Shown here: in pieces, positions 1-64,000 of the stretch
How the letters are laid out: every line of letters starts with the position of its first letter
Numbering within the stretch: the first letter of the stretch is position 1
NCBI GenBank assembly: GCA_022820625.1
Contig: JAJEFE010000090.1
Location: 1-64,000 of the forward strand
Direction of reading: 5' to 3'
From: Gammaproteobacteria bacterium
GTDB taxonomy: Bacteria; Pseudomonadota; Gammaproteobacteria; Steroidobacterales; Rariloculaceae
DNA: 64,000 nucleotides
The notes under the pieces: model-generated
Seen by the model: the letters and a program-made list of their open reading frames with translations, nothing else
Database searches by the model: none
Told to the model about the DNA's origin: nothing
Program-made: the position numbers and the translations under genes

Positions 1-120
1 CGCCCCGCTGCGGTCGCTCCGCTCCCTCCGGAGGGCGGCGGAAAGGCCCGGAACCCGGATCGGGGAACCGGACAGTTCATTTGTTCTAAAACCGGACATA
101 TCTATTTGTTGACGACACGG
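1..120. mobile_element. Possible insertion-sequence terminus at window edge
   Basis: Two imperfect direct repeats (ccggacagttcatttgttct / ccggacatatctatttgttg) followed by tgttgacgaca, resembling repeated transposase-binding sites at an IS end; no transposase visible. Confidence 0.3.
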
Positions 121-256
121 ATGTGCTCGACGCCCCGACGCAGTGTTTTTTTCGTGCTATCTTTCTTGCCCTTGAGGGCCGCCTGGCCCGGGGACGGTGG
201 GCAGTTCGTCTGCCTGGGCACAGCGGAAGGGAAGACAGCATCCGGGCGCAATCGCC

Positions 257-1669
257 ATGAGTGCAACGGCATCGAAAGTTCTCTATTGGCAAACGTTCAC
301 GGACGGCCTGCAACCGGGCGAGGCGCCGGCGGAACTCGGCGGGCGGTACGACTTCGTGGTCGTCGGCGGCGGCGTGACCGGTCTGTGGGCGGCCTGGCAC
401 ATCCACGACCGCGAGCCTTCCGCCTCGATCGCCGTGCTCGAGGCCGACCGCATCGGCCACCGGGCTTCGGGCCGCAACGCCGGCATGCTCACGTCGCACC
501 TCGGCTGGACCTACTCCGACGTGCTGCGCCGCTACGGGGAGGAAAAGGCGGGGCCGCTGGCCAGGGCCGGGCACGACAACGCGCTCAAGGTCATCGAGCG
601 CATCAAGGAACTCGGAATCGACTGCGACCTGCACGAATGCGACCTGCTGGTGGTTTCGACACACCCAAGTTTCGATGGCCGCATCGCCCGGGACATCGCC
701 GCCGCGGAGCGCCTGGGCATACGCCTGGAACCCCTGGATCGGGAGACGATTCAGGGACGGATCGCCTCGCCAGTGCTGACGCGAGGCTACGCCCAGCGCG
801 GCGGCCTAGTGAACCCGGCCAAGCTGACAGTCGGCCTCGCCGCCTGGCTAAAGGACCATGGCGTGGAAATCCACGAGCGCACCCCTGCCGACAGCATTCG
901 AGCGCTCGCCGAAGGCTGCGAGGTCGTCACGCCACGGCGCAGGCTCGAGGCGGGACGCGTGATACTGGCGCGCAACGCTTGGTCGGTAAAGGAACGCCCG
1001 CAGGCGCCGCAGGTGCAGCCGGTAACGACCTACGGCGCGGTTACCGCACCCTTGTCGAACCGGCAATGGTCCGAACTCGGCTGGCGGGGCGGCGAAGGCG
1101 TTTGGGACAAGCGGGCCATGATCTATTCGTTCAGGCCCACCCCGGACGGGCGCATCCTGTTCGCGGGGGCCAGCACGAGGTTTCCGCTTGGCACTAGGTT
1201 GACCACCCGGCGCCTTGAGTCCAACCCGGGGGACGTACGCGCCCTGCGGCAAGGATTCGACCTGATCTTTCCGCAGTTGGCGGACCTGCCGTTCGAGATG
1301 ACCTGGGGCGGCCTGGTGTCGACGACTCCCGACCACATTCCCAAGGTCGGCGCACGGTCGGGCGGGCTGATCGCCTACGCCCACGGCGACGGCGGCCACG
1401 GATTGGCGCAATCCCACCTGATTTCCGCAACCGCGGTGGACCTCTCCCTCGGGCAGCAGACCGACCGGACGGGCTTGTTGCTCACCGAAAACCTCGACCT
1501 CGCCTATCCGCCCGAACCCTTCCGCTGGCTTGGCGGCACCGCCGCCGCCGAGTCGATGTGCCGTCACGACACCGCGATGCAGGCGGGTCGGCGCCTCGAC
1601 CGGGAGTATTGGCTGCTCGAACTGAGCAACCGCCTGTTGGAGTGGCTGCGGCCGGGGCGAGCCGACTGA
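257..1669 (+). CDS. FAD-dependent oxidoreductase (DAO family)
   Basis: Dinucleotide-binding motif YDFVVVGGGVTGLWAAWH near N-terminus, RASGRNAGML and C-terminal DAO-like pattern; internal ATG 257 preferred over 197. Confidence 0.85.
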   Translation: MSATASKVLYWQTFTDGLQPGEAPAELGGRYDFVVVGGGVTGLWAAWHIHDREPSASIAVLEADRIGHRASGRNAGMLTSHLGWTYSDVLRRYGEEKAGPLARAGHDNALKVIERIKELGIDCDLHECDLLVVSTHPSFDGRIARDIAAAERLGIRLEPLDRETIQGRIASPVLTRGYAQRGGLVNPAKLTVGLAAWLKDHGVEIHERTPADSIRALAEGCEVVTPRRRLEAGRVILARNAWSVKERPQAPQVQPVTTYGAVTAPLSNRQWSELGWRGGEGVWDKRAMIYSFRPTPDGRILFAGASTRFPLGTRLTTRRLESNPGDVRALRQGFDLIFPQLADLPFEMTWGGLVSTTPDHIPKVGARSGGLIAYAHGDGGHGLAQSHLISATAVDLSLGQQTDRTGLLLTENLDLAYPPEPFRWLGGTAAAESMCRHDTAMQAGRRLDREYWLLELSNRLLEWLRPGRAD

Positions 1670-1723
1670 CAGCGCTCGACGGCGTTGCGCAGGCCTCGCA
1701 GCGGGGTTGCCGCGGACGGCAGA

Positions 1724-3271
1724 TCAAACGATTCGGGTGCTGTGCCCTCCCCAGTAGGGATCCCTGAGCTTTCGCTTGTACAGCTTGCCCGTCGGCAGCC
1801 TGGGAAGCTCGGCATCGAATTCGATGGAGCGGGGACACTTGTAGTGGGCCAGGTTGTCGCGGCAGTGGTCGATCAGTTCCCTCTCCAGCGCCGTGCCGGG
1901 CTCTATGCCTTCGGCAGGTTGCACCACGGCCTTGACCTCTTCGCCGAAATCCGGGTTAGGGATGCCGAACACCGCCGCATCGATCACCGCGGGATGCTTG
2001 AGGAGCATGTCCTCGACCTCCTGGGGATAGATGTTCACGCCGCCGGATACGATCATGAAGTCCTTGCGGTCGGTCAGGTAGAGATAGCCGTCCGCATCCA
2101 GGTAGCCCATGTCCCCCAGCGTCTGCCAGCCCTTGTCGTTGAAGGCATTGCGCGTCTTTTCCGCATCCTTGTGGTATTCGAACGACGACGGCCCCTCGAA
2201 GTAGATCACCCCCACCTCTCCGGGCGGCAACTCCTCACCGTCATCGCCGACAATGTGGAGAACGTGTGCCGAATCGCACCGGCCGACCGACCCGGGATGG
2301 GTCAGCCATTCGTGCGAGTCGATGTAGCAGGCACCGCTGCATTCGGTGCCGCCGTAGGTTTCCACCAGGCAGGGGCCCCACCAATCGATGATCCGGCGCT
2401 TGACGTCCGCGGACACCGGGGCGGCGCTGTGCATGGCCACCTTCAGGCTGCCGAGGTCATGGCGGGCGCGGTCCTCGTCGGGGAGCTTGAGGAAGCGCAC
2501 AAACATCGTTGGAACGAAGTAGCCGTGCGTGACGCCGCGCTCCTCCATCGCGGCCAGGGTGCGCCGCGGCTCGAAACGGTCCATCACCACCGCGGTTGCC
2601 CCGACGGACTGGGTGAGGATGCAGGCCCACCCCGGCATGGAGTGATAAAGCGGCGCGGTACACAGGAACACCGCCTCGGGCGTGAAGTCGTACGGCTCGA
2701 TCCAGTGTTCCTGGAGCATGGCGTTGCCTTCGCTGGCCAGGCGCCCGGACAGCGGAAAACGGATGCCTTTCGGTCTGCCGGTCGTTCCGGAACTGTAGAG
2801 CAGGAAGTCGCCCAGGGGTTCGTTCTCCGGCCGCTCGGCGGAGTGGGCGGCGATGGCTTCCCCGTACGAATCGAACCCCTCAGAGGCACTGTCCACCATG
2901 AGCGGCAGTTCGACCTTCGGGGTTTTTTCCAGCAGTGCCGCAGCGACATGGGCCATTGCCGGCGAGGTAACCAGCACCCTGGCTTCGCAGTCGTCAATGA
3001 CATAGGCGGCTTCGTCGGCGCCGAAGTAACGGTTCACGGGGGTGACGTACAGGCCAGCGCGCAGCGCCGCCCAGAGCACCTCGATGTACCGGGAGTGGTT
3101 CTCCATGAATATGGCGATCGTTTCCCCGGTTTTGAGGCCTTGCGCATGCAGCAGGTTGGCGAGCCTCGCCGAACGATCGTCGAGCTCGCCGTAGGTGACC
3201 GCCTCCCCGGATCCGTCCATCACATGGGCGATTCGATCAGGCTGCGTCTTTGCATGAATCCCTGGGTGCAT
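1724..3271 (-). CDS. AMP-dependent acyl-CoA synthetase/ligase
   Basis: LLYSSGTTGRPKGI (AMP-binding motif), YGGTECSGACY, TDRKDFMIVSGGVNIYPQEVED, PTGKLYKRKLR. Confidence 0.92.
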   Translation of the reverse strand: MHPGIHAKTQPDRIAHVMDGSGEAVTYGELDDRSARLANLLHAQGLKTGETIAIFMENHSRYIEVLWAALRAGLYVTPVNRYFGADEAAYVIDDCEARVLVTSPAMAHVAAALLEKTPKVELPLMVDSASEGFDSYGEAIAAHSAERPENEPLGDFLLYSSGTTGRPKGIRFPLSGRLASEGNAMLQEHWIEPYDFTPEAVFLCTAPLYHSMPGWACILTQSVGATAVVMDRFEPRRTLAAMEERGVTHGYFVPTMFVRFLKLPDEDRARHDLGSLKVAMHSAAPVSADVKRRIIDWWGPCLVETYGGTECSGACYIDSHEWLTHPGSVGRCDSAHVLHIVGDDGEELPPGEVGVIYFEGPSSFEYHKDAEKTRNAFNDKGWQTLGDMGYLDADGYLYLTDRKDFMIVSGGVNIYPQEVEDMLLKHPAVIDAAVFGIPNPDFGEEVKAVVQPAEGIEPGTALERELIDHCRDNLAHYKCPRSIEFDAELPRLPTGKLYKRKLRDPYWGGHSTRIV

Positions 3272-3339
3272 TTTCCGTTACTCTCCCAATCGGCCCCGGA
3301 ACCCGGCCGTCGCCTCGCAGGCGCCGCCGCCGAGTTGGT

Positions 3340-4128
3340 TCAGAACGCCACGCCGCGCGCGTACTCCCCGCCATCGACCACAAAGGTCATCGCATTGCAG
3401 TAGCGGCCCGCCGGGCTCGCCAGCAGTAGCGCAACGCTGGCGATGTCCTCGGGCTCCCCGATCAGGCCGCCGATCGCCGGCGGGCTGTGGCCCGATCTCT
3501 CGAAGTAACTGATCAGCCCACGCGGGCCATCGGTCAACGGCGTGCGCACCAGGCCCGGGGCGATGCCCGCCACCCGGATGCCGTCGTCCGCCCACTCCTT
3601 CGCCAGTTGCCGGGTCATGTTGATGAGCGCTGCTTTCGAGTGTGCATAGGCACCCAAGCCGGGATCGCCGATCAGCCCGGCATTCGAGGAAATGTTCAGG
3701 ATCACGCCACCGCCGCGTTCGATCATGGCGCCCCGACAGAGCTGCGACAGCTTGAGCGGCGCCCAGAGATTGCCCTGGATGGTCTTCATGTAGAACTCCC
3801 GGGTGATCTTTGCCGCCGACCCCATCGACTCCGGGCTCGAGAAAATGGCGTTGTTGACCAGGATGTCGACCCCGCCCAAGTCGTCGACAGCGGTTCGCAC
3901 CACCCGTTCCAGGTCCAGATCGTTCAGCACGTCGGCGCTTACGCCCAAGGCGCGCTGGCCAGTCCGCCCGATTTCTTCGCACGTCGCATCAAGCGCGTCC
4001 CGGCCCCGGGCGGCGATGCACACATCGGCGCCCTGTTCGGCAAACGTCAGGGCGATCGCCCGGCCGATGCCCTTGGAGCCGCCGGTGACGATGGCGACCT
4101 TGTGGTGCAGCGAAAATCGAGACATCAC
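3340..4128 (-). CDS. SDR-family oxidoreductase
   Basis: VAIVTGGSKGIGRAIA Rossmann motif, VNNA, ISS..Y..SKAA catalytic pattern. Confidence 0.92.
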   Translation of the reverse strand: MMSRFSLHHKVAIVTGGSKGIGRAIALTFAEQGADVCIAARGRDALDATCEEIGRTGQRALGVSADVLNDLDLERVVRTAVDDLGGVDILVNNAIFSSPESMGSAAKITREFYMKTIQGNLWAPLKLSQLCRGAMIERGGGVILNISSNAGLIGDPGLGAYAHSKAALINMTRQLAKEWADDGIRVAGIAPGLVRTPLTDGPRGLISYFERSGHSPPAIGGLIGEPEDIASVALLLASPAGRYCNAMTFVVDGGEYARGVAF

Positions 4129-4475
4129 AATCCTCCTCCCGGTCCCGGTTCATCGTGGTCACCCGGCACAAAGCGCTTTTTCCCGGCAACTCCGGGCAAA
4201 GCCTGCAACGCCGGTCGAAACAGCCGTTTGCCCGATGGACGGTTCTTCCCCTTCACCCGGGTCTTCCGGGATATTGACAAGTTGTCAGTCCAAACCACTT
4301 CAGGTCGGGCGAAAGCAACCAGTTTCCCAACAGCTTCCGGTTGCCCACGCCAAACTTTACTGTCATGCTAGTCAATTAGCCGTTGGGGAGTCAAGCGATA
4401 AGCAGGTTCGATCGGGAGACTGAAGATGAACCAGCCGCCAGCAGCGCGACACCGATCCATCAAGGGAAACACTGC

Positions 4476-5477
4476 ATGAAATTTGTCAGAGCAATCGACG
4501 TCATGGGCACGGATGCACGTCACGAACGCCTGCCCCACGACCCGGCGTACGAAGAGGGCAGCGGTTGGCAGAACGGTCGGGTTGTCCCGGTCGACGAGAC
4601 CGCCATTTCCATTCGCGACGAGGGATTCCTGCGTTCCACCGCAATTTACGATGCGGTGAGCACCAGCCGGGGCATGTTCTTCAGGCTTGACGATCATCTC
4701 GACCGGTTTTTCGCATCCTGTAAGCGCGTCTACCTGCGCTCGCCCCTCGACCGGGAAGAGATCCGGGAGATGCTGCACCGCATGGTCGCGGTAACCGGCC
4801 TTCAGGATACGGTGGTCTACTGGATCGTCACCCGGGGGGAACTGCAATACGCTTTCGACGACAACCACCGCGTCTTCAAGAGCGCCAGCATTCCGAGGGT
4901 GGGCAACCTCTACGGCATGACCGAGCCCTACGCGCCCCAGCACGACGACGACCGCCAGCAACGCGGGGTCAACGTCATCGTCAGCGAACGCGTCATTCGC
5001 ATACCGCCCGAGTCCGTGGACCCGAAGGCCAAGAACCTGCACTGGCTCGACCTGACCACTTCCCTCGGCGAAGCCGTGATGCGGGGCGCCGAATGGTCGG
5101 TGCTGAGCGATGGCAACGGCTGTCTCACGGAAGCGCCGGGCGCCAACGTGTTCGTCGTCAACAAGGGCGTTGCCGCCACACCTGGGGAAGGTTGCCTGGA
5201 GGGCATCACCCGTCTCGCGACATTCGAGCTCTGCGAGGAATTCGGTGTTCCCGTCGAGGTGCGAAAGGTCGGCGTCGATGAACTCGAAAGTGCGGACGAG
5301 GCTTTCTTCACGACGACGGCGGGGGGCATCATGCCGATCGGGACAGTCAACGGAACCCAACTCGGCGGCAGCGAGGGCCCCGGCGACCTGTCGGTCCGGC
5401 TGCACAATGCCTACTGGGAAAAGCGTTGGGACGGCTGGCATGGGGAACCCGTCGACTATTCGCTCGCCAACCGCTGA
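4476..5477 (+). CDS. Aminotransferase class IV (branched-chain/D-amino-acid type)
   Basis: ETAISIRDEGFLRSTAIYDAVST, DPKAKNLHWLD, EGITRLATFELCEEFGVPVE, FFTTTAGGIMPI. Confidence 0.87.
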   Translation: MKFVRAIDVMGTDARHERLPHDPAYEEGSGWQNGRVVPVDETAISIRDEGFLRSTAIYDAVSTSRGMFFRLDDHLDRFFASCKRVYLRSPLDREEIREMLHRMVAVTGLQDTVVYWIVTRGELQYAFDDNHRVFKSASIPRVGNLYGMTEPYAPQHDDDRQQRGVNVIVSERVIRIPPESVDPKAKNLHWLDLTTSLGEAVMRGAEWSVLSDGNGCLTEAPGANVFVVNKGVAATPGEGCLEGITRLATFELCEEFGVPVEVRKVGVDELESADEAFFTTTAGGIMPIGTVNGTQLGGSEGPGDLSVRLHNAYWEKRWDGWHGEPVDYSLANR

Positions 5478-5625
5478 CGGGAGCCGGAGAGATCCGGGTG
5501 ACCGGCGGCGGATTTCCATCGTCGCCATCGCCGGCCGCAAGCGTCCCCGCGGACGGCGAAACACGCCTGGAGTATTCTTGAACCTGGAAAGCGGAAGCCG
5601 GAACCGGATTCCCGACCACTGAAAC

Positions 5626-6816
5626 ATGCCTGGAGCACTGAGCGACATACGGGTTCTCGATGCCGGCATGATGGTGCAAGGCCCCCAGGCGGCCGCCCTG
5701 CTCTCGGACATGGGCGCCGATGTCATCAAGATCGAAGTGCCGGTGTTCGGCGACCAGGTGCGTTACGTCTACCTGAGCCCCGACGATCGCCGCAGCGCCT
5801 TCTTCAGCGCCTGCAACCGCGGCAAGCGCGGGCTTACCCTCGATCTGCGGACGCCGGTGGGCGCCGGGATATTCCGCAGGCTGGCCACGGCCGCCGATGT
5901 CGTGATCAGCAACTTCGCACCGGGCATCCTGGAAGGTTGGGGCCTCGGTTACGAAACGCTCGCCGAGCTGAACCCCGGGATCGTCTGGGCAGCCGCGAGC
6001 ACCTTCGGTCCGCGCGGGCCGGATGCCGACCGTCGGGGGGCCGACCTGGCCGGCCAGGCGGCAGGCGGGCTCATAAGCTCCATCGGTTACGACGGCGAAC
6101 CGCCCTCGCCGGTGGGCGCGACCATCGCCGACCACATCGGTTCCCTGAACCTGGCGGCCGGCATACTGGCGGCGCTGCATGCGCGGGAGCGCCGGGGCCG
6201 GGGCCAGCGCATCGACGTGTCCCTGGTCGGCGGGCAGATCTGGGCCCAGGCATCGGAATACACCCATTGCCTGATGACCGGAGAACAGCCCGGGCGATCG
6301 AATCACGGCCACCCGCTTTTTGCGCCCATCTACGGGGTCTTCGAAACCGCCGACGGCTGGATCGCCCTCCTCAACGCCGCGCCGGCGGCCAACGATGCCT
6401 TCCTGATCGCGCTTGGCCACCCGGAACTCGCGCTCGATGACCGGACCGACCCCGAAAACGAAGACCCGGCGGCCCATGAGTGGTTTGCCGGCATACTCAG
6501 GGAAGCGCTCAGAAAGCGCACGTCCGCCGGCTGGTGCGAAGCGTTCAGCGGCCTGGATGTCCGCTACGCGCTGGTCAGGAACTACCCGGACGTCATCGCC
6601 GACCCTGGCGCCTGGGAGAACGGTTACTTCGCCGAGGTCACGGATTCGCAGGGCGTGCCGCACCGGGTTGTGGGAACGCCGATTCACATGAGCGACACGC
6701 CGATGGCGCCCGGCGCCACCGCACCGGAACTCGGCGAACACACCGACGAGATCCTGCGGGAAGCCGGATATGCCGATGAGGAAATCGAGGGTTTCCGCAA
6801 GGACGGCGTGATTTAG
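5626..6816 (+). CDS. CaiB/BaiF CoA-transferase family protein (class III)
   Basis: IRVLDAGMMVQGPQAAALLSDMGADVIKIE, RGKRGLTLDLRTPVG, FAPGILEGWGLGYETLAELNPGIVWAAASTFG. Confidence 0.92.
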   Translation: MPGALSDIRVLDAGMMVQGPQAAALLSDMGADVIKIEVPVFGDQVRYVYLSPDDRRSAFFSACNRGKRGLTLDLRTPVGAGIFRRLATAADVVISNFAPGILEGWGLGYETLAELNPGIVWAAASTFGPRGPDADRRGADLAGQAAGGLISSIGYDGEPPSPVGATIADHIGSLNLAAGILAALHARERRGRGQRIDVSLVGGQIWAQASEYTHCLMTGEQPGRSNHGHPLFAPIYGVFETADGWIALLNAAPAANDAFLIALGHPELALDDRTDPENEDPAAHEWFAGILREALRKRTSAGWCEAFSGLDVRYALVRNYPDVIADPGAWENGYFAEVTDSQGVPHRVVGTPIHMSDTPMAPGATAPELGEHTDEILREAGYADEEIEGFRKDGVI

Positions 6817-6993
6817 CCACGCAGTCCGCACCTGCAAGGGTGGGCTTCCGGTTTGCGGAATCCGGGCGCCACGCTCCTGTCACTGAGGCTTCTCGCCTTC
6901 TCGCGGTCACCGTCGGCAGATCAGCGGACAATGACATCGCGGCCCCGCTTGCGGAACGTTTCCTCGGGATTCGGCGCCGGCTCGATTGCCGGA

Positions 6994-8445
6994 TCAGTCG
7001 ATCACGGACTGATAAACGAGACTCCTGAATTCGTCCCGCAAACGGGTGCGATGCGGAACGCTCTGCGTCATGAAGATGCCGATGAGTTGTTCCTTCGGGT
7101 CGATGAAGAAGCGGGTACCTGCTGCGCCACCCCAATAGTAGGCGCCCACGGAGCTCTGCTCGCCTATGGCGCCAGGGTCGAGGGCGACCGCGACGCCAAG
7201 CCCGAAACCGTAGCCGGGGTCGACCTCCCCGTAAGGCAGGTCCAGGTGCCCGGTATGGTCCGCTGTCATCAGCTCCACGGTCTTGGACGACAGCAGCCGG
7301 ACGCCGTCCAGCTCGCCGCCGTTGATCAGCATTTCGCAGAAGCGCAGGTAGTCCGCCACCGTGGAGACGAGACCAGCACCGCCACCCTCGAACCGGGCGC
7401 CCTCGCGAAACTCATCGCTCCACCGGTCCTCGGCGACCACTAGGGCGGTGGTGCGGTTTTCGCTCAGAAACATGCCGTAGTCATCGTCCGTGACTGCATC
7501 CGCCGGGGTGTACAGCTGCGCCAACCGCGGCCACTTGCCGTTCGGCACCACGAAGCTCGTATCCACCATGCCCAGCGGGGCGAAGATGCGCGCTTGCAGG
7601 AAGTCGCCGAAGCGCATGCCGGATACCGCCTCCACCAGCGCGCCCTGGACGTCCACCGATGCGCTGTAGTGCCAGCGCGTGCCGGGGTCGTACTGCAGGG
7701 GCAGCTTGCCGAGCCGGGCGATGAACTCGGCCAGCGTGATCCGGCTGTCGAATATCTCGGCCTGCCGGTAGAGCGCATCCACCTCCGTGTCGCCGAAAAT
7801 GCCGTAGGTCAGACCTGCGGAGTGGGTCAGCAAATCCCGAACGGTCGGTTGCCTGTGGGGCTCCCGGGTCGCCACATTTCGCGCAGCAACCGCAGGCGCG
7901 GTTTCATTCGCACCGGTGCCCGCCGTCGCGCCGTCCGGATCCCCTCCCGCCGTGGACACGGCAACGCCGAGATCGGCCAGTTCCGGCAGATAGCGCGCAA
8001 TGGGGTCGTTCAGCAGGAAGGCGCCTTCCTCATAGAGCATCAGGACCGCCACGCCGGTGATCGGCTTCGTCATGGAGTAGATACGGAACAGGGCATCCTC
8101 GCGCATGGGTACACCCGCTTCGCGATCGGCGAGACCGTACGTTTCGAGATAAGCCACCTCGCCCCGCCGGGCGACCAGGCCGACGCCACCGACCATGATG
8201 CCGTCGTCCACCGCCCGGTTCATATGCGCCGTCAAGCGTTCGAGGCGATCCGACGCAAGGCCCAGGCTTTCGGGAGGCGCCGGCAGGCTCAAATTCCGGC
8301 CGGCTGCCGATCCCGGCTCTGCCGGCTGCTCACTCGCAGCGCTCGCTTGAGGTTCCGGCGACTGCCGAGGCGGCTCGCCGTTCGCTCCATCGCATGCAAC
8401 CAGCAAGAGCGCCGCAGCAAACAATAGGACGATACGAGCATTCAT
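6994..8445 (-). CDS. Beta-lactamase-like serine hydrolase, predicted lipoprotein
   Basis: Lipobox-like LLLVACDG; SMTKP (SxxK) and HYSASVD (Y-x-S/N-like) motifs; class C/esterase family pattern. Confidence 0.87.
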   Translation of the reverse strand: MNARIVLLFAAALLLVACDGANGEPPRQSPEPQASAASEQPAEPGSAAGRNLSLPAPPESLGLASDRLERLTAHMNRAVDDGIMVGGVGLVARRGEVAYLETYGLADREAGVPMREDALFRIYSMTKPITGVAVLMLYEEGAFLLNDPIARYLPELADLGVAVSTAGGDPDGATAGTGANETAPAVAARNVATREPHRQPTVRDLLTHSAGLTYGIFGDTEVDALYRQAEIFDSRITLAEFIARLGKLPLQYDPGTRWHYSASVDVQGALVEAVSGMRFGDFLQARIFAPLGMVDTSFVVPNGKWPRLAQLYTPADAVTDDDYGMFLSENRTTALVVAEDRWSDEFREGARFEGGGAGLVSTVADYLRFCEMLINGGELDGVRLLSSKTVELMTADHTGHLDLPYGEVDPGYGFGLGVAVALDPGAIGEQSSVGAYYWGGAAGTRFFIDPKEQLIGIFMTQSVPHRTRLRDEFRSLVYQSVID

Positions 8446-8642
8446 GCGGGTTCTCCCGAGCCCACTCAATGACGCCGGCCTTGTCCTTCAACCCCAATGA
8501 CCGGGTTCTCTCCCACGTATCGCGAAAAACGCCAGGCGTTCCCCGCAACGGTCAATTCGATCGTCGCAGGCTGCGCGACCGGCATGGCGCGCCGGGCCGC
8601 TTCCGCGTATAAATTCCCATTTCACCGCTGGGGACCATCTTG

Positions 8643-10754
8643 ATGAAGACTTACCTTGTGCTTGTCGCACTGATGCTGTTGGGCGGGCTGGCCGGGGCCG
8701 CGGAAGACGATCCTTACCTCTGGCTGGAGGAAATCGACTCGAAGCAGTCGCTGGCCTGGGTGGAGCGGCACAACGCAAGAACGCTTGAGCGCCTTACGGG
8801 CGATGAACGCTATGCGGCGATCTACGAGGACACCCTCGACGACTTGGCGCGCTCCGACCGGCTGCCCGCGATCCGCGTGATCGGCAACGACGTCTACGAT
8901 CTTCTGCAGGATGCGGAGCACCCCCGGGGTCTCTGGCGGCGCATGGCGCTCGGCAGTTTCCTGGCCGGCAAGACCGGTTGGGAAACGGTGCTCGATGTCG
9001 ATGCCCTCGATGCCAGGGAGAAGCGCAGTTGGGTGTTCCGCGACGCGGCCTGCCACCCGCCCGAGTACCGGCGCTGCATGCTGCTGCTGTCGCCCGGCGG
9101 CTCCGATGCCGCCGAATGGCGCGAGTTCGACCTGGTAAAGAAGGCGTTCGTGCCGGACGGTTTCGCGTTGCCCGAAGCCAAGACCTCGGTGAGTTGGTCG
9201 GATGCCGACACCCTGCTGGTCTCCATGGCCTCCGGCGGCGATACGCAGACGCTGGCCGGCTACGGGCGCCAAGTGCGCGCTTGGCAGCGCGGGGAGGCCT
9301 ACGAAGAAGCGCCGGTGGTCTTCGAGATCGATGCCAGCCACATGATGGCCCAGCCACGGCTCATCAGGGATGCGGGATCCCATTTCACCCTGTTGGTGGA
9401 TGCGGTGACGATCTTTCAGTATGAGTACTACCGGTTCGGGGATGACGGCCAGCCTGTGCGCCTGCATCTGCCCGCACCGTTCCAGTTGAGCGCCGTACAC
9501 AAGGGCTGGGTCATCGGCCTCCTGCAGCAGGACTGGCAGGGCGCCGAGGCCACCTATCCCCAGGGCGCCCTGGTGGGCTTCCGCATGACGGACCTGCTGG
9601 CGCAACCCCCTGAGGAGGCGGCGGTCCTGTTCGCGCCCGACAGCGCCCAGGCCGTCCAGTCGCTGCTGGGCACCGGGATACTGGCCACCGACGATGCCGT
9701 TTACTTCAGCATCCTCGACGACGTCGCCGGCAGGATAGTGCGGCTGTCGTACGAAGACGGGGAGTGGCAGGAGAAGGCCATCGCGCTGCCGGACAACGGC
9801 GCCACCTCCCCGGTAGCTGCCGCCCCGGAAAGCGACACTGTGATCGTCAGGTTCGAGAGCTTCACCCAGCCGCCGTCGCTCTATGCAAGCGTCGCGGGCG
9901 GCACGGCGCGCGTCATCGACAGCCAGGAAGCGAAATTCGATGCCGGCGGGCTGGTCACCGAACAGCACTTCGCCACCAGCAGGGACGGCACCCGGGTGCC
10001 CTATTTCATCGTCCGGCCGAAGGCGCTGGTCGCCGACGGCACCGCACCCCTGCTGCTGGGAGCCTACGGCGGGTTCAATCTGGCCATGACGCCGGGCTAC
10101 ATGGGTTCGATATTCGGTGCGGGAGCCCCGTTCAAGACAATCGTCGAGGCCGGGGGCAGCTACGTGTTGGCGAACATACGCGGTGGCGGCGAATACGGGC
10201 CCGGCTGGCATCTCGCCGGCATGCTCGAGAACCGTCAGCGGGTCTACGATGACTTCCACGCCGTGGCCCAGGACCTCATCGACAGAAAGCTCACGTCGGC
10301 GGAAAAGCTCGCCATCGTCGGCGCATCGAACAGCGGCCTGTTGATGGGCGTGGCCATGACGCAGCAACCGGAGCGCTACCGGGCGGTGCTCTGCGGCGTG
10401 CCGATCCTCGACATGCGCCGCTACCATCGCCTGCTCGCGGGCGCGTCCTGGATGGGCGAGTACGGCGACCCGGACGACCCCGTCATGTGGAACGTGATGA
10501 AGTCCTATTCGCCGTATCACAACCTGAGCGTCGAGGAATCCTATCCCGAAGTCTTCTTCTTCGGCTCCACCCGGGACGACCGGGTGCATCCCGGCCACGC
10601 GCGCAAGATGGGCGCGAAGATGGGCGCCATGGGGCACCCGTTCCTGTTCTTCGAGAACACCGAAGGCGGCCACGGCGCCGCCGCGGACCCCATTCAGCAG
10701 GCCAGGCTGCAGGCCCTGCAGGCGGTCTACCTGCTACAGGAACTGGACATCTGA
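8643..10754 (+). CDS. Prolyl oligopeptidase family serine peptidase (S9A-like)
   Basis: Signal peptide; DDPYLWLEEI N-terminus typical of POP; IVGASNSGLLMGVAMTQ nucleophile region; STRDDRVHPGHARKM; GGHG. Confidence 0.9.
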   Translation: MKTYLVLVALMLLGGLAGAAEDDPYLWLEEIDSKQSLAWVERHNARTLERLTGDERYAAIYEDTLDDLARSDRLPAIRVIGNDVYDLLQDAEHPRGLWRRMALGSFLAGKTGWETVLDVDALDAREKRSWVFRDAACHPPEYRRCMLLLSPGGSDAAEWREFDLVKKAFVPDGFALPEAKTSVSWSDADTLLVSMASGGDTQTLAGYGRQVRAWQRGEAYEEAPVVFEIDASHMMAQPRLIRDAGSHFTLLVDAVTIFQYEYYRFGDDGQPVRLHLPAPFQLSAVHKGWVIGLLQQDWQGAEATYPQGALVGFRMTDLLAQPPEEAAVLFAPDSAQAVQSLLGTGILATDDAVYFSILDDVAGRIVRLSYEDGEWQEKAIALPDNGATSPVAAAPESDTVIVRFESFTQPPSLYASVAGGTARVIDSQEAKFDAGGLVTEQHFATSRDGTRVPYFIVRPKALVADGTAPLLLGAYGGFNLAMTPGYMGSIFGAGAPFKTIVEAGGSYVLANIRGGGEYGPGWHLAGMLENRQRVYDDFHAVAQDLIDRKLTSAEKLAIVGASNSGLLMGVAMTQQPERYRAVLCGVPILDMRRYHRLLAGASWMGEYGDPDDPVMWNVMKSYSPYHNLSVEESYPEVFFFGSTRDDRVHPGHARKMGAKMGAMGHPFLFFENTEGGHGAAADPIQQARLQALQAVYLLQELDI

Positions 10755-10786
10755 GCGAGGCCTCACCGAACGATCCAGCACTCTCG

Positions 10787-10816
10787 AAGGCAACTTCACC
10801 CCCACGAAGTTGCCTT
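10787..10816 (+). terminator. Candidate terminator hairpin after S9A peptidase gene
   Basis: Perfect 11-bp inverted repeat AAGGCAACTTC / GAAGTTGCCTT with 8-nt loop, ~33 nt after the stop codon. Confidence 0.55.
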
Positions 10817-10901
10817 TGCACACGGAAGTCCCTGGTTCCGTTCTGAGGGCATCGACCAGGCGCAGCGTCATTACTCCGGCTTGATTGGGTTGGGTGCAGA
10901 A

Positions 10902-13900
10902 ATGGCAACTTTAGTGAAAGCCGCATTCGCGGCCGTGCTGCTGCTCGGCGGTTCGGGCATCTGCCTAGCACAGGATGCGGCGGCGGAGGCGCATCCCCTG
11001 TTAGCGGCCTACGAGCGGGCGGCGGCGGTGCAGGCGCACAGCGAAGACCGGTGGGTTCTGAACCAAGCCCTGTACCCGCACTGGATCGACGATGCGACCT
11101 TCTGGTACGTGCGTGAAACAGCCGAGGGCAGCGAGTACGTTCTGGTGGACGCCGGAGCCGGAGAGAAGCGGGCCGCCTTCGACCATCAGGCGCTCGCCCG
11201 GTCCCTGGCTGAAGCCACCGGGACCGAGCTGGACGCTGCCACATTGCCGATCGTCAACGTCGAGATCGATCGGTCCGGCCTGACCTTCACGGCTTCCGGC
11301 CGCTTCTGGCAGTTTGAGCAGGATAAGCTCGAAGAACTGCAAGCCAACCCCAACGATCCAACTTTGCTCGTATCGCCCGACGGCACCCGGGCCGTCTATT
11401 CGAAAGATCACAACCTCTGGTTGAGGAAACTCGATTCGGGCGAGGAGAAGCCGCTCACCAACGACGGCGAACGCTACTACGCCTATGCCGCCAATCCCGA
11501 TGCCACCGGACGGCCGGCAATCCGGCCCGAGGCCGTCTGGTCGCCGGACTCCCGCTACCTGTTCACCGCGCAGACTGACGACCGGCAGGTGCGCTCGCTG
11601 CCGGTGATCGACTTCGCGCCGGCCGACGGCAGCATACGGCCAAGGGTTATCGACTACCGCCAGGCGCTGCCCGGGGACGAGCACATCACCCGGTTCCGCA
11701 TGACCGTCATCCACACGGAAACCGGGAAGCAGACGCCCATTCACTACCCCGACCTGGCGGCGGCGCGCATGAACGACACCCCCTTCGGCGGCAACCGGGC
11801 CTGGTGGTCGGCGGACTCGAAGGCGGTCTTCTTCGTGGACATCCTGCGCGGCGAACGGGAGGCCCGCGTGGTGCGGGCGGCGCGCGATACGGGACAGGCC
11901 CAGGTGGTGTTTCGCGAGACCACGGACACCTACCTGGAGCTCGGCTCCAACGTGTACATGCCGACCTTCGTCGTTCCCCTGCCCGAACGCGACGAGTTCG
12001 TCTGGTACTCGGAAAAGTCGGGTTGGGGACACCTGTACCTGCACGACGCCGCAACCGGCGAAGAGAAGCGGGCGCTGACCAGCGGCGAGTGGCTGGTGCG
12101 GGACGTGCTCGGCGTGGACCGGGACCGGCGGGATCTCTTCATAACGATCGGCGGGCGCCGGCCCGATGCCAACCCCTATTTTCGCGAGGTCGCCCGCGTC
12201 AACCTGGACACGGCCCGGCTGACCCTCTTGAGTTCCGGCGACGACGACCGCCTGGCGCTCTCCCCGGGCGACTTTTCGCTGCTGCTGCTCACCGTCTTCG
12301 GCCAGGATCCCGGCGCGGTTTCCGGGCTGTCTCCGGACGCCGCCTTTTACGTGGAGACCCGCCAGCGTCCGGACCGGCCCAACGTCACCGCGCTCATGTC
12401 GGCGGACGGCGACGAACTCCTGCTCGTCGAGGAGGGCGCGCCGCATGCCCTGCCGGTCGGGCAGCGCTGGCCCGAACCCTTCACCGTCACCGCCGCCGAC
12501 GGCGAAACGGAGATTCGCGGCCTGATGCTGAAGCCACAGGACTTCGATGCCGGCAGGTCCTACCCGGTGATCGACTACATCTATGGCGGTCCGCAGGTCA
12601 GCAACGTTCCCAAGGCGGGCTTCGGCTCCCTCTCCTCCCTGAGCCTCGATTCCGCCGCATCCCTGGCGGAGTTGGGGTTCGTCACGGTCATCCTGGACGG
12701 GCGCGGCACCACGGAACGCTCGCGCGCATTCCACGAATCCTCCTACGGTCGGCTGCAGACGGCGAGCAACCTGGAGGACCACATCGCCGGCATCAGGCAG
12801 CTCGCCGAGCGGTTCCCGTACCTGGACATCGAGCGGGTCGGCATCACCGGCATCTCCGGGGGCGGGTACATGGCGGCTCGGGGCATGCTGAAGTACCCCG
12901 AGTTCTTCAAGGTGGGCGTGTCCATCGCCGGCAACCACGACCAGCGGCTCTTCTGGCACAGCTGGGGCGAGCGCTACCAAGGGCTGCCCGCGGGCGACAA
13001 CTATCTGGAGCAGGCGAACCTCACGCACGCCAAAAACCTCGACGGCAAACTGCTGTTCATCCACGGCCTGCTCGACTACGGCGTGCATCCGGGCGGCCTG
13101 TTCCAACTCACCCAGGCATTGATGGACGCCAACAAGGTGTTCGACCTGGTGCTGATGCCCCAGGCGGGCCACGCCCTGCCGGGCTACGGCATGGTGCGCA
13201 TGTGGGATTACTTCGTGCGCCATCTCGCCGGAAAGGAACCGCCGCCGGGCTTCATCGCCAAGTCGTCCTCCGACTACGTGGCGGAACGGGCCAAAGCGTT
13301 TCAGATCGCTGCCATGGCCCAGCCCGAAAGGCCGCCGGAGGAGGGTTCGTCCAAGGGCAAGTGGGGCGCCCCGGTAGCGGTCACGCTGGAAACGGATGTC
13401 GGCAGCATCGAACTGGCCGTGTACCCCGAGGCCGCGCCGGAATCGGCCGGCAGTTTCCTCGACCACCTCGACCAGGGGCTCTTCGACGGCGGAGCCTTCT
13501 ATCGGGTGGTGCGCCGAAACAACGACAACGGCGCGCCGGTCATCGAAGTAATCCAAGGCGGCCTTACCAACCCCGCCAAGGCCTTGCCCCCGGTTCCCCA
13601 CGAGACCACGGAAGAAACCGGAATCCGGCACCTCGACGGCACGGTGTCCCTTGGCAGGACCCAGCCGGGCAGCGCCAGCGGCGGTGCCTTCTTCATCACC
13701 ATCGGCAACCAGCCCAGCTTGGATTTCGGCGGCGCGCGCAACGGGGACGGCATGGGATTCGCCGCCTTCGGCCGCGTAACGCTTGGCATGGATAAGGTAC
13801 ACGCAATCCACCAGATGGAGTCCACGGCGCCCACGGACTCAGCCTACCTGCGGGGTCAGTTGCTGAACGAGCCGGTGACCATCCACAAAGCCTATCGCCA

Positions 13901-13907
13901 GCCCTGA
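10902..13907 (+). CDS. S9 DPP-IV-like peptidase with C-terminal cyclophilin-type peptidyl-prolyl isomerase domain
   Basis: Signal peptide; DPP-IV-like propeller (QTDDRQVRSLPVIDFAP); VGITGISGGGYMAARG; HGLLDYGVHPGG; AGHAL; then cyclophilin pattern GSIELAVYPEAAPESAGSFLDHL...FYRVV...VIQGG...GGAFFITIG...FGRVTLGMDKVHAI in one uninterrupted frame. Confidence 0.93.
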   Translation: MATLVKAAFAAVLLLGGSGICLAQDAAAEAHPLLAAYERAAAVQAHSEDRWVLNQALYPHWIDDATFWYVRETAEGSEYVLVDAGAGEKRAAFDHQALARSLAEATGTELDAATLPIVNVEIDRSGLTFTASGRFWQFEQDKLEELQANPNDPTLLVSPDGTRAVYSKDHNLWLRKLDSGEEKPLTNDGERYYAYAANPDATGRPAIRPEAVWSPDSRYLFTAQTDDRQVRSLPVIDFAPADGSIRPRVIDYRQALPGDEHITRFRMTVIHTETGKQTPIHYPDLAAARMNDTPFGGNRAWWSADSKAVFFVDILRGEREARVVRAARDTGQAQVVFRETTDTYLELGSNVYMPTFVVPLPERDEFVWYSEKSGWGHLYLHDAATGEEKRALTSGEWLVRDVLGVDRDRRDLFITIGGRRPDANPYFREVARVNLDTARLTLLSSGDDDRLALSPGDFSLLLLTVFGQDPGAVSGLSPDAAFYVETRQRPDRPNVTALMSADGDELLLVEEGAPHALPVGQRWPEPFTVTAADGETEIRGLMLKPQDFDAGRSYPVIDYIYGGPQVSNVPKAGFGSLSSLSLDSAASLAELGFVTVILDGRGTTERSRAFHESSYGRLQTASNLEDHIAGIRQLAERFPYLDIERVGITGISGGGYMAARGMLKYPEFFKVGVSIAGNHDQRLFWHSWGERYQGLPAGDNYLEQANLTHAKNLDGKLLFIHGLLDYGVHPGGLFQLTQALMDANKVFDLVLMPQAGHALPGYGMVRMWDYFVRHLAGKEPPPGFIAKSSSDYVAERAKAFQIAAMAQPERPPEEGSSKGKWGAPVAVTLETDVGSIELAVYPEAAPESAGSFLDHLDQGLFDGGAFYRVVRRNNDNGAPVIEVIQGGLTNPAKALPPVPHETTEETGIRHLDGTVSLGRTQPGSASGGAFFITIGNQPSLDFGGARNGDGMGFAAFGRVTLGMDKVHAIHQMESTAPTDSAYLRGQLLNEPVTIHKAYRQP

Positions 13908-14086
13908 TTCGCGTGGGGCGTTCACGAACCGGTTGCTTGAACCTTTGGCTGACATGCCGGCGTTCGTTCATCAAGGCCGACCGCGGTGGGACCGCAGTGG
14001 ATTGCGGAATTGTCTCTTGAACAGATGCCCCGGTGATGCGGATTGGTATAGGCTGATGCGGCGAATCCTTAAGGAGGGCGATCCCA

Positions 14087-16546
14087 TTGACTGAAGCCAC
14101 AGGCTACCTGGCGCATTTGGGCAAGCGCGCCGTTTTCGGCGCACTGCTGCTGGCCGCAACGGCATTCGCCGCGGCCCAGTCGCCCATCGTGAAGCCGGGG
14201 GCGCCCGGCGAGCCGGCGCAGGAACTCACTGCCGAAGAGGCGATTGGGATTGCCGTTTCGGGCCACTCGCCGGACGACATCCGGTTCATGCGGGACATGA
14301 TTCCCCACCATCAACAGGCCGTGGAGATGGCGGAACTGGTGGCCGATCGCACCAACCGGCCGGAACTGGCCGACGCGGCCGGGCGCATCGAGCTCTCCCA
14401 GCGGGACGAGATCGAGTTCATGGAAACCTGGCTTAAGGACCGCGGCGAGCCGGCGCCGGACCCGGCGGACCACGCCGCCATGCACACCGACCAGCGCATG
14501 GCCGGCATGGCGACACCTGAGCAGATGGCCGACCTCGCCGCCGCCTCGGGAACCGATTTCGACCGGCTGTTCCTTAAGTTGATGATCACGCACCACGAAG
14601 GCGCGGTGACCATGGTCGAGGAACTGCTCGAACAGCCGGGCTCGGCTTACGATCCGGTGCTGTTCGAGTTCACGACCGACATCACCAACGACCAGTCCGC
14701 CGAAATCGAGCGGATGCACGCCTTGCTCATCACGCTGTCGGACGACCCCCGCGCCGGCCTTCAGCCCGGGTTCGAAGACGCGGGGCAGGCCATGCTGAAC
14801 CTGGAACTGGTGGCGTCGTTGCCCAGGCCGCCCGGCTTTTTCGACCCGGAGAATCCCGCCGACCTGCCGCCCGAGCCCCCACCGGACGATGACGCCGGCG
14901 AGGCAGCCGGAGAAGTTGCCGACGACCCTGAGGACGACGCCGGGGACGATGCCGAGGACGCTGCGGATTGGGAGCGCCGGCCACTGTTGAGCTTCGCCAA
15001 CACGGACATGGCCTTCCGGGACGATGTCATGTTTGCCGGCAGCTACCACGGGTTCAACGTCTATCGGCTGGATGAGGCCGGTTCGCTGGAGCAGCTAAGT
15101 TCGGTCGTGTGTCCTGGCGGGCAGGGCGACGTGTCGGTGGTGGGGAACCTGCTCATCCTGTCGGTGGAGGAGACCCGGGGCCGGCTCGACTGCGGGCTTG
15201 AGGGCATATCCGAGGACGTGAGTGAGGACCGCTTCCGCGGCATTCGCATTTTCGACATCGGCGACCTGGCCCGGCCGGTGCAGGTGGGCGCCGTGCAGAC
15301 CTGCCGCGGCTCGCACACCCACTCGGTGGTCTCGGCCGATGACGAGCGGATTGTCGTTTACAACTCCGGCACCTCCCGGATCCGCGAGGAAGAGGAACTC
15401 CCGGGCTGCATCGACGAGTTGCCCGGCGACAACCGCACCGCGCTCTTCCGCATCGATGTCATCGAGATTCCCGTCAACGACCCGGCGAACGCCCGGGTCG
15501 TGCATAGCCCGGCCGTATTCGCCGACCCCGACGGCGATACCCTTGCCGGCCTGTGGCGCGGCGGCGACCATGGCGACGACACCCAGGAAAGCACTGCCAC
15601 CGACCAGTGCCACGACATCACTGTGTTCCCTGAGCGCGCCATCGCCGCCGGCGCCTGTGCGGGCAACGGCATCCTGTTCGATATCTCCGACCCCCTGAAC
15701 CCCAAGCGCATCGATGCGGTGGTCGACAAGGGATTCGCCTACTGGCATTCCGCGACCTTCAACAACGACGGCACCAAGGTGCTGTTCACGGACGAGTGGG
15801 GCGGCGGAATGATGCCACGCTGCCGCGCCTTCGACCCCCTCAACTGGGGCGCCGACGCCATATACGACATCGTCGACGGCAAGCTTGAGTTCAGGAGCTA
15901 CTTCAAGATGCCGGCACCGCAGAACGAGCAGGAAAACTGCGTGGCGCACAACGGCTCGGTCGTGCCGGTCCCCGGCCGCGACCTCTTCGTTCAGGCCTGG
16001 TATCAGGGTGGCATTACCGTGATCGATTTCACCGACTCGGCCAACCCGGTGGAGATCGCCTACTTCGATCGCGGCCCCATCGACGAGGAGCACCTGACCC
16101 TGGGCGGCTACTGGTCCGCCTACTGGTACGACGGCAGGATTTACGGCACCGAGATCATACGCGGGCTGGATGTGCTGACGCTGCTGCCGAGCGAGCATCT
16201 GTCCGACAACGAGATTGCCGCGGCCAACCTCGCAAACCAGGGGGCGGCCTTCAATCCGCAGCGGCAGATGCGCTTCAATTGGCCGGCGGAACCCGCGGTT
16301 GCCAGGGCCTATCTGGATCAACTGGCGCGCGCCGATGCACTGCGGAGTTCGCTTGCGGCTGACCTTGATGCCGCGCTGGACCGGTCGGCCGCGGCGCTTG
16401 AGCACGGAGCCCGGGACGCAAGGCTGGCGAGGCGGCTTGAAAGGCTGGCTTCCCGGGCGAATCGGGGTGCCGGCGAGGGCGCCACAAGGACGCGGCGAGC
16501 CGGGCTGGCGGAGGCATTGGCCGGGATTGCGGCTCGGTTGCGCTGA
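14087..16546 (+). CDS. DUF305 domain plus LVIVD-type beta-propeller fusion protein, exported
   Basis: TTG start preceded by aaggagg; FMRDMIPHHQQAVEMAELV and FLKLMITHHEGAVTMVEELL (DUF305); later LVIVD-like repeats (GIRIFDIGDLARPVQVGAV, GITVIDFTDSANPVEIAYFD). Confidence 0.82.
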   Translation: MTEATGYLAHLGKRAVFGALLLAATAFAAAQSPIVKPGAPGEPAQELTAEEAIGIAVSGHSPDDIRFMRDMIPHHQQAVEMAELVADRTNRPELADAAGRIELSQRDEIEFMETWLKDRGEPAPDPADHAAMHTDQRMAGMATPEQMADLAAASGTDFDRLFLKLMITHHEGAVTMVEELLEQPGSAYDPVLFEFTTDITNDQSAEIERMHALLITLSDDPRAGLQPGFEDAGQAMLNLELVASLPRPPGFFDPENPADLPPEPPPDDDAGEAAGEVADDPEDDAGDDAEDAADWERRPLLSFANTDMAFRDDVMFAGSYHGFNVYRLDEAGSLEQLSSVVCPGGQGDVSVVGNLLILSVEETRGRLDCGLEGISEDVSEDRFRGIRIFDIGDLARPVQVGAVQTCRGSHTHSVVSADDERIVVYNSGTSRIREEEELPGCIDELPGDNRTALFRIDVIEIPVNDPANARVVHSPAVFADPDGDTLAGLWRGGDHGDDTQESTATDQCHDITVFPERAIAAGACAGNGILFDISDPLNPKRIDAVVDKGFAYWHSATFNNDGTKVLFTDEWGGGMMPRCRAFDPLNWGADAIYDIVDGKLEFRSYFKMPAPQNEQENCVAHNGSVVPVPGRDLFVQAWYQGGITVIDFTDSANPVEIAYFDRGPIDEEHLTLGGYWSAYWYDGRIYGTEIIRGLDVLTLLPSEHLSDNEIAAANLANQGAAFNPQRQMRFNWPAEPAVARAYLDQLARADALRSSLAADLDAALDRSAAALEHGARDARLARRLERLASRANRGAGEGATRTRRAGLAEALAGIAARLR

Positions 16547-16676
16547 AGAACGCGTTCCGCGCCCTCGATTTGACGTTCGGAATCATGGAGTCAAATGGGT
16601 GGAATTGGATGGACAATTGGAGGGGTTTGTGCCACGCTGGTATTGGATGGAATTGGAGGCATAAGTGGAGGCATAA

Positions 16677-17732
16677 ATGGAGGACATCCGCACCCATGCG
16701 TTGATCATTAAGCCAGCGACCCTGAAGCTCATCGCGGAAATCGATGAATTCAAGGGCGCGTGGTCAGCGATTGGCCGGATTTCCCCGGACCGCCTGACGG
16801 CTCTCCGGCATGTCGCGACCATCGAAAGCATCGGCTCCTCCACCCGGATCGAGGGGGCAAAACTGTCCGACAGGGAGGTCGAACGCCTGCTGGCGGGGCT
16901 TGCGATCAAGCAGTTCGCTTCGCGGGACGAGGAGGAGGTCGCCGGTTATGCCGCGGTCATGGAAACGGTCTTTTCCAGCTTCAGGGAAATCGACCTGACC
17001 GAGAACCACATCAAGCAGTTGCATGGCCAGCTCCTTGCGTACTCCTCAAAGGACGAGCGGCACCGGGGTCATTACAAGACCCATCCAAACCATGTTGAGG
17101 CCTTTGACAGTGAAGGCCGGAGTCTTGGCGTTGTCTTCGAAACCGCCACCCCTTTTGATACGCCCCGCCGGATGGAAACGCTGGTGGCGTGGGCGAATGC
17201 CGCGCTCGAGGACGGCGAGCTCCACCCGTTGATCGTGGTCGCCATCTTCGTGGTGGCATTCCTGGCGATCCACCCGTTTCAGGATGGGAACGGGCGGCTT
17301 TCCCGTGTACTGACGACGGTCCTGCTTCTTCGCAGCGGATACGATTATGTGCCGTACAGCTCGCTGGAAAGCGTGATAGAACGCAGCAAGGATGCCTACT
17401 ACCGTGCGCTTCGGAACACCCAGGTCACAATCGGCGATAAAGATCCTGACTGGCAGCCCTGGCTGGAGTTTTTCCTGCGGGCACTGCAACACCAGAAGGC
17501 AAGGCTGGAGAACAAGGTCGAGCGTGAGCGCCTGGTGCTGGGCGATCTGCCGGAGCTCTCGGTCCAACTCCTGGAACTGGTGCGTGAGCACGGGCGCATT
17601 ACCGTCGCAGAGGCTGTGAAGCTGACTGGCGCAAACCGCAACACGATTAAGGACCACTTGAGCGCCCTCACCAATGCCCGGCACCTTGCGCGTCAAGGCA
17701 AAGGACGTGGAACCTGGTACAGCCTCGCTTAG
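16677..17732 (+). CDS. Fic family protein with N-terminal inhibitory motif and C-terminal winged-helix-like region
   Basis: HPFQDGNGRLSR (Fic motif), STRIEG inhibitory-helix motif upstream, C-terminal ITVAEAVKLTGANRNTIKDHLSAL. Confidence 0.93.
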   Translation: MEDIRTHALIIKPATLKLIAEIDEFKGAWSAIGRISPDRLTALRHVATIESIGSSTRIEGAKLSDREVERLLAGLAIKQFASRDEEEVAGYAAVMETVFSSFREIDLTENHIKQLHGQLLAYSSKDERHRGHYKTHPNHVEAFDSEGRSLGVVFETATPFDTPRRMETLVAWANAALEDGELHPLIVVAIFVVAFLAIHPFQDGNGRLSRVLTTVLLLRSGYDYVPYSSLESVIERSKDAYYRALRNTQVTIGDKDPDWQPWLEFFLRALQHQKARLENKVERERLVLGDLPELSVQLLELVREHGRITVAEAVKLTGANRNTIKDHLSALTNARHLARQGKGRGTWYSLA

Positions 17733-17796
17733 GTAAAGCGGTTATCAGGCTGGGATTTTGATGGTTGCGAAGAGCCGCAACGCCACGCGCTGGGAG

Positions 17797-19329
17797 TCAG
17801 ACCTTCAAGGCGGCCCGGAACCGCGTGTGCGCACATCGCCGGACGGGGTCGCCGCCGACTTCGTGGAACGACAGGAGCGCCATGCGTCCCCACACACCGG
17901 AAAAGTAGTCCTTGGGCAACCCCGCCGGGGCGAACAGGTTGTCGTGAATCGCCGAGTAGGCGACCGTGGGTGACTGGTCGCTGGTCGGGCCGGCGTAGAG
18001 ACTGAGCACCCGTTCCTGCTCCTCGCTCGATGGCAGGAAGCGCAAGGTCACGTCCAGTTCGCCGCCGCCCTTGCCGGGGCGCACTTCCAGCCGTGACTCG
18101 AAAGCCTCGTAGTCGCCGGCGTAGTGGTTCATGGGCAGGGTGGTCGGCGCTTCGTTGAAAGGCGGCTCGACGGTCAGTCCGACGTGCTCCCGCAGGACCG
18201 TCGTGACCAGCCGATCGTGCGTGGGGCTCGAACCCGGCCCCGTGCCGAAACTCGCAATTACCAGGTCGTGCTCCGGAAACACCGTGAGGCCCGCAGTGCC
18301 GCCCGGCGATCCGCCGCCGTGCCACCATCCGGTGGTGCCGCCGATGGGCGGCAGGAACCAGCCGAGACCCACCGGGGGTGCGTTGGGGGTCCTCAGGTCG
18401 AAGGTCGGGGTGCGCATCATGCGAGTGAGTTCGGCGGAAAGCACGCGCTTCCCGTTGGGCGCCACGCCGTCGGCTAGGTGCGCGCGCGCGAATGCGATCA
18501 GGTCGCCTACGGTGACGATGGGCGTTGCGCCGGCCGGAGCCGCCGACACCGGCAGCATGAACAGGCCGGCCGCTTCCATTTCGCCCCCGGGGCCCGGATA
18601 GGCACCGAGCGCGGTGCGGTGCAGGATCGCCTGGGTGGCGGAGGTGACGGACCGTTCCATGCCGATGGGCGCGAAGATCTCCTCCTCCAGCGTCCGGTTG
18701 AAGCTCTTGCCGGAAAGGTTCTCGATGATCCGCCCGGCGATGGTGAAGCCTGGGTTCGTGTAGTGCAGCAGTTCGCCCGGTGCGAACAGGGTGCCTGTTC
18801 CAGAAAGCGCATCGATGTACGACTGCACCGCATGGGGGCCGAACTCACGGGCGGGCATTAGCGTGTCCGCATCGATGCCGTTTGTGTGATTGACAAGCTG
18901 GCGCACCCGGATGCGCTCCGCGGCCCCCTTCTCGCCAAGGCGAAAGTCCGGAAGGTAGCGGGTAATGGGCGCATCGAGGTCGATCCGGCCGGCTTCCACG
19001 TATTTCAGCAGCAGCGTCGTGGTCAGCACCTTGGTGATGGACCCGAGCAGCCAGGCCGTATCCGTGGTCATGGGATCGCCCGTGTTGAGGTTGCGCACGC
19101 CGTGCGCGAACATCCACTCGGACCCGTCCTGGTAGATGCCCGCCACGTAACCCGGCGACCCAAGTTCGCCGGCAAGCCGGGGAATCAGGTCGGCAAGCAG
19201 CTCGCCGATGCCCGCCAGCGACGAGCCTCCCGCTTGCTGAGCGCCCGCCGCAGCGGGCCGGCCCGTCAAGGCGATGGCAGGTGTTGCGGCCAGCGTGGCC
19301 GCACCGGCAACGAATTGTCGACGTCGCAT
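17797..19329 (-). CDS. Beta-lactamase-like serine hydrolase, Tat-type signal
   Basis: MRRRQFVAGAATLAATPAIA signal; SITKVLTT (SxxK); HYTNPGF (YxN); WWHGGGSPG. Confidence 0.88.
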   Translation of the reverse strand: MRRRQFVAGAATLAATPAIALTGRPAAAGAQQAGGSSLAGIGELLADLIPRLAGELGSPGYVAGIYQDGSEWMFAHGVRNLNTGDPMTTDTAWLLGSITKVLTTTLLLKYVEAGRIDLDAPITRYLPDFRLGEKGAAERIRVRQLVNHTNGIDADTLMPAREFGPHAVQSYIDALSGTGTLFAPGELLHYTNPGFTIAGRIIENLSGKSFNRTLEEEIFAPIGMERSVTSATQAILHRTALGAYPGPGGEMEAAGLFMLPVSAAPAGATPIVTVGDLIAFARAHLADGVAPNGKRVLSAELTRMMRTPTFDLRTPNAPPVGLGWFLPPIGGTTGWWHGGGSPGGTAGLTVFPEHDLVIASFGTGPGSSPTHDRLVTTVLREHVGLTVEPPFNEAPTTLPMNHYAGDYEAFESRLEVRPGKGGGELDVTLRFLPSSEEQERVLSLYAGPTSDQSPTVAYSAIHDNLFAPAGLPKDYFSGVWGRMALLSFHEVGGDPVRRCAHTRFRAALKV

Positions 19330-19421
19330 GCGGAGTCTCCTTGGTTTGCTCGTTCACACAAGACGCAGACAGCCGCCCTTGACCTGAACGCACGTCGTTT
19401 CAGTGCGGGCGAAAAAGCGCA

Positions 19422-19661
19422 CTAGTGCATCTTCAATCTGATATTGACGCATCAGTGGCAGCACGCCGTCCGAAGGTGCGTGACCTGCCATATGCTGATC
19501 CACGAGGCCAAATCGAGGGCAGGATGCCCTCGATTGGCGCGAAGCGCCCTTCCTGCACGTCTGTGCGCCGGAACCCGCTAGGGTGGGAACTCGCCTGCCA
19601 CAAAGCGGATTGGCGCTTGCAGACGCGCCGATCCGACATTATCAGGTTGAAGGTGTACTAG
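19422..19661. repeat. MITE-like element, family 1 copy 1
   Basis: Terminal inverted repeats ctagtgcatcttcaatctgatatt / aaT-like complement of ...cattatcaggttgaaggtgtactag; internal hairpin tcgagggcaggatgccctcga; matches 29295-29626. Confidence 0.75.
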
Positions 19662-21964
19662 CGCTCGGCATCCATCACGTTTCTGGCAAAGAAGTCGGCA
19701 AGCTTGCGGATGAAGTAGTCCTCGCCCACGCCAGTGTAGCCGTGGCCCTCTTCCGGCAGCACCACCTGGTCGTGGTCGATGCCGGCATCGATCAGTGCGC
19801 GGCTCATGCGCATGAATTCCGGGAAGGTCGCGAAGTCCGCCAGGCCGCCCACGAGCATCAGCCTGCCCTTCACCTGCGGCGCCAGCCGGTAGGGGGTTGC
19901 GAAATCGTAGGCGTCCTTGGAACGCTCCGGCAAGTCGAGGTAGGGCTCGTACAGGAGTGACGCATAGGGGTTGTAACCCGGTGCGCTGGAGACCGCCGCG
20001 CGGTACAGGTCCGGCGCCTGGGCCAGGGCCGCAAAGGCGTAGTAACCGCCCCAGGAATGCCCCCAGATGCCGACGCGGTCGAGGTCCATGAAGGGGTGCC
20101 GTTCGCCGAGTTGGCGGATGGCCGCGGCATGGTCGGCGATCTCGTTCTTGCCCCAGCTCCGGTAGATGACATCCTGGAACGCCTTGGAGCGCTCTGGTGT
20201 GCCGCGTCCGTCCAGGGTGACGACCACGTAGCCGAGTTGCGCCATGGCGCGCGGCAGGTTCTGCGTTTTCGACAGGCCGAGCGAAAAGGTCCGGTCGGTC
20301 GCCACGATCTGGGGGCCGGCATAGAGGTATTCGAGAACCGGATACTTCTTTCCGGGGTCGAAATCGTAAGGCCTGTGCATGACTCCCCAGAGATCGGTCT
20401 CGCCGTCGGCGGCCTTGACGCTGAATTCCAGGGTCGGTGTCCAGCCCAGCGAATCCAGCGCTGAAGTATCCGCTTCCGCCAGGGTGCGGATCAGGGCTCC
20501 GTCGGCGGCGCGCAGGTCGACCCGGGGCGCTCTGCCGGGACTGGAATGCGTGTCGACGAAGTATGCGAGCGACGGGGAAAACTTTACGGCATGCTGGCCT
20601 TCGCCCTCCGTCAGCCGCTCCATGGCGCCGCCGTCGAGAGCCACCCGGTACAGGTGCGTATCGTAGACCCGGGGACGCTCCCCGTGGGCCGTGAAGTACA
20701 CCCAGCCGTTCTCCTGGTCGATCTTCCGCACCTCCAGAACGGGGAATTGGCCCCGGGTCAATTGACGCTCGAGACGCCCGTCGTTGCGGTACAGGTAGAG
20801 GTGATTCCAGCCGTCCCGGGTCGACTCCCAGATAAAGCCGTCACCGTCCGGCAGGGCCGTGAAGCCGGTGTTGCCGAAGGAGATGACATCGTGCTGGATC
20901 TTGACGAAGGTTTCCGCCGTCTCGGTGAACAGGATGCGCACCGACCCGTCCAGGGCGTTCGCCGCCATGATGTCCACCGACTTGAAGTCCCGGGAAAAGC
21001 GCGCGAACAGCGCTTCCGACGAGTCGGGCAGCCAGCCGAGCAGGTTGAAGTAGCGGTTTTCCGTATCCACGTCGATGGCGATTCGCTCTCCGGACAGGAT
21101 GTGCAGGATGTACGGCCGCACATGATCGAGGTGACCTCCGGCTGTGGCGAAGGGCCGCGGGATGGTGCGTTCGATGGTTTCCATGTAGCGCAGTTCCCCC
21201 TTGCGGGGCAGTTTCGAGCGGTCGGTGAGGGTCGCGAAGAGCTTCAGGCTGTCCGGCGACCAGGGGGTGAACGGCACATAGACAATCGTAATGCCGGCCC
21301 CGAGGGTAAGGCGCGTGCTCTCCACGTCCCAGGCATCGTCGAAGGTACCGTCCGTGGTGAGCGCGTGCGTGCTGCCGTCCGCCGCCGAGCGCAGGGCCAC
21401 GTTGTCGTCGACCAGGGTGGCGTACCACTTGCCGTCCGGGGACAGCACCTCCGGCGAAGGGATCGCCATCCCGAAATAGCCGCGGCGCGGAAAGGTGCCC
21501 GGCCGCACGCCGGCGGCGACCGTAGCCGCGGGCGCGGGCTGTTCCTCGACCTGGTAGGTTGCCAAATCCAGGCTGAACCGGCGCCCTTCCAGGGAGAAGG
21601 TCGCCGCGGCGCCATCGGGAGTCAACTGGAAGGTCTCGAAGGGCACCCCGGCATAAGGCGGTTCGTGGCCAATTGACGCGGCGATGGCGGCCCGCAGGCG
21701 CTGCACATCGAACAGCGGCTCCAGGGCGTCGGCGGCCGGGTCCACGCGCCAGATCACCCGGTTGGCCGGCCCGCCGTCGGCGTACCAGAAGCTCGAGCCG
21801 TCGGCGAGCCAGTTGGGCTCGATGGAGGCGCCCTTCACCAGCGCGGCGAAGTCGAGATACTGCTCGAACACCGCCTGCCGGCTGTCCGCCGCCGCGGCCA
21901 TGCCCGCCAGCGGGATCAGTAACGCAAAACCAAGCGCCGCCCGCATTCGTCTGTAGTTTTCCAT
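19658..21964 (-). CDS. S9 DPP-IV-like peptidase
   Basis: Signal peptide; ASIEPNWLADGSSFWY; VGIWGHSWGGYYAFAAL; LVGGLADFATFPEF; EEGHGYTG. Confidence 0.9.
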   Translation of the reverse strand: MENYRRMRAALGFALLIPLAGMAAAADSRQAVFEQYLDFAALVKGASIEPNWLADGSSFWYADGGPANRVIWRVDPAADALEPLFDVQRLRAAIAASIGHEPPYAGVPFETFQLTPDGAAATFSLEGRRFSLDLATYQVEEQPAPAATVAAGVRPGTFPRRGYFGMAIPSPEVLSPDGKWYATLVDDNVALRSAADGSTHALTTDGTFDDAWDVESTRLTLGAGITIVYVPFTPWSPDSLKLFATLTDRSKLPRKGELRYMETIERTIPRPFATAGGHLDHVRPYILHILSGERIAIDVDTENRYFNLLGWLPDSSEALFARFSRDFKSVDIMAANALDGSVRILFTETAETFVKIQHDVISFGNTGFTALPDGDGFIWESTRDGWNHLYLYRNDGRLERQLTRGQFPVLEVRKIDQENGWVYFTAHGERPRVYDTHLYRVALDGGAMERLTEGEGQHAVKFSPSLAYFVDTHSSPGRAPRVDLRAADGALIRTLAEADTSALDSLGWTPTLEFSVKAADGETDLWGVMHRPYDFDPGKKYPVLEYLYAGPQIVATDRTFSLGLSKTQNLPRAMAQLGYVVVTLDGRGTPERSKAFQDVIYRSWGKNEIADHAAAIRQLGERHPFMDLDRVGIWGHSWGGYYAFAALAQAPDLYRAAVSSAPGYNPYASLLYEPYLDLPERSKDAYDFATPYRLAPQVKGRLMLVGGLADFATFPEFMRMSRALIDAGIDHDQVVLPEEGHGYTGVGEDYFIRKLADFFARNVMDAER

Positions 21965-22107
21965 GGAATTTAATCCTCGTCTGTGGTCAGAACGGGCACT
22001 GAACGCGCTGTTTGGCACCGCTACGCCAATTGACGTAAACCGACCGTCCTTACCTCAGCCGGAGGCTCGAGCCTGTGCGTTTCGGTGGGCAGCCGGCACC
22101 GGGCCGG

Positions 22108-22749
22108 TCAATTCAGCTCGGCCACCATCAGGCCCGCCAGTTCGCGGGACAGGCGAAACCGCTCCCTCGAGCCGAGCCCGACAGCCAGCAGGCGGTCGAG
22201 ACCCTCCCGCTCCAGTCCCGGGAACACACGGCTCCGTGCCGCGTGAACCGGTTCCCCCTGCGCGCTGTCGCCGGCAATCCAGATCACCACCCCGTCCCGG
22301 GCATTCCAGGTCCAGACTTCGCGCACGCCCATGCGGAAGTACGGGACGAGCCTCCGGTGAGAGTTCGCACTCCGGTGGAATTCCACAACCAGGTCCGGCA
22401 TGGGATGCCCTTTCCGCGTATCGAGATAGATATCTCCGGCAGGTGGCTTAAGACCGAGTTCACCGGCCCGGCTCGCGCGCACCGGATCGACGAAGACGGA
22501 TGTATCGGGCTCGAACACGCCGTCAGGGCTCAACAGGCGCGTGGACAGGGCCAGGTGCTGTGTCGGCATGCGTCCCGCATCCGCGAGCGCGGACTCCATG
22601 TGGATGAACAGGCGCGTGGTCAGCAAGGATTGGGAGTCGTGGGCGAGCCCCCTTGCGGCAACGAATTCAGCCACGCCGCGGGCCGTTTCGTACCGGCAGC
22701 GGGGCGCCTTGTCATGCTCGGTCAGGCGATCGAAAAGAAACCTGGGCAT
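22108..22749 (-). CDS. Uma2-family (DUF820) putative endonuclease
   Basis: EPDTSVFVD, MPDLVVEFHRSANSHRRLVPYFRMGVREVWTWN resemble the Uma2/DUF820 restriction-endonuclease-like fold; start uncertain. Confidence 0.72.
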   Translation of the reverse strand: MPRFLFDRLTEHDKAPRCRYETARGVAEFVAARGLAHDSQSLLTTRLFIHMESALADAGRMPTQHLALSTRLLSPDGVFEPDTSVFVDPVRASRAGELGLKPPAGDIYLDTRKGHPMPDLVVEFHRSANSHRRLVPYFRMGVREVWTWNARDGVVIWIAGDSAQGEPVHAARSRVFPGLEREGLDRLLAVGLGSRERFRLSRELAGLMVAELN

Positions 22750-22959
22750 GGAAACTTCAATGCGGGCCGGATGGCCGCGATAGGAGACTTTGGTCACCGT
22801 GGAACTGCTCGATGTCCAAGTGAGCATCCATCATACGGAGGGCCTTTTCGGTACGGAACGAACCTGGCCGAATTCGCCGTCTAGTTGCTGCCAACCTCTC
22901 ACAGGCAATACCACCTTGGCGTCAGATGACCCGCGCAAACCGCACCGGCGCTGCCCCGG

Positions 22960-23415
22960 GGTGACTTATATCCGGAGGCGCTACGGCAGGAGATCGATGC
23001 GGTCAACAGGCGCGTCTACGACACCCTGAACAACGGCGTCTACAAGTCGGGCTTCGCCATGACCCAGGAAGCCTACGAGGCGGCCGTCCATCCCCTGTTC
23101 GAAACCCTCGACTGGCTCGAAGGGCTCCTCGAAGGCTCGAGCTACCTGGTCGGCAATACGCTGACCGAGGCGGACTGGCGGCTGTTCCCCACCCTGGTCC
23201 GGTTCGATGCCGTCTACCACGGCCATTTCAAATGCAATCTCCGCCGCCTCGTCGACTATCCCAACCTCTGGGCCCATACGAGGCGCCTGTACGCCATGCC
23301 CGGTATCGCGGAAACCGTGTTTCTCGACCACATCGAGCGGCACTACTACGGCAGCCACGCCATCATCAATCCCACCCGGGTCGTGCCCGCGGGGCCGGAG
23401 ATTTCACTCGCATAG
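22960..23415 (+). pseudogene. N-terminally truncated xi-class glutathione S-transferase / glutathionyl-hydroquinone reductase remnant
   Basis: Continuous frame from 22960 reads GDLYPEALRQEIDAVNRRVYDTLNNGVYKSGFAMTQEAYEAAV...LVGNTLTEADWRLFPTLVRFDAVYHGHFKCN, typical of the C-terminal half; N-terminal thioredoxin-like half absent upstream. Confidence 0.8.
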
Positions 23416-23690
23416 CGGCGCCTCTTCCGGATCGGCGATCGTCTTGTGGCCACCGGCATCGAAACCGGGGTGTATGAATGCGCGTCGATTCATCTAACAT
23501 TGCATCGATTTTCGGGGCTTACTCCAGGGCGCTCGAACATAGCAGAGTGTTCTCGAACGCATGTTCGACGGCGTCTACCAGACCAGTATGGGCTTCGACT
23601 TGGAGGGGCTGCGCGCGGTGAAGCCAGGCCGATTCTCGGGGATTGTCTGCGCACATGGTGGAACCGCCGAGATAGGCCGGAGTCCCGGAT

Positions 23691-24298
23691 TTAGCCGGAT
23701 CCTTTCAGAAAGTAGAACCCGCCGGCCGGTTCGGGGCCGGGGTGTACGCGGGCGGCCGTGGCCAGTTGGTGGCGCGCGGCACGGTGGGGCGTGATGTAGT
23801 CCTTCAGCGCCGGGGCCAAGGCGCCGCCCGGCCGCCTGATGTAGTGGCGGGTTTCGCCGGTGCGCTTGTCGTAGGTGCCGATCGAGCCGCCGGCCGCGTA
23901 CAGGGCGCCGTCCACCTGCTCGTAGAAGATGAGCCCACGCTCAGGATCGTCCCGGAAGTGGTTGATCGGCCGGAACCCCGCCCCGGGGCGCGACGCCGAG
24001 GCCTCGGGCGCCGGGATCAGCACCACGCGGTCGCCGTTGAACCCGAACTGGTAGACCGTGTTTTTCGTGCCGTCGTGCATGGCGACGCCGTAGAGGAAGC
24101 GCCCGTCCGCCGACCACATTCCCCCCGTGACGCCCTCGGGCATGGCCGACACGTTGGTCATGGCGCCGGATTGCCGGTCCATCACCCAGAGGTCGTCCGG
24201 CTTTCCTCGATATTCCAATCCGAAGAGCCGGCAGCCCGCGAGGCAAGGGCCATCGCCGCGGCGGCCAGCAACACCGTGAGGCGGGAACGATGGGTCAT
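23691..24298 (-). pseudogene. Disrupted exported beta-propeller protein
   Basis: Signal peptide MTHRSRLTVLLAAAAMALASRAAGSSDW starting at 24298 lies in a different frame from the propeller-like segment DLWVMDRQSGAMTNVSAMPEGVTGGMWSADGRFLYGVAMHDG (23691-24218). Confidence 0.65.
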
Positions 24299-24457
24299 GG
24301 TCGAACCTTCATGCGCGATCGGTCGTGGTCCGGCGAGGGCCCTGCATGCTCAGACGCACAAAAACGACCGCAACCCCATCCGGCTCCGGGACCGGAAGCC
24401 ACTGGCCGAACCGGTCAATCCCACGGGACGACCGGACAGGTACCCGCCGACTCCCCG

Positions 24458-26647
24458 TCAGTCCGGATTTTCCGCGCGTGGAACGGCCGGCAGTTCCAGA
24501 TACGACCCGTCCGTGCCGCCCCGGTGCACACCGATGGTCGGGACGATGTTGTCCTCTGCATCGGGCCGGTTCCGCGGCGACAGTTCGGGGTGCAGGTCGT
24601 AGTCCGGCCAGTCGGCCGCCGCGATCGACAGGCGCACGCTGTGGCCCGCCCTGAAGAGCCAGGAGGTGGGGTGCAGCGATGTCGTCACCCGGACCACCGC
24701 GCCGTCGGCGAAGACGCCGTCGGTGTAGTCGGCCTCGCGGAATCCGTGCCAGGGCAGGTCCGGCCTGACGTCGATGCCGGGGTTGCCGGGGATCTGCAGG
24801 TCGTTGTCCACCAGGCGGTCGAAACCGGCGCGGTGGTGGTGTTCGGTGACGAGGACGGCGTTGCCTTTCGGGTCGATGTCTTCCAGATAGAAGTAGAGGT
24901 CCCCGTGGTCGGCGGTGGAGGAAACGGCAACGCTGACGATGGGGTGGCCCGTTACTTCCATGTCTGCTGCGAGCGGCGCGCTGGTGTAGGTGAGCGCCTG
25001 CTCGTCCTTTTCGGTGCGGAAGGGGATGTCGTCGGGAAAGCCGAACATCTGCTGGCGCGAACGGCCGAAGGTGTCGGCGTTGAACGGGGGTTTGCCCTTC
25101 ATGGCATTGGCCACCGAGATCTGTGCGGCGTCCACCGGCGGCCCGAAAGTTCCGTCGTGGGTGAAATCGGCGGTGTAGTCGTCGCGCCCTGACTCGCCGG
25201 GCTCCCGCGCCAGAATATTGGCGCCGGCCAGGTAGAACCGTGTCGGCACGGCCCGTTCCAGCGGCCAGGACGGTTCCGCGCGCCAGCCCTCGTTCTGCAC
25301 GAAGATGTACACCGGCGGTTCCTCGTCGATGCCGTTGCGCACCCCTTTCAGCCAGCGGTCGAACCAGCGCAGCGCCTCGCCCAGGTAGGTTTCCGTGTAA
25401 ACGTTCTCCCGCTCCGGGTCGGCGCCGACCCGCCCGGAAGCGGGCGGCGAGATGCCCTGGTGGTACATCGGCCAGGCCGATATCCGGGACGGATTGGTGG
25501 GCTCGAGGGTGGCATAGACCTCGAACGAACTGCGCGCGAAGGCATCCCACCAGCCAGCGAAGTTGTAGATCGCCACCCCGGACTCGATGACGGCGGGCAG
25601 CATGCCCCAGTTGAGCTCGGCGGAGATCAGGCCATCAGATGGGCGCGGGCTGTCGAAGAAGCGCTGCGAGCGGACGCCGATTACCGCATCGTAGTTGCCC
25701 GGCGCGCCATCCGGATGGGCGATGTGCTCCATGGTGGCGTTGAAGTAGGCGTGTTCCGTGCGCTCGACGCCATCGGGGTAGCGCGGCGGGTTCGCCGGAT
25801 CGACGGGCCAAGGATAGTCGTCGGTGAACCAGCTGTCGCCGTCCGCATCCAAGGGAATCTCGTCGGTGAGTTCGCCGTCTCCGTCCTCGTCGAGCACCGG
25901 CGTCACCGGGGGTATGGGAAAGGTCTCGAACGAGTTGTTGTGGTTGATGAAGTCGGTCATTGCCGTCCACATTTCCCCAAAGGCGTAGGCGAACACGCCG
26001 CCGGGCTGCAGCAGAAACGCATCCCAACCGGTGTGGAAGGGGACGATCGCCTTGAGCGCCTCGGGCTGCGCCGCGGCCACGGCGAACTGCGACCAGCCCT
26101 CGTAGGAGCCGCCGATCATGCCCACGTTGCCGTCGCTCCAGGGCTGGGCGGCAATCCAATCGACGATGGCGCCGCCGTCCTCGACGAACTGCTGGCTCAT
26201 CAGGTCGTTCCAGCCGAAGGACGCGCCGGTGCCGCGCATGTCGGCGGCCACGTAGGCGTAGCCGCGCTTGAGGAAGAACTCCCAGGGAACCAGCGCCACC
26301 TCGCCGGTTTCGGGATCGATCGACGTGCGGTGGTACGGGGTATAGCGGAAGATCACCGGAAAGGCCGTTGGCGCTTCGCCCTTGCCGGCATAGCCGGTCG
26401 GCAACACCGCATCGACGGCGAGGCGCACGCCATCCGCCGCGGCCACGAAGTGCGACCGGCGCTTGTGGCCGGTCCACTCGACCGGGCTGGTGCCCTCTAG
26501 GGACAAGGGGCTGGTCCGCACGTCCGGCAGCGCCGGACTGGCTTCTGCTTCGTCCCCCGGAGCGCCGCCGGCTTCACAGGCGGCCAGCAAAGGAACGCAC
26601 AGCAGGAACCTAGCCATCAGACCGATTGCGCAAGTGGGGGATTGCAT
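24458..26647 (-). CDS. CocE/NonD-family hydrolase (S15-like), predicted lipoprotein
   Basis: LLAACEAGG lipobox; HFVAAADGVRLAVDAVLP; VAADMRGTGASFG; GMIGGSYEGWSQ; C-terminal GHSVRLSIAAADWPDYD. Start may be internal ATG at 26617. Confidence 0.9.
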   Translation of the reverse strand: MQSPTCAIGLMARFLLCVPLLAACEAGGAPGDEAEASPALPDVRTSPLSLEGTSPVEWTGHKRRSHFVAAADGVRLAVDAVLPTGYAGKGEAPTAFPVIFRYTPYHRTSIDPETGEVALVPWEFFLKRGYAYVAADMRGTGASFGWNDLMSQQFVEDGGAIVDWIAAQPWSDGNVGMIGGSYEGWSQFAVAAAQPEALKAIVPFHTGWDAFLLQPGGVFAYAFGEMWTAMTDFINHNNSFETFPIPPVTPVLDEDGDGELTDEIPLDADGDSWFTDDYPWPVDPANPPRYPDGVERTEHAYFNATMEHIAHPDGAPGNYDAVIGVRSQRFFDSPRPSDGLISAELNWGMLPAVIESGVAIYNFAGWWDAFARSSFEVYATLEPTNPSRISAWPMYHQGISPPASGRVGADPERENVYTETYLGEALRWFDRWLKGVRNGIDEEPPVYIFVQNEGWRAEPSWPLERAVPTRFYLAGANILAREPGESGRDDYTADFTHDGTFGPPVDAAQISVANAMKGKPPFNADTFGRSRQQMFGFPDDIPFRTEKDEQALTYTSAPLAADMEVTGHPIVSVAVSSTADHGDLYFYLEDIDPKGNAVLVTEHHHRAGFDRLVDNDLQIPGNPGIDVRPDLPWHGFREADYTDGVFADGAVVRVTTSLHPTSWLFRAGHSVRLSIAAADWPDYDLHPELSPRNRPDAEDNIVPTIGVHRGGTDGSYLELPAVPRAENPD

Positions 26648-26653
26648 GGTTTG

Positions 26654-27220
26654 CTACTCCTCGTTGAAGGTCGCGAGCTTCTTGAATTCGTCCAGTACAT
26701 CGCCGCCGAAGCGCTCGTCGATTTCCCGGCCGACGCTGGGCGGTACGCAGACATCGTCGCGCGCATCCACGGCGCCGGTGATCACGGTCAGCAGCACGGC
26801 GTCTTCTTCGCCGGCATTGCTGAAACCCCGGTAGGCGCCGGGCGGGCACGAGAAGGTGTCCCACTTGCCAAGCGTCACCTTTTCCTCCCCTTCGGGGCCG
26901 ACCCGGAACTCGATGGTGCCGTCGAGCACCACGAAGGTCTCGTAGGTGTTGTCGTGGGCGTGCAGGCAAGGCCCCTGCCCCGGCGGCATGATCGAGACGT
27001 TCATGGTGGTGCCCGCCGCCCCGTAGATCGCCGCCGTCTCGCCGAAGGGATTCTTGGTCTGCTCCATAATGATCGGCCGCAGGTCGCGGGCGAAGATCAC
27101 GTCCATGGCCTCCTGCGGCACCCAGTCGAGGTCCTTGGCCGTGGACATCCGCTTGAGATCCCCGAAGCGCGCCACGCGACTTTGGATCTCCTCGGCGGTC
27201 ATGCTTCTTTTCGCTTCCAT
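26654..27220 (-). CDS. Cupin-domain protein
   Basis: MPPGQGPCLHAHDNTYETFVVLDGTIEFRVG...GAYRGFSNAGEEDAVLLTVI cupin pattern. Confidence 0.85.
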   Translation of the reverse strand: MEAKRSMTAEEIQSRVARFGDLKRMSTAKDLDWVPQEAMDVIFARDLRPIIMEQTKNPFGETAAIYGAAGTTMNVSIMPPGQGPCLHAHDNTYETFVVLDGTIEFRVGPEGEEKVTLGKWDTFSCPPGAYRGFSNAGEEDAVLLTVITGAVDARDDVCVPPSVGREIDERFGGDVLDEFKKLATFNEE

Positions 27221-27262
27221 GTGTCTCCTTTCCTCCTTGGTCTTTTCGATCCGCGTTCCGAC

Positions 27263-28465
27263 TCATCCCCACAGTCGTTGCGTGGCGATGGCCGCGCCGT
27301 CCGCCATGGCCTTCATTTTCGCCCACACCACGTCCGGCGCCACCATGGTGTAGCCCGCGAAGGTGGAGAACCCGCAGTCGGTGTTGGCGACCACCCGCTC
27401 CCGGTCGCCGATCACGTCCACCCAGTGGCAGAGGCGGTTGGCCACCAGCTGCGGGTGCTCCAGCATGTTGGTGGTGACATCGATGACGCCCGGGAACATG
27501 ACCAGGTCGTCGGGCAGCGGCATGTCGCGGAACAGGTCCACCTCGTGGGCGTGGCGCGGATTGGCGCAGGCCAGCGAAAGGCCACCCACGTTGGCCTTGT
27601 AGATGATGGGCAGGATCGACTCCAGGGCGACATCGTCGCAGTGGGGGCCGTCCCAGTTGCCCCAGCAGACGTGCAGGCGCACCCGGTCCTTCGGAATGTT
27701 CGAAAGCGCCTCGTTGAGTGCCGCCACATGCACTTCCATGCGCTGCTGGAACGCCTTCAGGGGCCGGTCGACGAACAGGATCTGGCGCTCCAGGGCGAGG
27801 TCCGGGGCATCGAGCTGCAGGATGTGGCCCCGGGAGACGATGTGTTCGTACTCCCGCCGCAGCTCGCGGGCCAGCGCGAAGACGTAATCCTCGTCCCGCG
27901 GATAGGCCGGGTTGTCCGGATTGCGCAGCAGGGTGGTTGCGAGGATGCCCGGGGTGACAGCGGTGACGAAGGTGCCCGTGAATTGGCTGCTCGCATCCGG
28001 TTCCGCCGCGAGAGCGTCTGCAAACAGGTCGAGTTCCTCCTTCGCCTGGGTCAGTTCCGGGTCGTAGCGCACGGCATCCACGCACTCCGGGGTCGCCCAC
28101 ACGGAAGCGGACTTGCCGGCGGTGGACTGCCCCGCCGAGCGGCTGACCACCAGCTCCGCATAGCCCGGGAACTTGGCGAAATCCGTGACCGTGCCGCGCT
28201 TGGCCTCGCCGCCGAATCCGGTCATCCGGTCCTTGGCGTAGAAGGAAAAGCCGATGCGCGGCAGTTCGCCGTCGCCGGCGATGTCGATGCCCGCTGCCGC
28301 CTGCTCGCGAACCACTTCCCTCAGGCCGCTGAGCACCTCCGCTTGGAACGCGCCGCGGTCAACGTCCTCGCCGGCTTCCATGCGTCCGAGCATGTCGAGC
28401 AGCGCCGGAGCCCGGGGCAGACTGCCGACATGGGTGACCAGTATGCGATCGTCGCTGTGGTGCAT
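27263..28465 (-). CDS. Cobalamin-independent methionine synthase-like (MetE C-terminal family) protein
   Basis: RILVTHVGSLPRAPALLD; RVRLHVCWGNWDGPHCDDV; SLACANPRHAHEVDLF; NTDCGFSTFAG. Confidence 0.85.
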   Translation of the reverse strand: MHHSDDRILVTHVGSLPRAPALLDMLGRMEAGEDVDRGAFQAEVLSGLREVVREQAAAGIDIAGDGELPRIGFSFYAKDRMTGFGGEAKRGTVTDFAKFPGYAELVVSRSAGQSTAGKSASVWATPECVDAVRYDPELTQAKEELDLFADALAAEPDASSQFTGTFVTAVTPGILATTLLRNPDNPAYPRDEDYVFALARELRREYEHIVSRGHILQLDAPDLALERQILFVDRPLKAFQQRMEVHVAALNEALSNIPKDRVRLHVCWGNWDGPHCDDVALESILPIIYKANVGGLSLACANPRHAHEVDLFRDMPLPDDLVMFPGVIDVTTNMLEHPQLVANRLCHWVDVIGDRERVVANTDCGFSTFAGYTMVAPDVVWAKMKAMADGAAIATQRLWG

Positions 28466-28467
28466 GA

Positions 28468-29169
28468 TTATCCCTCCCCGCTTCGGTCCGCTTTGCGGAT
28501 CGTTTCGATGTAGTTGTCGAAATAGGCCATCTTGATGTCGATGGCGCGCTCGGCATCGCCCGCCAGCAGCGCATCCGTCGCATCCACATAGGCCTTCACC
28601 ACCCGGCCCTGGTCAACCGCAGGATGCAGGTTGGCCACCTCGCGGTGCACCAGCCCCAGGTGCAGCCGCTGAATCAGCTTGGTCAGGTAGTGGTTTCCGG
28701 CGATGTCGTGCAGCACGAAGTAGTAATTGGTTACGGCCCTCAAGAGATCGGTAATGGGTGCTTCCGCAAAGGCGCGCACCTCATCCACCGCCGCAAGGAT
28801 GCGTTGGCGATTGGCAGAGTCCTTGAGGGCCGGCACGGCAAGCGTCAGGCTCATGTAAACCACGCCTTTGGCGGCCTGGTAGATCTGCACGATCTCATCC
28901 GCCGAAAGCCGCTTGACCACCGCGCCGCGGTAGGGGCGGATCTCCACCAGCCCTTCGCCGGCGAGCAGGCGCAGCGCCTCGCGGATCGGGCCGACGCCGA
29001 GCCCCGAGTTGGCTGCGACCTCCGCTTCCACCAGCCGGTGCCCGGGCAGGTACAGGCCATTGCGGATGCCTTCCTCAATATGCTCGACCGCGCGTTCCAT
29101 CCGATGCTGCCCCGGGGCTCTCTCCGGGTGCGCAGCACCGCCGCTCCGTATTGGGGTGACACTCGACAT
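28468..29169 (-). CDS. GntR-family transcriptional regulator (FCD type)
   Basis: ANSGLGVGPIREALRLLAGEGLVEIRPYRGAVVKRLSADEIVQIY; C-terminal helical FCD-like region. Confidence 0.9.
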   Translation of the reverse strand: MSSVTPIRSGGAAHPERAPGQHRMERAVEHIEEGIRNGLYLPGHRLVEAEVAANSGLGVGPIREALRLLAGEGLVEIRPYRGAVVKRLSADEIVQIYQAAKGVVYMSLTLAVPALKDSANRQRILAAVDEVRAFAEAPITDLLRAVTNYYFVLHDIAGNHYLTKLIQRLHLGLVHREVANLHPAVDQGRVVKAYVDATDALLAGDAERAIDIKMAYFDNYIETIRKADRSGEG

Positions 29170-29206
29170 GGGCGCATCATACTCGACGCGGCAAAAATAT
29201 CATCCT

Positions 29207-29226
29207 TGAAATCATCAATGATTTCA
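29207..29226. promoter_or_regulatory. Candidate operator upstream of GntR regulator
   Basis: Perfect inverted repeat TGAAATCAT-CA-ATGATTTCA. Confidence 0.5.
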
Positions 29227-29294
29227 TTCAACATTGACCCAATCCATCCGCAGCAACTCCAGACGGCGCACGGGGGACAGCCATTAGATTCCTT

Positions 29295-29626
29295 CTAGTA
29301 CATCTTCAAACTGATATTGACGCATCAGTGGCGACACGCCGTCCGAGAGTGCGTGAACTGCCATATGCTGATCCACGAGGCCCAATCGAGGGCAGGATGC
29401 CCTCGCTCCGGAGGACTTCCGCTCGATGACCGTCCTCAATGGACTCGAGGGAGCAGCTCAATCCACGGGAAGGCAGTTGCCCGCCGCGAGATCCGTCGGA
29501 GCGAGGGCATCCTGCCCTCGATTTGAATCGGGGGGCTCGGTGGAATGACTCGGGAGTTTGAGGCGAGCTAGCAGCTCCGCCGTGCGGAGGCGCGGACTCG
29601 TTATTATCAGATTGATGACGCACTAG
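29295..29626. repeat. MITE-like element, family 1 copy 2, containing an inverted pair of REP-like hairpins
   Basis: Ends in CTAG both sides; first ~110 nt closely match 19422-19535; internal 25-bp perfect inverted repeat 29386-29410 / 29497-29521, each arm itself a hairpin. Confidence 0.75.
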
Positions 29627-29655
29627 TATTCCTTCCCACGAGCGTCGAGAGCGTT

Positions 29656-31152
29656 ATGAGAGCGTTCCCTTCGAAGACTGGCCTGACCATTGCATTGACC
29701 GCCGCCGTATCGACCGCCGGCTGCGGTGCCGGAAACGAGCCGGTGAAAGAGGAAACCGCGGAAAGCGCGGCCTCAACCCAATCCGTGCAACTCGTCGTTA
29801 GCGGTCCGGTCCGCATCGGAACGGGAAAGTCGCCGCTGGACGGCGACTGCGGGAAACTGAGCAACGGTTACACGTATCCGGACGATACCGAAACCGATCC
29901 ACGGCTCGTCGTATCGGCCGAGAATCCTGCGCGCATAGCGGTGGCCTTCATGCGCGATCCCGTGCTGGCCATCTCGGCGGCGGCTTCCGAGGATGGGGGC
30001 ATCATCTGGCGGGAAGCCGAGCCCCCGGGGCTGTCGCCCTGCACCGGCACGTCCTACAACAGCTACGGCGACCAGGATCTCGCCATCGACGCCGACGACC
30101 GCCTGTATCTGGCATCGGTGCAGGGCGATTTCCTGCCCGAAGGGCAACCCCTCGTGATCGGGGCGGAGTACTGGATGAACAGCGCAGTGGTGGTATCGAC
30201 ATCGGACGACTTTGGCCTCACCTGGTCGCCGCCCCGGGTCGTCTCACCCTTGGGGGAGTACCAGCACACCACGCTCGTCGCCACCGACCCCGACAGCGCC
30301 GGCACCGCCCACGTTGCCTGGCATGTGCATCGGAACCCCAGCCAGCCGGAAGGGACCGAATCGCACTTGGAGGATGGCCGCATCTATCTGGCATCGACCA
30401 CGGACGGCGGCGCCTCCTGGAGCCGTCCTGAACCGGTCATGGCGGCTAGGGGCGCGCTGGACTTGGTGCGCTTCGCCGACGGAGAGCTGCTGGCCGCGGC
30501 ACTTGCCGGCGAGGACCCGACCACGGCGGCCACCGTGTTCAGCCGCCGCACCGCAGACGGCTGGACCGCACCGCAGCCGCTGCCGCTGCAGTCGAACACC
30601 GCCGCATTCGCGCATCCGGAACAGGAAATGGTGCTCGCCATCGACACGCCGCTGTACCTGGGCTCGGACGGCACCCTGCATCTGGTTGCATCGACCTACG
30701 ATCCTGAAACCAACCGGGGAGCGGTGGCCGTTGCTTCGTCAGCGGATCGCGGCCTGACCTGGAGCGCGGCGTCCACGGTGGCCGAGGTGGATGGGCCAGC
30801 GTGGAATGCGGCCGTTGGCGCCGCGCCGGATGGGGCGATCGGCGTCTTTTGGTACGACTCCAGGGAGGACGTGCCGGGGGATGGCCGCATTACGACGAGG
30901 GCCCGCTTCGCGGCGTCCGTGGACAATGGCGCAAGCTGGACGGAAGCGGCGCTGTCGCAGCCGTTCGACCTTGCCAAGGGGCCCCGGCCCCATGTGCTGC
31001 TCTATCTGGGCAACTATTTCGAGGTCAAGCCCACCGGCTCCGGCGCCTTCGCTGTCGCTTATGCGGTGACCCCGCCCCTGTCCGAGGGAGCGGCCGATTT
31101 GCACTTCGTCAACGTGTCCATCCATCGCACCAGCTACCGTTCAAGTCCTTGA
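29656..31152 (+). CDS. BNR/Asp-box (sialidase-like) exported lipoprotein
   Basis: Lipobox VSTAGCGAG; repeated Asp-box-like motifs SEDGGIIWRE, TSDDFGLTWSP, TTDGGASWSR, SSADRGLTWSA, SVDNGASWTE. Confidence 0.83.
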   Translation: MRAFPSKTGLTIALTAAVSTAGCGAGNEPVKEETAESAASTQSVQLVVSGPVRIGTGKSPLDGDCGKLSNGYTYPDDTETDPRLVVSAENPARIAVAFMRDPVLAISAAASEDGGIIWREAEPPGLSPCTGTSYNSYGDQDLAIDADDRLYLASVQGDFLPEGQPLVIGAEYWMNSAVVVSTSDDFGLTWSPPRVVSPLGEYQHTTLVATDPDSAGTAHVAWHVHRNPSQPEGTESHLEDGRIYLASTTDGGASWSRPEPVMAARGALDLVRFADGELLAAALAGEDPTTAATVFSRRTADGWTAPQPLPLQSNTAAFAHPEQEMVLAIDTPLYLGSDGTLHLVASTYDPETNRGAVAVASSADRGLTWSAASTVAEVDGPAWNAAVGAAPDGAIGVFWYDSREDVPGDGRITTRARFAASVDNGASWTEAALSQPFDLAKGPRPHVLLYLGNYFEVKPTGSGAFAVAYAVTPPLSEGAADLHFVNVSIHRTSYRSSP

Positions 31153-31208
31153 GCCGAGTCTCCCCAAGCCGCTATGGTGGGCGTGCCTAGGCTAAGGGAT
31201 CACCCCCC

Positions 31209-32222
31209 ATGAACGCGGAACCTGCAAGCGCAGCCAACTCGGCGCACGCCAATGAACTGCTCGCCGATGCGATCGTCTGGGACAACCACGCCTGCATGCC
31301 GGTGCGGCCCGGGGATGTCGAATTCCTCCATCAGCTCGAACGGCACCGGCAAAGCGGCGCCTCCTTCGTCAGCCTGAACGTCTCCTTCGACCGGTTTCCC
31401 TGGCACTTCGGCTTCAAGATGCTGGCCACCTTCCGAAGCTGGATCAAGCGGCATCCCGAGCGGTACCTGCTGGTGAACGAAGTCAGCGACATCCATCGCG
31501 CCAAGCGGGAGGGCAAGCTCGGCGTCGCCTTCGACCTCGAAGGCGCGGTGGCGGTGGACGACCTGCCCGAGCTGGTCGAACCCTACTACGCACTCGGCGT
31601 ACGCTGGATGCTGATCGCCTACAACCTCAACAACCGGGTCGGCGGCGGCTGCCAGGACGACGATGCGGGGCTCACCGAATTCGGGCGGCGGCTGATCGAC
31701 GAAATGGCGCGGGTCGGCATGGTGCTCTGCTGCACCCACACCGGCTACCGCACCGCCCGGGAAGCGATCGAGCATTCGAGCAATCCGGTGATCTTCTCGC
31801 ACTCCAACCCGCGCGCGCTCTGGGATCACGAGCGCAACATCCCCGACGACCTGATCGTGGCCTGCGCCCAAAGCGGCGGCGTCGTCAACGTCAACGGCAT
31901 CGGCATATTCCTGGGCGACAACGACAATTCCACGGAGGCAATCGTCCGCCACATCGACTACGTCGCCTCCTTAGTGGGGCCGGAGCACGTCGGACTCGGG
32001 CTCGACTTCGTGTTCGATGCCTCCGAGCTCGACGATCTGGTCGAGAGCAATCCGGAGCTGTTCCCGCCGGAGAAGGGCTATGGAAAGGGCTTGCGCATGG
32101 TGGAGCCGGAACGGATACCCGCGATTGCGGAGCGCCTGCTGCAGCTCGGCTGGGACGACGAGGCGGTGCGCGGCCTGCTCGGCGGCAACAACCTGCGCGT
32201 TGCGGAGCAGGTGTGGCGTTGA
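31209..32222 (+). CDS. Membrane dipeptidase-like protein (M19)
   Basis: AFDLEGAVAVDDLPELV, LIAYNLNNRVGGGC, MVLCCTHTGYRT, ILF/FSHSNPRALWDHERNIPD, HVGLGLDFVF. Confidence 0.9.
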   Translation: MNAEPASAANSAHANELLADAIVWDNHACMPVRPGDVEFLHQLERHRQSGASFVSLNVSFDRFPWHFGFKMLATFRSWIKRHPERYLLVNEVSDIHRAKREGKLGVAFDLEGAVAVDDLPELVEPYYALGVRWMLIAYNLNNRVGGGCQDDDAGLTEFGRRLIDEMARVGMVLCCTHTGYRTAREAIEHSSNPVIFSHSNPRALWDHERNIPDDLIVACAQSGGVVNVNGIGIFLGDNDNSTEAIVRHIDYVASLVGPEHVGLGLDFVFDASELDDLVESNPELFPPEKGYGKGLRMVEPERIPAIAERLLQLGWDDEAVRGLLGGNNLRVAEQVWR

Positions 32223-32250
32223 GCACGGGCGCTTCGGTACGGCGTGTTGA

Positions 32251-33378
32251 ATGCTGATTGACGCCAACAATCACCTGGGGCTGGTCGCCCTGCTGTTCTC
32301 CATCGTGGGGGTGTGCTGCTGGGCGGAACGCTTTTCCTGGGCGGGACGGGTCTCCGCCCCGGTTCTGATCATCCTGGTTGCGCTGGTGCTCTCCAACCTC
32401 GGGCTGATTCCGCGCGAGGCGCCGAGCTATTCCTTCGTTTCCGAGTATTTCGTGATGGCGTCCATCCCGTTGCTGCTGTTCAAGGCGGATCTGCGCATGA
32501 TCATTGCGGAAACGGGCCGCCTGCTGTTCGCGTTCCTGATCGCTGCCGGGGGTACGGTGCTGGGTGTCGTAACCGCTTTCCTCCTGGTGCCGGTGGGCGA
32601 TGTGGGCGCCCAGGCCGCCGCCGTGATCACGGGCGGCTACACCGGGGGCGGCATGAATTTCGTGGCGGTCTCGAAAGTGGTTGGGCTGGAGGACCCCACC
32701 CGCTTCGCGGTGGTGCTCGGGGCGGAAGCGAGCGTGGCGCTTTCGTACCTGATGCTGCTGTCACTGATGCCCGCCTTCGCTTGGTTTGCGCGTTGGGATG
32801 CAGCCAAGGCGGCTCCCCACGTGCCGGCCGCCCAGTCCGAACGGCACACAACCACCGACGGCCCCGATCTGACCCACATGGGGCTGGCGCTCGGGCTGAG
32901 CCTGGCGGTTTGCGCGGTCGGCGTCGGCCTGGCGAACCTAGTGGGGCAATCGCGCTTCTCGATCCTCGCCATCACCCTCATCGCCATTGCCGTAGCCAAT
33001 CTGGCGCGCAACCGGATGCAAGCGCTCAAGGGAGACTTCACCCTGGGGATGCTGCTGCTCTACGTCTTCTTCGGCGTGTTTGGCGCCGGCGTCGATCTGG
33101 TCTCCATGCTGCGCCAAGCGCCGCTGCTCATGCTCTTCGCCCTGGTCATCATCCTGGTGCATGCCGCCGTAGCCTTCGGCCTCGGACGACTGCTCGGCTT
33201 CAGCGCGCGGGAAGTGGCCGTCGCCTCCAACGCCTGCGTGCTCGGCCCACCCACCGCGGCGGCCCTCGCGGCGCGTTCCGGATGGCATGAGCTGGTCACC
33301 CCGGGAATCCTCTGCGGAATTTTGGGTTACCTGATCGGCAACTTTCTCGGCGCGGCGGTGTTCGAGTTGCTCCGGTAA
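32251..33378 (+). CDS. DUF819-family membrane protein
   Basis: Multiple hydrophobic helices; AAVITGGYTGGGMNFVAVSKVVG; NACVLGPPTAAALAARSGW..PGILCGILGYLIGNFLG. Confidence 0.85.
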   Translation: MLIDANNHLGLVALLFSIVGVCCWAERFSWAGRVSAPVLIILVALVLSNLGLIPREAPSYSFVSEYFVMASIPLLLFKADLRMIIAETGRLLFAFLIAAGGTVLGVVTAFLLVPVGDVGAQAAAVITGGYTGGGMNFVAVSKVVGLEDPTRFAVVLGAEASVALSYLMLLSLMPAFAWFARWDAAKAAPHVPAAQSERHTTTDGPDLTHMGLALGLSLAVCAVGVGLANLVGQSRFSILAITLIAIAVANLARNRMQALKGDFTLGMLLLYVFFGVFGAGVDLVSMLRQAPLLMLFALVIILVHAAVAFGLGRLLGFSAREVAVASNACVLGPPTAAALAARSGWHELVTPGILCGILGYLIGNFLGAAVFELLR

Positions 33379-33468
33379 GGCGCCCCGCTAGCCCGCAAGT
33401 GCCATGTGAGGGTACCCCCGTCGGCCTGCGTCCTTGTCTGCATCGTCCCGACGGAAGCCCGAACCGCC

Positions 33469-35127
33469 ATGCATCGCCGCGACCTGCTGACTTCGACCCT
33501 GGCCGGGTCGGCCGCCCTCGCGTTCGCGCCCCGTGCGTTCGCCGCGGGCAAGCACGACTGGGCTGCCATGGCCCGCGAAGACCGGAAACCCATCCAGCCC
33601 AATCTCGCCAACGTGTACGCCGCGGGCAGCCGCGTCATGGCATCGAGCGACCATCCGTACGCCACGGAGGTGGCGCTGTGGGCGCTCGAGCGCGGCGGCA
33701 CCGCGGCCGATGCGTACATGACGGCGGCCATCGCCCAATGCGTGCTGGAACCGACCATGACCACCTTGGGCGGGGGCTTCGGCATGGCGTTCTGGGAGGC
33801 GGAAACCGGGGAACTCAAGCAGGGCGGCGGTGCCTTCGCCTTTCCGAGCGGCGCGCCCGCCACGGAACCCTACGATGAGCGCAAGTCCTGGACCGCGTGG
33901 GGCGCCATGGTGCCGGGCTTCGTGCGGGGGCTGCAGGTCTGCCATGCGGCCTGGGGCAAGCTGCCCTGGCCGGACCTTTTCGAACCGGCCATCGTCTTTG
34001 CGGAACAGGGCTTCGTCCTCGACCACCTGCTGTGGGGCTACGCCAAGGCCACCCGCAAGATGATCGGCCGCTTTCCCGGCCCTGGGCGCGATGCCTGGTT
34101 CCGGGACGGCTACATGCTCGGCGTCGGCGATGCGCTCCGGCAGCCGGCGCTGGCAGCGACCCTGAAGGCGCTGCGGGACGAAGGGCCGGACTACTTCTAC
34201 ACCGGGCCGTTCGCCCGGGAACTTGCGTCACAAGTCCAGCGCCGCGGCGGGGGCATCACCGAAGACGACCTGAAGAACTTCGACCAAGCCTACGTCTCAC
34301 CGCCTTGGAAGCCCGGCGAGGACGGCGGCACGCCCTACCGGGGATACGAGGTGGCGCCCGCTTCCGGTGCCCTCTTCCAGCTGGGGCTGCGCGTCTTCGA
34401 AGCCGCCAGCCTCAAGGGCATGGGCCGCCCGACGGAATCGGTCGAGGCGCTGCACGCCCAGGTGCGCCTCGCCCAGGAACTCTGGATTCGCGGTCGGGAC
34501 CTCACCCCGGAAAACCAAGCGGAGTTCGTCTCCGAACAGCACGCCGCCGAGGTGCTGGAAGCGATCCGCAAGGGGCCGCCGCGCCCGTTCCGGGGCTTTT
34601 CCGCGGCGACCTGCGCACTGACCATCGTGGATGCCGCCGGCAACGTGGCCGCCGGCACCCATTCCAGCTCTTCGGAGCCGTTCGGCACGGGCATCAATGT
34701 CGGCGGCGTCATCCTCAACCGCGCCACCTTCATCCGCAAGTTCACCGACATGCCCAAGGGCTTCTCGACCCAGCTCTGGCTGTTTCGGGACGGCCAGCCG
34801 GCGTTGGCCATGGCGACGCCGAGCCGCTCGCTCATGGAATGCCTGCTGCAGGGCGCGGCGAACACTATCGAATACGGCATGTCCCTCACCGACGCCGTGT
34901 CCGCGCCCCGGTTCGGCCATCCGCATCCGGGGATGACCGCCATTGAGATCGAAGGGGACTTCAGCGAGGAGGTGCTGACCGCGCTGGCGGCCAAGGGACA
35001 CGACCTCTACCGCGTCTCGCCGAAGGACATGAACATGGGCAGCATCCACGGTGTGCGCGTGGGCCAAGACGGCATGATCGAGGGCGTTGCGGACCCGCGG
35101 CGGCGGGGTCTCGCCAAGGGCGCCTGA
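33469..35127 (+). CDS. Gamma-glutamyltransferase family protein, Tat-type signal
   Basis: MHRRDLLTSTLAGSAALAFAPRAFA; ASSDHPYATEVALWALERGGTAADAYMTAAIAQCVLEPTMTTLGGGFGM; CALTIVDAAGNVAAGTHSSSSEPFGTGI. Confidence 0.9.
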   Translation: MHRRDLLTSTLAGSAALAFAPRAFAAGKHDWAAMAREDRKPIQPNLANVYAAGSRVMASSDHPYATEVALWALERGGTAADAYMTAAIAQCVLEPTMTTLGGGFGMAFWEAETGELKQGGGAFAFPSGAPATEPYDERKSWTAWGAMVPGFVRGLQVCHAAWGKLPWPDLFEPAIVFAEQGFVLDHLLWGYAKATRKMIGRFPGPGRDAWFRDGYMLGVGDALRQPALAATLKALRDEGPDYFYTGPFARELASQVQRRGGGITEDDLKNFDQAYVSPPWKPGEDGGTPYRGYEVAPASGALFQLGLRVFEAASLKGMGRPTESVEALHAQVRLAQELWIRGRDLTPENQAEFVSEQHAAEVLEAIRKGPPRPFRGFSAATCALTIVDAAGNVAAGTHSSSSEPFGTGINVGGVILNRATFIRKFTDMPKGFSTQLWLFRDGQPALAMATPSRSLMECLLQGAANTIEYGMSLTDAVSAPRFGHPHPGMTAIEIEGDFSEEVLTALAAKGHDLYRVSPKDMNMGSIHGVRVGQDGMIEGVADPRRRGLAKGA

Positions 35128-35131
35128 TACG

Positions 35132-36988
35132 TCAGTACGCGAGAGCGCGGCCGTTCGAGTACGCGTGAGACGCGGCCATGAGATCGCCGGTGTCGGGATC
35201 CCGGCTGATGCCGGCCCACAGGCCTTGGGTGTAGCGGCGCTGTTCGGCGGGCAGCTGTTCCACCGGCAGGCCGCTGGCCTCAAGCACCGCCTCGTCGAAC
35301 TCCCCCTCCATGACCCGGACCACCCACTTGGGCACGGCTTCGGCGGACGCCTCGTCGAGGACCGGCCTCGGCAGAAAGAACGCCGGGGCGTCCACCGCCT
35401 CCTTGACGTTCATGCCGAAGTGAATGGTGCCGAACAGGGACTGGAACGTCTGCTGGTGCAGGCCCGTGGCCATGGAGGCGAACGCGACCACCGGGCGCCC
35501 GTTCCGGGTGAGGATGCCCACCTCGATCGGATCCGCCACCCGACCGCCGGGGCCAGCGGCGGCCACCATGGCCTTCTGGTTGACGGCCGGGTCGCCGATG
35601 GAGATGCCGTCGACGATGATCCCGGTCGCGCCCCACACCACGCAGTTGATGGAGTGGGTGACGGCGGTCATGTTGCCCCAGCGATCGACGGCGATCACGG
35701 TGTCCGAATGGGACGGGGGCGTCTCGGCGTACTGGGCCGGCATCGCGCCTTCCTCCATGCGCGACCACAGGGCCGCCGCGGTTTCCGGCCGGATGCGGCT
35801 CGCGTGGCTGAGATCGAGCCCCTGATAGAGCAGTTCCTGGGTTTCCGGGGGCAGCATCGACAGCATCATGTTGAAGGTGAGGTTCGATGCGCGGCGCAGG
35901 GATTCGCCGTTCGTGGACCAATGGCCGAGGGACGCGATGCCCGCCGCCTCGCCGAGGTGCAGCGCCTCGATCATGTTGACGCCGCCGAAGGACGGCAGGC
36001 CGTTCGCGTGCATCCGGTAATCCCCCACGTCCGCCTCCAGGGGCGGGCTCCAAATCACCTCGTAGGCCGCGAGGTCCTCCAGCGACATGCTGCTGCCGTC
36101 CGCCCGCACCGCCGCCACGGCGCGTTCCGCCCACGGACCGGTGTACATGTAGTCGGCGCCTTGGTCCGCGATGGCCGTGAGGGTGCGCGCCAGGGCTGGC
36201 TGGCGGAAAGTCTGCCCTGCCGCGAGCCACCCGCCGTCCGCGTTGGTGAACAGCGCCTTCGATTCCGGCAGGCGCGACAGCGTGTGCTTGCGCGGCTCAA
36301 GGTAGCTGACCAGCCGGGAGTTGAACGGTATCCCGGCCTCGGCAACATGGATCGCCGGTGCGAAGAGGTGCGGGAAGTCCAGCTTGCCATAGCGGCCATG
36401 CGCCGCCTCCACGGCCTTCATGAAGCCGCCCACCAGCGCGGTGCGCCCGCTCGGTTCGTCGGAGCCGTACAGCTCCTCTTCCGAACCCATGCCGATGGTG
36501 CCGGGAATCGACATCGGATCGTCCTCGCCGAGCACCGCGTTCCAGCCCGCGTTGAGCGAGACGATCTCGTCGGCCGCGGCGTCGTAATGCACCATGGTCA
36601 TGATGCCGAAGTAGCTGATCACCGCCCCGGCGCCCAGGGCCACTTGGGTGAGCGCGGTGGTCATGGCGGCATCGACCGACGACCCGCCCTGGCGCAGGGC
36701 TTCGAGCCCCGCCCGCTGGGCGAGGGGGTGGTAGCTGCCGGTGATGGCGCCCTGGGTGCCCTCGGCCAAGGGATTGCCGGGGAAGTAGACGTCCTCCATC
36801 GCTAGGTACGCTTCCCATTCCCCTGGCGGCCAGCTGCCGGGAGACAGGTCGACCGCGGGCGCTTCGGACGATGCGACTGCCGCGGACTCGGCCGCGGGCG
36901 CGGGCTCGGGCGGGGTCGGTTCCTCCGCGCAGCCGCCGGCCAGCGCGGCGATCAGCAGCGCCCAGGCCAGATGCCGAAACCGCATCAT
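35132..36988 (-). CDS. Gamma-glutamyltransferase family protein, predicted lipoprotein
   Basis: ALAGGCAEE lipobox; [59 protein letters not shown]. Confidence 0.88.
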
Positions 36989-38130
36989 CCGCACACCTCC
37001 GCGAAGACGCGCAGGAAGTTCTCACCGAGGATGCCCCGCACCGCTTCGTCGGAGTGTCCGCGCGCGACCAGGCCCCGGGTGAAGTTGACGAAGTCGCGCG
37101 CATCGTCGTAGCCGACCAGGTTCTGGCGAATCGTGATGCCGTGTTCCGAGCGGAATCCCAGCGCTTCCGTATTGCGGCCGATGGTCTCTTCCGCAATCCC
37201 GTGGCTGAGCATGAAGGGCCAGTCGGTGCCGATGCCGACGTGCTCCCAGCCGACCACGCCGACGATGTGGTCGATGTGATCGAGCATGACGTCAACGGTC
37301 GCCTTGTCCTTGGGCGGCGCCAGGAAGAAGGGCACCGCATAGACGCCGATCAGTCCGCCGGTGTCGGCGATGGCCTTCAGCTCCTCGTCGGACTTGGCGC
37401 GGTCGTGCATGTACACGCCCTCGGCGCTCGTGTGGTTGGCCGTGACCGGCGCCTTCGAGAACGCGCAGGCATCGAGGGTGGTGCGCCGTCCGCAGTGGGA
37501 GGTGTCGATGATGAGCCCGATGTCGTTCATCTTCTCGACCACCTCGATGCCGTAGTGGCTTAAGCCCGCGTTGGTGCGATCGGTGCAGCCGGCGCCGACA
37601 AAGTCTTGCCGGTTGTAGGTGAGCATGACCGAGCGGGTGCCCAGTGCCTTGGCCCGGTCGAACTGCTCGAGTTCCCTAGGCAGGCCTTCCAGGCCCGGCT
37701 GCGCGAACCCGTAGGTGACGTAATCGCCCGCTTCGTGGGCGGTGCGGAAATCGGCGGCCGTAGCCGCAAAGTCCATCCAAGGAATGGACTGAACCTGTTC
37801 GTTCAGGCGCTCAATGGGTTCGAGCGAACGCTCGCTCACGCCGCCCATGGCGAAGCTGGCGGCGCTGTGGCCCTTGCAGAAGACCTGCAGCGCATCGGAC
37901 GCGCCCGCCGCGGTCAGCGCATAGGGCAGCTCCATGCCTTCGAGGAACCGCTGCCAAGGATTCATGTCCGCCGGCAGGCGCTCTTCGACCACGTCCTCCG
38001 GCAGCCGATCGTAGAGCGCCGGCCCCCCGGGCCCCATGCTGCACATGTCGATGCTGATGCTGGTGCGATGCAACTCGGCCGCGCGCTGCTCCTGCTCCGC
38101 GCTCAGCCCAAACTCATAGTTTCCGGACAC
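36985..38130 (-). CDS. M19 membrane dipeptidase-like protein
   Basis: [64 protein letters not shown]. Confidence 0.87.
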
Positions 38131-38170
38131 TTCGATTCTCCTTGAACTTAAGCCGCCACAATGCCGGCAA

Positions 38171-38710
38171 TCACAAGCGCGATTCCCGCAATTCGGCCAG
38201 GGCGCTTGAAACGTACTTCTCGACCATGCTCACCGAGACACCCATGCGTCCGGCGATGTCAGCATAGGAACACCCCTCCACCCGATGGCACAGGAACGCG
38301 CTCGCAGCCTTCTCGCTGACCCGGGCCAGGGCCCTGTCGAAAATCTCGGCCTGCTCGATCTGTTCGGCCCAAAGCGACGGGTCGTGTTCTTCGGCGTCCT
38401 TGAAACTGCCGTCGAAGGCGTCGAGGGAATCCATCTGGTCGAGCCTGCGCACGGCGCGCCGGCGCCACCGGTCGCGCAGCAGGTTGGCCGCCGCGGAGAA
38501 CAGGAATCCCTTGCAGTTCGTGGGCGGGGCGCGATCCACTTGGCGGATCAGCCGAATGTAGAGTTCCTGCAGCAGATCATCGGCTTCGGTGTCGCCGACG
38601 GTGCGCTGGAAGAAGGCGCGCAACTGGCGGTGATAGGTCGTGTAACTATCGGCAACGTAGTCGTTGCGCGGCGGCGGCGCCACTGAGGCAGTGGTAGCCA
38701 GATTGTTCAC
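38171..38710 (-). CDS. ECF-type RNA polymerase sigma factor
   Basis: [18 protein letters not shown] (region 2), [47 protein letters not shown] (region 4). Confidence 0.92.
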
Positions 38711-38743
38711 ATTGCCCTCCCCAGGAACCCCGTGAGAGCATGA

Positions 38744-38782
38744 CCATACACCAATGTACGGAAACAGTACAACCCTGTATGG
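38744..38782. promoter_or_regulatory. Nested palindrome upstream of ECF sigma gene
   Basis: CCATACA....TGTAC.......GTACA....TGTATGG, both inverted repeats share the same centre (38763). Confidence 0.5.
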
Positions 38783-38816
38783 AGCCGTTTTCGGTACCGC
38801 TGCTTCCCGTTTGAGC

Positions 38817-40649
38817 TCAGTGCCGGCTCATGGTCCGGTCCACATGCGCCTCAAGCACCGGCAGGGGCATGGCGCCGCTGCCGAGGACCGCTGCGTGGAA
38901 GTTGCGGATGTCGAACGCTTCACCCAGTTTCGCCTCCTGCGCGGCGCGAATCTCCCGGATCTTCTCGAGCCCCAGCTTGTAGGCCAGCGCCTGGGCCGGC
39001 ATGTCGGTGGAGTAGCGCAGGGTCTCCGTGGCGGTCTCCTCCTCGCTCGAGAAGGTATTCGCCAGCATGTAGGCCATCGCCTTCTCCCGCGGCCAGCCGA
39101 AGTGGTTCATGCCGGTATCCACCACCAGGCGGTTGGCGATGAAGGCATCGAAGAGCAGCCAGCCGTAGCGCTCGTAGGGATCGTCCAGAATGCCCATCTC
39201 CAGGGCGAGGCTCGCGGCGTAGTTGGCCCAGCCTTCGGTAAAGGCGGCATAGAACAGCGACGATAGCTTGCGCAGTTCCGTACTCGCCTCGCTCTCCCGC
39301 TGCAGGGCGATGTGGAAATGGTGGCCGGGAACCAGTTCGTGGAAGATGAGCGGCCCGGTCCAGACCATGGGGCGGCTTTCCAGTTTAGAGCCGTTGTAGC
39401 GGTAGTTGCCCCGCGGGCTTGCCGGGCTCGGTGGCTGATAGAAGCCGAAGGTCATGCCCGGCTCCGCTGCCGGGTCGAGGCGCTTGACCCCGTAGGGCGC
39501 CTCGGGCAGCACGGAAAAGTAGTCCGGGATGTGCGGTTCCACTTCGCGGATGTAGGCCATGTAGCGCTCCTCCACCTCTTCGGGGGTCTTTGCGTAGAGG
39601 CGGGGGTCCTCGCGCATGCGGTCGTGAAACTCCTCCGCGGTGCCCTCGAATTCCAGTTCGTCCCGGATCGCCTGCATCTGTTGCTGTATGTCCGCCATGT
39701 AGGCGAGTCCGCGCTCGTGGATGTCCTCGGGGTCGAGGTCCATCGTGGTCTCCTGGCGGATGGCGAACCGGTAGGCCGCCGGGCCGCCCGGGTACTGGCC
39801 GAGGCCCACCGCTTCCGGCGCACGAGCGGCATAGTCATCGCCCATGTAGTCGAGTAGCGCATCGATGGACGGGATAACCTGCTCGGAGACGACCGACTCG
39901 ATGCCCGCGCTCAGGGCAGCCTGTTGCTCGGCGGTAAGCCCCGAAAGCCGCTCGGGAGCAACCGCCGCCAGGTTGCCGATGCCCGCGCGCAACGCCTCGA
40001 ACACCGTCCTGGCCCCGGGGATGGCGGGCTTCGGCAGCAGGATGCCCCGTTCTTCCTGGCCTTTGAGCCGGGTCAGGTCATCGGTTACGTAACGGGCGAG
40101 ATCGCGCAGCAGGCCCAGGTAGGCTTCGCCATCCGCTTCCGTTTCGAAGCGGTAGGTCCCCAGCGCCGACGGCAGCACCGAACTGAAGACGGTCCCAGCA
40201 GCATAGGGCGTGACGTTGAACTTGTGCCAGAAATGGGCCGGGTATTCGGTGGCGGATTGCAGCACGCTTTCCAGGATCGCGTAGGTGATCCGGTCGTCGT
40301 GGCTGAGCCGCGACGCGTCGATGGCTTGCAAATCCTCGAGCGCAGCCCCAGCGCTCGCCGCCTCGGCTTCGACGTAGGCGAAGCTGTTGTCCCCCAGCGA
40401 CTCGATGCGCCGCCCTTCGAGCAGTTGCAGATAGGGCGAGGCATCGACCATTTTCGCCATGGTGCGGTCGGCGATGGCCAGCAGGGCGGCCGAACCGCGC
40501 TCCACGGCCACCGAATCGGGAGCCGTGCCTTCCGGCGCCGCCTGCGACCCGGCATCCGGCGCATCGCCCGTCTCCGCACAACCCGTCAGCACGAGGGCCC
40601 CCAGTATCGCCAGCGCCACCAGCGCATGGCTTCGCAGCAAATCAGTCAT
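38817..40649 (-). CDS. DUF885-family protein, predicted lipoprotein
   Basis: LVLTGCAETG lipobox; YYVGDDY-like propeptide region; FHELVPGHHFHIALQ; FTEGWANYAASLALEMG. Confidence 0.9.
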   Translation of the reverse strand: MTDLLRSHALVALAILGALVLTGCAETGDAPDAGSQAAPEGTAPDSVAVERGSAALLAIADRTMAKMVDASPYLQLLEGRRIESLGDNSFAYVEAEAASAGAALEDLQAIDASRLSHDDRITYAILESVLQSATEYPAHFWHKFNVTPYAAGTVFSSVLPSALGTYRFETEADGEAYLGLLRDLARYVTDDLTRLKGQEERGILLPKPAIPGARTVFEALRAGIGNLAAVAPERLSGLTAEQQAALSAGIESVVSEQVIPSIDALLDYMGDDYAARAPEAVGLGQYPGGPAAYRFAIRQETTMDLDPEDIHERGLAYMADIQQQMQAIRDELEFEGTAEEFHDRMREDPRLYAKTPEEVEERYMAYIREVEPHIPDYFSVLPEAPYGVKRLDPAAEPGMTFGFYQPPSPASPRGNYRYNGSKLESRPMVWTGPLIFHELVPGHHFHIALQRESEASTELRKLSSLFYAAFTEGWANYAASLALEMGILDDPYERYGWLLFDAFIANRLVVDTGMNHFGWPREKAMAYMLANTFSSEEETATETLRYSTDMPAQALAYKLGLEKIREIRAAQEAKLGEAFDIRNFHAAVLGSGAMPLPVLEAHVDRTMSRH

Positions 40650-40724
40650 TGTTCCTCCAGCCTACTTCCGTGAGCAGTAATCGTCAGCGCAACGCCCGTG
40701 TCCGGGGTGCGACAAGGCAGTCCC

Positions 40725-40742
40725 GACACCGGTCGCGGTGTC
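40725..40742 (-). terminator. Candidate hairpin after TonB receptor gene
   Basis: GACACCG-GTCG-CGGTGTC 7-bp stem, 4-nt loop; no clear U tract. Confidence 0.3.
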
Positions 40743-40793
40743 AGAATGGGTGGACGCAGTGCCGGCCGGCGAACCCCAACCGGAAGGCCGCGA

Positions 40794-42905
40794 TCAGAAG
40801 CCCAGCCGCAGGTTCAATCCTACCGTGCGCGGCCGCAGGCGGGTCGCCAAGTCCTCGAAACCGGGCTGAATGGCGCCGCCGGTGACCTTGCCGTCCTCGT
40901 CGAACAGGTTGTTCACGAAGGCGTAGACGCCCCAGTGATCCCCCTCCACGCCCGTGCGTACCGAACCCTGGGTGATCTTATCGCTCTCGGTGGTCACCGA
41001 GCCGAAGTTCAGGCTCCGCTCCGTGGTGTGGTCGAGGCGCAGATAGACGGTGCCCTGCAGGCCGCTTGAGCCGAGCGCCCGGCGGTACGATGCCGAAGCG
41101 GACACCGTCCACTCGGGGAACAACTGCACCCGCTGCCCGTCGGCGACCACCACGCCGCCGACATCGGTCACGGTCTCGCCGTACTTGGAGTCGCTGTAAC
41201 TCCCGTTCAACGTCAACTCAAGCCCCTCCACGGGCGCGACGGTGAGGCCGAAATCGATGCCTTTGGCCTTGACCTTGCCGGCGTTGGTGATGGCGCCGAG
41301 CGCCGCCGGAATCACGCTGATCACCGTCTGCAGGTTGTCCCAGTCGATGAGGTAGCCCGCCGTCTCGACGACCACGCGCCCGTCCGCCAGCCGGGCCTTG
41401 GCGCCGATCTCGTAGCTCCAGGCCGTCTCCGGTTCCGCGCCGTTGCCGATGTCGATGCCCACTTGCTCGGCGATGAACAGCGAGATGCCCGGCTGCAGAA
41501 AGCCGCTGCGGAACCCCTTGGCGACGTTGCCATAGATCAGCCAGTCGTCGTTCGGCCGCCAGCCGAGGTTGAATTTCGGGTTGGTGGTGGAGTACTTCTC
41601 CTCGAACTCGACGGTCTCGATGATGGGCATGAAGGTCGTGAGGTCGAAGCCGGCGAGCACGGTGTCGCTGCGGTCGCGGGTATCGTCGAAATAGCGCAGG
41701 CCCACTGTCGCATCGAGCGTGTCGGTGATCGAGTAGGTGACTTCGCTGAACACCGCCCAGGATTCGCCGGTGGTATCCTGGGTGGACGGCGGAAAAGGCG
41801 GCACCTCGAAGGCGAAGGCGGTGCTGAGATCCCGGTAGTAAACCCCCGCGGTCACGTGCCAGGGGCCGAGATCGTTGGTGCTCAGCCGCAATTCCTGGGC
41901 GATGGTGTCCGCCGTGCGTATGATGTCGAACGACCCTACCCTCACCTGTTCGAAGTCGAACCACGAGGTCGAACTGACGATGTCGAACCATTGCGTGCTG
42001 ATCGTGAGAATGGCACTGGCCAGTTCGTATTCCTGGTCCGTCGGGTTCAACACGCCAGGCGCGATGGCATTGCCGTAGTTGCCTGCGTCGTCGCCGTTGT
42101 TCGGGGTGCCGATGGCATTGTCGTAACTGGAGACCCCAACAACCAGATCGATGTTGTCGGTCGGTGCGAAGCGGAGCTTGGCGCGCAGCGTCTCGACCTC
42201 CCGGTCGTTAACCATTTCCTCTCCGGACTGGGGCTCGTTCAGCCAGCCGTCGTAGGTTTCCGTGGTGGCCACGAGGCGCATGGCCAGCCGGTCGTCGAGG
42301 AGCGGCACGTTCACCGCGGCCTTGACCCCGTAGTTGTCGCCGCCGCCCCGGCTGCCGGAACCGAACACGTCCACCTTGCCCTGAATCTCGTTGAAGACCG
42401 GGTCGTTGGTGATGATGCGCACCGTGCCGCCCAGCGAACTGGCGCCGTACAGGGTGCCCTGCGGACCGCGCAGCACCTCGATGCGGTCGAGGTCGAAGGT
42501 GCGCACATCGGGAACCTGGGACAGGCCGAGGAAACTGAAAGGCACCTCGTCGAGGTAGTAGCCCACCGCCCCGTCGCCGTAGAACGAGGACATGCCGCGG
42601 ATGTAGATCTGGGTATCGCCGGTGCCGGTGTCTACTATGGTCGTGCCCGGCGCGCCGAGCAGGAAATCGGCCAGTTGGTGCGCGCCCATGTCCTCGAGAA
42701 AGTCCCCGTCGAACGCGCTCACCGCGATCGGCGCCCGCAGCAGCGACTGTTCGCGCCGCAACGCCGTGACGACGACCTCCTCGAGGCTGGTGACGGGCTG
42801 GTCGTCGGTGGCCGCCGCGCCCTCCTCGGCAAGTGCGGCGGGCATGGATGCGGTGAACGGCAATGCCGTCAGCACGGAGAGTAGAGCGGTCTTTCGCAAT
42901 GTCAT
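40794..42905 (-). CDS. TonB-dependent receptor
   Basis: Signal peptide; SLEEVVVTALRREQSLLRAPIAVSAFDG (TonB box/plug), IYIRGMSS, VLRGPQGTLYGASSLGGTVRIITNDP; C-terminal VGLNLRLGF. Confidence 0.95.
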   Translation of the reverse strand: MTLRKTALLSVLTALPFTASMPAALAEEGAAATDDQPVTSLEEVVVTALRREQSLLRAPIAVSAFDGDFLEDMGAHQLADFLLGAPGTTIVDTGTGDTQIYIRGMSSFYGDGAVGYYLDEVPFSFLGLSQVPDVRTFDLDRIEVLRGPQGTLYGASSLGGTVRIITNDPVFNEIQGKVDVFGSGSRGGGDNYGVKAAVNVPLLDDRLAMRLVATTETYDGWLNEPQSGEEMVNDREVETLRAKLRFAPTDNIDLVVGVSSYDNAIGTPNNGDDAGNYGNAIAPGVLNPTDQEYELASAILTISTQWFDIVSSTSWFDFEQVRVGSFDIIRTADTIAQELRLSTNDLGPWHVTAGVYYRDLSTAFAFEVPPFPPSTQDTTGESWAVFSEVTYSITDTLDATVGLRYFDDTRDRSDTVLAGFDLTTFMPIIETVEFEEKYSTTNPKFNLGWRPNDDWLIYGNVAKGFRSGFLQPGISLFIAEQVGIDIGNGAEPETAWSYEIGAKARLADGRVVVETAGYLIDWDNLQTVISVIPAALGAITNAGKVKAKGIDFGLTVAPVEGLELTLNGSYSDSKYGETVTDVGGVVVADGQRVQLFPEWTVSASASYRRALGSSGLQGTVYLRLDHTTERSLNFGSVTTESDKITQGSVRTGVEGDHWGVYAFVNNLFDEDGKVTGGAIQPGFEDLATRLRPRTVGLNLRLGF

Positions 42906-42942
42906 GCTTCCTTCCTCCTTCGAAATTGCATAAAATCCCACC

Positions 42943-42955
42943 GTATACGCTATAC
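42943..42955. promoter_or_regulatory. Candidate operator GTATA-CGC-TATAC in divergent promoter region
   Basis: Perfect 5-bp inverted repeat, 3-nt spacer, 38 nt upstream of the TonB receptor start. Confidence 0.4.
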
Positions 42956-42969
42956 AAGCCGCATTTCCG

Positions 42970-42984
42970 CCCCCCCCCCCCCCC
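42970..42984. repeat. 15-C homopolymer tract between divergent TonB receptor and MFS genes
   Basis: Direct reading of the sequence: uninterrupted run of 15 C. Confidence 0.95.
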
Positions 42985-43039
42985 AATGCGTGAGTACCCC
43001 GTGCTGCGGACCAACCGATGCCGCTGCGTCCAAAGGTCC

Positions 43040-44332
43040 ATGACTGAAGCAACGAACCAGCCGTCCGCCGTCCAGCCGAAGATGGCGGTGTCCGGCGGAT
43101 ACCGGAACTACGTGCTGTTCATGCTGGCCGTGGTGGCCTTCTTCAACTACCTCGACCGCATGGTGCTGTCGATGCTGGTGGAGCCCATCAAGGCGGACCT
43201 CGGCTTCAGCGACGGGCAACTCGGCCTGCTCACCGGCTTCGCCTTCGCGCTCTTCTACGCCACCTTCGGCATTCCCATCGCCCGGCTGGCCGATACTCGG
43301 TCGCGGGTGACGATCCTGTCGGTGTGCATGGCGCTGTGGAGCGCCATGACCGCCGTCTGCGGGCTGGCGCAGAACTTTGCGCACATGCTGCTCGCCCGCG
43401 TGGGCGTCGGCGTCGGCGAAGCCGGCTGCGTGCCGTCAAGCCACAGCCTGCTGACCGACTACGTGCCCGCCGAGAAGCGGGCGCTGGCGCTGGGCATCTT
43501 TCAGACCGGCGGGGCCATCGGCATCATGGTCGGGCTGATCGCCGCCGGCTGGCTGGCCGACCAGTACGGATGGCGCGCCGCCTTCTTCATTGTCGGCATT
43601 CCGGGCGTCGTGCTGGCCATCGTCGCCAAGCTCACGGTCAAGGATCCGCCCCGGGGCAACTTCTCCCCGGCGCCGGAACCCGGGGCGCAGTCGTTCAAGG
43701 CGGCGGTTTTCGGTCTTTTCCGCCGCAGAACCTTTGTCCACATCGTGATTGCTTATTCCCTGGGGCTGTTCGGCGTGTACGGCATCGGCCAGTGGATTCC
43801 CGCCTTCTTCGTGCGGGTGCATGAGATGACGCTCACCGAGGTGGGCTGGGGCGTCGGCATCGCGAGCGGACTGGGCGGAGCGGTCGGCACTTTTCTCGGC
43901 TCCGTGCTCGCGCCGCGCTACATCACCCGGGACCGCCGCTGGGAGGTCTGGTGGCCAGCCTGGGCGTACCTGTTCTGCATACCCGTTTATGCGGTCGCCT
44001 TCATCACCGACAACATCGCGTTCGCCCTTGCGCTGGTCTTCGTCAGTTCGCTGGTGGCCGGTTCAAGCGTCCCGCCGGGCATGGCCAGCGTGCAGTCGGT
44101 GGCGGAACCGCACCAGCGGGCCACGGCGGTGGCCATCGTGATGTTCTGCTCCGCCATCCTCGGCCAAGGCCTCGGACCCACGGCCATCGGCTTCACCTCC
44201 GACTTCCTCACGCCCACCCTCGGCAGCGACGGGCTGCGCTGGGCGCTGGTGATGTCGCTGGCGCTGTTCGCCTGGTCCTGGGCGCACTTCATGATCGCGG
44301 CGCGAACGGTCGAGCGGGACCGAATCTCTTAG
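43040..44332 (+). CDS. MFS transporter
   Basis: NYLDRMVLSMLVEPIKADLGFSDGQLGLLTGFAFALFYATFGIPIARLADTRSR and further transmembrane helices. Confidence 0.93.
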   Translation: MTEATNQPSAVQPKMAVSGGYRNYVLFMLAVVAFFNYLDRMVLSMLVEPIKADLGFSDGQLGLLTGFAFALFYATFGIPIARLADTRSRVTILSVCMALWSAMTAVCGLAQNFAHMLLARVGVGVGEAGCVPSSHSLLTDYVPAEKRALALGIFQTGGAIGIMVGLIAAGWLADQYGWRAAFFIVGIPGVVLAIVAKLTVKDPPRGNFSPAPEPGAQSFKAAVFGLFRRRTFVHIVIAYSLGLFGVYGIGQWIPAFFVRVHEMTLTEVGWGVGIASGLGGAVGTFLGSVLAPRYITRDRRWEVWWPAWAYLFCIPVYAVAFITDNIAFALALVFVSSLVAGSSVPPGMASVQSVAEPHQRATAVAIVMFCSAILGQGLGPTAIGFTSDFLTPTLGSDGLRWALVMSLALFAWSWAHFMIAARTVERDRIS

Positions 44333-44372
44333 GGCCTGGTAACAGGCCCCAACCGCCGCTCCCTGAAGAGAA

Positions 44373-45542
44373 TCAGCCGCAGACCGCTTCGAACACCCGC
44401 ATGAAGTTCTCGCCCAGGATGCCGGCGATCTGCTCGTCGTCGTAACCGCGGGCGACCAGGCCCCGGGTGATGTTCGGCATGTCCCGGTAGTCCTCGAAGC
44501 CGCGCAGCGTTTGGGTGGTGGAGACGTTGTCCTCCGGGCGGAAGCCGATTTCATCGACGATGGCACCGAGGGTCGCTTCTATGATGTCCTCGGGCGCCTG
44601 CATCGGCCAGTCGGTGCCGATGCCGACGTGCTGCCAACCGATGCGCTCGTTGATGTAGTCGATGTGGTCGAGCACCGCCTCCACGGTCGCCTCCGGGTCC
44701 GCGGAGAGGAAAAAGGGCACCGTGACCACGCCGACCAGGCCGCCGGTTGCCGCAATGGCATCGAGCTCCTCGTCGCTCTTGCCCCGGGCGTGGCCGTAAA
44801 CGCCCTGGGCGCAGGTGTGGTTGGCGAGCACCGGGGTTTGCGAGGCGCGGCAACCGTCCAAGGTGGTCTGCCTGCCGCAATGGGAGGTGTCCACGACGAT
44901 GCCGAGTTCGTTGCAGCGCTCCACCACCTGCTGGCCGTAGCGGGACAGGCCGGCATCCGTGGGCTCGGTGCAGCCGGCCCCGACGTAGTCCTGGCGGTTG
45001 TAGGTGAGCATCAGCACCCGCAAGCCCTCGTCGTAGGCGCGGTTCACGTCGTCGAGGTCCTGGGAGAGGCCATACACCGGCTGGCAATAGCCGTACATGG
45101 CAACCGCGCCCTCCGCTTTGGCGGCGCGGACCTGGGCGGCGGTGGTGCATTTGCGCAGCCAGCCCAGGCTCCACAGGAGATCCACCATCTCTTCGTACCC
45201 GCTCGACGCCTCGATGACGTGCGGCGCGCCCATGAGCACCCCAAAGACGCCGAGATCCACGCCGCTCTGCCGCCACCAGCGGCGAATCTCGTCGGATTGC
45301 CCGGTGGCCGCCAGGCGGTAGGGCGCGGCGATCGCCTGGCCGACGCCGGACAGGCCCTCGCCCACATCGCCGAGCGCCTGCTTCAGGAGCCGGGGATCGT
45401 AGGTCTTGAAGATGTTGGCGCCGCCCGGATGCTGATGCACCAGGTCGGCGATTAAGCACTCCTCGTGCAGCCGAGCGGCGCGCGCCTCCTGTTCGTCATC
45501 CAGGCCGAAGTCCCATTGTCCGGGTAGCGCTTGGTCAGTCAT
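44373..45542 (-). CDS. M19 membrane dipeptidase-like protein
   Basis: [66 protein letters not shown]; internal ATG 45542 preferred. Confidence 0.87.
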   Translation of the reverse strand: MTDQALPGQWDFGLDDEQEARAARLHEECLIADLVHQHPGGANIFKTYDPRLLKQALGDVGEGLSGVGQAIAAPYRLAATGQSDEIRRWWRQSGVDLGVFGVLMGAPHVIEASSGYEEMVDLLWSLGWLRKCTTAAQVRAAKAEGAVAMYGYCQPVYGLSQDLDDVNRAYDEGLRVLMLTYNRQDYVGAGCTEPTDAGLSRYGQQVVERCNELGIVVDTSHCGRQTTLDGCRASQTPVLANHTCAQGVYGHARGKSDEELDAIAATGGLVGVVTVPFFLSADPEATVEAVLDHIDYINERIGWQHVGIGTDWPMQAPEDIIEATLGAIVDEIGFRPEDNVSTTQTLRGFEDYRDMPNITRGLVARGYDDEQIAGILGENFMRVFEAVCG

Positions 45543-48039
45543 GATCGTCTCCTTGGTCATCGCGCATTCGATAGGCTGGCGGCTCCTGCCCGTGCAGGTG
45601 CTCCACGAAGTAGTTCCACATGCGCCGCAGGAAATGCCGGCCCTCGAGGCCGTGTGCACGATTGGGCGCGTAGACCATGTCGAAGTCCTTGTCGAGCTCG
45701 ATGAGGCGGTGTACCAGTTGCAGGGTCGTGGCCGGCAGCACGTTTTCGTCGAGCTCGCCCAGCATGATGAGCAGCTTGCCCTTCAGGTTCTCCGCCTGGA
45801 TCAGGCTATCGTTGTCGCGGTAGTTCACCGGCGTTTCCGTCGAATCGTCGTAGTAGCGGGTTTCGTTGGCGTAGAGCGCCTGGCCGTGGAACGCCTCCCA
45901 GTGGTAGTCCGGGTACATGTTGTGCAGCGAGCCCACCCCGACGTTGGAGATGCCGACCTTGAAGAAGTCCGGAAACTCCCACATGGCGCGGAAGGCCGTG
46001 AAGCCGCCGTAGGAGGCGCCGTGGATGCCCACCCGGTCGATGTCCATCCAGGGGCGTTCGGCGGCAAGCTGGCGGATGGCGGCGACATGGTCGTCGAGGC
46101 CGATCCGGTTGAGGTTTTTCCAGGAGTGATGGGAGAAATCGCGCGAGCGGTAGGTTGTGCCCCGTGCATCCACCGACACCACCGCGAACCCCAGTTCGGT
46201 GAGCGACATCTGCGGCGTCTTGCCCGGAACGGGTTTCAGCGCCTGACTGAAGTTGCGCGGCACCACCGCGGTGAGCGGGCTCGCGAACTGGGAATCGATG
46301 ACCGGGTAGCGGGCTTCCGGGTCGAAGTCCGCCGGCTTGTGGAGCACGCCGTACAGGTCGGTGACGCCATCGGCGGCCTTCACAACCACTTCCTCGAGGT
46401 CGCGCCAGCCGGCTTCGTAGAGCCCCGTGGCATCCGCCGCCTCGAACTCGGCCACCAAGCTGGCATCGGCGGTTCTGCGAATGACGCTTCGGGTCGGCAC
46501 CGTGGGGCGGGAGTGGCTGTACGCCACGTAGTCTCCGCTCGGCGAGACCGGGGGCCGGGCGGAGGCGCCGTCGAAGGCGAGCACGTCGTTGTAGGGGGAG
46601 GCGATGAGATGGTCGCCGTGCTCCGGTGTGAGCAGGAGGAGCCCCTTCCCGTCGAAGCCGACCCGGTAGAGGTAGCGGTAGTAGGGATTGCCGGGTTCCC
46701 GGCCGCTGCCGGTGAAGTAGATGAGCTGGCGCTCCGCATCGACGTCGATGATGTCCCGCACCAGCCAGTCGCCGCCGGTGATACGGTTCTTCAGCTCCCC
46801 GGTGGCGCCGTCGTACAAGTACAGGTGTCCCCAGCCGTCGCGCATGGAGAACCAGATGACCTCCGCGCCGTCTCCCACCACCTCGACGTTCGGCGGGTTG
46901 TAGGAGGTGGAATTGGTGTCGAAGCGGGGCGTCGCGTGTTCCTCGATCACCACCCGGGGCTTGCCGGTGGCCAGGTCGATCTCGAACAGGTAGGCGCCGC
47001 TCAGGTTGTCCGCCCAGGCGAGCGCCCGCAGCAGCCTGCCGTCCTCGCTCCACCAGACCTTGCGCAGCGCCGTCATGTCCTGGTGCAGGTGGAACAGCTT
47101 CTCGTAAGGCAGGTCCAGAGACACTTGAGTGCCCTCGGCGACATCGATGACGGACCAGGTCAGGAGCGCCGGCTTTTCACCGGTGAGGGGAATCCGCGGC
47201 AGGTAGACCTTCGGCCGGTGCGTGCCGTCGTCGGGGGCCGTCTCGACGAAGGGGTAGACGGCGACATGACGGTCGTCGAGGCGCGTGGCGAGCACTTTCT
47301 TTGAATCGGGCGACCATTCGGTTTCCATCGGCACCTGCCGTTCCCCGGAGCGCGATCGCGGAATGTAGGACGCCTTCCAGTTGCCGTAGTAGAGCCCGTA
47401 GCCGTTGTTCGGTTCGCCGTCGTCGGTCAGCGCGGTCCGCTCGCCGGTCGCAAGATCGAGCAGGTGCAGGTTGGCCGCCTCGGTGTAGACGGCCAGCCGC
47501 TCGTCGGGGGAGACGAGCAGCCCGGGTTCCGGCAGGGGTTCGTCCCCCGGCACGCAACCGACCGGTTCGGTGAGCGTGCAGCGCACCGGCTTTTCGTCGA
47601 TGGCGAACGCGATGGCCCCGCGGCCCTCTTCGAAGCTGAACTCGGTGAACGGCAGCTTGTGTGCATCGATTTGGGCACCGGCTTCGGCATTGGCATCGGC
47701 TTCGGCCGCTTCATCGTCGGAGTCGGCTAGGCCCGACGCCACCAGCGCCTCGGCAACCGCCGCATGGTCGAAAGCCGCGCGTTTCTTCCCAGTGGCCGCA
47801 TCCACCTCGGTGAATGCATGCCCCTGCCCTGTCTCCCGCAGGTACCAGAAGCGGTCTTCCTCACCGATCCAGTACACCTCGGGCAACAGGTTCCTGACGC
47901 GGGGGTTGGTGGTCGCATCGAACGGAACCACCCAACGTTCCGCCCGCGCATAGTCCTTGGCGGTGATCTCCGCCAGAACGCCAGCCGCTGCACCGAGCGC
48001 AGCCAATCCAACGGCAAGCCTGATGAAAACGACTCTCAT
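45535..48039 (-). CDS. S9-family prolyl oligopeptidase/DPP-like peptidase
   Basis: Signal peptide; VGIHGASYGGFTAFRAMWE; LGELDENVLPATTLQ; PNRAHGLEG. Confidence 0.9.
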   Translation of the reverse strand: MRVVFIRLAVGLAALGAAAGVLAEITAKDYARAERWVVPFDATTNPRVRNLLPEVYWIGEEDRFWYLRETGQGHAFTEVDAATGKKRAAFDHAAVAEALVASGLADSDDEAAEADANAEAGAQIDAHKLPFTEFSFEEGRGAIAFAIDEKPVRCTLTEPVGCVPGDEPLPEPGLLVSPDERLAVYTEAANLHLLDLATGERTALTDDGEPNNGYGLYYGNWKASYIPRSRSGERQVPMETEWSPDSKKVLATRLDDRHVAVYPFVETAPDDGTHRPKVYLPRIPLTGEKPALLTWSVIDVAEGTQVSLDLPYEKLFHLHQDMTALRKVWWSEDGRLLRALAWADNLSGAYLFEIDLATGKPRVVIEEHATPRFDTNSTSYNPPNVEVVGDGAEVIWFSMRDGWGHLYLYDGATGELKNRITGGDWLVRDIIDVDAERQLIYFTGSGREPGNPYYRYLYRVGFDGKGLLLLTPEHGDHLIASPYNDVLAFDGASARPPVSPSGDYVAYSHSRPTVPTRSVIRRTADASLVAEFEAADATGLYEAGWRDLEEVVVKAADGVTDLYGVLHKPADFDPEARYPVIDSQFASPLTAVVPRNFSQALKPVPGKTPQMSLTELGFAVVSVDARGTTYRSRDFSHHSWKNLNRIGLDDHVAAIRQLAAERPWMDIDRVGIHGASYGGFTAFRAMWEFPDFFKVGISNVGVGSLHNMYPDYHWEAFHGQALYANETRYYDDSTETPVNYRDNDSLIQAENLKGKLLIMLGELDENVLPATTLQLVHRLIELDKDFDMVYAPNRAHGLEGRHFLRRMWNYFVEHLHGQEPPAYRMRDDQGDDHD

Positions 48040-48228
48040 AAGGAACGCTGTACCCGCATGAATTGACTCTCTCAGCACTTGGACGCAGCAAGTGAAGCCA
48101 TCCCCAATCGGGGTAGTGGTTCAGTTTGACTTTCGCTTGGCCGGGGTAGGCATGGGCATGAGGAACCCGTCCGGGGCGCGGAGGTAGGGGAGCGCCTCAA
48201 TTTTGCCCAAGATCAGCCGTTGATTCCT

Positions 48229-48246
48229 TGTAGCTAAATGGCTACA
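48229..48246. promoter_or_regulatory. Candidate toxin-antitoxin operator
   Basis: TGTAGC-TAAATG-GCTACA inverted repeat just upstream of the toxin start. Confidence 0.45.
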
Positions 48247-48255
48247 GTGCGGGCA

Positions 48256-48594
48256 ATGATCAAGGTTGCGAGATACATTGGAAGCGATGGCTCGGACGGA
48301 TTCGGTTCATGGTTCAAGAGGCAGGATTCGGAGGTGCGCGCGAGGGTGCAGACTCGCCTGGATCGGGTGGAGTTGGGCAACTTCGGCGACCATCGTGCGG
48401 TTGGCTTTGGAGTCTTCGAGCTTCGCATTCATCACGGCCCGGGATACCGTGTGTACTACGGGCGGGATGGGGATGAGCTTGTGATCCTGTTGGCCGGCGG
48501 GGCGAAGAAACGGCAACAGCGCGACGTCGATAGAGCGGTTGAAAACTGGAATGCCTACAAGCGGGAGAAAAGAAATGCCAATCAAGGATCATAA
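48256..48594 (+). CDS. RelE/HigB-type (addiction module killer) toxin
   Basis: FGSWFKRQDSEVRARVQTRLDRVELGNFGDHRAVGFGVFELRIHHGPGYRVYYGRDGDELVILLAGGAKKRQQRDVDRA. Confidence 0.9.
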   Translation: MIKVARYIGSDGSDGFGSWFKRQDSEVRARVQTRLDRVELGNFGDHRAVGFGVFELRIHHGPGYRVYYGRDGDELVILLAGGAKKRQQRDVDRAVENWNAYKREKRNANQGS

Positions 48595-48856
48595 GGCGAG
48601 TGAATTCCTGCAAACGCCGGAAGACATCGCGGCCTACCTGAACGCCACCATTGAGGAGATGGACGACCCGAGGCTGCTCATGAAGGCGTTTCGCAACATT
48701 GCCGAAGCCCAGGGCGGCGTGTCCGAGCTCTCGCGGCGCGCGAAGGTGGACCGGGTCGCGCTGTCGCGGGCGTTGTCCGGCCGCAGGCATCCACGCCTCG
48801 ACACGCTGGCAAAAGTGGCGGATGCCTGTGGGGTAAAGCTCCAGTTCTCCGCGTAG
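48575..48856 (+). CDS. Addiction module antidote (HigA-like HTH)
   Basis: IAEAQGGVSELSRRAKVDRVALSRALSGRRHPRLDTLAKVADACGVKLQFSA; overlaps toxin 3' end. Confidence 0.9.
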   Translation: MPIKDHKASEFLQTPEDIAAYLNATIEEMDDPRLLMKAFRNIAEAQGGVSELSRRAKVDRVALSRALSGRRHPRLDTLAKVADACGVKLQFSA

Positions 48857-48917
48857 ACAAGGAACAAGTACACAGAAAAAGAACTGAGACACACAAATAG
48901 GGGTTCCGGCGGCCAGT

Positions 48918-49009
48918 TCGAGGGCGGGACGCCCTCGCTCCGGGGAGCCTTCAGCTTATCTACGGAAAGTCCGCTCGACATCAGCGAAAAGCCAAAACGA
49001 GAATTGCTG
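48918..49009 (-). repeat. REP/MITE-like repeat, family 2 copy A (one recognisable end)
   Basis: Reverse complement reads cagcaattctcgttttggcttttcgctgatgtcgagcgga...cggagcgagggcgtcccgccctcga, matching 54642-54712. Confidence 0.7.
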
Positions 49010-49114
49010 AACGCTTTCGCCTCACCTGTTCCGCCGGTGAGAAATCGCCTCAGTTGTGGTCTGCGCGCCCGTGCCGCGTCTGTGTCCACGCAACCACAGC
49101 CAGGAAAAACACCC

Positions 49115-51028
49115 ATGCCAAAGTACCGCACCTGCCTTGGCCGGGCGCTGCTCCTTGTGGCGGCCCTCGGCCTGTCCGCCGCCGCCCAGGCCAGCGACCT
49201 GCCGGAACCGCGCTACACCGAATGGAGCTGGGAGAAAGAGATTTTCGTGCCCATGCGCGATGGCATCCGGCTCTCCACCGACGTGTTGCTGCCGGAAGGG
49301 GCCGAAGGCAAGCTGCCCACAGTGCTGGTGCGTACGCCCTATCACAAGGAAAACACCCACTGGGCGCTGTTCGGCCCCTGGGACACCCTGTTCCTGCAGC
49401 AGGGCTACGCGGTGGTGATCATGAACGAACGCGGGCGGCACTTCTCGGAGGGGTACTACGAGAACTACCTGGAGGGCGCGCGCCACGACGGCTACGACTC
49501 CGTTGAGTGGATCGTCAACCAGCCTTGGTCCAACGGCAAGGTGGGCACCTTCGGGTGCTCGTCGTCCGGCGAACATCAATGGGCCATGGCCTCCACCAAC
49601 CACCCCGGCCACGCCGCCATGCTGCCGCTGGCATCCGGCACCGCCGTGGGCGACATTCCGGGCAACGACACCCGCGGCGCCATCTACCGGGGCGGCATCC
49701 CCATGGTTGGCCTCTGGGCTTGGTGGTATCGCGACATGTCGCCGAGCGAACGTTTGCTGCTGCCACCTGGCACGACGCAGGAGCAGCGGATTCGTCTGCG
49801 CGACACATTTTCGCTGCAGCCCCAAACCCACTTCTATCCGCTGGAGAACGGCACGATCAACTCGTCCGGGCACAAGAACGCCATTGAGGAAACGCTGGAC
49901 ATGCTGCCCAGCAAGGACGTCATACGGGCAGTCGGCGGCGCCCTGACGCCCTTCGACAAGTACGTCACCTGGGGCCCGGCCGATGAACGCTGGGATGCGG
50001 TGGAACAGATCGGCGCCGGCGATCAGCCGCGGGTGCCCGCGCTGCACCACAACACCTGGCACGACGTGGGCGTGGGCGAGATGATCCGCCTGTTCGAATA
50101 CCTGCAGTCCATGGACACGCCAAATCAACACCTGATCATCGGCTCCGGCCCGCACTGCGCCGCCCTGCAGGAGGAAGCGATCATGGCCGACCTGCGTTTC
50201 GGCGACCTGCACGTGGGCGATGCCCGCTACGGCGGCAGCGACCGGGGCTATGCGAAGCTGTTCCTCGACTGGTACGGCCACTGGCTGAAGGGCGAGGACA
50301 ACGGCATCACCGACATGCCCAAGGTCCAGTTGCACGTGAAGGGCAAGGGCTGGATCACCGGCGACGTGTGGCCGCTCAAGGAAACCCAGTTCACCACCTA
50401 CTACCTCGACAGCGACGGCCGTGCCGAAAGCCGCCTGGCGAGCGGCGTGCTGTCAACCGACGAGCCGGACGGCGCCGCCATGGACACCTGGGTGTACGAC
50501 CCCTCGCTGCCCGTGCCCTCCCGGGGCGGCGGCTGCTGCGGCGATGCGATGGCGCTGGACCAGAGCGACATCGAAATCCGTTCCGACGTACTCACCTACA
50601 CGACTCCGGTGCTTGAGGAGGGCCTGACCATCGCCGGCCCAATCGACGTGGTGCTGTACGTCTCCTCCTCGGCAAAAGACACCGACTTCATGGTCAAGCT
50701 GGTGGATGTCTATCCCGACGGCACGGCCATCAACCTGATGGACGACGCCATCCGCGCCCGGTACCGCGAGGGCTTCGACAAGCAGGTGTTCATGGAGCCG
50801 AGCGGCATCTACAAGGTGCGACTGACCAACCTAGTCACCGCCAACCACTTCCCGGCCGGGCACCGCATCCGCATCGAGGTGGCGTCGAGCAACTTCCCGG
50901 TGCTCGAACGCAACCTGAACACCGGCGGCAACAACTACGACGAGACCGAGTGGGTGGTGGCCGAGAACAGTGTGCATCACACGCCCGAGCACCCGTCGCA
51001 CATCGTGTTGCCGGTATTGCCGGAGTAG
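49115..51028 (+). CDS. CocE/NonD-family hydrolase (S15-like)
   Basis: Signal peptide; IFVPMRDGIRLSTDVLLP; VVIMNERGRHFSEG; VGTFGCSSSGEHQWAMA; C-terminal HRIRIEVASSNFPVLERNLNTGG. Confidence 0.9.
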   Translation: MPKYRTCLGRALLLVAALGLSAAAQASDLPEPRYTEWSWEKEIFVPMRDGIRLSTDVLLPEGAEGKLPTVLVRTPYHKENTHWALFGPWDTLFLQQGYAVVIMNERGRHFSEGYYENYLEGARHDGYDSVEWIVNQPWSNGKVGTFGCSSSGEHQWAMASTNHPGHAAMLPLASGTAVGDIPGNDTRGAIYRGGIPMVGLWAWWYRDMSPSERLLLPPGTTQEQRIRLRDTFSLQPQTHFYPLENGTINSSGHKNAIEETLDMLPSKDVIRAVGGALTPFDKYVTWGPADERWDAVEQIGAGDQPRVPALHHNTWHDVGVGEMIRLFEYLQSMDTPNQHLIIGSGPHCAALQEEAIMADLRFGDLHVGDARYGGSDRGYAKLFLDWYGHWLKGEDNGITDMPKVQLHVKGKGWITGDVWPLKETQFTTYYLDSDGRAESRLASGVLSTDEPDGAAMDTWVYDPSLPVPSRGGGCCGDAMALDQSDIEIRSDVLTYTTPVLEEGLTIAGPIDVVLYVSSSAKDTDFMVKLVDVYPDGTAINLMDDAIRARYREGFDKQVFMEPSGIYKVRLTNLVTANHFPAGHRIRIEVASSNFPVLERNLNTGGNNYDETEWVVAENSVHHTPEHPSHIVLPVLPE

Positions 51029-51050
51029 CGGGAAACTAGGCTCCTCAGGA

Positions 51051-52727
51051 TCATTCGGGCTGCGTAAAGAACGCAGCGAAGAAGGCGCTGGCATCCGGGT
51101 TGCCGCCGAGTTCCAAGTAGGCACGGCGGAATTCGTCGCGCGAAATGGCCGGATTGTCATCCAGGAAGCTCGATACGGCCGCTGTGTCGGTGCCGTGCTC
51201 GCGCAGGTCGCGGGCGCCTTGGATGAAAGCCTCGCTGTCCCAGTCGTTCCGGGTGGCGGCCAGGTCCGGATTGGGCAGGGCGCCGTCGGCCGCCCGCTGG
51301 ATTTGGTTGTCGGACACCGGGGTGGGGATGGCGATCGCGTAGTTGAAGGCGGCGGTGAACAGCACGCCGCGCACATAGGAAACCTTTTTCGCCCAGTCGG
51401 CGCCGGAGCCGCGCTCGGCGACCGCGGGCACGGTTGAATCGTAGAGCAGCCAGTTCTCGATGAAGTTGCGCACCATCGTGATGTCCGGGACGATATCCGG
51501 GACAGCCCAGTTGTTGGTGGCGTAAACCACGGCGGTGTCGAAGTTGGGCCAGGCGATGCCCCAGTTGTGCCAGCCGTACATGTGGGCGCCGCCGTGCTGG
51601 ACGTTGTAGGCGGGCTCGCCCACCTTGTCGAGCATCCAGGCGAGGCCCATCTGCATGCCGCCCATGCCCTCGGCCTGGGGGGTGAGCGCCAGTTCGACGG
51701 TTTCGGGCTTCAGGATGCGCGCGCCCTGGAACTCGCCCCCGTTCAGGAACGCTAGGAAGAAGCGCACGAAGTCGCCGGGCGTGGCGACGAAGCCGCCCGC
51801 CGGGAACTCGCCGAAATAGACCGCCGGAGTCGGGACCCAGACCGAGCCCATGGGCATGTAGCCGGTGGACCTGCGTTCCCAGATGTCCGGGCGGATATGC
51901 TCCGCGTCCTGCACCGGCGGATACTGGGAATGGCGCATGCCAAGCGGCTCCATGAAGTGCTTCTCGACGTAGTCCGAAAACGAAAGCCCCTCCGGGTTGT
52001 TTTCCTCGACGATGAGCCCGAGCGTGCCCATGCCAAGGTTCGAGTACATGAACGTCTCGCCCGCCTCGGCAAACCAGCGGGGCAGGACGTCGCCGCCGGA
52101 AATGGGCACGAGGTCGCGGCCGTACTCCGCCTCGATCGCCCCGCGCAGCGGCGGGGGCCGCTCGAACAGGCTGAGCGCGGCATCCGCGGACAGGCCCGGG
52201 CGGTGGATCAGCAGGTCGCGGACCGTAATGTCGCGCCCGCCCAAGGGGTTCTGCACCGCGAATGGCAGGTAGTCGTTGATCGGCCCGTCGAGCTCGAGCG
52301 CGCCGTCCTCGACGAGCTTCATGATCGCCATGCCGGTGTAGAGCTTGCCCATGGAACCGGACTTGAACACGGTCTCCGGAGTCATCGGCCTGCGCTGGCC
52401 GAGATCCGCATAGCCGAAACCGGCCTCCCAGACGACCTCCCCCCGGCGGGCGAGGGCGATGTTCAGCCCCGGCGAACCGTAGGCGCGCATGACCATCGGG
52501 ATGAAGGCGCGCAGGGCGTTGACGAGCCGCAGGTCCTGCTCGTTGTTCGTGCGCAGGTTCTCGCTCACCGGAATGTCACGCTGCGGCGGCGCCTGTTCGG
52601 CTTGCTGCGGCAGTGCCGCTGGTGACGTCACTTCCGGGCTTTGCCCAGCTTCATCGGTCTGCGGCGTACAGGCTCCGAGAGCGAGCGTTAGGAGTGCGCC
52701 GACCAAAGTTACGGTTCGATCAAACAC
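51051..52727 (-). CDS. Beta-lactamase-like serine hydrolase, predicted lipoprotein
   Basis: LALGACTPQ lipobox; SGSMGKLYT (SxxK); YSNLGMG (YxN). Confidence 0.88.
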   Translation of the reverse strand: MFDRTVTLVGALLTLALGACTPQTDEAGQSPEVTSPAALPQQAEQAPPQRDIPVSENLRTNNEQDLRLVNALRAFIPMVMRAYGSPGLNIALARRGEVVWEAGFGYADLGQRRPMTPETVFKSGSMGKLYTGMAIMKLVEDGALELDGPINDYLPFAVQNPLGGRDITVRDLLIHRPGLSADAALSLFERPPPLRGAIEAEYGRDLVPISGGDVLPRWFAEAGETFMYSNLGMGTLGLIVEENNPEGLSFSDYVEKHFMEPLGMRHSQYPPVQDAEHIRPDIWERRSTGYMPMGSVWVPTPAVYFGEFPAGGFVATPGDFVRFFLAFLNGGEFQGARILKPETVELALTPQAEGMGGMQMGLAWMLDKVGEPAYNVQHGGAHMYGWHNWGIAWPNFDTAVVYATNNWAVPDIVPDITMVRNFIENWLLYDSTVPAVAERGSGADWAKKVSYVRGVLFTAAFNYAIAIPTPVSDNQIQRAADGALPNPDLAATRNDWDSEAFIQGARDLREHGTDTAAVSSFLDDNPAISRDEFRRAYLELGGNPDASAFFAAFFTQPE

Positions 52728-52738
52728 GTCTTTCTCTC

Positions 52739-54541
52739 TCAGTCATCCTGGCCCAGCGCCCAGCCATCGAAGTAGGGCGACAGCGCGCCGCGCCGGATGC
52801 CCGTTTGCGGATCGACGTGGATGCCGACCCAATATCCGCGCCAGCCGCCCGCGGTCTCGGGCGGCACCTCCTGCATGGGCTGTTGCATGGCGCGAACTTT
52901 GGCGAGCAGTTCCGCGTCGAAGGCGCCCTCCTCGACTGCCTGGGCCGCGGGATTCTCAGCATCGACCCCCATCGCCCGGTCCATGCCGCCGCCCATCGGC
53001 CGCAGCACCTGGGGGCTCTCGGCGGCGGCCTTGGGATCAAGGCCGTACTCCAGGACGTTGACGATGGCCTGGTAGGTCTGCTCATGCACGCCCATGCCGA
53101 TGCTCGAGGAGACCAACACGGGTTTGCCACCCTTGGTGATCAACACCGGGTTGGTCTCGACCGGCAGCCGCCGGCCCGGGCCGGCGCGGGCGATCTTGGT
53201 CTGCTGGTACTTGCCCGAATCGGCGATGGCCACGCCGTCGACGAAGATCCCGGTCGTGCCCCAGAGCGCCGTGTTGATGGTGTGCAGAAGTGCCGCGGCA
53301 TTGCCCTCGGCATCCACCGCCACCACCGCATCGGAGTGGTTGCCTGAAGCCGCCTCGGGCCGCCATTCGTAGGCCGCGACATTGAGTTGATCCCAGCCAT
53401 CGGTCTGCATCGCCTGCCACAGCTTTTTCGCCGCTGCCTTGCTCGTGCGTTGCGGCGGCGCCGTTGCAATCCCCGGCGCATGCCGCCCGATCAGCGCCGT
53501 GGGGGTGACGTGATGGGTGAGCGAGGTGCCCATGATGTCCATCAGGCGGGCGATGCGGGTGAGCCGGAACAGGGCCTCCGGGGATTCGGTGTAGTGGCCG
53601 AGGCTGCCAAGGTCGGCCAGCTCGACGAGATTCAGCGCCTCGACCATGTTGACGCCGCCAAGATTCGGCTGGGCGGTGGCGTGGACGTCGTAGCCGCGGA
53701 AGGTGGAACGGAGCGGCGCCCGCCAGATCGGTTCGTAGCGCTTTAGGTCCTCAAGGGTCATCTTGCCGCCCTCGGACTGCACCGCCGCAACCAGCTTTTC
53801 GGCCCAAGGCCCTTGGTACATGTAGTCCGCCCCCTCGGCCGCCACCCGGCGCAAGGTGCCCGCCAGTTCCGGCTGGCTGAAACGGTCGCCGCTGACGTAC
53901 CAGCTGCCGTCCTCCTTGGTGAAAACGGCTTTGGTCTCGGGGCGGCGGGAAAGCACGTCCTTGCGCGCCGCGATCATGCCCTCCAACATGGGCAGCACCT
54001 CGAAGCCCTCCTCCGCAAAGTAGATCGCCGGCCCGAACAGCGCCGCGAACGGCAGCTTGCCAAAGCGCCCGTGGGCCGCCTCCAGCCCGGCCATGAATCC
54101 CGGCACCAGGGACGCGCGCCCGCTCGGCACGCCGTCGCCCGGTATCGAGAGCGGATCGTCCTCGCCCAGAACCGTGTTCCAGCCCCCGTTCAGGTGATGC
54201 ACCTCGCCGGTGGCCGCCTCGAAGACCATCAGGTCCATGAAGCCCGCATGGCTGACGCAGCAACTCGCCCACAGCGTGATCTCCGCCAGCGCATGGGTCA
54301 TCACCGCATCGACGGCGCTGCCGCCCCGGTTGAGCGCCTCAAGCCCCGCGCGGGCGGCCGCCGCGGCGGTGGTGCTGACGACGATCCCGGTTTTCGATTC
54401 CGCCAGCGGCTTCTCGGCCCCGAACAGGTTCTCAAAGCGCTGCAGTTCGCCCTCCGGCCAGGTTCGCGGCGACAGGTCGACCTCGTTCGCCAACGCGAGA
54501 CTGGGGACGAAACACAACAGCAAGGCGGTCAGGCGCAGCAT
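52739..54541 (-). CDS. Gamma-glutamyltransferase family protein
   Basis: MLRLTALLLCFVPSLALA signal; GLEALNRGGSAVDAVMTHALAEITLW; HSDAVVAVDAEGNAAALLHTINTALWGTTGI. The listed ORF to 55846 is an upstream out-of-frame extension. Confidence 0.88.
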   Translation of the reverse strand: MLRLTALLLCFVPSLALANEVDLSPRTWPEGELQRFENLFGAEKPLAESKTGIVVSTTAAAAARAGLEALNRGGSAVDAVMTHALAEITLWASCCVSHAGFMDLMVFEAATGEVHHLNGGWNTVLGEDDPLSIPGDGVPSGRASLVPGFMAGLEAAHGRFGKLPFAALFGPAIYFAEEGFEVLPMLEGMIAARKDVLSRRPETKAVFTKEDGSWYVSGDRFSQPELAGTLRRVAAEGADYMYQGPWAEKLVAAVQSEGGKMTLEDLKRYEPIWRAPLRSTFRGYDVHATAQPNLGGVNMVEALNLVELADLGSLGHYTESPEALFRLTRIARLMDIMGTSLTHHVTPTALIGRHAPGIATAPPQRTSKAAAKKLWQAMQTDGWDQLNVAAYEWRPEAASGNHSDAVVAVDAEGNAAALLHTINTALWGTTGIFVDGVAIADSGKYQQTKIARAGPGRRLPVETNPVLITKGGKPVLVSSSIGMGVHEQTYQAIVNVLEYGLDPKAAAESPQVLRPMGGGMDRAMGVDAENPAAQAVEEGAFDAELLAKVRAMQQPMQEVPPETAGGWRGYWVGIHVDPQTGIRRGALSPYFDGWALGQDD

Positions 54542-54641
54542 GCGGTTCTTCCTTGAAACGTGTTGCCCGGCAAGACGCACTGCACGGGGATGGCCCTCAC
54601 CACAGAGGACTACATCCTGTGCGAGTCCCCCCATCGGATCC

Positions 54642-54773
54642 CAGCAATTCTCACTTTGGCTTTTCGCTGATGTCGAGCGGAACGCCCCGGAGCGAGGGCG
54701 TCCCGCCCTCGATGGATTCCTCTGTTCAAATCGAGGGCAAGATGCCCTCGCTCCGGCATAGAGAGAATTGCTG
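54642..54773. repeat. MITE/REPIN-like element, family 2 copy B
   Basis: 11-bp perfect terminal inverted repeats cagcaattctc / gagaattgctg; inverted hairpin pair 54688-54712 and 54731-54755. Confidence 0.75.
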
Positions 54774-54774
54774 A

Positions 54775-55854
54775 TCAGATCCCGTACAGCCGCCAGGCCC
54801 CGATCGACAGCACCGGCGCCACGAACAGGAAGATCCCAAACCAAGCCAAGGTGCCGTACCCCTGCGCGACTAGGGCGACGATGCCGAAGTTCGATAGCAG
54901 CAGGCTCGCCAGCACGGCGCCGGCGGCGATCAGCGCGTGCAGCCGCGGCGTGAGCGTGCGGCCGCGCCGCTCCAGCCACCAGGCATCCAGCCGCTCGTTG
55001 ATGCCCTGCAGTATGCCGACGCCGGTCTGGGCGATGGTGACGAAAAGCACGATCACGTACACCGTCGCAGCTGCCGGCAGGGCCAGGCGCAGAATCGTCC
55101 AGTAGGTCGGCAACGCCTCCTCCAGGATTTGCGGATAGCCCGCCATGAAGGCCAGGTGGCACAGCACCGCCGGCAGCGCGCCGAGCACCCCGCCGACCAG
55201 GCCGGCACCCCAGGCCTGGGCACGGGTTTCGATGTGATCGGTGGCATAGAGCAGCACCGGGACGAGCATGGCGGTGTACAGGAAGAAGCGCACACCGCTC
55301 CGCCACCAGCCGGATTCGAGCTCGACGGCGGTGAACGCTCCGGCAATTGCCTCGCCCATGTGCATGAACACCAGCACCGTATAGACGATCAGCAGCAGGC
55401 TCATCAACAGGCCCCAAGCGGTGAGGGTGCGCTCGATCCACTGCCGGCCGCTGTAGTTGAAGGTCACCACGATCAGCAGCATCAGGCCGACCCCCGCCAC
55501 GAAGGGCATGCGGAAGCTGTCGTGAAGCACCTGTCCCGCGGCGGATCCGGCGACCGCCAGCACGAGTACGAAGGCGACGATCATCACCGCCTCGTAGAGC
55601 ATCCAGCCGGGACCGAGCAGCGACTTGATGAACAGGCGGTAGTCGCGCACCTCGAAGCGGCGCGCGTAGTCGAAGGTAACCGCCAGGACCAGGCCGAACA
55701 GCACGCCGATCAGCACCGTATTGGCCAGCCCGCCCCAGGGGCCGGCGCTCGAGACGTATTCGACGACCTCCCGGCCCGTGCCGTAGCCGCCGCCGACGAT
55801 CACCGACTGAAAGACAGCGCCGGGCACGATCCAGGCTTTGAACCACTTGATCAT
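54775..55854 (-). CDS. YkvI-like multi-pass membrane protein
   Basis: MIKWFKAWIVPGAVFQSVIVGGGYGTGREVVEYVSSAGPWGG, many hydrophobic helices, ILQGINERLDAW. Confidence 0.8.
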   Translation of the reverse strand: MIKWFKAWIVPGAVFQSVIVGGGYGTGREVVEYVSSAGPWGGLANTVLIGVLFGLVLAVTFDYARRFEVRDYRLFIKSLLGPGWMLYEAVMIVAFVLVLAVAGSAAGQVLHDSFRMPFVAGVGLMLLIVVTFNYSGRQWIERTLTAWGLLMSLLLIVYTVLVFMHMGEAIAGAFTAVELESGWWRSGVRFFLYTAMLVPVLLYATDHIETRAQAWGAGLVGGVLGALPAVLCHLAFMAGYPQILEEALPTYWTILRLALPAAATVYVIVLFVTIAQTGVGILQGINERLDAWWLERRGRTLTPRLHALIAAGAVLASLLLSNFGIVALVAQGYGTLAWFGIFLFVAPVLSIGAWRLYGI

Positions 55855-55864
55855 CGGTGGAAAG

Positions 55865-55951
55865 CTATCGGAGCGAGCGCACTCTCTCGATGACGTACCG
55901 CCGAATTTCGTCCAGGTCCCGCAACGCCAGACGGGAAAGCTTGATGGACAT
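55865..55951 (-). pseudogene. Truncated ParE-like toxin (28 codons)
   Basis: Reads MSIKLSRLALRDLDEIRRYVIERVRSLR then TAG, i.e. only the N-terminal ParE motif. Confidence 0.65.
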
Positions 55952-55960
55952 GCCGAGCGG

Positions 55961-56203
55961 CTATTCGAAACCCGCTTCCGGCTCGAATGCCAAAGGATCG
56001 AATTCCTCGAATCCACCCGCTTCGGCCACACGCAACGCCTGCTCCAGTTCCGCCTTCAGCGCGTAGAACTGGCGGGCGCCATCCCGTTCCATGAGCATTC
56101 TTACACCCGCACGCACGACCTCACTGAGATTCGCGTAGGCACCCGACTTGATCTGGCCGTGAACATAGTTCTCCATCTGTTCCGTGAGGTGAACGTTTGG
56201 CAT
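55961..56203 (-). CDS. ParD/CopG-family antitoxin
   Basis: MPNVHLTEQMENYVHGQIKSGAYANLSEVVRAGVRMLMERD. Confidence 0.88.
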   Translation of the reverse strand: MPNVHLTEQMENYVHGQIKSGAYANLSEVVRAGVRMLMERDGARQFYALKAELEQALRVAEAGGFEEFDPLAFEPEAGFE

Positions 56204-56224
56204 TCAGGCTACTCCAACTGTCCA

Positions 56225-56244
56225 ATACTGACAGATACTGACAG
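56225..56244. promoter_or_regulatory. 10-bp tandem repeat upstream of parD-like gene, possible operator
   Basis: atactgacag x2, immediately upstream of the ParD start. Confidence 0.4.
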
Positions 56245-56387
56245 GGTTGTTCGCGCCGGTCAAAGTAGCAGAATAGTTCACATGGCTAGCCGTTTTCGCT
56301 TGCTGACCCCCGCCGCCATGGCCCGCACCGCTCCGGCAGCCGTTTCCGAACCCCGCGCCGCAGACGGCGGCAGGTTGACGATCGCGC

Positions 56388-56573
56388 ATGTCACCAGCAT
56401 CGACAGTGTCCACTGGCCGGGTTAACGCAAGGCGGCGGTTCCTGCGCAATTCCACGCTGGTTGCGGGAATGCCGCTGCTGGCGCCGGTGCTCTTCGGGTG
56501 CGCCGGTGGCCGAAAAAGCGAAAAGCTCGCCCATAGGCGAATCAGCGACGAAGAACCACTGGAGAATCAATGA
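56388..56573 (+). CDS. Small Tat-type lipoprotein-like ORF overlapping the next gene
   Basis: RRRFLRNSTLVAGMPLLAPVLFGCAGG (twin arginine plus lipobox); stop overlaps ATG of 56570 (ATGA). Confidence 0.45.
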   Translation: MSPASTVSTGRVNARRRFLRNSTLVAGMPLLAPVLFGCAGGRKSEKLAHRRISDEEPLENQ

Positions 56574-58549
56574 CTGGACATAGCAAGCTTCCAATCCTCG
56601 TGGCGGCAGTCGTTCTTTGCATCAACAGTCCGATTCAGGCCGATGCAGGCGAGGGCGCTCCGCCGACGGAAGAAACTCCCAAGAGCATCCCCTTCGAGAA
56701 AGGTCCTTACGAAGTGCGGGTCGAGCGCAGCCACTTTGTTGAGATGCGCGATGGCGTGCGGCTGATGACGGACCTCTATTTCCCGGAGGGCCAATTCCCG
56801 GAGGGCCATGCGGGCAAGCTGCCGGTAATCCTTGAGCGCACGCCCTACAACAAGGCCGCTCACCGCAATTCGGATCCCGACGAACCAATCAATCTCCGCT
56901 CCATCGGCTATTACTACGCCAGCCACGGCTATGTTGTCGCGGTTCAGGACCGCCGCGGCAAGTTCGAGTCCGAGGGTGATTACACCATCGGATACGGGGA
57001 TGTGAATGACGCCCGGGACACGCTCGACTGGTTTGAAAAGCAGGTTTGGTTCAATGGCCGCGTGGGCATGATCGGCTGCTCGATTCCCGGCGGCAATGTG
57101 GTGAAGGCGGCGATGTCCCGGCACAAGACCCTCAAGGGACTCGTTCCGCAATCGGCGGCTTTCGGGCACGGCACCGCCGGCGGCACCATGGCCAGGGGGT
57201 TCCTTCGAGGCGGCGTGCAAAACATGACGATGCCGCTATGGACGCACTCGTCGGGTTCGAAGCTCTTCTATCGGCCATCCATGCGCCTCGACCGGGAGGA
57301 GTACCTCAAGATAGTCGATTTGTTCGAACCGGCACCGAACGTGCCCTCCGTTGCTGAAATGTTCGATCCCGACACAGGGCACATTACCAAGGAAACCATG
57401 GACACCCTGCTGCATCTTCCGGCTGTCGAGATAGACGATTTGATGGGTTCACCGCCGTCGGATTGGGACGACATGATCGCCGATGCGCCGATGGGACCGT
57501 TCTGGACCGGTGGCGACTATCTCGACGACGAAGACCAGGTCGAGGGTGGCGGCCTGCACATCAACTCCTGGCATGACTACGGCGTCAACGAGACGTTCCT
57601 GCAATTCGAGCATTTCCGGAGGAACGCGGAGTCGCAATGGGCGCGGGACAATCAGTACGTGATCATTGGTCCGCTTGGCCATTGCGCGCTGGAAGGCCTC
57701 ACCTCGCAAACGATGAATGGCGAGCGTGCGCTTGGAGATGCCCGCTTTGACGCTTGGGGCACTTACTTGAAGTGGTGGGACTACACGCTCAAGGAGATCG
57801 ACAACGGGTTCGAGAAAACGCCAAGGGTTCAGTACTTCCTGCCCGGCGCCAATGAATGGCGCTCCTCGAGCGATTGGCCCATACCGGGCACGGAACCGCG
57901 CAGACTCTATCTCTCAAGCGGCGGAGCGGCCAATACGCGACTCGGTGACGGTGAATTGACCTGGGCACCGCCCTCGGCCGCGGGGCATGACAGCTATGTC
58001 TATGATCCGGCGGACCCGGTCATCGTCGAATTTGCGAAATCCGTATTCGCGGGAGCATTCGACCGAGCTGAGGTGCAAATGCGCAACGACATTCTCGTCT
58101 ATGCGACGCCGCCGCTGCAGGAGCCGGTTGAAATGACCGGCAGGATGAACGCCAGAATTTGGCTGTCGACGGATGTTCCCGATACCGACCTGACCGTCAC
58201 CATTGTCGATGTCCTGCCCGACGGTCGGGCTTTTCCGATACAAAAGAGCATGCTTCGGCTTCGCTACCGCGAAGGCTACGACAGGGAGGTCATGATGAAG
58301 CCGGGCGAGGTTTATCCGATCGATTTAGACCTGCTGGTCGCGGCCAATCAATTCAATCCGGGACACCGCATCGGAATAGACATCACCAGTTCCGAGTTTC
58401 CCAGCTATGCCCGAAATTTGAACACCGGCGGTGACAACGCACGGGATACGCGATATCAATCGGCGACGGTCAACATTCACCATGGGGCGGACACGGCCTC
58501 CTACATCGAATTGCCAATAATCACCGGTGACGCGCCGAAGCTTTACTAG
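56570..58549 (+). CDS. CocE/NonD-family hydrolase (S15-like)
   Basis: HFVEMRDGVRLMTDLYFPEG; VVAVQDRRGKFESEG; VGMIGCSIPGGNVVKAA; C-terminal HRIGIDITSSEFPSYARNLNTGGD. Confidence 0.9.
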   Translation: MTGHSKLPILVAAVVLCINSPIQADAGEGAPPTEETPKSIPFEKGPYEVRVERSHFVEMRDGVRLMTDLYFPEGQFPEGHAGKLPVILERTPYNKAAHRNSDPDEPINLRSIGYYYASHGYVVAVQDRRGKFESEGDYTIGYGDVNDARDTLDWFEKQVWFNGRVGMIGCSIPGGNVVKAAMSRHKTLKGLVPQSAAFGHGTAGGTMARGFLRGGVQNMTMPLWTHSSGSKLFYRPSMRLDREEYLKIVDLFEPAPNVPSVAEMFDPDTGHITKETMDTLLHLPAVEIDDLMGSPPSDWDDMIADAPMGPFWTGGDYLDDEDQVEGGGLHINSWHDYGVNETFLQFEHFRRNAESQWARDNQYVIIGPLGHCALEGLTSQTMNGERALGDARFDAWGTYLKWWDYTLKEIDNGFEKTPRVQYFLPGANEWRSSSDWPIPGTEPRRLYLSSGGAANTRLGDGELTWAPPSAAGHDSYVYDPADPVIVEFAKSVFAGAFDRAEVQMRNDILVYATPPLQEPVEMTGRMNARIWLSTDVPDTDLTVTIVDVLPDGRAFPIQKSMLRLRYREGYDREVMMKPGEVYPIDLDLLVAANQFNPGHRIGIDITSSEFPSYARNLNTGGDNARDTRYQSATVNIHHGADTASYIELPIITGDAPKLY

Positions 58550-58602
58550 ATGCCTAGCCGGGAGGATCTGATCCATCACTTCCACGACGCCTCGCCCCAA
58601 CT

Positions 58603-61011
58603 TCAATCTTTGCCCACCTCGTACCCCTCCGGCGGCCGCATCCTCAACAGGTGGGTCACGAAATAGTCCCATTGCCGGCGCAGGAAATAGCCGGTCGCAT
58701 CGCCCGGCGCGTGCGCCGCATTCGGCAAAATCAGCAGGTCGAAGTCCTTGTTGGCCTTGATGAGCGCATCGACCACCGCATAAGTGTTGCCGGGATGCAC
58801 GTTGTCGTCCAGCGCCCCGTGCACCAGGAACAGCTTGCCTTTCAGGTTGCCAGCGAGGTGCGCGTTCGAGCCGGCCTCGTAGAAGGCATCGTCGGTGTCG
58901 CCCTGGTAGCTCTCGCCCCAGATGGGCAGGTAGGTGCGCGGGTCGTGATTGCCCGCGCCAGACACCGCCACCTTGTAGAAGTCCGGATAGCTCAGTATGG
59001 CGTGGGTCGAGGCGTAGCCGCCGCCGGACCAGCCATAGATGCCCACCCGCTCCCTGTCGATATAGGGCCGCTCCGCCGCGAGCTGCTCGATGGCGGCGAC
59101 ATGGTCGACGAGGCTGCCGGCGGCGCCGAGCAGGTTTACCCCCGGCGGAAAGTGGAAGTCGCGGCTGCGCCCCGGCGTGCCGCGGCCATCGACGGTCATC
59201 ACCACGAAGCCCAGCTCCGCCATGGACTGGGCGCCGAACCGGCTGAACAGCGAGCCCGCGAACTGGTGGGGTTCGCGCCAGATCTGGGGGCCGGGATAGA
59301 TGGAGTCGATGAGGGGATAGGACCGCTCGGGGTCAAAGTCCGCGGGGAAGAACAAGGCGCCGTACAGGGTGGTCTCGCCGTCGGCGGCGGTCACGGTGAA
59401 GGGCTCCGGGGGGACGAAGCCGTCCGCCTCCAAGGGCGAGGGGTCGGCGGTTTCGAGCACCGCGACCAGTTCGCCCTCGTTGGTCAACAGCTCCGTGCGG
59501 CCAGAGTCGGTGGTCGTGCTCCAGCTTACGACCAGATGGCCGCCGTCGGGCGAGAAAGGAGAAGCGGTCGCGACCAAGGCCGTCACTGAGCCATGATTGC
59601 CGGGACTGGGCGTGATCCTCGCGAAGTCCGACCCGTCCACATCGACGCCGTAGATGAAGTGATGGTACGGATTGCCCTCGGCCTCGGCTTGCGAGCCGAG
59701 GAAGTACAGGCGCCCCGCCTCCCGGTCCACGTGCATGATCGCTCCGACGTTCCAGTCCCCGGAAGTGATCTGGGCCACCTTGCCGTCGCCGTCCTTGCGG
59801 TAGAGGTGCCCGTAGCCGCCTTCGTCGGAGAACCAGACCAGCCCGCCGTCCGCGAAGTCCACCACCTGGGGCGGCAGCGGCGTGGCCAGACCGGGCGAGG
59901 ACGTGCGTTCGCTTACGCGGTCCACTTCCATGCGGACCGCGCCGGTCTCCAGATCGACGCGATGGATCGAGAACCCGCGGGCGAACGGCTTGCGATGCAC
60001 GAATCCGAACCCGCGGGCGTCCTCCCGCCACCAGACTTCCCTCGAGTCGGGGCCAGTAATGGCGGCGTAAGTGAGTTCGATGTCCGGGTAGTCGATGTCC
60101 GCGCGCTCACCGCTCGGGATGTCGAACACCACGAAGCGGCCCCGGGGCTTGACCGCATCGCGCGCGAACGCGTAGCGCATCGTATGGGTGCGCGGCCGTC
60201 GGCTGCCGTCGGCGGGGACGTGCTCGATGATCGAGAGTTCCCCAACGCCGCGCTCGTCGACCCGCTGGGTGAGCAGCTTGGTGGAGTCCGGCGACCACTT
60301 GACCTGAGGGGCGTGCCCGCCCATCAGCCGCTGCATGGTGATGTAGGAAACGCTGGTGCCGAGTTGCCCGCCGTAGTGCCAGGCTTCCTCGCCATCCGTG
60401 GTCAGCTGGACGCGGGTCTCCCCGTCCGCCGAGCGGACCCAGAGGTCGTGGTCCTGGTGATAAGCGGCCCATTTGCCGTCTGGGGAAGGCGTCTCCAAGG
60501 GCGTGAACGGCGGCGCGGAGGGCTCGGACGCCGTGCAGGCCTCCGCCGTGCATCGGTAATGGTCGTCTCCGGCAGCGAAGTCGATGCCGCCGTCGTCGTT
60601 GAAGGTGAAGGCATCGAACGGCAGCGTTGTTGGGGTGTGTTCCCCGTCCTCGTCCAGCCGGGAAAGTTCACGGGCGACCAGCGCGTGGTCGAAGGAAGGC
60701 TCCCGCTCCCCGGTCGCGACCGTGACGGTCACGAACTGCCCGCCGCCGCCCACCACGGCGCGCTTGTACCAGAAGCGGTCGCCGGCGCCGATCCAGTGGG
60801 GCGTGATCGACGCGTTCAATACATACCGCTCCTGCCGGTCCGGCAGAAAGCGCTCGGCGCGCCGGTAGGCTTCGGCCGGGACCCTTGCCAACGCTACCGT
60901 GCCCGCCGCCGGGTCCGATTCCTCCGCGGCTTCGTCCACGGCCGCGGGTTGGCAACCCCAGGCGATGGCCAGCAAGGCGGACCAGCGGAGGAATCGCGCA
61001 GGGCCCCTCAT
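58603..61011 (-). CDS. S9 DPP-IV-like peptidase, predicted lipoprotein
   Basis: LAIAWGCQPA lipobox; VGIYGWSGGGYASTHAIL; HGALDDNVHPGNTY; NAAHAPGD. Confidence 0.93.
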   Translation of the reverse strand: MRGPARFLRWSALLAIAWGCQPAAVDEAAEESDPAAGTVALARVPAEAYRRAERFLPDRQERYVLNASITPHWIGAGDRFWYKRAVVGGGGQFVTVTVATGEREPSFDHALVARELSRLDEDGEHTPTTLPFDAFTFNDDGGIDFAAGDDHYRCTAEACTASEPSAPPFTPLETPSPDGKWAAYHQDHDLWVRSADGETRVQLTTDGEEAWHYGGQLGTSVSYITMQRLMGGHAPQVKWSPDSTKLLTQRVDERGVGELSIIEHVPADGSRRPRTHTMRYAFARDAVKPRGRFVVFDIPSGERADIDYPDIELTYAAITGPDSREVWWREDARGFGFVHRKPFARGFSIHRVDLETGAVRMEVDRVSERTSSPGLATPLPPQVVDFADGGLVWFSDEGGYGHLYRKDGDGKVAQITSGDWNVGAIMHVDREAGRLYFLGSQAEAEGNPYHHFIYGVDVDGSDFARITPSPGNHGSVTALVATASPFSPDGGHLVVSWSTTTDSGRTELLTNEGELVAVLETADPSPLEADGFVPPEPFTVTAADGETTLYGALFFPADFDPERSYPLIDSIYPGPQIWREPHQFAGSLFSRFGAQSMAELGFVVMTVDGRGTPGRSRDFHFPPGVNLLGAAGSLVDHVAAIEQLAAERPYIDRERVGIYGWSGGGYASTHAILSYPDFYKVAVSGAGNHDPRTYLPIWGESYQGDTDDAFYEAGSNAHLAGNLKGKLFLVHGALDDNVHPGNTYAVVDALIKANKDFDLLILPNAAHAPGDATGYFLRRQWDYFVTHLLRMRPPEGYEVGKD

Positions 61012-63308
61012 TCGAACGGCTTCAGCATCTCGACTAGGAACCGCTTCTTCAGCTCCATGTTGTACTCGCCCGTCTTGCCCATGGCCCCGTGGCCGGTGTC
61101 CGGATAGATCATCATCCGGTGCTGCTTGCCGAGGCGGATGAGGTGCTCGGTCATTTGGAACATGTCCGCCTGGGTGCCGGTGTCGTTGATGCCGCCCACC
61201 TGCAGCAGTTCGCCCTTGAGCAGCGGCGCGAGCGCCAGGGCGTCGGCGGCATCGTAGGCCGCCTTGTTCTCCTGGGGCATGCCCAGATAAACCTCGTAGA
61301 GGGTGAAGCGGCGCGAACTGTAGCCGGGCACCTCGCTGATGCCGACCTTGTAGAGGTCCGGCGCCTGGGTCATGGCGCGGAAGGTGAAGTGGCCGCCCCA
61401 GGAGGCGCCCATCACCCCGACGCGGTCGAGGTCCATGTATGGCAGCCGCTCGCCAAGCTGCCGAATGGCGCCCGCGTGGTCGTCGATCTCGAACTGCCCC
61501 CAGTTCATGTACACGGTGTCGTGGAACGCCTTGGAGCGCTCCGGAGTGCCCCGGCCATCGAGGATCACCACCAGCATGCCGAGCTGGGCCAGCGCCCGCG
61601 GGAAGTTGACCGAGCGCCCCAAAAGCGCCCCGAAGGGGCCGAGATCGTCACCGAAGTCCATCGGCCGCCAGACGGTCTGCGGCCCCGCGTAGATGTACTC
61701 CACCACCGGGTACTTCTTCTCCGGGTCGAAGTCGTTGGGGAAGTGCATCGTCACCCACAGGTCCGTCTCGCCGTCCGCCGCCTTGACCACATGCTCTTCG
61801 GGCGCCACGAAACCGAACGCCTCGAGGCGGCCGATATCCGCCTCGCCAAGCACGCGAATCAGGTTGCCGTCCGCGCGCCGCAGTTCCGTGCGCGGGGGCG
61901 CATCGACGTTTGAGAAGGCATCCACGAAATACTCCGCCGACGGGGAGATGCTGGCGTTGTGCTGGCCCTTGCCCTCGGTGAGTTGCGCAAACCCCCGGCC
62001 GTCGAGGCCGACCCGGTAGAGGTGCGTGTCGTAGGGCCGGGATTGGTCGCCGTGCCCGGTGAAATACACCCAGCCGTTCTCCTGGTCGACGCGCACCACG
62101 TCCTTGACGGGCCAGTCGCCGCTGGTGAGTTGCCTCACGAGCCGACCGTTCATGTCGTAGCGGTAGAGGTGATCCCAGCCGCTGCGCTCGGAATTCCAGA
62201 TGAATCCCGAGCCGTCCGGCAGGAGAAAGAAGCCGGTCTCCGCCGCCCAGATGGCCTCGTGGTGGTTGGTCAGAAACGTGTCGGATGCCTCCGTCATAAC
62301 CGTGCGCACTGCCCGGGTCACCGCATCGACCGCGAGCAGCTCCACGCTGCTGAGCACCCGGTTGTAGCGGGCGACGATCAGCTCCGAGCCGTCCGGCAGC
62401 CAGGTGAGCACGCGCAGGTAATGATCCCTGTTGTCGCCCAGGTCCACATGCCTCGGCTGCCGGGCGTGGATGTCGAGCAGATGGAGTTCCGAGCGGTACA
62501 GGTTAGCGCCGGCCGGAATGGTGATGACTTCCCGAACCTCTTCCAGCGGCTTCAGCCACTTGATGGTGGGAATGGTGGGCATGCCGTCCGCATGCTGCCT
62601 GATCACGGCGAGCTGCTCGCTGCTCGGCGACCAGGGCTGCCAGAGCGCCGCTTCCACGTCCCAGAAAACCGCATCGGTGCCGTCGTCGGTGACCGGCACC
62701 TCCTGGCCGTCGATGGTGGCGCGGAGCGCCAGGTTGTTGTTCCGCACCGTGGCGATCCACTTGCCGTCCGGAGACATCGCTTCCGGGGACGGCAGCGGGC
62801 CGAGGCCTTGAAAGCGCTCCCGCAGGTAGGTCCCGGGCACCGCGCGCTCGGCCTCGCTCTTGACGAGTTCGATGGAAAACGACGACGGCGGAAGCTGCCG
62901 GGTTACCTTGTAGGTGTTGAGATCAAGGGTGAAGTTCGCGCCCTCCAGCGCGAAGGCGGCCGTACCGGGGCCAACCATCTGGAACCGGGCGAACGGCACG
63001 CCGGCGCCCGCCGGTTCGTGGCCGAGCGCTGCGGTGAGCGCGGCGCGCAGGCGGGCGACGTCGAACAGCGGCGCCACGGTGTTCCCCGCCGGATCGACCC
63101 TGAGGATGCGGCGGTCGTTCGGGCCACCCTCCACGATCCAAAACGTCGATCCGTCCGACAGCCAGTTGGCCGCAACGCGGCCGCCGTCGATCAGGTCCTG
63201 AAAGTCGAGATACCGCTGATAGGCGGCTTCGCGATCCTCCGGAATGCCGCTGGCCGAGGCCAGGGCGGCCATCGATGCGCCGAATAGGCACAGCGCAAGT
63301 TTGACCAT
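61008..63308 (-). CDS. S9 DPP-IV-like peptidase
   Basis: Signal peptide; VAANWLSDGSTFWIVEGG; VGVMGASWGGHFTFRAMTQ; QVGGINDTGTQADMFQ; DTGHGAMG. Confidence 0.92.
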   Translation of the reverse strand: MVKLALCLFGASMAALASASGIPEDREAAYQRYLDFQDLIDGGRVAANWLSDGSTFWIVEGGPNDRRILRVDPAGNTVAPLFDVARLRAALTAALGHEPAGAGVPFARFQMVGPGTAAFALEGANFTLDLNTYKVTRQLPPSSFSIELVKSEAERAVPGTYLRERFQGLGPLPSPEAMSPDGKWIATVRNNNLALRATIDGQEVPVTDDGTDAVFWDVEAALWQPWSPSSEQLAVIRQHADGMPTIPTIKWLKPLEEVREVITIPAGANLYRSELHLLDIHARQPRHVDLGDNRDHYLRVLTWLPDGSELIVARYNRVLSSVELLAVDAVTRAVRTVMTEASDTFLTNHHEAIWAAETGFFLLPDGSGFIWNSERSGWDHLYRYDMNGRLVRQLTSGDWPVKDVVRVDQENGWVYFTGHGDQSRPYDTHLYRVGLDGRGFAQLTEGKGQHNASISPSAEYFVDAFSNVDAPPRTELRRADGNLIRVLGEADIGRLEAFGFVAPEEHVVKAADGETDLWVTMHFPNDFDPEKKYPVVEYIYAGPQTVWRPMDFGDDLGPFGALLGRSVNFPRALAQLGMLVVILDGRGTPERSKAFHDTVYMNWGQFEIDDHAGAIRQLGERLPYMDLDRVGVMGASWGGHFTFRAMTQAPDLYKVGISEVPGYSSRRFTLYEVYLGMPQENKAAYDAADALALAPLLKGELLQVGGINDTGTQADMFQMTEHLIRLGKQHRMMIYPDTGHGAMGKTGEYNMELKKRFLVEMLKPFE

Positions 63309-63400
63309 GATTGTGTGTCCGTGTTTGCCGGGTGGACTCGGTATGACGCAGGCCGTCACCCGTCCCGCAACGGGGGGCAATCCGGCGGTCTCCGGCAGGC

Positions 63401-64000
63401 TCAGAGGTATTCGGCGAGTTCTTCCGGATTGGACTTGCCGGTCAGCACGTAAACGTACATGGGCAGCAGCGCCATGCGGGCGTCCAGCGTTTCGTTGTAG
63501 CCGATGGTGTAGTACCCCACTTGGTGGAAGTAGGTGATGCGGGCGCGAATGAAGGCTTCGTCCTCCCCGTAGCCGAAGTCGAGGAAGATGCGCTTGATGT
63601 AGGCGATGCGTTCCTCGTCCACCGCCTTGACCACCGCGGCGACCGCCTCGGACGTTCGCGCCCAGTCACGCATCGCCGATTCCAGGGCCGGATGAAACTC
63701 CGACTCGTCCACCCACAGGTGCACCAGCCGCACGAACTCGTCCATGCCGGTTGCCCCGTCGCCGCCGACCAGGCGGTTGAACATCTCGTGGCTCTGCGCC
63801 TGCCAGCGCGCCAGCAGCGTCTGCAGCAGGTGGTTGCGGTCGCGGAAATGCCAATAGAAGCTGCCGCGGGTAACCTTCAGGTCAGCCGCGAGCGGGCCGA
63901 TCTTCACCGCATCGATGCCGCCGTCGACCAGGCGGGCCTGCGCCGCGTTCAGCCAGTCTTCCGGGCGCAGTCGGCTTACCGTGCGCAGTCCGCGCTCGTC
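63401..64000 (-). CDS. TetR-family regulator, truncated by window end
   Basis: Frame open to the edge: ...RPEDWLNAAQARLVDGGIDAVKIGPLAADLKVTRGSFYWHFRDRNHLLQTLLARW. Confidence 0.9.
   Translation of the reverse strand, partial: DERGLRTVSRLRPEDWLNAAQARLVDGGIDAVKIGPLAADLKVTRGSFYWHFRDRNHLLQTLLARWQAQSHEMFNRLVGGDGATGMDEFVRLVHLWVDESEFHPALESAMRDWARTSEAVAAVVKAVDEERIAYIKRIFLDFGYGEDEAFIRARITYFHQVGYYTIGYNETLDARMALLPMYVYVLTGKSNPEELAEYL

What the first reader, a model, noticed from the sequence alone, without database searches (positions are those of the whole stretch)
10902..13907. DPP-IV-like S9 peptidase fused to a cyclophilin prolyl isomerase
One uninterrupted ORF joins a secreted S9 peptidase (GISGGG nucleophile region, LLDYGVHP, AGHAL) to a cyclophilin domain (about 13360-13907) that keeps FYRVV, IQGG, GGAFFITIG and FGRVTLGMD. 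Established: S9 enzymes are sensitive to proline cis/trans state and cyclophilins interconvert it. Inference: the isomerase domain may present the cleavable isomer to the peptidase or act on folded proline-rich substrates.
Basis: partly seen in the sequence, partly recalled or inferred. Interest (0 to 1): 0.78.

Follow-up and report, generated by a model that had tools for sequence, protein, structure and literature searches.

The report
Peptidase fused to its operon-partner prolyl isomerase
A bacterial secreted peptidase is fused into one protein with a proline-flipping enzyme (cyclophilin) that related bacteria encode as the very next gene, which suggests the isomerase is a dedicated partner of this peptidase, most likely for digesting proline-containing peptides.

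Summary
One open frame (10902-13907, 1001 aa) carries DPPIV_N, Peptidase_S9 and cyclophilin domains. It is not an assembly chimera: the same full-length fusion occurs in four other metagenome-assembled genomes (MAGs; 96-97% and about 70% identical). Both domains are under purifying selection and their trees branch alike.

The name "DPP-IV-like" needs correction. The catalytic triad is intact, but the double-Glu motif that makes DPP IV a dipeptidyl peptidase is missing, so Xaa-Pro dipeptidase activity is not supported.

The main new result is genomic. The fused S9s and six Sphingomonadaceae S9s (43-49% identical) form one clade (support 100/100). In five of those six loci the very next gene encodes a cyclophilin of the same subfamily, four times with an ATGA/GTGA stop-start overlap. 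In the sixth, one transporter gene intervenes. Where the S9 has an export signal, so does the cyclophilin; where it lacks one, so does the cyclophilin. The operons usually encode a TonB receptor, an MFS transporter and further peptidases.

Best reading: a peptide-utilisation S9 with a dedicated prolyl isomerase, fused in one lineage. Isomerase activity and catalytic coupling are inferred, not shown. I found no published description.

The parts
10902..13907 (+). S9 peptidase-cyclophilin fusion gene, 1001 aa, ATG start
   Evidence: same architecture in L006-L009
10902..10973 (+). probable N-terminal signal peptide (MATLVKAAFAAVLLLGGSGICLAQ), cleavage site not tested
   Evidence: sequence and hydropathy
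11319..12251 (+). DPPIV_N beta-propeller domain (aa 140-450)
   Evidence: Pfam PF00930
11496..11538 (+). place of the DPP IV double-Glu motif (about aa 199-212): motif absent
   Evidence: alignment with true DPP IVs; motif role from PMC5807507
12651..13199 (+). Peptidase_S9 alpha/beta-hydrolase domain (aa 584-766) with triad S652, D725, H757
   Evidence: Pfam PF00326; alignments
13257..13367 (+). linker (aa 786-822), poorly conserved between lineages (35% identity, dN/dS 0.75)
13374..13904 (+). cyclophilin domain (aa 825-1001; Pfam match aa 827-976 = 13380-13829)
   Evidence: Pfam PF00160; alignment
8640..10754 (+). co-oriented upstream neighbour: S9A (prolyl-oligopeptidase-type) peptidase with a signal-peptide-like N-terminus; functional link not tested
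   Evidence: Pfam Peptidase_S9_N and Peptidase_S9

Best explanation
This is a genuine periplasmic (or secreted) two-enzyme protein: an S9 serine peptidase of a subfamily without the DPP IV double-Glu motif, fused to a cyclophilin that in related bacteria is its separately encoded operon partner. The likely role is in taking up and degrading proline-containing peptides: the cyclophilin interconverts cis and trans Xaa-Pro bonds so that the S9 and the other peptidases of the pathway, which need one isomer, are not held up by slow spontaneous isomerisation. Shown: the architecture, its conservation and selection, the clade with adjacent S9-cyclophilin gene pairs, matched export signals (by sequence), and the peptidase/TonB context. 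Inferred: that the cyclophilin is an active isomerase, that it acts on the peptidase's substrates, and that substrates contain proline.
For: Domains. Fusion in five assemblies with purifying selection on both domains (dN/dS about 0.15, linker 0.75) and congruent domain trees. Fused S9s plus six Sphingomonadaceae S9s form one clade, 100/100. In five of the six the next co-directional gene encodes the same cyclophilin subfamily; four have a 4-nt stop-start overlap. Export signals match: both exported in L146 and L147, neither in L132, L148, L149 and L150. Loci carry a TonB receptor (five of six), an MFS transporter (four of six), M24 creatinase/prolidase-type enzymes (L132, L150), S9A (L148), DUF885 (L132, L149) and an S15-fold enzyme (L150). 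Outside the clade, no S9-centred locus had a cyclophilin of this type within about 1.5 kb. CypA Arg55, Gln63 and Phe113 positions are kept.
Against: No activity has been measured for either domain. Specificity for proline is not shown: the double-Glu motif and the P2-carbonyl Asn are missing. Several other CypA active-site residues differ (Phe60, Met61, Trp121, His126). The S15 gene in L150 fits CocE/NonD better than X-Pro peptidases, and the M24 genes are far below NCBIfam's Xaa-Pro equivalog cut-offs. The fusion is rare: 2 of 398 genomes in the order of G041 and 2 of 22 in the window's family. The cyclophilin could instead assist folding.
Confidence: 0.55

Rival explanations
1. The cyclophilin is a private folding helper: it speeds proline-limited folding or keeps the large S9 beta-propeller soluble after export, and does not act on the peptidase's substrates.
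For: Periplasmic cyclophilins are generally seen as foldases (PMC4898713). Pairing with one enzyme in the same compartment is also what a private chaperone would show.
Against: In L132 and L149 the cyclophilin is fused to DUF885, not to the S9, and most S9 propeller enzymes examined lack such a partner.
Confidence: 0.25
2. The cyclophilin domain binds peptides or other proteins without relevant catalysis (substrate capture, oligomerisation or localisation).
For: Several CypA pocket residues are replaced; an S9 without the double-Glu motif may need another way to hold substrates.
Against: Arg55, Gln63 and Phe113 positions are kept and the domain is under purifying selection like the peptidase.
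Confidence: 0.12
3. The fusion is a neutral accident of two adjacent reading frames with little functional coupling.
For: Stop-start overlaps of 4 nt make fusion by a small indel easy; the fusion is rare.
Against: The pair is kept together across 43-49% identity, with matched export signals and in different wider contexts.
Confidence: 0.07
4. Assembly or binning artefact.
For: All fused copies come from MAGs, and host assignment of the contig is doubtful.
Against: The same junction in five assemblies down to 70% identity, with purifying selection on both sides.
Confidence: 0.01

Closest known systems
Bacterial dipeptidyl peptidase IV (S9B), e.g. Pseudoxanthomonas mexicana DAP IV, PDB 5yp1-5yp4
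   Same: Propeller plus alpha/beta-hydrolase order, Ser-Asp-His triad, oxyanion YGGP motif
   Different: No double-Glu motif, Asn691 position not conserved, S1 Tyr645/Tyr649 replaced by Phe/Trp, extra C-terminal cyclophilin
Single-domain bacterial cyclophilins of the FYRVV...IQGG...GFAAFG type (L014, L015, L090-L092)
   Same: 57-62% identity for the nearest, same insertion between FYR and IQGG
   Different: Stand-alone; in the five stand-alone loci examined over up to about 19 kb, no S9 resembling the fused one lies nearby
AquaCyps, periplasmic cyclophilins with an added non-catalytic NIC domain (PMC4898713)
   Same: Periplasmic cyclophilin with an extra domain; that paper calls them the first such class with added non-catalytic domains
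   Different: Here the extra domain is itself a peptidase with an intact triad
Cyclophilin-DUF885 proteins near S9 genes (L132 Novosphingobium plasmid, L149)
   Same: Same cyclophilin subfamily joined to another protein of a peptidase operon
   Different: Cyclophilin at the N-terminus and fused to DUF885, not S9

Membership tests
Peptidase family S9 (DPP IV fold) | DPPIV_N propeller and Peptidase_S9 hydrolase domains above Pfam cut-off | tested here: met
   127 bits each against cut-offs of 22
Peptidase family S9 (DPP IV fold) | Ser-Asp-His catalytic triad | tested here: met
   S652, D725, H757, invariant in nine aligned S9s
Dipeptidyl peptidase IV proper | Double-Glu motif that binds the substrate N-terminus | tested here: not met
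   Present as EE in L016, L017, L019, L020, L114, L115; absent in the fused and operon S9s; role from PMC5807507
Dipeptidyl peptidase IV proper | Cleavage of N-terminal Xaa-Pro dipeptides | not testable with these tools
   needs an enzyme assay
Cyclophilin | Pro_isomerase domain above Pfam cut-off | tested here: met
   66.3 bits against 21.7; PDB hits to E. coli cyclophilins
Cyclophilin | Catalytic residues (CypA Arg55, Gln63, Phe113; also Phe60, Met61, Trp121, His126) | tested here: inconclusive
   First three kept, the others changed, by hand-read alignment
Cyclophilin | Peptidyl-prolyl isomerase activity | not testable with these tools
   needs an enzyme assay
Lasso peptide isopeptidase (AtxE2) | NCBIfam NF033523 score over the curated cut-off of 400 | tested here: not met
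   24.2 bits
AquaCyp | Non-catalytic NIC domain built from terminal extensions and insertions | not tested
   no structural comparison made; the AlphaFold model of the cyclophilin part was of low confidence

The most novel reading that the evidence does not exclude
A peptide-degrading system in which a prolyl isomerase is a dedicated part of the proteolytic machinery: encoded as a translationally coupled partner, exported or kept inside together with its peptidase, and in one lineage fused to it, so that cis/trans isomerisation is catalysed at the point of cleavage.
Probability: 0.45. Interest if true: 0.72.

Novelty: new variant of a known kind. Interest (0 to 1): 0.6.

Why it matters
Cis/trans isomerisation of Xaa-Pro bonds is slow, and proline-specific peptidases generally accept only the trans form (own knowledge). 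Whether cells use a dedicated isomerase to help peptide digestion has been hard to ask, because cyclophilins are usually general folding enzymes. Here one protein, and a set of two-gene relatives in cultivable sphingomonads, make the question directly testable by separating, deleting or inactivating one domain.

Tried and rejected
Assembly chimera or frameshift at the junction: rejected, same junction in five assemblies. True DPP IV: rejected on the double-Glu motif. Lasso isopeptidase: rejected, far below cut-off. Stand-alone relatives of the cyclophilin (L109-L113) checked for a nearby S9: none found. An apparent full-length fusion on a Novosphingobium plasmid turned out to be two adjacent genes. 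Structure prediction: peptidase part reasonable, cyclophilin part not modelled (mean pLDDT 61 for the whole, 36 for the cyclophilin alone; shallow alignments), so domain packing could not be judged and no fold search was run. A first S9 tree was spoiled by a reading-frame slip of mine and redone. No S9-cyclophilin fusion was found in the literature searches. More clade members were sought in 200 genomes of one further family and in two genera, with none new.

Full report
The observation. Window 10902-13907 (+) is a single open frame with an ATG start, 1001 aa. Pfam places DPPIV_N at residues 140-450, Peptidase_S9 at 584-766 and Pro_isomerase at 827-976, all well over their cut-offs. The N-terminus (MATLVKAAFAAVLLLGGSGICLAQ) looks like a signal peptide, judged by sequence and hydropathy only. 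The nearest solved structures are bacterial DPP IVs for the first part and E. coli cyclophilins for the second.

It is not an artefact. The fusion occurs over its full length in L006 (97%), L007 (96%), L008 and L009 (about 70%); L006 is the same genome as G005. Between the window and L008, dN/dS is 0.13-0.16 for propeller, hydrolase and cyclophilin, while the linker (residues 786-822) has drifted (35% identity, dN/dS 0.75). The peptidase and cyclophilin trees group the fused copies in the same way, which fits one fusion event followed by joint descent.

Host. All fused copies come from MAGs. The window contig (C121, 104 kb) carries several S9 genes unlike anything in most relatives of its genome, and by tetranucleotide use it sits with one other sampled contig rather than with the rest. 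The genome's listed contamination is 4.94%. L007, 96% identical, is filed as Alphaproteobacteria and L006 as Gammaproteobacteria. I treat the host as unsettled; this does not affect the gene itself.

What kind of S9. The triad is S652, D725, H757 and the oxyanion motif is YGGP. The double-Glu motif, which in Pseudoxanthomonas DAP IV forms salt bridges to the substrate N-terminus and is described there as essential for exopeptidase activity (PMC5807507), is present in the true DPP IVs in my set (L016, L017, L019, L020, L114, L115) and absent from the fused proteins and their nearest relatives. The Asn that contacts the P2 carbonyl (Asn691 there) is also replaced in most of the clade, and the S1 tyrosines 645/649 are Phe/Trp in the fused protein. 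So this is an S9 peptidase with the DPP IV fold, not a demonstrated dipeptidyl peptidase, and its substrate preference is open.

What kind of cyclophilin. The domain belongs to a subfamily with a longer FYRVV-IQGG segment whose nearest members are single-domain proteins (57-62% identity in L014 and L015; signal peptide visible in L109, the same gene as L014), with others in further alphaproteobacterial-type families. CypA Arg55, Gln63 and Phe113 positions are kept; Phe60, Met61, Trp121 and His126 positions differ. Activity is plausible but untested, and cyclosporin may not bind well.

The gene partnership. A plasmid search gave an apparent full-length match in Novosphingobium resinovorum. The annotation shows two adjacent genes: an S9, then 14 nt later a cyclophilin-DUF885 protein. 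Searching 401 genomes of family f226 gave five more S9s at 43-49% identity. In L146, L147, L148 and L150 the next co-directional gene encodes the cyclophilin, and in all four the S9 stop and cyclophilin start overlap by 4 nt (ATGA or GTGA); in L149 an MFS gene lies between S9 and a cyclophilin-DUF885 gene. The fused S9s and these six form one clade with 100/100 support. Of about 52 other S9-centred loci checked within roughly 1.5 kb, none had a cyclophilin of this type; one (L013) had a weak 26% match to a different cyclophilin. The cyclophilin tree keeps the fused copies together but does not resolve whether the operon cyclophilins are one group.

Matched compartments. In L146 and L147 both proteins have export signals (the cyclophilins a Tat-like and a lipobox-like N-terminus). 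In L132, L148, L149 and L150 neither has one. These readings are by eye and hydropathy, not by a signal predictor. The fused protein has one signal, at the S9 end. Moving together between compartments is hard to explain unless the two work together.

Context. Five of the six operon loci have a TonB receptor upstream (none was detected in L146), and L132, L148, L149 and L150 have an MFS transporter. Nearby are M24 creatinase/prolidase-type peptidases (L132, L150), an S9A peptidase (L148), DUF885 (L132, L149) and an S15-fold enzyme (L150). Several of these families include proline-specific enzymes, but the S15 gene scores as CocE/NonD and the M24 genes score far below NCBIfam's Xaa-Pro equivalog cut-offs, so proline specificity of the pathway is an inference. 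The window itself is rich in peptidase-type genes: S9, S15, M19, gamma-glutamyltranspeptidase and DUF885, with a TonB receptor.

How rare. Only two of 398 genomes of the order of G041 have the fusion, and two of 22 in the window's family; in 200 genomes of another family no S9 as close as E 1e-145 was found. The operon form is also patchy: one of 13 and one of 14 genomes in two genera, and one copy is on a conjugative plasmid. Patchy presence with plasmid carriage suggests horizontal movement.

Mechanism. Most likely the cyclophilin supplies prolyl cis/trans isomerisation for peptides handled by the S9 and its companions. Shown: architecture, conservation, adjacency, matched signals, context. 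Inferred: isomerase activity, proline substrates, kinetic coupling. The main rival is a private folding helper for the S9.

Literature. Searches of the held library found no description of an S9-cyclophilin fusion or gene pair. [quoted passage not shown] The library lacks most subscription journals, and no domain-architecture database was available, so prior notice cannot be excluded.

Noticed in passing
L032:1735-4008 (-), same contig as the window (C121: about 101734-104007): Second fusion of the same cyclophilin type: a PAF-acetylhydrolase-like alpha/beta hydrolase with a C-terminal cyclophilin (758 aa).
   Followed up: partly
L132:8316-10553 and L149:6413-8695: Cyclophilin fused to the N-terminus of DUF885 in two peptidase operons; no HExxH motif was found in these DUF885 proteins.
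   Followed up: partly
window 14087-16546 (+): One ORF joins DUF305 (aa 64-214) to a region resembling choice-of-anchor B (48 bits, under its cut-off of 100).
   Followed up: no
window 1-64000 and contig C121: Dense cluster of peptidase-type genes with TonB receptors: at least five S9/DPPIV_N genes and one S9A, two S15, two M19, one gamma-glutamyltranspeptidase, DUF885.
   Followed up: partly
window 12459-13904 against L006: L006 is nearly identical to the window over the hydrolase domain (dS 0.005) and identical over linker and cyclophilin (dS 0), but dS is 0.13-0.20 further upstream: recombination between strains or a mosaic assembly.
   Followed up: no
contig C121 of G000: Possible mis-binning: composition and gene content differ from most sampled contigs of the same genome.
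   Followed up: partly
L013:449-967: A different cyclophilin type (26% match) lies beside another S9 gene in G026.
   Followed up: no
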